From: Anaerolineae bacterium
GTDB lineage: Bacteria > Chloroflexota > Anaerolineae > Aggregatilineales > Phototrophicaceae
Length of the DNA stretch: 32,676 bases
Reading direction: 5' to 3'
Assembly: GCA_014879665.1 (NCBI GenBank)
Contig: JACSRP010000154.1
Location: 1-32,676, forward strand
Position numbers and translations under genes: made by a program. The stretch's first letter is position 1; each line of letters starts with the position of its first letter. Of the stretch, positions 1 to 32,676 are shown piece by piece. The notes below the pieces were generated by a model that made no database searches, was not told where the DNA came from, and saw only the letters and a list, made by a program, of their open reading frames with translations.

Positions 1-1497
1 CACATCGCGGCGCTCAGTTTTGCCGTTCGCCAGCTTAATTTTCAACGTTGCAGCTTTGCGCCCGGCGCGAGGCTTACCATTCAAGCTGATCGCCGTCCCC
101 AGATTCTCAATGCCTTCTGCAAGCTGAACCGCCGCCTGCGGATTCAACCGCGCCAATGCCCCTAGTGCTGGAATCAATCCTGATGAATCGATCTGCAAAC
201 GGGTCACGCCGCGCGGTTCCAGCGCGTCTAACATCAGCATGGCAGTCAGTCCCGGCCTGCCGGTATTCGCCAGCCCCGCCCCCGCCGCGATAATTCGCGC
301 CATTGGCTGAAGCGGCGAATGTGGGTCATCAAAAGCGGTATCTGGCGTCCATGCCGGACGGGCAGCCGCCAGCAGCGACCGCAGCCCCGCCCGTATCAGC
401 GCATGTTCCAGATACAACGCCCGCAGCGTGTCCGGCGCGAGGCCGGGGCGCAGCGTTTTATTCAGCGCGTAATCCCGAATTTCATCATCATAAGACACGA
501 ACGGCAGCCATGCCTGAATCGCCTTGACGCCCACCACATCAATCAGGCTGTGGGCGCTGGTGCCTAGGCCAATATCGGTACGGATGCTGGTTGTCGCCCG
601 GCCATTCACATACGCCGAAAGGGTGCTGGCAGTCGCGCCCATATCAGCGATCAATACGCCTTCTTTAGCGGCAGCCTGGCGGCCAAAGTATTCAGCGATA
701 GTGTGATAGCTTTGCGCGTTGGGCAGTACCCCCAGCTTCGTCATCCGCCCCACAGCGTTAAAGCCGATGCCGCGCTGCCCGGCCAGCGTGTTAAACGCCA
801 GCGCCAGTTCTAACTGCGCGGCGTCTAAGCGTTCGACACCAATGGTCGGGCGCACATTATCAGTAAAATAGACATCAGCAACATCTTGAAAAAGTGCTTG
901 GATTTCATCATGCAGCGCGGCATTTCCGGCAAACAGGATTAGCGGCGCGTGGCCGCGCATCACCCCCGCGGAAAGCCGTACAATGTGCGCCAGATCCAGC
1001 ACCGCTTTTTTCGCGCCATCATCCGTACCGCCTGTCAAAAAGATCAGGTCAGGGCGCGCCAGCACGATCTCATTCAAGGTTTGCCCCGGCGTTCGGGCAT
1101 CTTCCAGTGTGATCGTGTCCAGCACGTTCACATAAGTACCAGACGCCGCACGTAATGCGCTGGCCGCGCTAATTTCAGGCATCAAGCCTACGACTACGGT
1201 ACGCAAAGGCCGCCCGATGCTGGCCGTCGCCACAAACATATCCACGCCCGAACGATCCGGCTGCTCAGGGCGAATCAGCGCGCCATCAGTACTCACCATC
1301 TGCCGCCCGGTCAGCTGCCCGATCTGCCGGGCCACCCGGTTCAGGCCAACGCCAATGTCGTAATACGGAAAACCGGCTGTCGTCGGCTCAATGGCCGAGG
1401 CCACCTCCGTATATGCGCCCTCCACCAGATCGATCAATACCGCGCGGGTATTCACGTTGCCAAAATCAACGGCGAGGATAGACCCCTCTACGGCCAT
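1..1497 (-). CDS. MutL-like ASKHA ATPase (glutamate mutase L family), 3' end outside the window
   Basis: The ATG at 1497 opens a frame that stays open for 499 codons to the left edge, so the C-terminus is missing. ASKHA (actin/Hsp70-type) nucleotide-binding signatures are visible. Phosphate-1 is ILAVDFGNVNTRAVLID near residue 10, phosphate-2 is VLIADMGATASTLSAYV near residue 280, and an adenosine-type loop IIAAGAGLANTGRPG lies near residue 400. LTGGTDDGAKKAVLDLA is also typical of this family. In clostridia MutL lies between the glutamate mutase subunit genes and is thought to act as a reactivation or chaperone ATPase. No mutase gene is seen here. The start lies 3 bp after the stop of the upstream membrane protein, with AGGTGG upstream as a possible ribosome site. 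It is the last visible gene of the minus-strand operon. The family call is firm; the role is unknown and may be to power or assemble the neighbouring membrane proteins. Confidence 0.85.
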   Translation of the reverse strand, partial: MAVEGSILAVDFGNVNTRAVLIDLVEGAYTEVASAIEPTTAGFPYYDIGVGLNRVARQIGQLTGRQMVSTDGALIRPEQPDRSGVDMFVATASIGRPLRTVVVGLMPEISAASALRAASGTYVNVLDTITLEDARTPGQTLNEIVLARPDLIFLTGGTDDGAKKAVLDLAHIVRLSAGVMRGHAPLILFAGNAALHDEIQALFQDVADVYFTDNVRPTIGVERLDAAQLELALAFNTLAGQRGIGFNAVGRMTKLGVLPNAQSYHTIAEYFGRQAAAKEGVLIADMGATASTLSAYVNGRATTSIRTDIGLGTSAHSLIDVVGVKAIQAWLPFVSYDDEIRDYALNKTLRPGLAPDTLRALYLEHALIRAGLRSLLAAARPAWTPDTAFDDPHSPLQPMARIIAAGAGLANTGRPGLTAMLMLDALEPRGVTRLQIDSSGLIPALGALARLNPQAAVQLAEGIENLGTAISLNGKPRAGRKAATLKIKLANGKTERRDV

Positions 1498-1500
1498 CGC

Positions 1501-2166
1501 TTAACTGCCACCTATGGTAGTGAAGATAAATGCCAGACGCTCGGTCAAAATTACCAGCCCGGTCAAGATTGCGCCGCCATACAAAGCGCCCAGCGCAATC
1601 ACCACGAACCCTTGCCCGATAGTACCTAGTATCCGCCCGAAGGCGCCGCGCCGCACCGTGCCATCTGGCGCGCGGCGGCTAAAATGCCCGAAATAGACCA
1701 GCGTGCAAATCACCCCGCCCACCACCAGAAAACCATTGAACAGGGCAATGCCCGCGTCATCTCCGCTGGCCTGTGGGCGCAGCGCGCTGACTGTATCATT
1801 CATCACCGGAATTAGCGTACCGCTGATCGCGCCGATAATTCCTACCGCCGCGCCCACGCCGATGATCAAGCCCAGTGCCAGATTGCCCAGCTTGTGATAG
1901 CGCCGGAACGATTTAGTTAGCAGCAGCACGCCCAGCACCACCGGCAAAATACCAATGATGATCCCGCCAAACTCACCGCTGCCAACCGTACCACGCAGCC
2001 ACGGCAAAATGACGCTTTCAACCGTCAGCACCGTGATATAGCCGGCAGCCAGCCCGGCAAATATATAAACTGCCAGTCGGTATAGAAAATTATCGCCTAG
2101 CAAATAGCTGAAGATCATCAGCGTGAATACGAAACCGGCGGCTAAGCCGATCTGATCCGGCGTCAC
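1501..2166 (-). CDS. multi-pass membrane protein of unknown function
   Basis: This 221-residue, very hydrophobic protein has about six to seven predicted membrane segments spread over its whole length, with a basic loop KSFRRYHK between segments. It shows no catalytic motif that I recognise. The GTG start at 2166 overlaps the TGA stop of the giant upstream gene (GTGA, 4 bp), and AGGAGA lies about 8 bp before it, so translation is probably coupled. It sits between the giant tethered protein and the MutL-like ATPase, so it may be an integral membrane part of the same complex. The function is an inference from position only. Confidence 0.8.
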   Translation of the reverse strand: MTPDQIGLAAGFVFTLMIFSYLLGDNFLYRLAVYIFAGLAAGYITVLTVESVILPWLRGTVGSGEFGGIIIGILPVVLGVLLLTKSFRRYHKLGNLALGLIIGVGAAVGIIGAISGTLIPVMNDTVSALRPQASGDDAGIALFNGFLVVGGVICTLVYFGHFSRRAPDGTVRRGAFGRILGTIGQGFVVIALGALYGGAILTGLVILTERLAFIFTTIGGS

Positions 2167-5100
2167 CGTGTACGTCTCCTTCGCGAAATGCCGCGCGCGA
2201 TATTGATGATAGTTCCCAGCGCGATCACCCCCGCAGAAACCAGAATACCCAGCGTCATCGCATACCAGCGTTCATCGCGGTAGCCAGCCGAAGGCGGCAG
2301 TACCGTGAATGAAATCGGTGGCGCCATCTGCTCGGTGGCTTCGGGAGTTACTTCAGGTGTCACTTCTTCTGTCGGCGTCGCTGTTGGTTCAGCAGTTGCC
2401 GAAGGGCGGCGCGTGTTAGTTTCCGTCGGTTCTGGCGTGCTGGTCGGGCGGCGGGTGTTGGTCGCTGTTGGCGCAGGCGTATTCGTCGCGTCTGCTTCGT
2501 CCGTTTGCGTATCTTCGGTTGATTGTATCGCTTGTGCCAGCGCCGTTGCCGTCAGCGCAAAGGCATTCACCTGCGCGGTTGCCGTTAATTCCTCAGGATC
2601 AAATTCTGCTGTTGGCGTGGTTCCGTCCGGCAATGTTTGTTCCGCCGGTTTGGCGACAGTGTCTTTACCCGTCAGATTATATGCGCCCGAAATGGCTATC
2701 AACTGGCTGGAAACCCAGCCTTCAAGGCCGTCGTCCAAACGTACATTAAACCACGAGCTGTCTTCATTGACGCCGATCACCGTCACCGGCGTTCCCGGTT
2801 GTAACCGCGCCAGAATTTCAGCCGTGGTATCTGGCTGCACGCGTAAATTCACCGTCTGATTTGAAGAGATAGATCCCTGCACCGGCGTCGGCGTCAGAGT
2901 CGGCGTCAGCGTGCTCGTCGGCGTAAACGTAAACGTCGGCGTAAAGGTGAACGTCGGCGTAAACGTAAACGTTGCGGAAGGCGTAAACAGCAGCGGCGCG
3001 GGGCGGTTTCCACGCGGCACAAATTGCGCTGCCGATGTGGGGAACGGCGTCCCCTCCATCTCCACCGTCACCTCAGCCTCAACCGTGGTTTCGGGCATCA
3101 ACAACGCTGCCAGCCCCAGGCGCGGCTCAGGGAAATTGCCGATCAGCGTATTGTACGTATACGCGCCTTCGTAGCCGCTGATCAACCCTGCCAGCATGCC
3201 CCCCGGCAGCCCATCAACATACGGTTCAACCATTGGCGCGGCGCTGTAATTCACCAGTGCGATCACTGGCGATCCGGTCAGCGGGGCGATCTGCTCCACA
3301 TAAGCGCGCACATCGTCAATGCGATCCGAAACCACCGCCACCGCCGCGAAATCACGCAGCGTGGTCAGGTTCAGGCCGGTAACCTGCCCGCGAATATCAT
3401 TTTGAACAAGCTGTGCCGTGTCTTCGCTAAATGCGCGTAAACCGATTGCGCCGCCCGGCACGAACTGCACCAGAAAATAATCGGCGTTGGGCTGCAGCGC
3501 AGAGGTGCCAAGCTGCGCAAGGAAATCGCTGTCACCGGCAATCTCATCAAGCAGCAGTTCGGCACGCAGAAGCCCCAGCGGGTTTGCGCTCAGCACGACC
3601 GGGTATGCACCCCGAATCAAAATGTGCCGCAGCACTGCTTCCAGTGCCATATCCAGTTCGGCAGCCGAGGCAGGCGCATATTCAGCCCCCACCAGCACCA
3701 CAGATCCGGGCGCAAGATTTTCGATGACGTTAAACGCCGCTGTCGCCCGCGGATCTCCGGCAAACGATGCTGACGGTGGCTCGCCCACCCGCGCTTCTCG
3801 TAAGAAGAAAGGCAGCGAAATCACCGCCAACATCAATAAAGCAATCAGCAGGCGATCTATGCGTATACGCTGTCGGTTGCCTGTTTTGCGTTTTCTGGGC
3901 GCAGCTTTCACCGGCGCTTTAGCCGCCGCGGTAGAAGGCTCCTCGTCAAAATCGAGATTGTGCGCGGCCTCATAGGTCTGATCAATTGCGCTGGCGCGTT
4001 TCCCCGAATCCTGTTCTGCCGTGTCCGTGGCAGTTGCAACGAGCGACGTTAACAGCATCAGCTGCTTCTGCTGATCTGGTGTCAGCATCGCTTCGCCCAT
4101 GCCGCTGGAGGATATGCCGATTCGCGCCGGGGCAATCGCTGAACCAACACCGGGCAGCACTGTTTCCAGAGAGTCTGTCTCTGTGGCGACCGTCTGCTGA
4201 GGTATTTTCTCCGCGCGGCTGCGCAGCTTCTTCAGGCGCTCATCAAGATCGCCCTCTGAGCGATCCTGCTGCTTGCGTACAATCGCCGTCGCTGAAACCT
4301 CGCCTACGCTAACATCTGCCAGCCAATCGGGCGTCTCTGCTGCGGCAAGGTCTGCCAGTTCGGGATCATCTGAAATATCAAAGGGGGAGGCCACGCCGTA
4401 GGGATTGTAGCCTTGTGGTGCGGGCGCATCCTCGGTCACTTTCTGTTCCAGCAAAGATTCCAGATCAGCATCCGGCTCAAGCAGTGAATCCGTCACCGGT
4501 TTCAACACGCCCGTTCCAGTGGTCAGCGTCTTGAGATAGCTATCTAGATCTTCAAACTGCGCCTCATCGCCCGCCGCTTCTACAACTTCATCAGCATCAT
4601 ACTGCTCTATTTCCGCCACAAAATCCGGCTCAACTTGATCAGTAGAAGCAGCGAATTCAAAATCATCTTCTAGCGGAGGCGCATCGTAGGCATTCACTTC
4701 CCAGCTAAAACTACCGGGGATTCCCTCTCCATAGGACAGCGATTCCGCTTGCGCGCCGCTTTCTTCCTGCGCCATGCCGAACGACTGATAAAAGTCGTCT
4801 TCGCTGCTCTCGTCATCAAAAACGGCCTCGCCACTCACAAATTCTTCTAAGGTCGGCGCGTTTTCGTCACTTTCCAATCCTGCTTCGGCGCGAGCCTCGG
4901 CGAAAGCATCACCGCCAAAATGAATGACAAAGCCATCGTCAGGCTGTTCCCCTGTTGTATCCAATGCACTTACAGCCGCTTCCTCAACGAGCCATTCCAG
5001 ATCAGGCTCCGCTTCCTCAGCTGAAATTTCCTGCTCAGGCTCGAAGGTCACAGTTTCATCCGTCAGCGCCTCTAAATCTGGATAGAACTGCTCATCATCA

Positions 5101-7871
5101 ATGCGATCATCATCGTCATCTTCGCTCAGCGCCATTTCATGTTCAACGAAATCGGGCGCGGTGAAAGACTCTGCAATATCGCTCGTCCATGCGTCACCCG
5201 CAGTATCCGGTTGTTCGAAGTCAAATAAATCGTCGGCAGTTTCTTCCAGCGTCAAATCGCCCTGCGGAAACGCCAATACTTCAGACATTGAAACCGGGTT
5301 CTCAAAGCTCAATTCGCCAGATTCAAATGCTTCAGCCTCGCTGAACAGGGATTCTTCCATTCCCTGTTCAGTTTCAAACCCCTCAAGATCGATCTCGAAA
5401 TCGTCAGATGGAATCTCATTGGCTGTAAAATCCTGATACGACTCGCTTTCAAAGGCCGATAAATCAAGTTCAAATTCAGGTTCAGCCTCGCCCTCGCTAG
5501 CCGTTTCCGCAAAGCCAGTATCTAGCAGCGATTCATATCCCGGTACATCGGCTTCAACTGTTGGCGCAAGTTCTGCCTCAAGCCCGCTCAACGTCGTGGC
5601 ATCATAGTCGCCAGCCAGCAGTTCTTCCAGTTCAACATCCGCAAAAAGATCGTCTTCAAGTTCGGATGGTGCAAGTTCCGAAAGTTCGCGCGCAAGTTCT
5701 GAAGCCGCGCCCTGATCTACGGCTAATGCCGCATCTGGTTCGCCAATATCAAAACTTTCAAGCCCAAGCGAATCCAGTTCTTGCGCCCCCATCGCAGAGG
5801 CAGATTCAGCCTCGCCAAACAGATCATCGCTCATCCAGCCGGTTTCTTCGCCCGGCGGGTTGTTGTCGCCAAACAGGGCGCGTTCAAACGCAGCCAGATC
5901 GGCATTGGCTTCCTGCGCCAGCGCCGGAGTATCCACCGTTAGATCGCCGCCAGCTTGCATCGCCGCCAGCCAGTCCAGTTCATCGCTGTCGGGCGCAGTT
6001 TCAACCGGCGCTTCCGCGATCAACGCTTCTTCTTCAACAAACGACATGCCGGGCATGTTGTCTTCAAGTTGCGTGCCACTCAACCAATCCAGATCGGGCA
6101 CGGCGGTTTCTGCGTTCCAATCGGGGTCTATCGCTTCAAGCGGAGACTCATCTACTGCCGCTTCAAAGCCAGAGTCGCCGTCGAGTCCTTCGCCGCCCAT
6201 CAGCGTCTCAGCCAGCAGCACAGAGTCCAGCGACTCTTCGCCAAAACCAACGGGCTCAGGAATCTGGTCTGCTGCGGATGGTGAATTCACCACCTCATCC
6301 CAGCTTAAATCCCCGAAAATACCAGCATCATCCTGTGATTGGCTGGCGAAAAAGTCAGGTTCTGGTTCTTCCGGCGCTTCGTGAATCCCCGCGCGAGTGA
6401 GCATGCCAGTCAGCTTAATGCCGGGGTCAACCGGGGGCAGCGGCGATTCCCATGCCGGTTCTTCGGCTTGTGGTAGGGTTTCAGCAGCCGCCTGTGCCGC
6501 CTCCATCGCTTCGGGATCAATCGCCTTTAGCCAGTCCGTCTTGATGCCCGCCACGCCTTCGGGGTTGATGACGATTTCAGATTCCTGTGCCTCTTCAGGA
6601 TCAGGAATACTCGCCTCTACCGCAGCCTCCCAGTCGTAAACTGGCGATTCCGCAAGCTGTTCTGCAATCTCTTCACTGGCAAAATTAAATGCTTCCAGCG
6701 TCGAGAAATCTGTGGCGGCAGGCAGTGGTTCTTCATCATCCAGCGGTCTATTGACCGAGGTGACGATGTTTTCAAGCTCGCTCAGCCAATCCATCGTCTC
6801 CCCGCTCATCGCCTCTTCCGGGGCTGCTTCGGCGGGTTCATCCAGTTCAAAGCGGGTTTCTAGAAGCCCCATGCTGGCCGCTGACGAATCGGTCATGATC
6901 AAATCAAGTTCCGGTTCTTCAATTTCAGCGGCGGCGCTTGTAACACCGGCGGCGCTAAACCAGTCCACATCTGGAAGTTCTTCGTTTGGGTACCCGTCCG
7001 GGAAAACTGCTTCTACCGGTTGGGTGCTGTCCTGCGGCGGTTCATCAAATGTTTGATCAGGGGGCAGTTTTAATTCGCCAGTCACCACCCGTGCAGTAGA
7101 CGTGGAAAGCGACCTGAAGAAGGCGTCCATCTCAGTACCAGTATAACTGTCGTCTGGTGCTGCTTCGGGCGCGTATGGCTGCGAGGATACCCAGTCTAAG
7201 CCGGGCAGTTCCTCTTCATTCTGATCAGCATTCGGGCTATCGTTTCTGATTGCAAACGGATTATTGGGATCAGGTTCATTGTAGACCGGCGCTTCGTGCA
7301 GCGACTCGAAAAATGAGCTAATCGAGTCCGGATGGACATTAGAATCCTGCGGGGGCGGTAGTTCTTCTTCAGGCTCGCCTCGAAATGCCGAGGCGCTTTC
7401 ACCTGTAAACCAGTCCGGCGCGTCGGTGGTATCCAGTTCCTCTAGTCCCAGAAACCAGTCCGGCAGCTCGCCCGTCTGCCCTAATGGGCCGGTTTTCTTG
7501 GCAGCCTTAGGCGGTTCATCCGGCAGCGAGGTCGAAAGATCAGGAACTTCTTCTTCAATGCCCTTTTCGCGTTGAAGCTCTTTCTGTATCGCTGCCCAAT
7601 CATCATAAGTCTGCCCGGTATCCAACGACTCGGGCAGCATATCCGCCGCCGCCAGCCAATCTTCTTCTCCGAACCGGTTAACTTTTGTCAGCTTGTCATC
7701 GCGCAGCCACGGCGGGATAGTCTCGTCATCCGGCGAAGCTGGAATCCCCGGAAAAGCCGGGAGTTCGCTTCCGGAAGGCGTTGGTGGTTTTTTAGCCTCC
7801 GGCGGCGGATCGTCACGCAGCCACGGGGGCAGTTCGCCATTGTCTCCGTCGTGTGGATGATTGTCGCTCAA
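2163..7871 (-). CDS. giant acidic membrane-tethered protein with Trp-Leu/Phe motifs and an SH3b domain
   Basis: This 1902-residue protein has four zones. Residues 1 to about 1180 are very acidic, low in Lys/Arg and probably disordered, with repeated short motifs such as PPWLRDD (W17, W55), LPDWFLG, APDWFTG, VPDLDWLSG and TPDWLADVS. A basic stretch (RKRKTGNRQRIRIDR) precedes a membrane helix at about 1332-1352. Next comes an extracytoplasmic alpha/beta region (about 1355-1600). An FTFTPT linker, an SH3b-type domain (about 1665-1725, containing VNLRVQP and GWVSSQLIAI) and a Thr/Pro-rich stretch follow. A last helix (about 1869-1891) ends in RGISRRRRTR. The positive-inside rule puts both ends in the cytoplasm and the SH3b domain outside. 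The start is TTG at 7871 with AGGGG six bases upstream, overlapping the previous stop. It may be an envelope scaffold that recruits cytoplasmic partners through its Trp motifs; this is inference. Confidence 0.85.
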   Translation of the reverse strand: MSDNHPHDGDNGELPPWLRDDPPPEAKKPPTPSGSELPAFPGIPASPDDETIPPWLRDDKLTKVNRFGEEDWLAAADMLPESLDTGQTYDDWAAIQKELQREKGIEEEVPDLSTSLPDEPPKAAKKTGPLGQTGELPDWFLGLEELDTTDAPDWFTGESASAFRGEPEEELPPPQDSNVHPDSISSFFESLHEAPVYNEPDPNNPFAIRNDSPNADQNEEELPGLDWVSSQPYAPEAAPDDSYTGTEMDAFFRSLSTSTARVVTGELKLPPDQTFDEPPQDSTQPVEAVFPDGYPNEELPDVDWFSAAGVTSAAAEIEEPELDLIMTDSSAASMGLLETRFELDEPAEAAPEEAMSGETMDWLSELENIVTSVNRPLDDEEPLPAATDFSTLEAFNFASEEIAEQLAESPVYDWEAAVEASIPDPEEAQESEIVINPEGVAGIKTDWLKAIDPEAMEAAQAAAETLPQAEEPAWESPLPPVDPGIKLTGMLTRAGIHEAPEEPEPDFFASQSQDDAGIFGDLSWDEVVNSPSAADQIPEPVGFGEESLDSVLLAETLMGGEGLDGDSGFEAAVDESPLEAIDPDWNAETAVPDLDWLSGTQLEDNMPGMSFVEEEALIAEAPVETAPDSDELDWLAAMQAGGDLTVDTPALAQEANADLAAFERALFGDNNPPGEETGWMSDDLFGEAESASAMGAQELDSLGLESFDIGEPDAALAVDQGAASELARELSELAPSELEDDLFADVELEELLAGDYDATTLSGLEAELAPTVEADVPGYESLLDTGFAETASEGEAEPEFELDLSAFESESYQDFTANEIPSDDFEIDLEGFETEQGMEESLFSEAEAFESGELSFENPVSMSEVLAFPQGDLTLEETADDLFDFEQPDTAGDAWTSDIAESFTAPDFVEHEMALSEDDDDDRIDDEQFYPDLEALTDETVTFEPEQEISAEEAEPDLEWLVEEAAVSALDTTGEQPDDGFVIHFGGDAFAEARAEAGLESDENAPTLEEFVSGEAVFDDESSEDDFYQSFGMAQEESGAQAESLSYGEGIPGSFSWEVNAYDAPPLEDDFEFAASTDQVEPDFVAEIEQYDADEVVEAAGDEAQFEDLDSYLKTLTTGTGVLKPVTDSLLEPDADLESLLEQKVTEDAPAPQGYNPYGVASPFDISDDPELADLAAAETPDWLADVSVGEVSATAIVRKQQDRSEGDLDERLKKLRSRAEKIPQQTVATETDSLETVLPGVGSAIAPARIGISSSGMGEAMLTPDQQKQLMLLTSLVATATDTAEQDSGKRASAIDQTYEAAHNLDFDEEPSTAAAKAPVKAAPRKRKTGNRQRIRIDRLLIALLMLAVISLPFFLREARVGEPPSASFAGDPRATAAFNVIENLAPGSVVLVGAEYAPASAAELDMALEAVLRHILIRGAYPVVLSANPLGLLRAELLLDEIAGDSDFLAQLGTSALQPNADYFLVQFVPGGAIGLRAFSEDTAQLVQNDIRGQVTGLNLTTLRDFAAVAVVSDRIDDVRAYVEQIAPLTGSPVIALVNYSAAPMVEPYVDGLPGGMLAGLISGYEGAYTYNTLIGNFPEPRLGLAALLMPETTVEAEVTVEMEGTPFPTSAAQFVPRGNRPAPLLFTPSATFTFTPTFTFTPTFTFTPTSTLTPTLTPTPVQGSISSNQTVNLRVQPDTTAEILARLQPGTPVTVIGVNEDSSWFNVRLDDGLEGWVSSQLIAISGAYNLTGKDTVAKPAEQTLPDGTTPTAEFDPEELTATAQVNAFALTATALAQAIQSTEDTQTDEADATNTPAPTATNTRRPTSTPEPTETNTRRPSATAEPTATPTEEVTPEVTPEATEQMAPPISFTVLPPSAGYRDERWYAMTLGILVSAGVIALGTIINIARGISRRRRTR
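2917..2970. repeat. three 18-bp tandem units coding the FTFTPT linker
   Basis: Three consecutive 18-bp units (GTCGGCGTAAACGTAAAC, with three changes in the middle unit) lie inside the giant gene. Read on the minus strand they code Phe-Thr-Phe-Thr-Pro-Thr. The near-identical DNA suggests recent expansion by slippage or recombination of a spacer between the alpha/beta region and the SH3b domain. Confidence 0.85.
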
Positions 7872-7880
7872 CGCAATCCC

Positions 7881-8486
7881 CTATTCACGGTATGCCCGTT
7901 CCTGCCCGATCAACGCGCGCATACCGGTAACCACAGCCGCCAGCGCTATTCCAATCAGCAAACCACGCGCCCCGGCACTCGCCGGAACTGCTACCATCCA
8001 TGCGCGAATTTCACTCATCACGCTCAACTGGCTGAAAGGCAGCGCGCCCAGCAGCGTAATCAACAGCGCCAGAGTGAAAAGCAGCGCCGCCCACGTTACG
8101 CCGCGTCGCATCAGCCGGTATGCGCCATAAACCAGCGCAAAGACCAGCAGCGCCGCCAGCGCCGATTCTATCGAACCTTCAACATCGCGCAGCAAGATGC
8201 GCCGTTCGGCATCCGCGCCAAGCACATACAGCGCGATCACCAGTAGGAAGCTGAGCACCAGGGCAACGCTGTATAGCAAGCCGCGTTCACGCCCGATAAT
8301 GCGCCGCAAATGCACGCTCAGCAAGTTAATCACGCCGATGATCATCGCCATTCCCGCAGTGATGATCGTAATTTGCAGCAGCAGGTTGGTCAGACTGCTC
8401 AGCGCGCCCGTCGCCAACCCGATCAGCATGATCAAGCCGGAGCTAATTGCCAGCGCCGTCGCCAATAAGCCAATAATTCGGGACAT
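7881..8486 (-). CDS. multi-pass membrane protein of unknown function
   Basis: This 201-residue protein has about six hydrophobic segments, with basic loops (HLRRIIGRERG and YRLMRRG) between them. No family was recognised. The ATG at 8486 overlaps the stop of the upstream gene by one base (TAATG) behind a G-rich ribosome-binding stretch, and its stop at 7881 is only 9 bp before the start of the giant gene, so co-translation is likely. It is one of three membrane proteins in the six-gene cluster. The surrounding GC content and codon use do not stand out, which argues against recent acquisition. Confidence 0.8.
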   Translation of the reverse strand: MSRIIGLLATALAISSGLIMLIGLATGALSSLTNLLLQITIITAGMAMIIGVINLLSVHLRRIIGRERGLLYSVALVLSFLLVIALYVLGADAERRILLRDVEGSIESALAALLVFALVYGAYRLMRRGVTWAALLFTLALLITLLGALPFSQLSVMSEIRAWMVAVPASAGARGLLIGIALAAVVTGMRALIGQERAYRE

Positions 8487-9301
8487 TAGCCGCCCCCGCC
8501 GAACAATCCGGTCAAAAAGCGGGTGATCACTCCACCCGTCACAGCATCACCAACCACCACAATTACGGGAATGAGCAAGCAGATAATCACCACAAATTGT
8601 AGTACCTGCTGGGCCAGCGCGCTGCCAATATGCACACTATCTTCGCCCAGATAAGCGCCAGCGAGCGAAAATTCATCGCCCAGCAGGGCATAGTCGGCCA
8701 TCACATAGCCCACCGCCTGCCCTTCCAGATCGCGGCTGGCGGCAATTGAATACATTCTCTTATTCGCAGCATTCCATAAAGGCAGCGCCAGTTCAATGCC
8801 AAAACCGCCAGCATAAATGCCGCCAGCCGCATCTTCATTAGCGGCCACGCCCGTCAATATTGCAGCGAAAGCCAGTAAACGGTTGCCCGGCGCATACCAC
8901 TGCACATGCCTTGCCTGCTGCAATCGCCCGGTACGCCCCACGGCCTGTACCGCGCGGTATTGGGCGCTGTATGCGAGAGGAATCATAGTCACATCACTCA
9001 CCGCTATCATCGGCGCGCGTTCGCCAATGGCTGCCTGCTTCGCCACCTGATAGGCAATCTCAGTGCTTGCCAGAGCAAAGGGGGTTGGTGTGCCGCCAAT
9101 GCCATCCTGTGCGATAGCGATCAGCATCGGGCGACCAGCTTCAATGGACGCGCCCACAATGCCAGACATCGCCCGGTATCCCGGAATCAAACGCAGCGTT
9201 AGGCCTTCCTTGCGCCGGCGAGCCACCGGAATTGCTGTCGCCAGTGTCGCAAAAGCCAGCACAATCATCAGGATCGTCCATACACGTGTCGTTGGATCCA
9301 C
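8486..9301 (-). CDS. DUF6754-like membrane protein
   Basis: This 271-residue protein has an N-terminal membrane helix (about 5-25), a conserved soluble core and one or two C-terminal helices (about 220-265). The core carries GRPMLIAIAQDGIGG, ASTEIAYQVAKQAA and ANEDAAGGIYAGGFGIELAL, which I associate with DUF6754, a family found in Chloroflexota and some archaea. That assignment is from memory. The start is GTG at 9301 with GGGGGCGAC about 5 bp upstream, only 2 bp after the stop of the small first gene. The family has no known activity. The glycine-rich core could bind a ligand or partner protein. Its position suggests it belongs to the same membrane assembly as the giant scaffold and the MutL-like ATPase. 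Confidence 0.75.
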   Translation of the reverse strand: MDPTTRVWTILMIVLAFATLATAIPVARRRKEGLTLRLIPGYRAMSGIVGASIEAGRPMLIAIAQDGIGGTPTPFALASTEIAYQVAKQAAIGERAPMIAVSDVTMIPLAYSAQYRAVQAVGRTGRLQQARHVQWYAPGNRLLAFAAILTGVAANEDAAGGIYAGGFGIELALPLWNAANKRMYSIAASRDLEGQAVGYVMADYALLGDEFSLAGAYLGEDSVHIGSALAQQVLQFVVIICLLIPVIVVVGDAVTGGVITRFLTGLFGGGG

Positions 9302-9303
9302 GC

Positions 9304-9561
9304 TTAGTCGCCCCCTGCCGGCTCTTGAAGCCAGCCACGAATTTGCTCAATACCTTCCGGCGTTTCCAGCGCCCTCGCCAGTCCCTCAGCAGGGCTGCGC
9401 CAGCCGAAAACTCCCAGTGTAGGGCTGGTCACATAAAGTAGCTGGGCGCTCAATGCTCCGAAGGGTTCCAGAATATCCAGCGCCGTCAAAGCAGCATTAG
9501 ACCATCCGCGCGCGCGCAGTTCTGCAATCCATTCAGGTGGGTTCTTGGAGGCATTTTGCAT
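9304..9561 (-). CDS. small hypothetical protein, first gene of the minus-strand operon
   Basis: This small protein has about 85 residues when started at the ATG at 9561. The frame could extend to TTG at 9579, but that would cover the likely -10 box TATAGT (9568-9573, minus strand), so 9561 is preferred. The transcript may be leaderless, because only 6 nt separate the hexamer from the ATG. The sequence begins NPPEWIAELRARGWS, resembling the Pro-Pro-Trp-Leu motifs of the giant protein in the same operon. It has a hydrophobic middle and ends in RGWLQEPAGGD. No family was recognised. It could be a small adaptor for the membrane proteins, which is speculative. Confidence 0.65.
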   Translation of the reverse strand: MQNASKNPPEWIAELRARGWSNAALTALDILEPFGALSAQLLYVTSPTLGVFGWRSPAEGLARALETPEGIEQIRGWLQEPAGGD

Positions 9562-9567
9562 GTCTCG

Positions 9568-9573
9568 ACTATA
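9568..9573 (-). promoter_or_regulatory. -10 box TATAGT of the six-gene minus-strand operon
   Basis: TATAGT on the minus strand lies 6 nt before the ATG at 9561. No convincing -35 is seen at the usual spacing. It would give a transcript starting at or within a base or two of the start codon. Confidence 0.5.
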
Positions 9574-9687
9574 GCACAAACTGTCTTCTGTGAGGTATTA
9601 AGAGACAAAAGCAATGCGTAATGGGTGATGAGAAAAAAGTAATGCGTTTTGACTCCTCACTCATCTCTTCTTTATTTAATGCACACT

Positions 9688-9717
9688 TTGTATCCCTGCT
9701 GTATGCTCTTCTATATA
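9688..9717 (+). promoter_or_regulatory. promoter of the methyltransferase gene (TTGTAT, 18 bp, TATATA)
   Basis: A TTGTAT -35 (9688-9693) and a TATATA -10 (9712-9717) are 18 bp apart. The predicted start of transcription is about 7 nt before the ATG at 9731, and no Shine-Dalgarno sequence is present, so translation may be leaderless. Confidence 0.5.
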
Positions 9718-9730
9718 CGCTAAATCACCA

Positions 9731-11350
9731 ATGGATAACCGAAAAGCACCCACCATGACCGATCTCAACCCTGTTCGCACGCCTTACGACGACATTATTT
9801 ATCCTGAAGCCGCCTTCGCCCAATCTCACCCTGATCGCATAGCGATGCTGGGCATTCTGCTGGGCATGACCCCCGCGCCAGTCGAAAACTGCCGGGTATT
9901 GGAGCTTGGCTGTGGCACCGGCGGCAACCTGATCCCGATGGCTTACCAGTACCCCAATAGTGTTTTTGTAGGCATTGATTACGCCGCCACCCAGATTGAT
10001 GTCGCCCGCGCTGCATCAGATGCAATTAACCTCCAGAATATCGAGTTTCTCGCTAAAAATTTCCTCGATGTGACCGATGAATCGCTAGGCGAATTTGACT
10101 ACATCATCGCTCACGGCATCTATTCATGGGTGCCGCGTCCGGTTCAGGCCAAAATACTCGATCTCTATAAAAAGCATCTCGCGCCAAACGGCATCGCCTA
10201 TATCAGCTATAACACGCTGCCCGGATGGCGTATGTACGGCGTGGGTCGCGAAATGATGATGTATCGCATCCGCAATGTCACCGACTATACCGAGCGCGCG
10301 CGCACCGCCCGTGAATTCTTCAATTTCATTGCGAACATTCCAAAATCGCTGGATAACGATACCCACTGGTCGCAGTTCATGAACGCCTTCGGCATTCTGC
10401 TGCAAAGTCAGGCCTCATATCTGCAATTGAAGCCCGACGAAATGTTTGTGCACGATGAGCTTGAATACAATAACGAAGCCCTGTATTTCTATGAATTTAT
10501 GGAGCGCGCCGAAGCCGCCGGCCTACAATTCCTATCAGAATCGTATTTCCCCTACAGCGTGCTCACCAATTTCCCTGAGAATGTGCGCGATTTTCTAGGG
10601 GCGCATGCCACCAATATCATCGAGCTGGAGCAGTACCTCGATTACTTCCGCAACCGTACCTTCCGCCAAACCCTGCTAGTACACAGCGATCTGCAACTTG
10701 ATCGCCGCATCAAGCCGCAGCAGCTGGCAAAATTATTTATAACCTCGCCTATGACCAAAAGCCCTACCGCGCCAGAAGATGGCGTCCCGAACGGGATCAA
10801 ATTTGCCACCCGCAATAACGAGCTTTCCTTCGCCAGCAACGATGCTATGACCGTTTCCTCATTCTCGCTGCTCACACAAGCCTATCCCGCTGAATATGGC
10901 CTACTCGAACTGGTTGAGGCCGCCCGCGCAGACACCTATACTTATCAAGTCCCGCCTAAAACGCTTGATCAGGACTTACAGTCCACCGCCGCAAATATCC
11001 TGCAATCGTTCGGGCGTAGCTACGATATGGTCGAGCTGCGCGCCAGCCCCGCCCCGATGGTCATCGAAATCAGTGAACACCCCATCGCCAGCTTCTACGC
11101 GCGTTATCAGGCGCAAAACTCACTGGTGGTCACCAATCAACGTCATGAGCGCGTCAATCTGGATGAAACCACTCGCTTCGTGATGCTGCGCCTTGACGGG
11201 CAAACCAGCGCGGAAGATATCGCCCGGGAATTGGAACGGGCAGCCGTTGCCCCGCGCAACAAAACGCCTTTAGAAGTGCGCGAAGGCTACTACAATGAAG
11301 TCGGGAAAATATTGGGCTATCTGGCACAGTCGGCACTGCTCGTCGGCTAA
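9731..11350 (+). CDS. SAM-dependent methyltransferase with regulatory domain, PKMT-like
   Basis: This 539-residue protein carries the class I SAM-binding motif ELGCGTGG (residues 58-65), followed by VGIDYAATQI and a motif IV region FDYIIAHGIYSWVP. The central part matches the 'methyltransferase regulatory domain' architecture, and the C-terminus looks like a small winged helix (TRFVMLRLDGQTSAEDIA). Length and layout resemble the rickettsial protein-lysine methyltransferases PKMT1 and PKMT2, which modify an outer-surface protein. A similar protein-methylating role is possible here, but the substrate is unknown. The start is ATG at 9731; ATG at 9755 is an alternative, and neither has a ribosome site. 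The gene stands alone, divergent from the six-gene operon, and shares an intergenic region with it. Confidence 0.85.
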   Translation: MDNRKAPTMTDLNPVRTPYDDIIYPEAAFAQSHPDRIAMLGILLGMTPAPVENCRVLELGCGTGGNLIPMAYQYPNSVFVGIDYAATQIDVARAASDAINLQNIEFLAKNFLDVTDESLGEFDYIIAHGIYSWVPRPVQAKILDLYKKHLAPNGIAYISYNTLPGWRMYGVGREMMMYRIRNVTDYTERARTAREFFNFIANIPKSLDNDTHWSQFMNAFGILLQSQASYLQLKPDEMFVHDELEYNNEALYFYEFMERAEAAGLQFLSESYFPYSVLTNFPENVRDFLGAHATNIIELEQYLDYFRNRTFRQTLLVHSDLQLDRRIKPQQLAKLFITSPMTKSPTAPEDGVPNGIKFATRNNELSFASNDAMTVSSFSLLTQAYPAEYGLLELVEAARADTYTYQVPPKTLDQDLQSTAANILQSFGRSYDMVELRASPAPMVIEISEHPIASFYARYQAQNSLVVTNQRHERVNLDETTRFVMLRLDGQTSAEDIARELERAAVAPRNKTPLEVREGYYNEVGKILGYLAQSALLVG

Positions 11351-11416
11351 GTCACAAATCTGTCAAGCCGGGTTAAGTGTTCAGCGAGTGTTTATGAAGC
11401 ACCCTGTTTTTGATCC

Positions 11417-11471
11417 CCACCCCTACCGCGCTTCGCTTAGCCTCTCATCCCCATTGCAATGGGGATGAGAG
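11417..11471. repeat. GC-rich palindromic intergenic repeat with a perfect 30-bp palindrome
   Basis: CCACCCCTACC (11417-11427) is followed by a perfect palindrome at 11442-11471. Its left arm is CTCTCATCCCCATTG, followed without a loop by its exact reverse complement. There is no T-run after it, so it is a repeat or cruciform rather than a classical terminator. Related sequence occurs at 13342-13378, 28373-28408 and 32525-32557. Confidence 0.75.
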
Positions 11472-11486
11472 ATAATTCAAATTATG

Positions 11487-11492
11487 TACAAT
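11487..11492 (+). promoter_or_regulatory. -10 box TACAAT before the TPR protein gene
   Basis: TACAAT lies 37 nt before the ATG at 11530, immediately after the palindromic repeat. The -35 is not recognisable. The same hexamer precedes four other genes or frames in the window. Confidence 0.5.
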
Positions 11493-11529
11493 CGTCCACA
11501 GTAGCCGTCACAACAGGGGCTTGGTTGTA

Positions 11530-12516
11530 ATGAAACGTCTCTTGATCGCCTTAATCTTGCTGACCACGCTTTTAGCGAGCAGTGACATACCCTCGCTTGC
11601 TCAGCAAACCGGATCAGAACAAGGCGGTTCACAGGCCGTGGCCCCCGGTTCTGTGCTGCCGCAGCTTTACGAGCGCGGCGGTACTCGCCTCGATTCCGGC
11701 GATTACGAAGGCGCAGCGCTTGATTTCAGCCTATTTCTACTGTTCAACCCCACTTACTCACAGGGTTTCTTTGCCCGTGCCCTCTCTCAAATCGCCCTGA
11801 ACAATCGCGCTGCCGCCATCACCGATCTCACCAACGCACTGGCCTTTGCCCCACAAACCAGCCCGCGCTATCTCGCCAACCTTTTTGGGCTGCGGGGGCA
11901 GGTCTATCAGCAGGATGGATCGTTTGATCTGGCACTGGACGATTACACGTCAGCCGTGGATCTCGATCCAACCGGCGAGAATTACGCCAATCGCGGATTT
12001 CTCTTCGCTGGCGCGCGCCGTTTTGAAGAAGCATTAGCCGACTTTGACAGCGCCGCCGGGCTGCTGCCCGATGTTCCGCTGCTGGCATTAGCTCGCGCCA
12101 ATCTATTCGCTCAGCTGCAAAATTCCAGCGCCGAAGCTGTGGAAATCCTGCGTTATGTGAATCTCATTCAGACGAACGTGATCACTGTTGGAGAACTGAA
12201 CACACGGGGCGAGGCCTCAATCGTAGAAGTAACCAATGGGGACGTTTTGCTGTTCACTTTTGAGGGCGCGCAGGGGCAGTTGGTCAGCATCCGCGCCGAA
12301 CCCCTCACCGGGAATACTATTGATCCGCTGCTGGTACTGCTGGATGAAAACGGCATTCCCCTCGCCGCAAACGATGACGCCAGCGGCAGCGACTTAAGCG
12401 CCGCCATCCGTCAGTTTGAACTCCCTGCTGATGGCGTCTATACCGTGATGCTCACACACGCGCTTGGTGGCGATAATGGCATCGTCTCCATCACCATGAT
12501 CTTGAGAGAAAACTAG
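11530..12516 (+). CDS. secreted TPR protein with a C-terminal PPC-like beta domain
   Basis: The protein has 328 residues from the ATG at 11530. A TTG three codons upstream is possible, but MKRLLIALILLTTLLASS gives a normal signal peptide that ends near SLAQQ. Residues 45-205 form tetratricopeptide repeats (GDYEGAALDFSLFLLFNP, GSFDLALDDYTSAVDLDP, RRFEEALADFDSAAGLLP). The last 120 residues form a PPC-like beta-sandwich (DPLLVLLDENGIPLAANDD, FELPADGVYTVMLTH), usual in secreted Chloroflexota proteins. It probably acts outside the membrane in protein-protein interactions. Its stop shares the CTAG sequence with the stop of the convergent glycosylase gene (4-bp overlap). Confidence 0.85.
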   Translation: MKRLLIALILLTTLLASSDIPSLAQQTGSEQGGSQAVAPGSVLPQLYERGGTRLDSGDYEGAALDFSLFLLFNPTYSQGFFARALSQIALNNRAAAITDLTNALAFAPQTSPRYLANLFGLRGQVYQQDGSFDLALDDYTSAVDLDPTGENYANRGFLFAGARRFEEALADFDSAAGLLPDVPLLALARANLFAQLQNSSAEAVEILRYVNLIQTNVITVGELNTRGEASIVEVTNGDVLLFTFEGAQGQLVSIRAEPLTGNTIDPLLVLLDENGIPLAANDDASGSDLSAAIRQFELPADGVYTVMLTHALGGDNGIVSITMILREN

Positions 12517-13469
12517 CGTTCTTCAAACGCCGACTTATCAAGCGCCCAGCGTGTTAGTGTATAAAATCCCGCCAGCCCGGCGTAATCGCCATATCGCTGA
12601 AAAACCGCGTCCATCGCCGGAATATCAATCCGTCCTTTTACGCCATGATAATAGTGATTCACAGCAGACCGCAGCGCCACATCCGCCCCACCAACATATA
12701 AGAAATGCCCTAGCGAACGAATCATCGTCCATGCTGCCGTCCAATGCCCGACCCCCGGCAGCGCCAGCAGCGCCTCATACATCGCCTTTTCGCCGCCCGC
12801 TAGCAGCCGCTCTAATCCTAACTCCCCCGAAACTTCTCGCCGGGCAATAGCCAGCATCCGCCCCACACGCACAAAAGTGATCTTCAACGACGCTAATTCC
12901 GCCGGTTCTAGCGCCGCCAGCCGTTCCGCCGTCGGGTACACGTAATAACGCTCGCCTTGATACTCCACTGAGTCGCCATAGGTTTCCGCCAGCCACATTT
13001 CGGCTTTCTGCGCTGCTTTCAGCGCGATCTGTTGTTCGATGATCGTCACCATCAGCGATTCAAACACACTGGTGAAGCGCAGCAGGCGCAGCCCGCGCAG
13101 TCGTTCAACCGTGCCTTGCAGCACCGGATCAGCCGCCGCCAGCGCATAAAATGGCGCCGGATCAAATGCCGGATCGATCATCCACGCAATATTTTTGCGC
13201 AGCACATCTTCTGAAAGCGAGCCTTTTGCCGCGAGCAGGTTCACCCGCACTAACGACGCTTCCATCGTCCCCTCACCGGCCAGTTCAACCAGCGCCACCG
13301 CCTCGCCCACCCGCATCGCCCGCCGATACCGCGCCTGTTTTCCCCCTCTGCGTACGGAAAGAGGATCAGGGGATGAGATTGCCTTCCCCAATGTCTGGTA
13401 TCCCGCCGCTGCTGTAAACATCAGCCCGAAATCAACCGGCGGTCGCAGCGAAAAAACAAAATCTAGCAT
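12513..13469 (-). CDS. AlkA-like DNA-3-methyladenine glycosylase (HhH-GPD family)
   Basis: This 318-residue enzyme should remove alkylated purines in base-excision repair in the cytoplasm. The HhH-GPD domain is clear: FTSVFESLMVTIIEQQI, the helix-hairpin-helix LLALPGVGHWTAAW (about 233-246) and the catalytic aspartate in GGADVALRS (D263). The N-terminal third is AlkA-like but carries an odd stretch, ISSPDPLSVRRGGKQ (about 31-45). It is coded by DNA resembling the intergenic palindromic repeats of this window, so it may be an in-frame repeat insertion. The ATG at 13469 is followed by LDFVFSLRPP, typical of this subfamily. It is convergent with the TPR gene and divergent from the PPC gene. The family is firm; the exact substrate range is not readable. 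Confidence 0.88.
   Translation of the reverse strand: MLDFVFSLRPPVDFGLMFTAAAGYQTLGKAISSPDPLSVRRGGKQARYRRAMRVGEAVALVELAGEGTMEASLVRVNLLAAKGSLSEDVLRKNIAWMIDPAFDPAPFYALAAADPVLQGTVERLRGLRLLRFTSVFESLMVTIIEQQIALKAAQKAEMWLAETYGDSVEYQGERYYVYPTAERLAALEPAELASLKITFVRVGRMLAIARREVSGELGLERLLAGGEKAMYEALLALPGVGHWTAAWTMIRSLGHFLYVGGADVALRSAVNHYYHGVKGRIDIPAMDAVFQRYGDYAGLAGFYTLTRWALDKSAFEER
13342..13378 (-). repeat. palindromic-repeat-like sequence inside the glycosylase gene
   Basis: On the minus strand it begins TCTCATCCCC, has an imperfect inverted core around GTAC and ends in CAGAGGGGG. TCTCATCCCC is also the left part of the 11442 palindrome. It codes residues about 31-43 in frame. Confidence 0.45.
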
Positions 13470-13492
13470 GGGAATAGCGACTGCCTTTCGAG

Positions 13493-13514
13493 TATAGTTG
13501 CAGGGTTCAAGGAG
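13493..13514 (+). promoter_or_regulatory. -10 box TATAGT and ribosome site AAGGAG of the PPC-like protein gene
   Basis: TATAGT at 13493-13498 precedes AAGGAG at 13509-13514, which is 5 bp before the ATG at 13520. No clear -35 is present. Confidence 0.55.
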
Positions 13515-13519
13515 CGATT

Positions 13520-14770
13520 ATGCGCCTTTATTCTATGCTTTTGGCCGCGGTATTTGTGCTGTTAATGCTCATCCTGCCTGCCGCTGCTCAATCTGTCGAA
13601 ACCATTACTATCGGCGGTGCGGTGGTTGGCAGCGTCACCGATGCGGTTCCTGCCCCCAGCTACTTCTTCGATGCGGACTCCGGTCAAATCGTTACCATCC
13701 GGCTGGAAACCACAACCTCGGGCTTCAATCCTGTCGTCCTGCTGGCCGATGCCAATAACAACGTGATCGAAACGCTGAGCGCCTCTCCCGGCGTGCAAAT
13801 CATCGGCGGCACTGTAGCCCTGAATGCAGCCGGGCGCTATTTTGTGCAGGTACAGGGCGCGGGCGGCTCGCGCGGTCAATTCCAACTTGCGATTCTGGAA
13901 GGCGATCAGCCGCTGGTTTCTCCCACCCCCACATCGCCGCCAGTTGAAAACACGCCCACGCAGGCGGAACCACCCTCAATTCTGCCCGAACTCACCCCCG
14001 GCAACTCTGAACAGGGTGGGGTCAGTGCCGATAACCCGCAGCAGGTCTATGCAATCCGGCCACTCGATACACCGCAGGTGCTTGAAGCTCGCCGTGCCTC
14101 TGGCGGAACTCTCGAAATTGCCTTACAGGACGATTCCGGAACCATTGTCGGCAGCATCAGCGCCCTGCTAGATGGCGGCGCCTTCATCATTCCCGCTGTT
14201 GGCGCTGGCGAAACCTCGGAATATCGCCTGATCATTACTCATGCAGGCGGGGGGTTTGTCGCTAACTATCGCTTACTGCTTGCCCCCCTGAACGAAGGCG
14301 ATCCGGTCATTGATCCTAACCGGCCAATACCGGCAAGCGTGACTCTGCCGCCCACCCTCGCGCCAACAGCAGCACCCACCGCCACGCCCGCCGCGCCCGC
14401 AGATATTGACCTGCTGCTCACATGGGACACAACGCAGCTTCTTGTGACCAATGTTTCTGGAGTACCCATCAACATCAGCGGTCTAGCATTTGCAGGGAAC
14501 AACCGCCGCGCCAATCCTGATTTCTGGGCATCCGGCAATCCCGCCTTTAACCTGTACGCCATGCCCAATAATGCCTGCGCCGGGTTCCGCCCGCTGGCCT
14601 ATCCTGACGCGCCGCGCCTGACTTCACCCTGTGATGATCTCGCGGCATGGTATTCCGCCGACATTGTCTATTTCTGGAGCGGAGAAACGTTTGATGTATA
14701 CAACAACGGGCAAATAGTCTCCACTTGCCCATCAGTCACTGGCACCTGCGGCATAGATATGCCTGATTAG
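13520..14770 (+). CDS. secreted protein with PPC-like beta domains and Thr/Pro linkers
   Basis: This 416-residue protein has a signal peptide (MRLYSMLLAAVFVLLMLIL, cleaved near AAAQS). Two PPC-like beta-sandwiches follow (about 25-135 and 165-265; the first has SYFFDADSGQIVTIRLE and GRYFVQVQGAGGSRGQF). Thr/Pro linkers (PTPTSPPVENTPTQ; PPTLAPTAAPTATPAAP) separate them. A C-terminal domain (LLVTNVSGVPINISGLAF) has four cysteines that could form disulfides outside the cell. There is no enzyme motif. It is expected to be a cell-surface or exported binding protein. It has its own promoter and a strong ribosome site, and it is followed by a GC-rich inverted repeat. Confidence 0.83.
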   Translation: MRLYSMLLAAVFVLLMLILPAAAQSVETITIGGAVVGSVTDAVPAPSYFFDADSGQIVTIRLETTTSGFNPVVLLADANNNVIETLSASPGVQIIGGTVALNAAGRYFVQVQGAGGSRGQFQLAILEGDQPLVSPTPTSPPVENTPTQAEPPSILPELTPGNSEQGGVSADNPQQVYAIRPLDTPQVLEARRASGGTLEIALQDDSGTIVGSISALLDGGAFIIPAVGAGETSEYRLIITHAGGGFVANYRLLLAPLNEGDPVIDPNRPIPASVTLPPTLAPTAAPTATPAAPADIDLLLTWDTTQLLVTNVSGVPINISGLAFAGNNRRANPDFWASGNPAFNLYAMPNNACAGFRPLAYPDAPRLTSPCDDLAAWYSADIVYFWSGETFDVYNNGQIVSTCPSVTGTCGIDMPD

Positions 14771-14784
14771 CCCTTAGCCTATCT

Positions 14785-14824
14785 CCCGCGTTCCCCCTCC
14801 TAAGGCGATAGAGGGGAACGCGGG
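14785..14824. repeat. GC-rich inverted repeat, 12-bp perfect stem
   Basis: CCCGCGTTCCCC (14785-14796) is repeated inverted at 14813-14824 with a 16-nt loop. There is no T-tract. It may slow transcription between the PPC gene and malic enzyme, or belong to the palindromic repeats of the window. Confidence 0.7.
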
Positions 14825-14872
14825 GTAAAGACATTCGCTCAGGTCGAAAACGCGCCCGAACCAAAACTTGGC

Positions 14873-14878
14873 TACAAT
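14873..14878 (+). promoter_or_regulatory. -10 box TACAAT of the malic enzyme gene
   Basis: TACAAT lies 28 nt before the ATG at 14907. AGGA at 14894-14897 serves as ribosome site with 9-bp spacing. Confidence 0.55.
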
Positions 14879-14906
14879 TAAGCGCCTACGAATAGGAAAT
14901 TGAAAA

Positions 14907-17162
14907 ATGCCTTCTTTCACAAAACAAGATGTCTTTGAATACCACAGCAATGGTCGCCCCGGAAAAATCGAGGTTGTCTCCACCAAACCGCTGCGCACCC
15001 AGCGCGATCTTTCGCTGGCCTACACCCCCGGCGTGGCCGAAGCAGTGCTTGAAATTGACCGGCGCCCGCTGACCGTCTACGAACTGACCGCTAAGAGCAA
15101 CCTTGTCGGGGTCATCACCAACGGCACGGCCATCTTAGGGTTAGGCAATCTAGGCCCGCTGGCTTCCAAACCGGTTATGGAAGGCAAAGGTGTCCTTTTT
15201 AAGCGTTTTGCCGATATTGACGTGTTCGATATTGAAATTAACGCCAGCACCGCCGAAGAGGTGATCGCCGTCGTGCGCGCTCTGGCGCCAACTTTCGGCG
15301 GCATCAATCTTGAAGACATTAAATCCCCTGAATGTTTTGAGATCGAAACCCGTCTGAGGAGTGAGCTGGATATTCCCGTCTTTCACGACGATCAACACGG
15401 CACCGCCATTATCAGCGGCGCGGCTTTGATGAATGCCTGCGCCATCGTCGGCAAGCGTCTAGATGAAATTCGCGTCGTGGTCAGCGGCGCCGGCGCTGCG
15501 GCCATCTCAACCTCTGAATTTTATGTGCGGTTGGGCGTTAAGCGCGAGAATATCACCCTCACTGATCTTTACGGCGTGGTCTATTCGGGTCGCCCCGAAG
15601 ACATGGATGTTTATAAAGGCGCGTTCGCTGAAGGCAAGTCGCCCGGTACCTTGAGCGACGTGATCGGCGGCGCGGATGTGTTTCTTGGCCTCTCTGCTGG
15701 CGGCGTGCTCAAGCAAGATATGGTCAAGCGCATGGCTGCTGACCCGATCATCTTTGCGCTGGCGAACCCCACTCCCGAAATTATGCCGGAACAGGTTTTT
15801 GAAGTACGCAAAGATGCGGTGGTTGCCACCGGACGCAGCGACTACCCCAATCAGGTCAACAACGTTCTCGGTTTCCCCTTCCTCTTTCGCGGCGCTTTAG
15901 ATGTCTATGCTCGCCAGATCAACGAAGAGATGAAGATGGCCGCTTCCCGCGCGCTGGCGGTGTTGGCGCATGAAGACGTGCCCGACAGCGTGCTTTCAGC
16001 CTACGGGCTTGAAGCGCTGCGTTTTGGCCGCGAGTACCTGATTCCTAAGCCGCTGGATTCCCGCGTGCTGCGCTTTGTTGCGCCAGCCGTCGCCGAAGCC
16101 GCCATGTCTAGCGGCGTCGCCCGCCGCGAAATTGATCTGGCCGCCTATAGTGATGAGCTGATCAATCGCATGAGCAGCGGGCAGCTCATTCGCAATCGCA
16201 TTATCAATATGGCGAAGAACGGCCCTCGCAAGCGCGTGGTCTATGCTGAAGGTGAAGAACCCAAGGTGCTGCGCGCGGCCGCCGTAGTACAGGATGAAGG
16301 CTTAGCCACACCCATTTTGCTTGGTCGCAAAGATCGCATCGAGCAGCGCATTGAAGAGCTTGGCTTGCACTTTGATCCGCTGCCAGAAATTATTGATCCG
16401 TATGACGAACTCTGGCGCACTCGCTATCAGGGGCCGATGCACGAAATGCGCCAACGGCGCGGCGTTACGCTTCGCGGCGCGCGGGTGCTCCTGCGTGATC
16501 GCAATTATTTCGGCCCCATGATGCTGCGCATGGGTGATGCTGATGCCTTCCTCAGCGGTATCACCTATGAATATCCTGATGTCGTACGCCCCGCCCTTCA
16601 ATTGTTCCATACTCGCCCCGGCGCGCTGCGCGCCAGCGGCGTATACATCGTCATCGTCAAGGGGCGGGTGTATTTCTTCACCGACGCCACCGTGAATATT
16701 GACCCCGATGCCGCAACCCTGTGTGAAGTGGCTATCCTCGCCGCTGACTTTGCCCGCACACTGGAGATCGAGCCAAAAGTCGCTATGCTCTCCTTCTCCA
16801 ATTTTGGCAGTACGCCTCATCCGCTGTCCACCAAAGTGCGCGAAGCCGTTGAGCGAGTGCGCCATAAGCGCCCGGATATTGCGATTGACGGTGAAATGCA
16901 AGCTGATGTCGCCGTTGTGCCAGAACTCGTTGATTCGCGCTACAGCTTCAGCCGCGTCAAAGATGCCAACGTGCTCGTTTTTCCCGATCTGGCCTCTGCA
17001 AATGTGGCTTATAAGCTGATGGCAAGGCTAGGCAATGCCGAAACCATCGGCCCCATCTTGCTTGGTTTAGGCGCGCCTGTGCATGTGCTCCAGGCGGGCG
17101 ATGACGTAGATGCTATCGTCGCCATGACCGCCGTCTCGGTCATTGACGCGCAAAGCCGCTAA
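14907..17162 (+). CDS. maeB: NADP-dependent malic enzyme with fused phosphotransacetylase-like domain
   Basis: This 751-residue protein has the full length of the MaeB hybrid type. It decarboxylates malate to pyruvate, producing NADPH in the cytoplasm. The malic domain (about 1-410) shows SLAYTPGVAEAVLEIDRRP, ILGLGNLGPLASKPVMEGK, the metal-site region VFHDDQHGTAIISGAAL and the nucleotide-binding loop VVSGAGAAAIS. The C-terminal part (about 425-750; RKRVVYAEGEEPKVLRAA, DADAFLSGITYEYPD, DGEMQADVA) is phosphotransacetylase-like. In known MaeB proteins that part is regulatory, for example responding to acetyl-CoA, and not catalytic. The gene stands alone with its own TACAAT promoter and a downstream hairpin. 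The enzyme type is firm; cofactor preference is inferred from the architecture. Confidence 0.94.
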   Translation: MPSFTKQDVFEYHSNGRPGKIEVVSTKPLRTQRDLSLAYTPGVAEAVLEIDRRPLTVYELTAKSNLVGVITNGTAILGLGNLGPLASKPVMEGKGVLFKRFADIDVFDIEINASTAEEVIAVVRALAPTFGGINLEDIKSPECFEIETRLRSELDIPVFHDDQHGTAIISGAALMNACAIVGKRLDEIRVVVSGAGAAAISTSEFYVRLGVKRENITLTDLYGVVYSGRPEDMDVYKGAFAEGKSPGTLSDVIGGADVFLGLSAGGVLKQDMVKRMAADPIIFALANPTPEIMPEQVFEVRKDAVVATGRSDYPNQVNNVLGFPFLFRGALDVYARQINEEMKMAASRALAVLAHEDVPDSVLSAYGLEALRFGREYLIPKPLDSRVLRFVAPAVAEAAMSSGVARREIDLAAYSDELINRMSSGQLIRNRIINMAKNGPRKRVVYAEGEEPKVLRAAAVVQDEGLATPILLGRKDRIEQRIEELGLHFDPLPEIIDPYDELWRTRYQGPMHEMRQRRGVTLRGARVLLRDRNYFGPMMLRMGDADAFLSGITYEYPDVVRPALQLFHTRPGALRASGVYIVIVKGRVYFFTDATVNIDPDAATLCEVAILAADFARTLEIEPKVAMLSFSNFGSTPHPLSTKVREAVERVRHKRPDIAIDGEMQADVAVVPELVDSRYSFSRVKDANVLVFPDLASANVAYKLMARLGNAETIGPILLGLGAPVHVLQAGDDVDAIVAMTAVSVIDAQSR

Positions 17163-17167
17163 GTAGG

Positions 17168-17187
17168 GGGCGCAGCGTGCTGCGCCC
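17168..17187 (+). terminator. hairpin after malic enzyme
   Basis: GGGCGCAGC, GT, GCTGCGCCC forms a perfect 9-bp stem 5 bp after the stop, followed by TATGTTATG and not a true T-run. It is a likely but weak intrinsic terminator. The rest of the gap to 17404 holds no gene that I can support. Confidence 0.5.
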
Positions 17188-17404
17188 TATGTTATGCTGC
17201 CCCCTCTCTGACGTGGAACTCATCCCTTCCTTTTTCTCCCCCTTCCTGTCCGATTGGCCTACGAATATTCCCTGTTTCATTGCAATGTCCGAATATTGCT
17301 GCTAATAATGGCGCGTTCGAAAATTCTACTTGCTGAAAGGAAAATGCTTGCGCTTCTAGCATCACCCGTTCGTTGCCCCATGAAGTTGCAGCATAAATTA
17401 GCCT

Positions 17405-18793
17405 ATGAAAGTCAGATCAACCCTCCTTCTTCTCCCGCTGCTCCTCCTGTTTCTCACCACTGGTATCAGCGCGCAGACCGAAGACTCGTCACCCGATGCG
17501 CCGCAAACTGGCGTACTGCTTCGGGGCGACGGCACCTTTGACGGGCTAACGTTGTTCGCGCCGCTCATCAGCCAATATGTTTATCTCATCAATCTCGATG
17601 GGCAGGTGGTCAAAAGCTGGAATTTCGAGGCCGACGTAGCTACCTCGCAAGAGCCATATCTGCTTCCCAACGGCAATTTGCTGGTACAAACCGGCGCAAA
17701 TTCGGTTATGCTGCCTCAGTTTGGGCAGGTAGGCGGTGTTGCCGGTGGTCTAAAAGAATACACGTGGGATGGCAGTCTGGTCTGGAGATACGACTATGCT
17801 GGCGATACCTACCAGCAGCATCACGATATCGAGTTGATGCCCAACGGCAATATTCTGCTGGTAGCATGGGAAGTGATCTCCGCTAACGAGGCACTTTCCT
17901 TAGGCATACGTCCTGATCGCATCCCCGAAGGCGGCACCATCTGGCCGGATCACGTAGCCGAACTGAACCCACAAACGAATGAAATTGTCTGGATGTGGCG
18001 CGTGTGGGATCACCTGATTCAGGATACTGATCCTAACCTTCCCAATTACGGCGTGATCGCCGAACACCCTGAGCGCATTGACATCAACTACGTCGGGCCG
18101 CAGCAGCAGTTGGGCGATTGGCAGCACGTCAATTCCATAGACTATAACCCGCAGTTGGATCAGATCATGCTCAGCTTGCGCAACTTCAGCGAAATCTGGA
18201 TCATTGATCACAGCACCACAACTAGAGAAGCTTCTAGCAATGCCGGCGGGAACAGTGGCATGGGCGGCGATTTGCTCTATCGCTGGGGCAACCCGGCAGT
18301 CTATCAGGGCGGCGCTGTTGAAGATCAAACCCTGTTTTACCAGCACGATGCCCAATGGATCGATCCCGGATTGCCCGGTGCTGGCAATATCCTCATCTTC
18401 AACAATGGCGATGATACGCGCGATGATCGCCGTTTTTCAACCACACTCGAAATCACGCCGCCGCTGTTGGAAAATAATACCTACGCCCGTGATGGGGGCG
18501 CCTATGCCGCCAGCGGCATCGTCTGGGAATATCGCGCCAATCCGCCGGAGAGCTTCTTCGCCGCCTTTGTTTCCGGCGTTCAGCGCCTACCTAACGGCAA
18601 CACCTTGATCGTGAATGGCACCGAAGGGCGCTTTATCGAGGTAAACCCCGCTGGCGATCTAGTCTGGAATTACCTGAACAGCTATACTGGCAGTATGCCT
18701 GAGGGTATCGCGTATTTCAGCCCAACTTCAGTATTTCGTGCGCGGCGCTATCCTCTCAACTATCCCGGGCTAGCCCCGTTGTTCAACAGCTAG
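17405..18793 (+). CDS. secreted arylsulfotransferase-family protein
   Basis: This 462-residue protein has a signal peptide (MKVRSTLLLLPLLLLFLTTG, cleaved near ISA-QTED). The rest is a six-bladed propeller-like sequence typical of the Arylsulfotran_2 / aryl-sulfate sulfotransferase superfamily: repeated LPNGN blades (YLLPNGNLLVQTG, HHDIELMPNGNILLVAWE, QRLPNGNTLIVNGTEGR), DWQHVNSIDYNP and FYQHDAQWIDPG. The histidines in HHD, QHVN and YQHD match the conserved family positions. Classical members move sulfate between phenols outside the cytoplasm. Many distant members have no tested substrate, so the activity is uncertain. The start is ATG at 17405 with no ribosome site but an AT-rich hexamer (CATAAA) 7 bp upstream, possibly leaderless. 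A strong terminator hairpin lies about 80 bp downstream. Confidence 0.85.
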   Translation: MKVRSTLLLLPLLLLFLTTGISAQTEDSSPDAPQTGVLLRGDGTFDGLTLFAPLISQYVYLINLDGQVVKSWNFEADVATSQEPYLLPNGNLLVQTGANSVMLPQFGQVGGVAGGLKEYTWDGSLVWRYDYAGDTYQQHHDIELMPNGNILLVAWEVISANEALSLGIRPDRIPEGGTIWPDHVAELNPQTNEIVWMWRVWDHLIQDTDPNLPNYGVIAEHPERIDINYVGPQQQLGDWQHVNSIDYNPQLDQIMLSLRNFSEIWIIDHSTTTREASSNAGGNSGMGGDLLYRWGNPAVYQGGAVEDQTLFYQHDAQWIDPGLPGAGNILIFNNGDDTRDDRRFSTTLEITPPLLENNTYARDGGAYAASGIVWEYRANPPESFFAAFVSGVQRLPNGNTLIVNGTEGRFIEVNPAGDLVWNYLNSYTGSMPEGIAYFSPTSVFRARRYPLNYPGLAPLFNS

Positions 18794-18875
18794 GCGGGCA
18801 GTATCACGCCGCTGCTTTGTGAGTGGCGGGTCACGGCTCAGAATTTTGAGATGCAATCCCGCTGTTATACACTCT

Positions 18876-18901
18876 CACCCCGATCTGGTATCGGGGTGTT
18901 T
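18876..18901 (+). terminator. hairpin terminator between the arylsulfotransferase and P-type ATPase genes
   Basis: CACCCCGAT (18876-18884), loop CTGGT, ATCGGGGTG (18890-18898) and then TTT. The perfect 9-bp GC-rich stem fits an intrinsic terminator with a short T-run. The preceding CTCT extends a likeness to the palindromic repeats. Confidence 0.6.
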
Positions 18902-18972
18902 GCTGTATAGGGCAATTCCTTGTTACTGATGCCCGAAACGATCTGACCTGATCACTTGACCGGAGATACTGC

Positions 18973-21408
18973 TTGGCTCTCGAAACCGCCAATCCCCAAC
19001 TTAAATCGCTTCCAGATGCTCTGGCCGGCCTCACCGCCGCTGAAGTCGAAGAACGGGTGCGCCGGGGCGAAACCAATAATTTTCACCCCAAGGTCGGACG
19101 TTCCTATTGGGACATCATCCGCGAGAATGTCTTTAACGTATTCACCCTCACGATGCTGATCATGCTCTCCATCGTGCTGTTCATGGGCGATCTCTCCACC
19201 GTATTCTTCGCCGGTTTCTCCGTCGTCACCAACGCCGCCTTTGGCACCATTCAGGAAGTCTACTCCAAGCGTAAGTTTGATCGTCTGATGGCTATGCAAG
19301 CCCCCCGTGTCAAAGTGATCCGCGACCGGCGCGAGCAGGAAATATCTGTTTTTGAGGTGGTCAAAGATGATGTGCTGCCGATAGAACCCGGCGATAAAAT
19401 TGTGGCAGATGGCATCGCCCTCGACTCCGACTCGCTGGAAATGGACGAGTCGCAGCTCACCGGCGAATCTGATGCGGTCATGAAGGAAGCGAATGATAAG
19501 CTGTCGTCCGGTTCGTTTTGCGTGGCTGGCAGCGGCATCATGCGCGCGCAGGTGGTGGGCGAGCACAGCACCGTCAATAAGCTGACCAGTGTCGCCAAAA
19601 CCTATCGCTATGTGCTCACGCCCACGCAGCGCCGCATCAACCTGATCGTTCAGCTTTCGATCTTCATCATGGTCGTCTGCACCCCCATGCTCTTTGTCGC
19701 GGGCTACCGGCAGATGGGCGAAATCGTCAACCTGACCAACTTTCAGAGCGCGGTGGTCTTCGTCGCCAGCATCGTGCCGCAGGGCTTAGTGCTAACCGCC
19801 ACTCTATCTCTAACCATCGGGGCCATCGCCATCAGCCGCCGCCAAACGCTGGTGCAGCGCGTGAATGCCGTTGAATCCATGGGTAACGTCACCTGCCTCT
19901 GCTTCGACAAGACCGGCACCCTCACCGAAAATAAGCTGGCGGTACATGAAGCCCTGCCGCAAAATGGGACTGATGAAGCCGTATTAAAAGAGAAGCTGCG
20001 GCTGATGCTTCTCAACCTTTCGGCGCTGAACCGCACCGCTGCCGCCATTGCCGTCTATGCGGGCGCAGAAAAAGATGCCCCGCCTGCGCAGCGCAAACTG
20101 CGCGAAGTGCCGTTTAATTCCACTCGCAAGTGGAGCGCAGTGATATTCCCCGGCGAAACCCTGATCATAGGCGCGCCTGAACGAGTAATTACCGCTTCAG
20201 AAAAGCAGCTCTCAGAGCAGGCGAACGCGCTGGCCGAACGCGGCTACCGGCTGATCGCCATTTCTCGCGCTGAAGGCGAACTGGCCGACCAATCGCTTCC
20301 CGAAAATCGCAAAACAATGGCGCTGATCGTCCTCAGCGACCGCACCCGCAGCGATATGAAGGCCACGCTGGATGCCTTCGTCGCGCAAAACGTCGAGCTC
20401 AAGGTGATCAGCGGCGATAACCTGCAAACTGTGCGCGAAGTGGCGGCTCAGGCCGGCATGAATATTCGGCAGGCCTTCACCGGCGATCAGCTGGCGCAGA
20501 TGAACGACATCGAATTTGCTGCCGCCGCCATGGAAGGCAACCTTTTCGCCCGCATCGAGCCGGATCAGAAGCGAAAATTAATTGCTTCTCTCAAGGCGCA
20601 GGGGCATTATGTCGCCATGACCGGTGACGGCGTAAACGACGTGCCTTCCCTGAAAGAGGCGCATCTCGCCATCGCCATGAACGACGGCGCGCAGATCACC
20701 AAAGATGTGGCCGACATCGTGCTGCTCAATAACGCGCTCACCACCCTGCCCGAAGCCTTCTTTGAAGGCCGCACCATCACCCAAATCATCTTTGGCACCT
20801 GCAAAATCTTTTTGGTCAAAAATCTCTACAGTCTCCTGTTTTTCGTCTTCGTCGGTTTCATGTATCTGCCTTTCCCGATCAACCCGACGCAGATCAGTTG
20901 GGTTACCTTCGGCGTGGTCAATATCACCGCCGGGCTGATGACCTTCCGCCTGTACGCGCCCAAAAAGATGGAGCATTTCCGTAAAGATGTGCTCGATTAT
21001 GTAGTCACGACGGGTGCTTTAGGCGCGGTCATGGCCACGCTGCTCTATGCCATCACCTTCTTCGAGCGCGGCGAAGGGGTCGAAGGCATGCTCGCCGCCC
21101 GCAGCGTGATTGTGGTGTTCCTAACACTGTTTGGAATGTTAGTCTTCTGGAACGTGTGCGGCATCGAAATCTTGCAGCCTCGCACCTGGCGGCATAATCC
21201 CCGCGTATTCCTGTTCGGCTTAGGTGCAGCCTTCGTAACCATCCTCGCCGGCTACCTCGTGCCACAAATTCTCGCCTTCGTGCCCCTCAACTTGCTGGAA
21301 TGGGCGCTGGTGATCGTGGTCTTCAGCGTTACGGCGGTGCTGATGACAATCGGCGTGCGTACCCGATTCTTCTCCAACCTGATCTGGAAGCTCACCGCCC
21401 CGCCGTGA
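18973..21408 (+). CDS. CtpE-like P-type ATPase (cation transporter)
   Basis: This 811-residue membrane pump has all P-type signatures: TGES (163-166), the phosphorylated aspartate in DKTGT (D312) and the hinge GDGVND (551-556). Hydrophobic helices lie on both sides of the cytoplasmic domains. The N-terminal GLTAAEVEERVRRGETNNF and the compact nucleotide domain (FNSTRKWSAV, IIGAPERV) resemble the mycobacterial CtpE type, linked to calcium uptake. The usual PEGL of membrane helix 4 reads PQGL here (269-272), replacing a residue that often binds the ion. The start is TTG at 18973 with GGAG 7 bp upstream, the first good choice in the frame. It is followed 14 bp later by the convergent histidine kinase gene. 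The ion is not certain. Confidence 0.88.
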   Translation: MALETANPQLKSLPDALAGLTAAEVEERVRRGETNNFHPKVGRSYWDIIRENVFNVFTLTMLIMLSIVLFMGDLSTVFFAGFSVVTNAAFGTIQEVYSKRKFDRLMAMQAPRVKVIRDRREQEISVFEVVKDDVLPIEPGDKIVADGIALDSDSLEMDESQLTGESDAVMKEANDKLSSGSFCVAGSGIMRAQVVGEHSTVNKLTSVAKTYRYVLTPTQRRINLIVQLSIFIMVVCTPMLFVAGYRQMGEIVNLTNFQSAVVFVASIVPQGLVLTATLSLTIGAIAISRRQTLVQRVNAVESMGNVTCLCFDKTGTLTENKLAVHEALPQNGTDEAVLKEKLRLMLLNLSALNRTAAAIAVYAGAEKDAPPAQRKLREVPFNSTRKWSAVIFPGETLIIGAPERVITASEKQLSEQANALAERGYRLIAISRAEGELADQSLPENRKTMALIVLSDRTRSDMKATLDAFVAQNVELKVISGDNLQTVREVAAQAGMNIRQAFTGDQLAQMNDIEFAAAAMEGNLFARIEPDQKRKLIASLKAQGHYVAMTGDGVNDVPSLKEAHLAIAMNDGAQITKDVADIVLLNNALTTLPEAFFEGRTITQIIFGTCKIFLVKNLYSLLFFVFVGFMYLPFPINPTQISWVTFGVVNITAGLMTFRLYAPKKMEHFRKDVLDYVVTTGALGAVMATLLYAITFFERGEGVEGMLAARSVIVVFLTLFGMLVFWNVCGIEILQPRTWRHNPRVFLFGLGAAFVTILAGYLVPQILAFVPLNLLEWALVIVVFSVTAVLMTIGVRTRFFSNLIWKLTAPP

Positions 21409-21422
21409 GAATGATCTCTACC

Positions 21423-22922
21423 TCACCCCCGCCGCCGCGCTGCCCCCAGTTGTGCATAGGGCAGCCACAGCGTGAAGCTGGAACCTTTGCCTTCGCCAGG
21501 GCTGCCTGCCGTGATCGTGCCGCCGTGTGCCTGCACAATTTCCTGCGTAATCGCCAGCCCCAAACCAGTGCCGCGCTGCGGCCCGCGCGCCTTATCCACC
21601 TGATAGAAGCGCTCGAAGATGCGCGGAAGCTGTTCGGCAGACATACCCACGCCAGTATCGCTGATCTCCACCACCACGCCGTTGTTCTGCATAGACGTGC
21701 GCGCCGTGACCATGCCCCCCGCAGGCGTAAACTTGATCGCGTTGCTCAGTAAATTGGTCAAAACTTGTGCCATCCGGTCGCCATCCCCGGCAATCGCTGG
21801 CATCGGTGCGGTTTCCAACTTCAGCGTTACGCCCTTTTCCCCCGCGACGATGCTCAGCCGCTGCCCGATAGCTTCAGTGAGCTGCCCCATATCCAGCGGC
21901 GAAATATTCATCGAAAGCCGCCCCGCTTGCAGCCGCGCCAGATCGGTCAGTTCCGTCACCATCCGGTTCAGCCGCGCCGCCTCGTCATAGATGATCTGCG
22001 CCGCCTTCGCCGGGTCGGGCGCGGCACCGTCCACAATCGCCTGCGAAAAGCCCTGTATTGAAGTCAGCGGCGTTTTCAGGTCATGCGACACGTTCACCAG
22101 AAAATCCTGCTGGCTGCGCTGTTCCCCCTGTACCTGATTCACCAGCCGGTTGAACGCTTGCCCCAGATCGCGCGATTCCTCGAAGCCTTGTTCTGGAATA
22201 CGGCGCTCGTAATGCCCGGCGGCAATCGCGCCCGCGGCTTTCGACATCGTTTGCAGCGGGCGGGCAATGCTCCGGCTGATGATCCACGACAGCGCCACCG
22301 CAATCGCCACGCTAATCAGCGCTGCCTGCGCCAGCAGCGGCAGTATCTCCGTGCCAAAGTCAGACAGCGCCTCGCGTAAAGTTTGCACCGGGCGGGTATC
22401 GGCAAACAGCATGTAATATTGATCCTCCGCAAATGGAAGCCCGCGAATGCCCACAAACAGCCATTCGCGGTTCTCATCTATGAAACTGCCGCCTAGCGCG
22501 TCTACCGTGGCATACTGCCCCCGCCGCAGCCCCGCCGGAAAGCGATAGTTCTGAATATCAGCATGCAGCGGGCCGCCGGTTAGCCGGCCTTCGCTGTCAT
22601 AAACCACGCTGCGGTTTGAAAGGTTGGCGATCAGCACCCGCACGTTCTGCTCGGCTGCCAGCCCCGAAAGCTCGCCGCCCAGCGCCGCCAGCGATTCATC
22701 AGGATCGCGCAGCAAGCCGGGATGCCAAGACTCCAGCAGCAGCCGTAGCGGGTCCGCCTGCAAAGCAATCGTCGCTAATTCCTGATATACCGGCTCTGGC
22801 GGCGCAGCGCGGGTGTTCAAAATCAGGATGAATGACAGCCCGATCGTCCCGACAGCGACGATCACTAGAAACAGATACGATAGCAGCAAACGCCCGCGAA
22901 TGCCGCGCATGAATCCCCTCAT
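21423..22922 (-). CDS. sensor histidine kinase with HAMP domain
   Basis: This protein is about 499 residues long when started at the ATG at 22922, which overlaps the response-regulator stop as ATGA; an ATG at 22910 also works. The frame extends to 22949, but that is less likely. Layout: a membrane helix (about 8-30), an extracytoplasmic sensor region of about 150 residues, a second helix, a HAMP domain (SRSIARPLQTMSKAAGAIAA), HisKA with the phosphorylated histidine in SHDLKTPLTSI (H280), and HATPase with VLTNLLSNAIKFTPAGG, ISDTGVGMS and GTGLGLAI. It should autophosphorylate and pass phosphate to the regulator encoded just upstream. The signal is unknown. It is convergent with the P-type ATPase, so a functional link is possible but not shown. 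Confidence 0.93.
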   Translation of the reverse strand: MRGFMRGIRGRLLLSYLFLVIVAVGTIGLSFILILNTRAAPPEPVYQELATIALQADPLRLLLESWHPGLLRDPDESLAALGGELSGLAAEQNVRVLIANLSNRSVVYDSEGRLTGGPLHADIQNYRFPAGLRRGQYATVDALGGSFIDENREWLFVGIRGLPFAEDQYYMLFADTRPVQTLREALSDFGTEILPLLAQAALISVAIAVALSWIISRSIARPLQTMSKAAGAIAAGHYERRIPEQGFEESRDLGQAFNRLVNQVQGEQRSQQDFLVNVSHDLKTPLTSIQGFSQAIVDGAAPDPAKAAQIIYDEAARLNRMVTELTDLARLQAGRLSMNISPLDMGQLTEAIGQRLSIVAGEKGVTLKLETAPMPAIAGDGDRMAQVLTNLLSNAIKFTPAGGMVTARTSMQNNGVVVEISDTGVGMSAEQLPRIFERFYQVDKARGPQRGTGLGLAITQEIVQAHGGTITAGSPGEGKGSSFTLWLPYAQLGAARRRG

Positions 22923-23596
22923 AGATCCAGCCGGTAGCCAACCCCCCACACCGTTTCAATCGTCGGCTTCATGCCTTGAAGCTTATGCCGCAAATGGGCA
23001 ATATGCACGTCCACTGTGCGGGTTTCCCCTGCAAAATCGTAGCCCCATACCACATCCAGCAGCTTCTCGCGGGTGAAGACCATACCCTTGTGTTCGGCCA
23101 GCGTCACCAGCAGGTCAAATTCCTTCACCCGCAGGTCCACCGTTTTGCCTTCCACCGTCACAATCCGGCGATCCGGAAATATCCATAGGTTGTCCAGCTT
23201 CAAAATCGAATCCGCAGCGGGGGAGTTGCGCCTTTCAGTGCGCCGCAAAATCGCCTTGACCCGCGCCACCAGTTCGCGTGGATTGAACGGCTTGGTCAGA
23301 TAGTCATCTGCGCCCAGTTCCAGCCCCACAATGCGATCAATATCTTCACTGCGCGCCGTCAGCATGATGATCGGCACGTCAGACTCAGCGCGCACGCGGC
23401 GGCATACCTCCCACCCGTCTAGTTCCGGCAGCATCAAATCCAGCACCACCAGCGCCGGCTTCTCTGCGAGAATTTTGCTCAGCGCCAATTTGCCATTGGT
23501 GGCGCTGGTAATCTTGAATCCCTCTACCTCAAGATACATTTTGGCGAGGTCAATAATATGCTGTTCATCGTCTACGATCAGGATCGTATCGCTCAT
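22919..23596 (-). CDS. OmpR/PhoB-family response regulator
   Basis: This 225-residue regulator has a receiver domain (1-120) with the acidic pocket D9/D10, the phosphorylated aspartate D53 in LVVLDLMLP, T80 and K102 in LTKPF. A C-terminal winged-helix DNA-binding domain follows (about 130-225; VDLRVKEFDLLVTLAEHKG, RTVDVHIAHLRHKL, TVWGVGYRL). It is a full-length member. The start is ATG at 23596 with AAGG about 9 bp upstream. It is the first gene of the pair and overlaps the kinase gene by 4 bp, so both come from one transcript. It probably binds paired sites in its own upstream region, although no such box was identified with confidence. Confidence 0.95.
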   Translation of the reverse strand: MSDTILIVDDEQHIIDLAKMYLEVEGFKITSATNGKLALSKILAEKPALVVLDLMLPELDGWEVCRRVRAESDVPIIMLTARSEDIDRIVGLELGADDYLTKPFNPRELVARVKAILRRTERRNSPAADSILKLDNLWIFPDRRIVTVEGKTVDLRVKEFDLLVTLAEHKGMVFTREKLLDVVWGYDFAGETRTVDVHIAHLRHKLQGMKPTIETVWGVGYRLDL

Positions 23597-23809
23597 GCGT
23601 ATCGCCTTCTGGTGAATCCGGGGGCAATCTACACACAGCGAAAGCCGCCCATAAGTCGTATCCCTGATGATAGCGCCGAAATGTTATAAAAGTGTTGGCT
23701 AAATGAAAAACCTCTGTGCGCGAACCCCGTTAGCTTTCAACTCGTCACTTTCTCATCACTTTTTTTCGTTTTATGCCCCTTTTTCCCCTCAAATTTTGAG
23801 TCCATTTTG

Positions 23810-23849
23810 TTAGCAATATAGTCACCTATTAGCAGAAAATATGTGCTAA
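23810..23849. promoter_or_regulatory. TTAGCA cluster with an inverted pair, possible operator
   Basis: TTAGCA occurs at 23810-23815 and 23829-23834, and its inverse TGCTAA at 23844-23849. The last two form a 6-bp dyad with a 9-bp spacer. They lie in the AT-rich divergent region between the response regulator and the reductase gene. Confidence 0.35.
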
Positions 23850-23894
23850 TCTTAGATTCAACTTGTAAATTCAGTTCTCAAATTGGAGGCAGTC

Positions 23895-24689
23895 ATGTCC
23901 ACTATCCTCATCACCGGCGGCACCGGCACCTTTGGCCGTGATCTCACTGCGCTGTTACAGCCAACCGCGCGCACGCTGCGCATCATGAGTCGTAAACCCG
24001 CGCCGCCCGATCTGCCTGCAAATATCGAATGGGCAGTCGCCAATCTAGCGACGGGTACCGGCATTGATGATGCCGTGCGCGGCGCCGATATCATCATCAA
24101 CGCCGCCAGCGATTCCGGCGGAAATACGCATCAGGCCGATGTTGTTGGTCTCCAATCGCTGCTGAATGCCGCGCAGAGTCACAAGATCAGTCATTTCCTG
24201 CATATCTCGATTGTGGGGATTGATCAGATGCCGTTTGGTTATTACCGGCATAAGCTGGACGCAGAAGCCGTCGTTTCTGCATCGGTGCTGCCCTATTCCA
24301 TCGCCCGTATCACCCAGTTTCATTCGCTGGTGCTAAATATACTGGAACCATCGCTCAAAATTCCGGGCGCGCCGCTGCGGATTCCGACAGATATACAATT
24401 TCAAAGTATTGATTCGCGTGAAGCGGCGGCACAAACGCTGACGTATCTGCATACACCAGCAAATGGCAGGCTGCCCGATATTGGCGGGCCGGAAGTGCTG
24501 ATGCTAGGCGAGATGGCGCAAACGCTGCTGGATGCGCGCGGCGATTCGCGCCCTATCGAGCATACACTCACGCCTGATCCTAAAGTGTTCTGGCCGTCCC
24601 CCGAAGCGATTGAGGCCTATCGTCGGGGGTTGAATACCACGCCTGATCACTGCTGCGGCAGCATCACCTGGCGGGATTTCGTTACTTAA
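23895..24689 (+). CDS. NAD(P)-binding SDR/NmrA-like protein
   Basis: This 264-residue protein starts at the ATG at 23895 with GGAGG (23885-23889) 5 bp upstream. The frame opens at TTG 23883, but the strong ribosome site fixes the later start. The N-terminus carries the Rossmann loop ILITGGTGTFG, followed by IIINAASDSGG and HFLHISIVGIDQMPFGYYRHK, where the YYRHK positions match the active-site Tyr-x-x-x-Lys of extended SDR and NmrA-like proteins. These families include reductases, redox sensors and quinone or sugar-nucleotide enzymes. The substrate is unknown. The gene stands alone and is divergent from the two-component genes. Confidence 0.85.
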   Translation: MSTILITGGTGTFGRDLTALLQPTARTLRIMSRKPAPPDLPANIEWAVANLATGTGIDDAVRGADIIINAASDSGGNTHQADVVGLQSLLNAAQSHKISHFLHISIVGIDQMPFGYYRHKLDAEAVVSASVLPYSIARITQFHSLVLNILEPSLKIPGAPLRIPTDIQFQSIDSREAAAQTLTYLHTPANGRLPDIGGPEVLMLGEMAQTLLDARGDSRPIEHTLTPDPKVFWPSPEAIEAYRRGLNTTPDHCCGSITWRDFVT

Positions 24690-24784
24690 CGCAGAGATAG
24701 ATGTGATAAATAGATGCGGCACCGCGCCCGCTTTCGGGCAAGTTGGCGGCTTACCCTTCATCCATTTGCGTTTGCGAGCAGGGT

Positions 24785-25147
24785 TTATTCTTGAATCGTC
24801 AGGAAATCACGCAGCTTGAGGGAAAATCCCGGCAGTACATCACCGCTGGAAATTTCGCCATCCATGCTGACAATCTCTACCGGTGCATCAGGCGCGTAAA
24901 CTTCAACAAGGTGACGTTCGGGATAAACCAGCCAAACCAGCGTCCCCATCTCGGCATATAACGCCAGCTTACGGCGGATGACAGACACTTTATCAGTGGG
25001 AGAGATGACCTCAACAGCCAGATCTGGCGGCACTTCTCCAAAGCCGTGATATGCTAATTTCTGCTGCCGTTGGCTCGAAATAAACGCGACATCCGGCGCA
25101 ATCGCACTGTATTCGCCAAAAGGCGTGAATGCCAGAGCGCCAGAACT
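24785..25147 (-). pseudogene. Uma2-family nuclease fragment, N-terminus lost
   Basis: The minus-strand frame from 25147 to the stop at 24785 codes the C-terminal two thirds of a Uma2-type (PD-(D/E)xK, restriction-like) protein: AIAPDVAFISSQRQQKL, PPDLAVEVISPTDK, RRKLALYAEMG and LVWLVYPERHLVEVY. Complete members have about 190 residues. Here only about 120 codons are open, and TGA (25148-25150) lies directly upstream, so the usual N-terminal part is missing. A GTG at 25033 would give 82 residues without the first conserved strand. It is most likely a dead remnant cut at about 25140. Uma2 genes are abundant and mobile-like in Chloroflexota and Cyanobacteria. Confidence 0.75.
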
Positions 25148-25217
25148 TCAGCGCATCATCCGTGAGCTAATAGCCATCATGGATGCCAGTTCGCATGAGC
25201 AGCTCGGTCAGCAGTAA
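25136..25217 (+). pseudogene. possible 3' remnant of a second gene
   Basis: The plus-strand frame ends APELQRIIRELIAIMDA, then about nine residues, then TAA at 25215-25217. It reads like an amphipathic C-terminal helix of a real protein and begins where the Uma2 fragment loses its homology. It may be the tail of a deleted gene. No family was recognised. Confidence 0.3.
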
Positions 25218-25514
25218 ATCCTTCGCCCACGGTTATATGGGCGATAGATAGAAATTAAGCGAGTGTATATGCCGTTTCGCCCGACGCTAGAAACGCCCGC
25301 TGAATCCGTAGGGGAGTCCCACCCGTAGGGCGTGTCCGGAACTATCGTGGTTTCGAGCCTACGGCGCGTGCTTCCCTCTACAGCGAGGCTTTTAAGACAC
25401 CTTCTCGTTATCTTTAGAAGCGATTGCCCTACGCGGCGCGTATTCAACCTATGTAGCGTGAATAAGCACGGGCTATACTTGGCTAGTTCGGTTATGAAAT
25501 TGTGACAAAAATCG
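25218..25514. other. intergenic region without a supported gene
   Basis: About 300 bp with fragments such as GTAGGG and CCTACGGCGCGTG repeated imperfectly, and the likely -10 box TATACT at 25474-25479 for the glycosyltransferase gene. The open frames here have no recognisable protein features. Confidence 0.6.
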
Positions 25515-27074
25515 TTGAAAACTGCGCGTAATTTACTTCTGATTTGTCTGCTGGCATTGATCTTTCGCCTTGTGCTGGGCGCGGCGTTTGTGCGCTTTCC
25601 GGGCATCGCTGATCCAAATCATTACTACAATATGGGCGCGCGACTGGTTGAAGGTCAGGGTTTTACGATTGACTATATCTGGCAGTACAACCGCCCGCCG
25701 AACGCAGTAGCGCATCCTGAAGATCACTGGATGCCGCTGGCAGCGGTGCTGGCGGCCGTTCCGATGAGCATATTCGGCATCTCTACCGGCGCATCGCTGG
25801 TCTTATTTGTGGCCATTGGCAGCCTTCTGCCGCTGATCGCCTATTGGGGCGCGCGGCAGCTTAAACTGCAAGAAAGCACAGCCTATTTTGCGGCGCTGAC
25901 GGCGGCGTTCATGCCGGAACTGGTGCTGAACTCGCTCAGAACTGATACCACGGTGCCGACGGCTTTATTCGTCTGCTTGAGCATCCTCTTGCTGAACGAG
26001 GGATTCTGGCGCGGCGGATGGTGGCGCTTTGCCCTGAGCGGGGCAATGGTCGGGCTGGCCTATCTGACACGCAACGATGGCCTGCTGCTGATTCCGCTGC
26101 TGGCGGCGATCATAATTATTTACGTGATTATGCGCCGGAAACATCGGGATATTCCGTTTCATTGGCGCGGCGTGGCGATATGGTTGGCCGCGATGCTGCT
26201 GGTGATGACCCCGTGGCTGATCCGCAGCTGGCAGGAATTCGGGGCATTGGGATCGGCTGAAACGGACGACATGTTCTTCTTCACCGATCACAGCGATCAT
26301 TACGCTTACGGGCGACATTTCACGCTGGAAACGATGCTGGCGGCACAAACACCGGCGCAGATTATCGGCAAGCGGCTGTTCGAGATGGCGGCGGGCGTAA
26401 AGGTAGTGATTACCGGGCTAGGTGAAGTGCTGGCTGTCGGGCTGCTGGGCGGGGCGGCTTATTTATGGATGAAGCGGCGTGAAGACCCGAAGCGGCTGCT
26501 GGCGGCGCTGCCGGTAGTACTGCTGCTGGGCGGAGCATTCATCGCCTATACCGTGTTCATCCCCTATAAATCGCAGGCGGGCAGCTTCAAGAAGGCCTTC
26601 TTGATGACCGCGCCGCTGCTGCTGCCTATTGCCGCCTTAGCCATTGAACGGGCTATCCCTCATTTGCGCTGGCGTTACGGGGTGATGGGCTTATCGCTGC
26701 TGATACTGGCGGCCTTTGCTGCCGATCTGGTGCGGCTGGACGCGGCGGCGGCGAATTATTATCTGAGCCGAATTCAGACGATGGCAGCGCAGGCGCGGGA
26801 ACTGCCAGACACCAATGATGACGGCCAGCTGATTTTTATGACGCAAGACCCCTACATGCTGAGCTACGTTGGGCTGCCTTCGCTGATGTTCCCTTATGAA
26901 AACCTTGACACTACTTACGAAATTGCAGGCCGCTACGGCGTGGATTATCTGTTGATGCCCTCTGCGAGGCCGGGCATTGACCTGCTGTTGAACGGCGAGA
27001 ACGATCCACGATTTAACCTGATCGAACAGGTGCCGGGCACGGAATACTCGTTCTGGCGGGTGGGGGCAGAGTAA
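25515..27074 (+). CDS. GT-C fold glycosyltransferase (ArnT/PMT-like), first of a pair
   Basis: This 519-residue integral membrane protein has about 11-12 hydrophobic segments. The first outer loop holds the acidic start typical of GT39/GT83-like enzymes (FPGIADPNHYYNMGARLVEGQGF), with aspartate in ADPNHY, then PEDHWMPL. The basic loop MRRKHRD and a C-terminal extracytoplasmic part (GVDYLLMPSARPG) follow. Such enzymes move a sugar from a lipid-phosphate carrier to protein or glycolipid on the outer face of the membrane. The start is TTG at 25515, because TGA lies four codons upstream and no ATG is available; the ribosome site is weak. It overlaps the next gene by one base (TAATG). Confidence 0.82.
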   Translation: MKTARNLLLICLLALIFRLVLGAAFVRFPGIADPNHYYNMGARLVEGQGFTIDYIWQYNRPPNAVAHPEDHWMPLAAVLAAVPMSIFGISTGASLVLFVAIGSLLPLIAYWGARQLKLQESTAYFAALTAAFMPELVLNSLRTDTTVPTALFVCLSILLLNEGFWRGGWWRFALSGAMVGLAYLTRNDGLLLIPLLAAIIIIYVIMRRKHRDIPFHWRGVAIWLAAMLLVMTPWLIRSWQEFGALGSAETDDMFFFTDHSDHYAYGRHFTLETMLAAQTPAQIIGKRLFEMAAGVKVVITGLGEVLAVGLLGGAAYLWMKRREDPKRLLAALPVVLLLGGAFIAYTVFIPYKSQAGSFKKAFLMTAPLLLPIAALAIERAIPHLRWRYGVMGLSLLILAAFAADLVRLDAAAANYYLSRIQTMAAQARELPDTNDDGQLIFMTQDPYMLSYVGLPSLMFPYENLDTTYEIAGRYGVDYLLMPSARPGIDLLLNGENDPRFNLIEQVPGTEYSFWRVGAE

Positions 27075-28402
27075 TGCGCGGCGGCAAAGCATTATGGGCG
27101 ATTCTGATCATCGCCTTTCTGCTGCGGGTGGCTGTCGGGCTGTCGCTTGATCCGGCGCGGCCATACGTGGTCGCCAGCGACGATGCCGCGTGGTATCTGG
27201 CGAATGGCTACACCCTGATGACCGGTGATCAGCCGTCGAATGGTATGGTGACTAAGCCGGAAACGCTGGAGCAGCCGCCGGTCTATTTCGTGTTCGTCGG
27301 CATTCCACAGGCGTTGTTCAGCCCTGAAACGGCGATCATCGTGATTCGCCTGTTACAGGCGTTGGTTTCAACGGTGGTGGTCTATTTTAGCTGCCGGATG
27401 GCGCTGCTGATCGGTGGGCGTGGGGCGGGATTGACTGCGGCAGCGATCACAGCTATAGCCCCCGCGTTAGTGCTGGAAGCAGCGCAGATCAAAACTGAAA
27501 CACTGTATATCTTCTTCCTGATCGGCGGCATCTGGTCGCTGGTTGAGGGGGTTTCGCGCTCAAAGCCCCACGCGAGAGAAGATGCCGCCATAAAATGGAC
27601 GAAGAACGCTGTATGGTTCGTGGTGGCGGGTAATTTTTTTGCGCTGGCGGCACTGACCAGAGCTGTATTCGTCGCGTTTCCGCTGCTGGCGGTGGTTGTG
27701 CTGATCATTATCCTCGGTTGGCGAGTAGGCCGGGGCAGCGTTTTGCTGCTGGTGATGGCCTATCTTTCGATCATGCTGGTCTGGACAGTTTATAACTACG
27801 CAGCTCAAGGGCGGCTGGTCTTTGGCGGCTACGGGTTCACCTCTTTTGTGTATCTGGGCGCGGCGGGCTGGGATGATCCGGGGGCGGTAGATGATCAACT
27901 GGGTATCACCGGAGCAGCGGGTGAAAATGCCGGCGCAATCATCACCAACGCCGCGCAAGAGGCGATTCTGAGCGATATTCCGGCGTATTTGGGGCATCGC
28001 GTTCAGGAGCTAACCGGAGCATTGATACAACCTCACGCCACTGAATATTTCGGCGGCGAAAGTTTGAAAAATTTAGTGGTGAAGTGGCTGCAAGAGGACG
28101 GTTCGCTAAACGGGCTTTCGGCGGTTGTTAGCGCAGATGCCTTTGTGCCGAAGCTGGCGCTGTACGGCTTCCATTTTGGCGCGCTGTTTTTCGGGGCAAT
28201 TGGTTTGATCGCCGCACGGAAACAGTGGCGAGTTTGGCTGCCGCTGGCCGCCTTTATCGCTTACACGCTGGCGGTACATTTTGTGCTTTATGCGCTGCCG
28301 CGCTATTTGTTTCCGATGATGCCGCTGTGGTGGGTGCTGGCAGGCGTAGGGCTGGCGGCGTGCTGGAAAGCGCTCACCCCTACCCCCTCTTCCTCCATAT
28401 AA
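27074..28402 (+). CDS. GT-C fold glycosyltransferase, second of the pair
   Basis: This 442-residue membrane protein is built like its upstream neighbour: a first helix, an outer loop with the acidic pair SDDAAWYLANGYTLMTG, then PETLEQPPVYFVF and eight to ten further helices. The shared layout suggests an old duplication or a two-enzyme step in surface glycan or glycoprotein synthesis. The ATG at 27074 shares one base with the previous stop, so translation is coupled. The last residues (LTPTPSSSI) are coded by DNA of the CACCCCTACC intergenic-repeat type, so the original C-terminus probably ended slightly earlier. Sugar and acceptor are unknown. Confidence 0.8.
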   Translation: MRGGKALWAILIIAFLLRVAVGLSLDPARPYVVASDDAAWYLANGYTLMTGDQPSNGMVTKPETLEQPPVYFVFVGIPQALFSPETAIIVIRLLQALVSTVVVYFSCRMALLIGGRGAGLTAAAITAIAPALVLEAAQIKTETLYIFFLIGGIWSLVEGVSRSKPHAREDAAIKWTKNAVWFVVAGNFFALAALTRAVFVAFPLLAVVVLIIILGWRVGRGSVLLLVMAYLSIMLVWTVYNYAAQGRLVFGGYGFTSFVYLGAAGWDDPGAVDDQLGITGAAGENAGAIITNAAQEAILSDIPAYLGHRVQELTGALIQPHATEYFGGESLKNLVVKWLQEDGSLNGLSAVVSADAFVPKLALYGFHFGALFFGAIGLIAARKQWRVWLPLAAFIAYTLAVHFVLYALPRYLFPMMPLWWVLAGVGLAACWKALTPTPSSSI

Positions 28403-28408
28403 ATGGGG
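28373..28408. repeat. CACCCCTACC-type repeat overlapping the end of the second glycosyltransferase gene
   Basis: CTCACCCCTACCCCCTCT is followed by GGGG at 28405-28408, and a second TTACCCCTCATCCC lies at 28423-28436. It resembles the left part of the 11417-11471 element, without the perfect palindrome. Confidence 0.5.
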
Positions 28409-28605
28409 CTTAAAAATCGCCCTTACCCCTCATCCCTTCTATTCAAAGCAGATTATTGAGTAACCCTGATTGTTTCGATAAAAAAGTTTACATCTGCGGC
28501 AGTTTTTTTACAGACTACGATAAATTCGATAACACCTTCCCTGTAGAACTAAAGGTAGTGAACGCATGGCGCTGTTCTCAGCGTCAAGGACAGGGAGAAG
28601 AGGAA

Positions 28606-29094
28606 ATGAAGCGCAGTATTCTGGTGGTGCTGGTGGTCGCTGCATTAGGAACGCTGATGATCCCGTTTGTGGTCAGCGCGCAGGAAACAACTGAAGGCCG
28701 TTCAGTGACGATAACTGAAGAACAGATCAATGACAGTTTCGCAGTGACGAATCCATCACGGCGGCGGGCATCGGATGTGGTTGTGGATTTGCAGGCAGGG
28801 CAGGTGCAGTTGAGCTTTGATTGGTCGAATCGCCGCCCGGATGACGGCGTGGCGAACGCGAGCGTTAGCAGCATCTGGGCGCCGCTGCTTGAAAATGGAC
28901 GCCTTTTCTGGACGCTAGAAAGCGCGACGGTTGACGGTGAGCCGGCATCAGAAGAAATGATGGAGCAGATCAACACCCAGCTTTCAAGCCGGTGGCGTAA
29001 TTACATGCGTCGCCACATGCCGCGGGGATGGATGACGAATGTGACCATCACCGATACGGAAATGACTATTCAATTGGCGCCGCCGATGATCTAA
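28606..29094 (+). CDS. small secreted protein of unknown function
   Basis: The protein has 162 residues from the ATG at 28606, chosen because MKRSILVVLVVAALGTLMI is a clear signal peptide (cleaved near VSA-QE) and GGGAG lies 8 bp upstream. A longer frame from 28456 has no such features. The mature part starts SVTITEEQINDSF, then carries VVDLQAGQVQLSFDW and ATVDGEPASEEMMEQIN, and ends TDTEMTIQLAPPMI. The two-beta-strand-plus-helix pattern recalls lipid-binding-like DUF2140 (YpmS) or DUF2993 proteins, but the match is weak. It stands alone and is closed by a strong terminator. Confidence 0.75.
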   Translation: MKRSILVVLVVAALGTLMIPFVVSAQETTEGRSVTITEEQINDSFAVTNPSRRRASDVVVDLQAGQVQLSFDWSNRRPDDGVANASVSSIWAPLLENGRLFWTLESATVDGEPASEEMMEQINTQLSSRWRNYMRRHMPRGWMTNVTITDTEMTIQLAPPMI

Positions 29095-29134
29095 ACAGCA
29101 GATTTCTATCCCTCAAGTGACACCGACTAAAGGC

Positions 29135-29167
29135 AAAAGCCCCTTGATTATTTGAGGGGCTTTTATG
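29135..29167 (+). terminator. intrinsic terminator after the small secreted protein
   Basis: AAAAGCCCCT (29135-29144) and AGGGGCTTTT (29155-29164) form a perfect 10-bp stem with a 10-nt loop and a T-rich end. The A-rich 5' side means it could also work on the other strand. Confidence 0.85.
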
Positions 29168-29176
29168 TTATCAGGG

Positions 29177-29182
29177 TATATT
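29177..29182 (+). promoter_or_regulatory. -10 box TATATT of the acetyltransferase gene
   Basis: TATATT lies 32 nt before the ATG at 29215 and directly after the terminator. AAGGA at 29207-29211 is the ribosome site and fits the second ATG (29218) slightly better. Confidence 0.45.
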
Positions 29183-29214
29183 AGGACTTAGATAAGGCTG
29201 CGCATGAAGGAACG

Positions 29215-30018
29215 ATGATGAATATTGCCGAAGTTTTAGCGATTTATGATCAGCAGGAACGGCGCGAAATGCGTTATCCAGATGTCGTTCGTGATGTGGT
29301 GCCGCCTATAGTGCGACATATTAACGTGCCGGGGCGGCGCAGTTTCATCATTTATTCAACTCTGGATGCGAGCAATGCGGATGAAACAATCGCCAGAGAA
29401 GCAGCTTTTTTCGCTGAACTGGGGCGCGATCTTGAGTGGAAAGCCTATGGCCATGATCAGCCAGATGATCTTGAGCAGCGGCTGCGGGCGCACGGTTTTG
29501 AGGCCGAAGACCCGGAAACACTACTCATTTGTGATCTTAATGATCTGCCGCCCACGCTGCAGCAGCCCGTCACCGCTGATCTACGCGCGGTGCCGCATGA
29601 TGGCGACCTTATGCCGTGGATCAAGGACATTTTGACGGTTGAGGAACACGTGTGGGAAACCGATATGAAGTGGCTGGGCGAGCGACTTGAACATCAACTG
29701 CGAACATTTCCAAACTTTATTAGCATCTATGTGGCTTATATTGACGGCCAGCCTGCCAGCGCTGCATGGATTAACTACCCTGAACATTCGCAATTCGCCA
29801 GTTTATACGGTGGTTCCACCTTAAAAGCACATCGCGGGCAGGGTTTATATACACAACTTGTCGCTATTAGGGCGCAGGAAGCTATTCGCCGGGGCTACCA
29901 CTATTTGACGATAGATGCCAGCGAGATGAGCCGCCCGATTGTAGAGAAGAACGGTTTCATAACAGCCTCTACAGCGACAGCTTATATCAAGTTTGCGAAC
30001 CCGCCTGCAAGTATTTGA
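29215..30018 (+). CDS. GNAT-family N-acetyltransferase
   Basis: The protein has 267 residues from the ATG at 29215. The adjacent ATG at 29218 is equally possible and has better ribosome-site spacing. The C-terminal half is a GNAT domain: AYIDGQPASAAWINYP (strand), LYGGSTLKAHRGQGLYTQL with the acetyl-CoA pyrophosphate loop RGQG (207-210), and MSRPIVEKNGFI near the end, a typical GNAT close. The N-terminal half (about 1-120) also looks GNAT-like but lacks the loop, so the protein may be a pseudo-dimer. It would acetylate an amine on a small molecule or protein. The substrate is not readable. It stands alone between two terminators. Confidence 0.87.
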   Translation: MMNIAEVLAIYDQQERREMRYPDVVRDVVPPIVRHINVPGRRSFIIYSTLDASNADETIAREAAFFAELGRDLEWKAYGHDQPDDLEQRLRAHGFEAEDPETLLICDLNDLPPTLQQPVTADLRAVPHDGDLMPWIKDILTVEEHVWETDMKWLGERLEHQLRTFPNFISIYVAYIDGQPASAAWINYPEHSQFASLYGGSTLKAHRGQGLYTQLVAIRAQEAIRRGYHYLTIDASEMSRPIVEKNGFITASTATAYIKFANPPASI

Positions 30019-30050
30019 TTCTAGCCCATAAAATAGGGTCTAATCATTCT

Positions 30051-30078
30051 TTGTAAGTATATTTGCTAAGACTATGAT
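30051..30078 (+). promoter_or_regulatory. promoter TTGTAA, 16 bp, TATGAT
   Basis: TTGTAA (30051-30056) and TATGAT (30073-30078) are 16 bp apart, 23 nt before the ATG at 30102. AAGGG at 30088-30092 is the likely ribosome site. Confidence 0.45.
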
Positions 30079-30101
30079 GTGGTAAACAAGGGTAAAAAAT
30101 C

Positions 30102-30500
30102 ATGATCGTGCGTATGACCATAGAATTAGAAGGTGAGAATGATACCCGGCAGTTAGAGGCGCTGCTGCGGGGATTGGTGAATGCCATTTCCGTAGAGGGC
30201 GCCCCTCAAAGCGCAGTCGCTGTTGGGGAAGATACAGCTGCTAAGAAGCAGCGCAAGAAGCGCACTCCGGGGCGCCCCCGGGCTAAGCGCGGCGAAGGCG
30301 CAACTTCGATGATTAAAATGCTCATAAACGAGGGCTATTTTGCTGAGCGCCATACCGCCGCACAGGTGCGGGATGACCTTAATGCGCGCGGCTACGGGAT
30401 TGATAACCGCCAGATTTATGTAACTTTGAAGTATTTTGCAGACCGGAATCAGTTAAGTCGGGAAAAGGCAGGCGGCAGTTTTGTATATTTTGTTGAGTAG
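30102..30500 (+). CDS. small AT-hook protein with a C-terminal winged-helix-like domain
   Basis: This 132-residue protein has three parts. Residues 1-40 form an acidic dimerisation-like segment (IELEGENDTRQLEALLRGL). Residues 46-64 are very basic and contain the AT-hook core PGRPR (56-60), flanked by KKQRKK and AKRG. Residues 65-132 look like a winged helix (MIKMLINEGYF, AAQVRDDLNARGYGIDN, QIYVTLKYFADRNQLSRE and a wing GGSFVYFVE). This suggests a nucleoid-associated or regulatory DNA-binding protein. AT-hooks are uncommon in bacteria and occur, for example, in CarD-like factors of myxobacteria. No known family was recognised. The gene has its own promoter and a strong terminator. Confidence 0.75.
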   Translation: MIVRMTIELEGENDTRQLEALLRGLVNAISVEGAPQSAVAVGEDTAAKKQRKKRTPGRPRAKRGEGATSMIKMLINEGYFAERHTAAQVRDDLNARGYGIDNRQIYVTLKYFADRNQLSREKAGGSFVYFVE

Positions 30501-30555
30501 GCGTTTGGCGAATACCGCAGGGCAACCTATTTTGCACAGTACATCATTATTGAAC

Positions 30556-30592
30556 AACCACCGGAACAATCAAAAATGCCGGTGGTTTTTTT
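30556..30592 (+). terminator. intrinsic terminator after the AT-hook protein gene
   Basis: AACCACCGG (30556-30564) pairs with CCGGTGGTT (30579-30587) across a 14-nt loop, and the second arm runs into a run of seven T's. It is a textbook terminator. Confidence 0.88.
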
Positions 30593-30641
30593 ATCTGTAA
30601 GAGGATGCCGGGTTCAGTGCGTCTACAGGCTATCGCGAATG

Positions 30642-30647
30642 TACAAT
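30642..30647 (+). promoter_or_regulatory. -10 box TACAAT of the PPOX-family gene
   Basis: TACAAT lies 18 nt before the ATG at 30666. AGGA at 30652-30655 is the likely ribosome site. No -35 is evident. Confidence 0.55.
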
Positions 30648-30665
30648 GATTAGGATGGAATACTA

Positions 30666-31088
30666 ATGGCGAAAGACAAACAAATTCCGGCAGAATACCG
30701 TGATCTGCTGGATCGCCCGATTGTGGTGAGTTTGGCGACGATTAACCCTAGCGGGCAGCCACAAGTGACACCGGTCTGGTGTGATTATGATGGCGAGTAT
30801 GTGCGCGTGAACAGCGCCGGCGGCCGCCGCAAAGTGAAGAATATGGAAGCGAGGCCGCAGGTGACGGTACTGGCGATTGATCCGGAGAATCACTACCGCT
30901 GGATAGAAGTGCAAGGCGTGATCGAAGTGATAAATAATAATCAGGATGAGGCGGTTGCGCACATCAATAAACTGAGCAATGACTACGATGGCAATCCCGA
31001 TTTTTTCAGCAATAAGCCCGATCTGCGTAACATGCAAGAACGGTTCATTTTCAACATTAAGCCAATGCATGTGATCGCGAACGGGTAG
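30666..31088 (+). CDS. PPOX-class F420-dependent oxidoreductase (Rv1155-like)
   Basis: This 140-residue split-barrel protein follows the Rv1155-type pattern closely: LLDRPIVVSLATINPSGQP, VTPVWCDYDGEYVRVNSAG, RRKVKNMEARPQVTVLAID and YRWIEVQGVIEVI. Family members bind F420 (some FMN) as dimers in the cytoplasm and reduce small molecules, or act in cofactor storage. The conserved INPSGQPQVTPVW stretch carries the ligand-binding face. F420 use would fit a Chloroflexota host, but no F420 synthesis gene is visible here. The start is ATG at 30666 with an AGGA ribosome site. It is monocistronic, preceded by a TACAAT promoter. Confidence 0.87.
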   Translation: MAKDKQIPAEYRDLLDRPIVVSLATINPSGQPQVTPVWCDYDGEYVRVNSAGGRRKVKNMEARPQVTVLAIDPENHYRWIEVQGVIEVINNNQDEAVAHINKLSNDYDGNPDFFSNKPDLRNMQERFIFNIKPMHVIANG

Positions 31089-31116
31089 AAGGTACACATT
31101 CCAGCAATCTAAATGT

Positions 31117-31122
31117 TACAAT
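31117..31122 (+). promoter_or_regulatory. -10 box TACAAT of the lipoprotein gene, leaderless arrangement
   Basis: TACAAT lies 8 nt before the ATG at 31131 and inside the longer frame that begins at 31113. Transcription would therefore start at about the ATG, so the longer start is unlikely to be used. Confidence 0.6.
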
Positions 31123-31130
31123 TCGTCGTT

Positions 31131-32477
31131 ATGCGACGAATGATGCGACTCTATTTGCTATTAACTCTAGTGCTTGCGTTTGGCGCAGCCTGCGCGAACC
31201 AGCCTATTCCGCCACCGGTCACGGCGGGCGTGATGTTCCCGACGATGACCGCAGGCCGGCTGATTCAGGGGCCGCTGCCGCCGGCAGCGCCGCCCCCCGC
31301 TTCCGGGCAGCTTTCTAACCCGGCGACGGCCATCGCGCTGGCGAACGTGCCTACGGCAACACCGAATTTTGCGGCATGCCCCGCGCCCAATGCCGCTGCT
31401 TCTCTGGAGGCGGCCGTGCAGGGCGGTGCGCCGCGTACATCCGCCGCTGTCTCCGATGCGATAGGGCGTTACCTGAGCGATGGCGGCAATGTTGGTGAGA
31501 TTGAGGCCGTGCTGCGCGATAACTGGGCGATGCTGGAAGGCGGCTTTGTGCGCGGCGATCTTGACCTGACGGGCGAAGGCATTCCGGAAGTATTGGTGTC
31601 TTTCAACGCCCCCGAAGTGGGCGGGATGCTCTTAATTTATGTCTGCGCGGATGGCCGCTATACCGAACGCTATCAAGCGATCATGGGTGAGGATGGCGGC
31701 GGTACTTCGCCGCAAATTTTGAGCGCCGCCGATCTGAATTTTAATCAGCGGCCTGATCTGCTGTTTGCCAGCCAGATTTGTGGTGCCGATGGCGATAACT
31801 GCCGGCAGCTTACCCAATTGACGGCGTGGGATGCTGTGCGGGGACGGTTTTTGAACCTGCTGGGCGGCGGCGTGAGAGGCGATGAAGCCCCGACTCCACT
31901 GGATGTGGACGGCGACAGAATCAGCGAACTGGTGGTGCGCCTCACCAACGATGGCGATTCGACAACTGGCCCGCTGCGCACCGGTCAGATCGTGTATGAC
32001 TGGGACGGCGCAAGCTACGTGCGCAGCTACACACAGTACGACCCGCCGCGATTCCGGATTCAGATGGTTCATGATGCGGATCAGGCATTCCAGCAGGGGC
32101 GCACCCGCGACGCAATCGCGCTCTACGATTTAGTGATTAACAGCCCCGCGCTGGAAAACTGGCTGAACGACGATATTACCATTCTGCCGGCCTATGCCCG
32201 CTATCGTATGCTGCTGGCCTATGCCGATATGGAAGCGCCGGAACTGATGGAGATACACGCGCAGATCTTGCAGCTTTATCCCGATCTGGCAGCTGCGCCG
32301 GTGTATGCAGAACTGGCGATTCGCTTCTGGGACGCGCTGCAAACCAGCAATAATTTGCACAGCGCCTGTGTGGCGGTGCTGGAAACACTGTCCACAAGGC
32401 CAGAAGGGATAGGGCTGATGAATCGTTACGGCAGTTCCAGCGAACCATACAGGCCGGAGACGATCTGCCCATACTGA
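31131..32477 (+). CDS. lipoprotein with FG-GAP/VCBS-like Asp-rich repeats and a helical C-terminal domain
   Basis: The protein has 448 residues from the ATG at 31131. This start is chosen because the -10 box lies 8 nt upstream and MRRMMRLYLLLTLVLAFG leads to a lipobox-like GAAC, with C21 as the likely lipid-bearing residue. A Pro/Thr-rich stretch (about 25-70) follows. Next come repeats of FG-GAP/VCBS type with calcium-loop-like signatures: GDLDLTGEGIPEVLVSF, AADLNFNQRPDLLFASQ and LDVDGDRISELVVRL. The last 140 residues are alpha-helical and TPR-like (AFQQGRTRDAIALYDLVI). It is probably anchored outside the membrane. No enzyme motif is visible. Confidence 0.82.
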   Translation: MRRMMRLYLLLTLVLAFGAACANQPIPPPVTAGVMFPTMTAGRLIQGPLPPAAPPPASGQLSNPATAIALANVPTATPNFAACPAPNAAASLEAAVQGGAPRTSAAVSDAIGRYLSDGGNVGEIEAVLRDNWAMLEGGFVRGDLDLTGEGIPEVLVSFNAPEVGGMLLIYVCADGRYTERYQAIMGEDGGGTSPQILSAADLNFNQRPDLLFASQICGADGDNCRQLTQLTAWDAVRGRFLNLLGGGVRGDEAPTPLDVDGDRISELVVRLTNDGDSTTGPLRTGQIVYDWDGASYVRSYTQYDPPRFRIQMVHDADQAFQQGRTRDAIALYDLVINSPALENWLNDDITILPAYARYRMLLAYADMEAPELMEIHAQILQLYPDLAAAPVYAELAIRFWDALQTSNNLHSACVAVLETLSTRPEGIGLMNRYGSSSEPYRPETICPY

Positions 32478-32485
32478 AATTGTGT

Positions 32486-32491
32486 TACAAT
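32486..32491 (+). promoter_or_regulatory. -10 box TACAAT before the frame at the right edge
   Basis: TACAAT lies 8 bp after the lipoprotein stop. It is the fifth copy of this hexamer in front of a plus-strand gene or frame in the window. Confidence 0.45.
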
Positions 32492-32524
32492 CGCCCGAAC
32501 TTGTTTAGCTTTTAGCCGATTGCC

Positions 32525-32557
32525 TTCACCCCTGCCCCTCTCCCTCAGGAAGCGGGG
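32525..32557. repeat. CACCCCTGCC-type GC-rich repeat
   Basis: TTCACCCCTGCCCCTCTCCC is followed by GGAAGCGGGG. It resembles the repeats at 11417 and 28373 with a short imperfect inverted pair. Confidence 0.45.
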
Positions 32558-32572
32558 ATTTCGTATATAGGC

Positions 32573-32676
32573 GTGATCCATGTTGACGGCGCTGGTATTG
32601 AAGTGAACGGCAGTATCTCCGGCAAAAGTGATTTATATAACCACATTCTTCGAGGTCAAAGCATGTCTGAATTGCT
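32573..32676 (+). CDS. start of an unidentified gene, cut by the right edge
   Basis: From the GTG at 32573 the frame is open to the edge (34 codons) and reads MIHVDGAGIEVNGSISG, then KSDLYNHILRGQSMSEL. The composition is protein-like, and the frame lies downstream of a TACAAT box. No family was recognised from so short a piece. The ATG at 32580 in another frame ends after eight codons, so GTG is preferred. Confidence 0.4.
   Translation, partial: MIHVDGAGIEVNGSISGKSDLYNHILRGQSMSEL

Follow-up and report, generated by a model that had tools for sequence, protein, structure and literature searches.

A Chloroflexota gene module encoding a MutL-like predicted ASKHA ATPase and a giant scaffold with arrays of PxWL motifs

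The left end of the window (the whole 32,676-nucleotide stretch of DNA analysed here) carries most of an eight-gene module that most of the sampled genomes in one order of Chloroflexota possess and the core of which extends across much of the phylum; the literature searched holds no description of DUF6754, of the Chloroflexota MutL or of the function of this module. The gene set recurs, its order is conserved, its giant protein carries arrays of a short motif, and no mutase gene is linked to it. The new feature is the acidic tail of the giant, an array of short [DE][LV]PxWL motifs. Judging from sequence, structural models and analogy, we give about even chances to the reading that the module is an ATPase-scaffold system of Chloroflexota in which these motifs are bound. 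Chloroflexota are abundant and often filamentous bacteria with poorly understood envelopes; if correct, this reading would add to cell-envelope biology an actin-fold ATPase system along with a short docking motif, and Chloroflexota species are already in culture.

The gene cluster and its continuation beyond the window

The window is the entire contig C27 of a source genome (G000) that is assembled in 269 contigs. The six genes in its first 9.6 kb all lie on the minus strand. The presumed operon starts with p91, a small soluble protein (9304..9561; ATG at 9561, the mechanical open reading frame beginning at a TTG at 9579), followed after a 2 bp gap by the DUF6754 protein (8486..9301), which overlaps by 1 bp (TAATG) with p201 (7881..8486), a multi-pass membrane protein with about five transmembrane (TM) segments by hydropathy. 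After a 9 bp gap comes the giant scaffold of 1902 amino acids (2163..7871), then, with a 4-bp overlap (GTGA), p221 (1501..2166), a multi-pass protein with about six TM segments by hydropathy, and, 3 bp further, the MutL-like protein (1..1497). Thus, the six genes and tight junctions of the membrane cluster described in the initial annotation were reproduced, whereas its extent was not: the cluster has eight genes, and the MutL frame is cut at base 1, where C27 ends. No Pfam or NCBIfam match above the cut-off was obtained for p91, p201 or p221, and a promoter scan of the cluster gave nothing above shuffles. The divergent neighbour at 9731-11350 encodes methyltransferase, MethyTransf_Reg and PKMT C-terminal domains; such a gene also adjoins the cluster in OLB15 (L002).

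The MutL reading frame is open at the left end of the contig, with 499 of about 663 residues in the window. The reverse complement of this end overlaps the start of contig C99 of the same genome by 69 bp, exactly and in frame, and the gene continues there (L159:1-564). C99 carries the MutL C-terminus followed by g7, g8, the gene of a DnaJ-domain protein and, truncated where the contig stops, one further gene. The g7 copy of this genome, located at C99:551-1603 in a search with g7, starts at 539, overlapping the MutL stop by 26 bp, and combines an NqrA/RnfC-like barrel-sandwich region with a KOW region. A mutase or other cognate enzyme past the left edge had been set beforehand as the refuting observation; C99 has no mutase gene beyond that edge, and g7 and g8 are found there instead.

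Many g8 proteins (L159:1787-3583 and homologues) end in an LPDTG-like sequence, a hydrophobic segment and basic residues, resembling a sortase signal, and also carry an N-terminal TM segment and an acidic cytoplasmic tail. Since sortases are present in all 15 genomes tested, these sequences are compatible with g8 being a sortase substrate (LPDTG-TM-Arg). In the source genome, g8 is followed by a protein with a C-terminal DnaJ domain (L159:3737-4468). L058 has a close homologue of this protein, likewise after g8, and L069 has another at the opposite side of the cluster. We do not count this gene as a module member because only one further locus has a close homologue in the corresponding place and it falls outside the recurring set.

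The DUF6754 protein is a direct member of PF20539 (E 7e-20; 71.6 bits against a cut-off of 27). Hydropathy indicates two TM segments, and the AF2 model (pLDDT 88.5) consists of a TM helix, a Rossmann-like domain at about residues 38-219, predicted to be cytoplasmic, and a long C-terminal TM helix. Assignment to a specific fold family failed: the best Foldseek E value was 8.6e-3, within a tied crowd of Rossmann-like folds, so that the model indicates the general fold only.

The MutL-like protein and the PxWL scaffold

The MutL-like protein matches PF13941 (MutL) over nearly the whole profile (1-447 of 450; 192.9 bits against a cut-off of 27; E 1e-56), whereas its score with the GlmL equivalog NF040745 is far below the cut-off (88.6 against 475 bits); the window copy is C-terminally cut, yet it covers positions 2-453 of the 459 in that model. 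By sequence, it has the phosphate-1, phosphate-2 and adenosine motifs of ASKHA ATPases, and the corresponding residues are retained in most of the 46 sequences compared: D7 in 41 (E in the other five), G9 in 45, T13, D280 and G282 in 44 each, and G393 in all. The model of a homologue (L072; pLDDT 91) has an ASKHA fold, the nearest structures being FtsA (1e4f, Z 14.8) and PilM (Z 12.8), which score only a few Z units higher than Hsp70; diol dehydratase reactivase is a further match. The comparison with FtsA and PilM made in the initial annotation is thus borne out at the level of the fold, whereas coupling of their kind is something we infer. Beyond the shared core, a C-terminal beta-rich part (model residues about 450-535) is additional and conserved in the MutL-like proteins, which also have a variable tail. 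A search of PDB sequences gave no significant relative, and Pfam at E values up to 1 gave only MutL, with neither FtsA nor PilM; NCBIfam lists no FtsA model.

In the phylogenetic tree, three canonical MutL proteins are separated from the clade of the MutL-like proteins (supports 96 and 100). GlmE (PF06368) is missing from the source genome (96.5% complete) and from nearly all other carriers tested, with sub-threshold matches in G108 and G260; in the positive control, G239, it is present beside a canonical MutL. Together with the lack of a mutase gene in the window and on C99, this agrees with the earlier claim that there is no mutase at the locus. Replacement of FtsA by the MutL-like protein was considered and rejected because FtsA is separate and universal: its model matches all 201 genomes of the phylum, above the cut-off in 190, and the source genome has an equivalog match on C247.

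The giant has two TM helices by hydropathy (residues 1335-1360 and 1869-1895); positive residues precede the first and follow the second, so the acidic tail and the C-terminus are placed inside and the intervening loop outside. The tail (residues 1-1334; 3870..7871, minus strand) contains 334 D+E against 51 K+R, for a net charge of about -283, and is probably disordered. The SH3b domain (residues 1673-1725; 2697..2855; PF08239, SH3_3, E 3.3e-13) lies in the outer part and is the sole Pfam domain of the window giant. The earlier description of a giant with SH3b outside and an acidic tail inside therefore stands, with the amendment that the tail is N-terminal. Between the first TM helix and SH3b is an extracytoplasmic domain (residues 1361-1610; 3042..3791) that is conserved from Anaerolineae to Chloroflexia in an alignment of 34 homologues from several classes; it showed no consistent Pfam match and no significant PDB sequence match. 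Homology of this domain to DUF6754 is unsupported (hhalign probability 0.8%).

Strict P-x-W-[hydrophobic] motifs occur in the tail of the window giant at residues 15, 53, 137, 152 and 1181, that is, 5 against 0.39 in shuffles (p 0.0002), and DW[LIVMF] occurs 10 times against 0.5. The scaffolds of 45 loci contain 494 PxWL motifs with the consensus [DE][LV]P[DA]WL[RQ], and 40 of the 45 are above shuffles; five lack the strict motif, and in two of these one N-terminal WL is all that is kept. Of the 767 other proteins encoded at the same loci, a single one, the giant of OLB15, has at least four copies. Some Chloroflexia reach 43-63 copies, and most genomic matches to a strict motif pattern at the DNA level fall inside the giant (31/32 in G268, which we take to be Chloroflexus aurantiacus, 13/13 in G316, taken for a Roseiflexus, and 25/31 in G260; our class names depend on the same kind of assignment). 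In the giant of G268 (L108), the array contains near-identical 48-bp DNA repeats, so many of its copies are not independent; related genomes differ in copy number (49 against 63). Outside the module, G119 encodes TPR-like proteins with 17 and 5 strict motifs (L166:1853-6367 and 6399-8510, respectively), and the source genome has a homologue of the second one (G000:C45:1853-3775). Given such further PxWL proteins with TPR repeats in some genomes of the order, PxWL may be a wider docking code.

Conservation of the module

DUF6754 is present in 140 of the 151 genomes of the order and MutL in 141; the 132 genomes that have both include 104 with the two on the same contig, 3.3-8.2 kb apart, and in every one of these the genes share one strand and are colinear, DUF6754 being the upstream one. 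The same arrangement holds in 34 of the 34 genomes outside the order in which both are on one contig. Loss of gene order in related genomes had been the other refuting observation set beforehand; the order of the genes is instead kept throughout the taxonomic order and also in other classes. An all-against-all comparison of 20 order loci, which were picked for having DUF6754 and MutL on one contig so that the counts measure what travels with the pair rather than the frequency of the pair, yielded eight recurring families: MutL (20 loci), the giant (19), p201 (19), DUF6754 (18), g7 (17), p221 (16), g8 (14) and p91 (12, in the same position as in the window). The next most frequent family occurs in 4 of the 20 loci; the borders of the module are therefore set without being assumed.

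In Chloroflexia, DUF6754, p201, the giant, p221 and MutL stay together, and g7 is located elsewhere, beside two-component genes. In L162-L165, g7 has neighbours with REC domains, which in G260 are a hybrid of REC and histidine kinase together with a REC protein, and some copies are near ATP synthase genes. Herpetosiphon aurantiacus is among these Chloroflexia. In other lineages, the membrane genes are missing, and only a PxWL protein (with a zinc ribbon in those read), the MutL-like protein and g7 are found; even there, the PxWL protein precedes MutL and remains beside MutL and g7. Among 200 genomes of the phylum, g7 is present in 113 and the MutL-like protein in 81; 77 genomes have both, and in 57 the two are adjacent. 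The co-occurrence of 77/81 has a Fisher p of 5e-22, a value that ignores the relatedness of the genomes. At least one genome with apparently only g7 (L161) has a divergent MutL-like gene upstream, recognised by its C-terminal GLVVDARGRPL stretch, so that 81 is a lower bound. The ancestral core is the PxWL scaffold, the MutL-like ATPase and g7, the barrel-sandwich/KOW protein, and the membrane parts look like later additions. The notion of a membrane machine fits the Anaerolineae and Chloroflexia form and fails for the family as a whole, since several lineages have the core without a membrane part.

Possible role and comparison with known systems

In the reading that we favour, the cytoplasmic MutL-like ATPase would bind the [DE][LV]PxWL motifs repeated along the acidic tail of the scaffold. 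In Anaerolineae and Chloroflexia, the scaffold has a TM helix and, outside the cytoplasm, a conserved domain that is often accompanied by SH3b, and it would work with the membrane proteins DUF6754, p201 and p221. Several copies of the ATPase binding at once, in an ATP-dependent manner, might cluster the scaffold, and through it a signal or force from the cytoplasm could reach the part that faces the wall, in a manner like that of PilM-PilN or FtsA-FtsN but multivalent; motif binding, clustering and the envelope role are what we infer here. In this scheme, g7 would belong to the core as a soluble partner, and g8 would be a second partner anchored in the membrane. The membrane anchor would be dispensable, given that several lineages have soluble scaffolds. 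PxWL could instead be recognised by g7 or by some protein that is not part of the module: TPR proteins with PxWL arrays are encoded elsewhere in some genomes, and the source genome has a homologue of one of them. The unlinked g7 in Chloroflexia and the five scaffolds that lack the strict motif also count against the favoured reading. A bolder version, a phylum-wide and previously undescribed envelope-spanning machine in which many ATPase copies are recruited to the repeated PxWL motifs of a giant membrane scaffold and PxWL is a general docking code of Chloroflexota, also on TPR proteins, is tentative and less probable than the favoured reading.

The most serious rival, which we nonetheless consider unlikely, sees in the MutL-like protein a chaperone or reactivase akin to GlmL or diol dehydratase reactivase, acting on another enzyme or on g7; the membrane proteins would then be clients, and the PxWL motifs would serve as client or pseudo-substrate peptides. 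A chaperone function, the reactivation of glutamate mutase, has been described for MutL/GlmL (PMC4682846), and membership in PF13941, the structural matches to Hsp70 and diol dehydratase reactivase and the DnaJ-domain gene after g8, with its counterpart in one other locus, would suit such a role. Against it, carriers lack a mutase, the GlmL equivalog score is far below the cut-off, the DnaJ gene is outside the recurring set, and FtsA and PilM outscore Hsp70, if only by a few Z units. Far less probable still, and rejected here for glutamate mutase of the GlmE type, is an ordinary accessory of a glutamate mutase encoded elsewhere: only the PF13941 family name favours it, GlmE is lacking in the source genome and in the other carriers tested apart from the two sub-threshold cases, and in G239 GlmE sits beside a canonical MutL, from which the MutL-like clade is separate.

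Somewhat less likely than a chaperone are two independent modules within one operon, linked through co-expression only: the soluble PxWL scaffold, MutL and g7 on the one hand, and an envelope set (DUF6754, p201, giant ectodomain and p221) with its own job on the other. The occurrence of the soluble set without the envelope set in several lineages and the unlinked g7 of Chloroflexia are consistent with this split. Against it, most envelope-set loci have the ectodomain and the PxWL array on a single polypeptide, and gene order is kept from Anaerolineae to Chloroflexia. A part in a motility machine, such as the gliding apparatus of filamentous Chloroflexota, seems improbable: the largest PxWL arrays are indeed carried by Herpetosiphon and by the genomes that we take for Chloroflexus and Roseiflexus, whereas the module is nearly universal in one order, its core occurs in many other lineages, and no further family recurs beside it. 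The genes for gliding in Chloroflexi have been reported as not identified (PMC3368417), which leaves room for such a role.

Among known systems, the partners of FtsA and PilM are bitopic membrane proteins bound through a cytoplasmic N-terminal peptide in the IA-IC cleft (PMC7613929); the analogy is specific in that a short cytoplasmic peptide resembles the motif-bearing tail of the scaffold. Like PilM-PilN, the module has a cytoplasmic protein with a predicted ASKHA fold and a proposed membrane partner that combines an N-terminal peptide in the cytoplasm with a domain outside it; unlike it, there is no PilM Pfam match, no pilus genes and nothing beyond the eight families recur beside the MutL-like gene, and the module has many motifs instead of one, a giant scaffold with two TM helices and extra families. 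FtsA-FtsN supplies the best structural match, and peptide binding by an actin-like protein (PMC7613929) would be its shared trait with the MutL-like protein, which is not FtsA, FtsA being separately present in the same genomes. With the GlmL/MutL of glutamate mutase, the MutL-like protein shares PF13941 and the ASKHA core and differs in lacking a linked mutase, in forming its own clade and in its beta-rich part and variable tail. For the DUF6754 family, a gene context and a structural model are now supplied.
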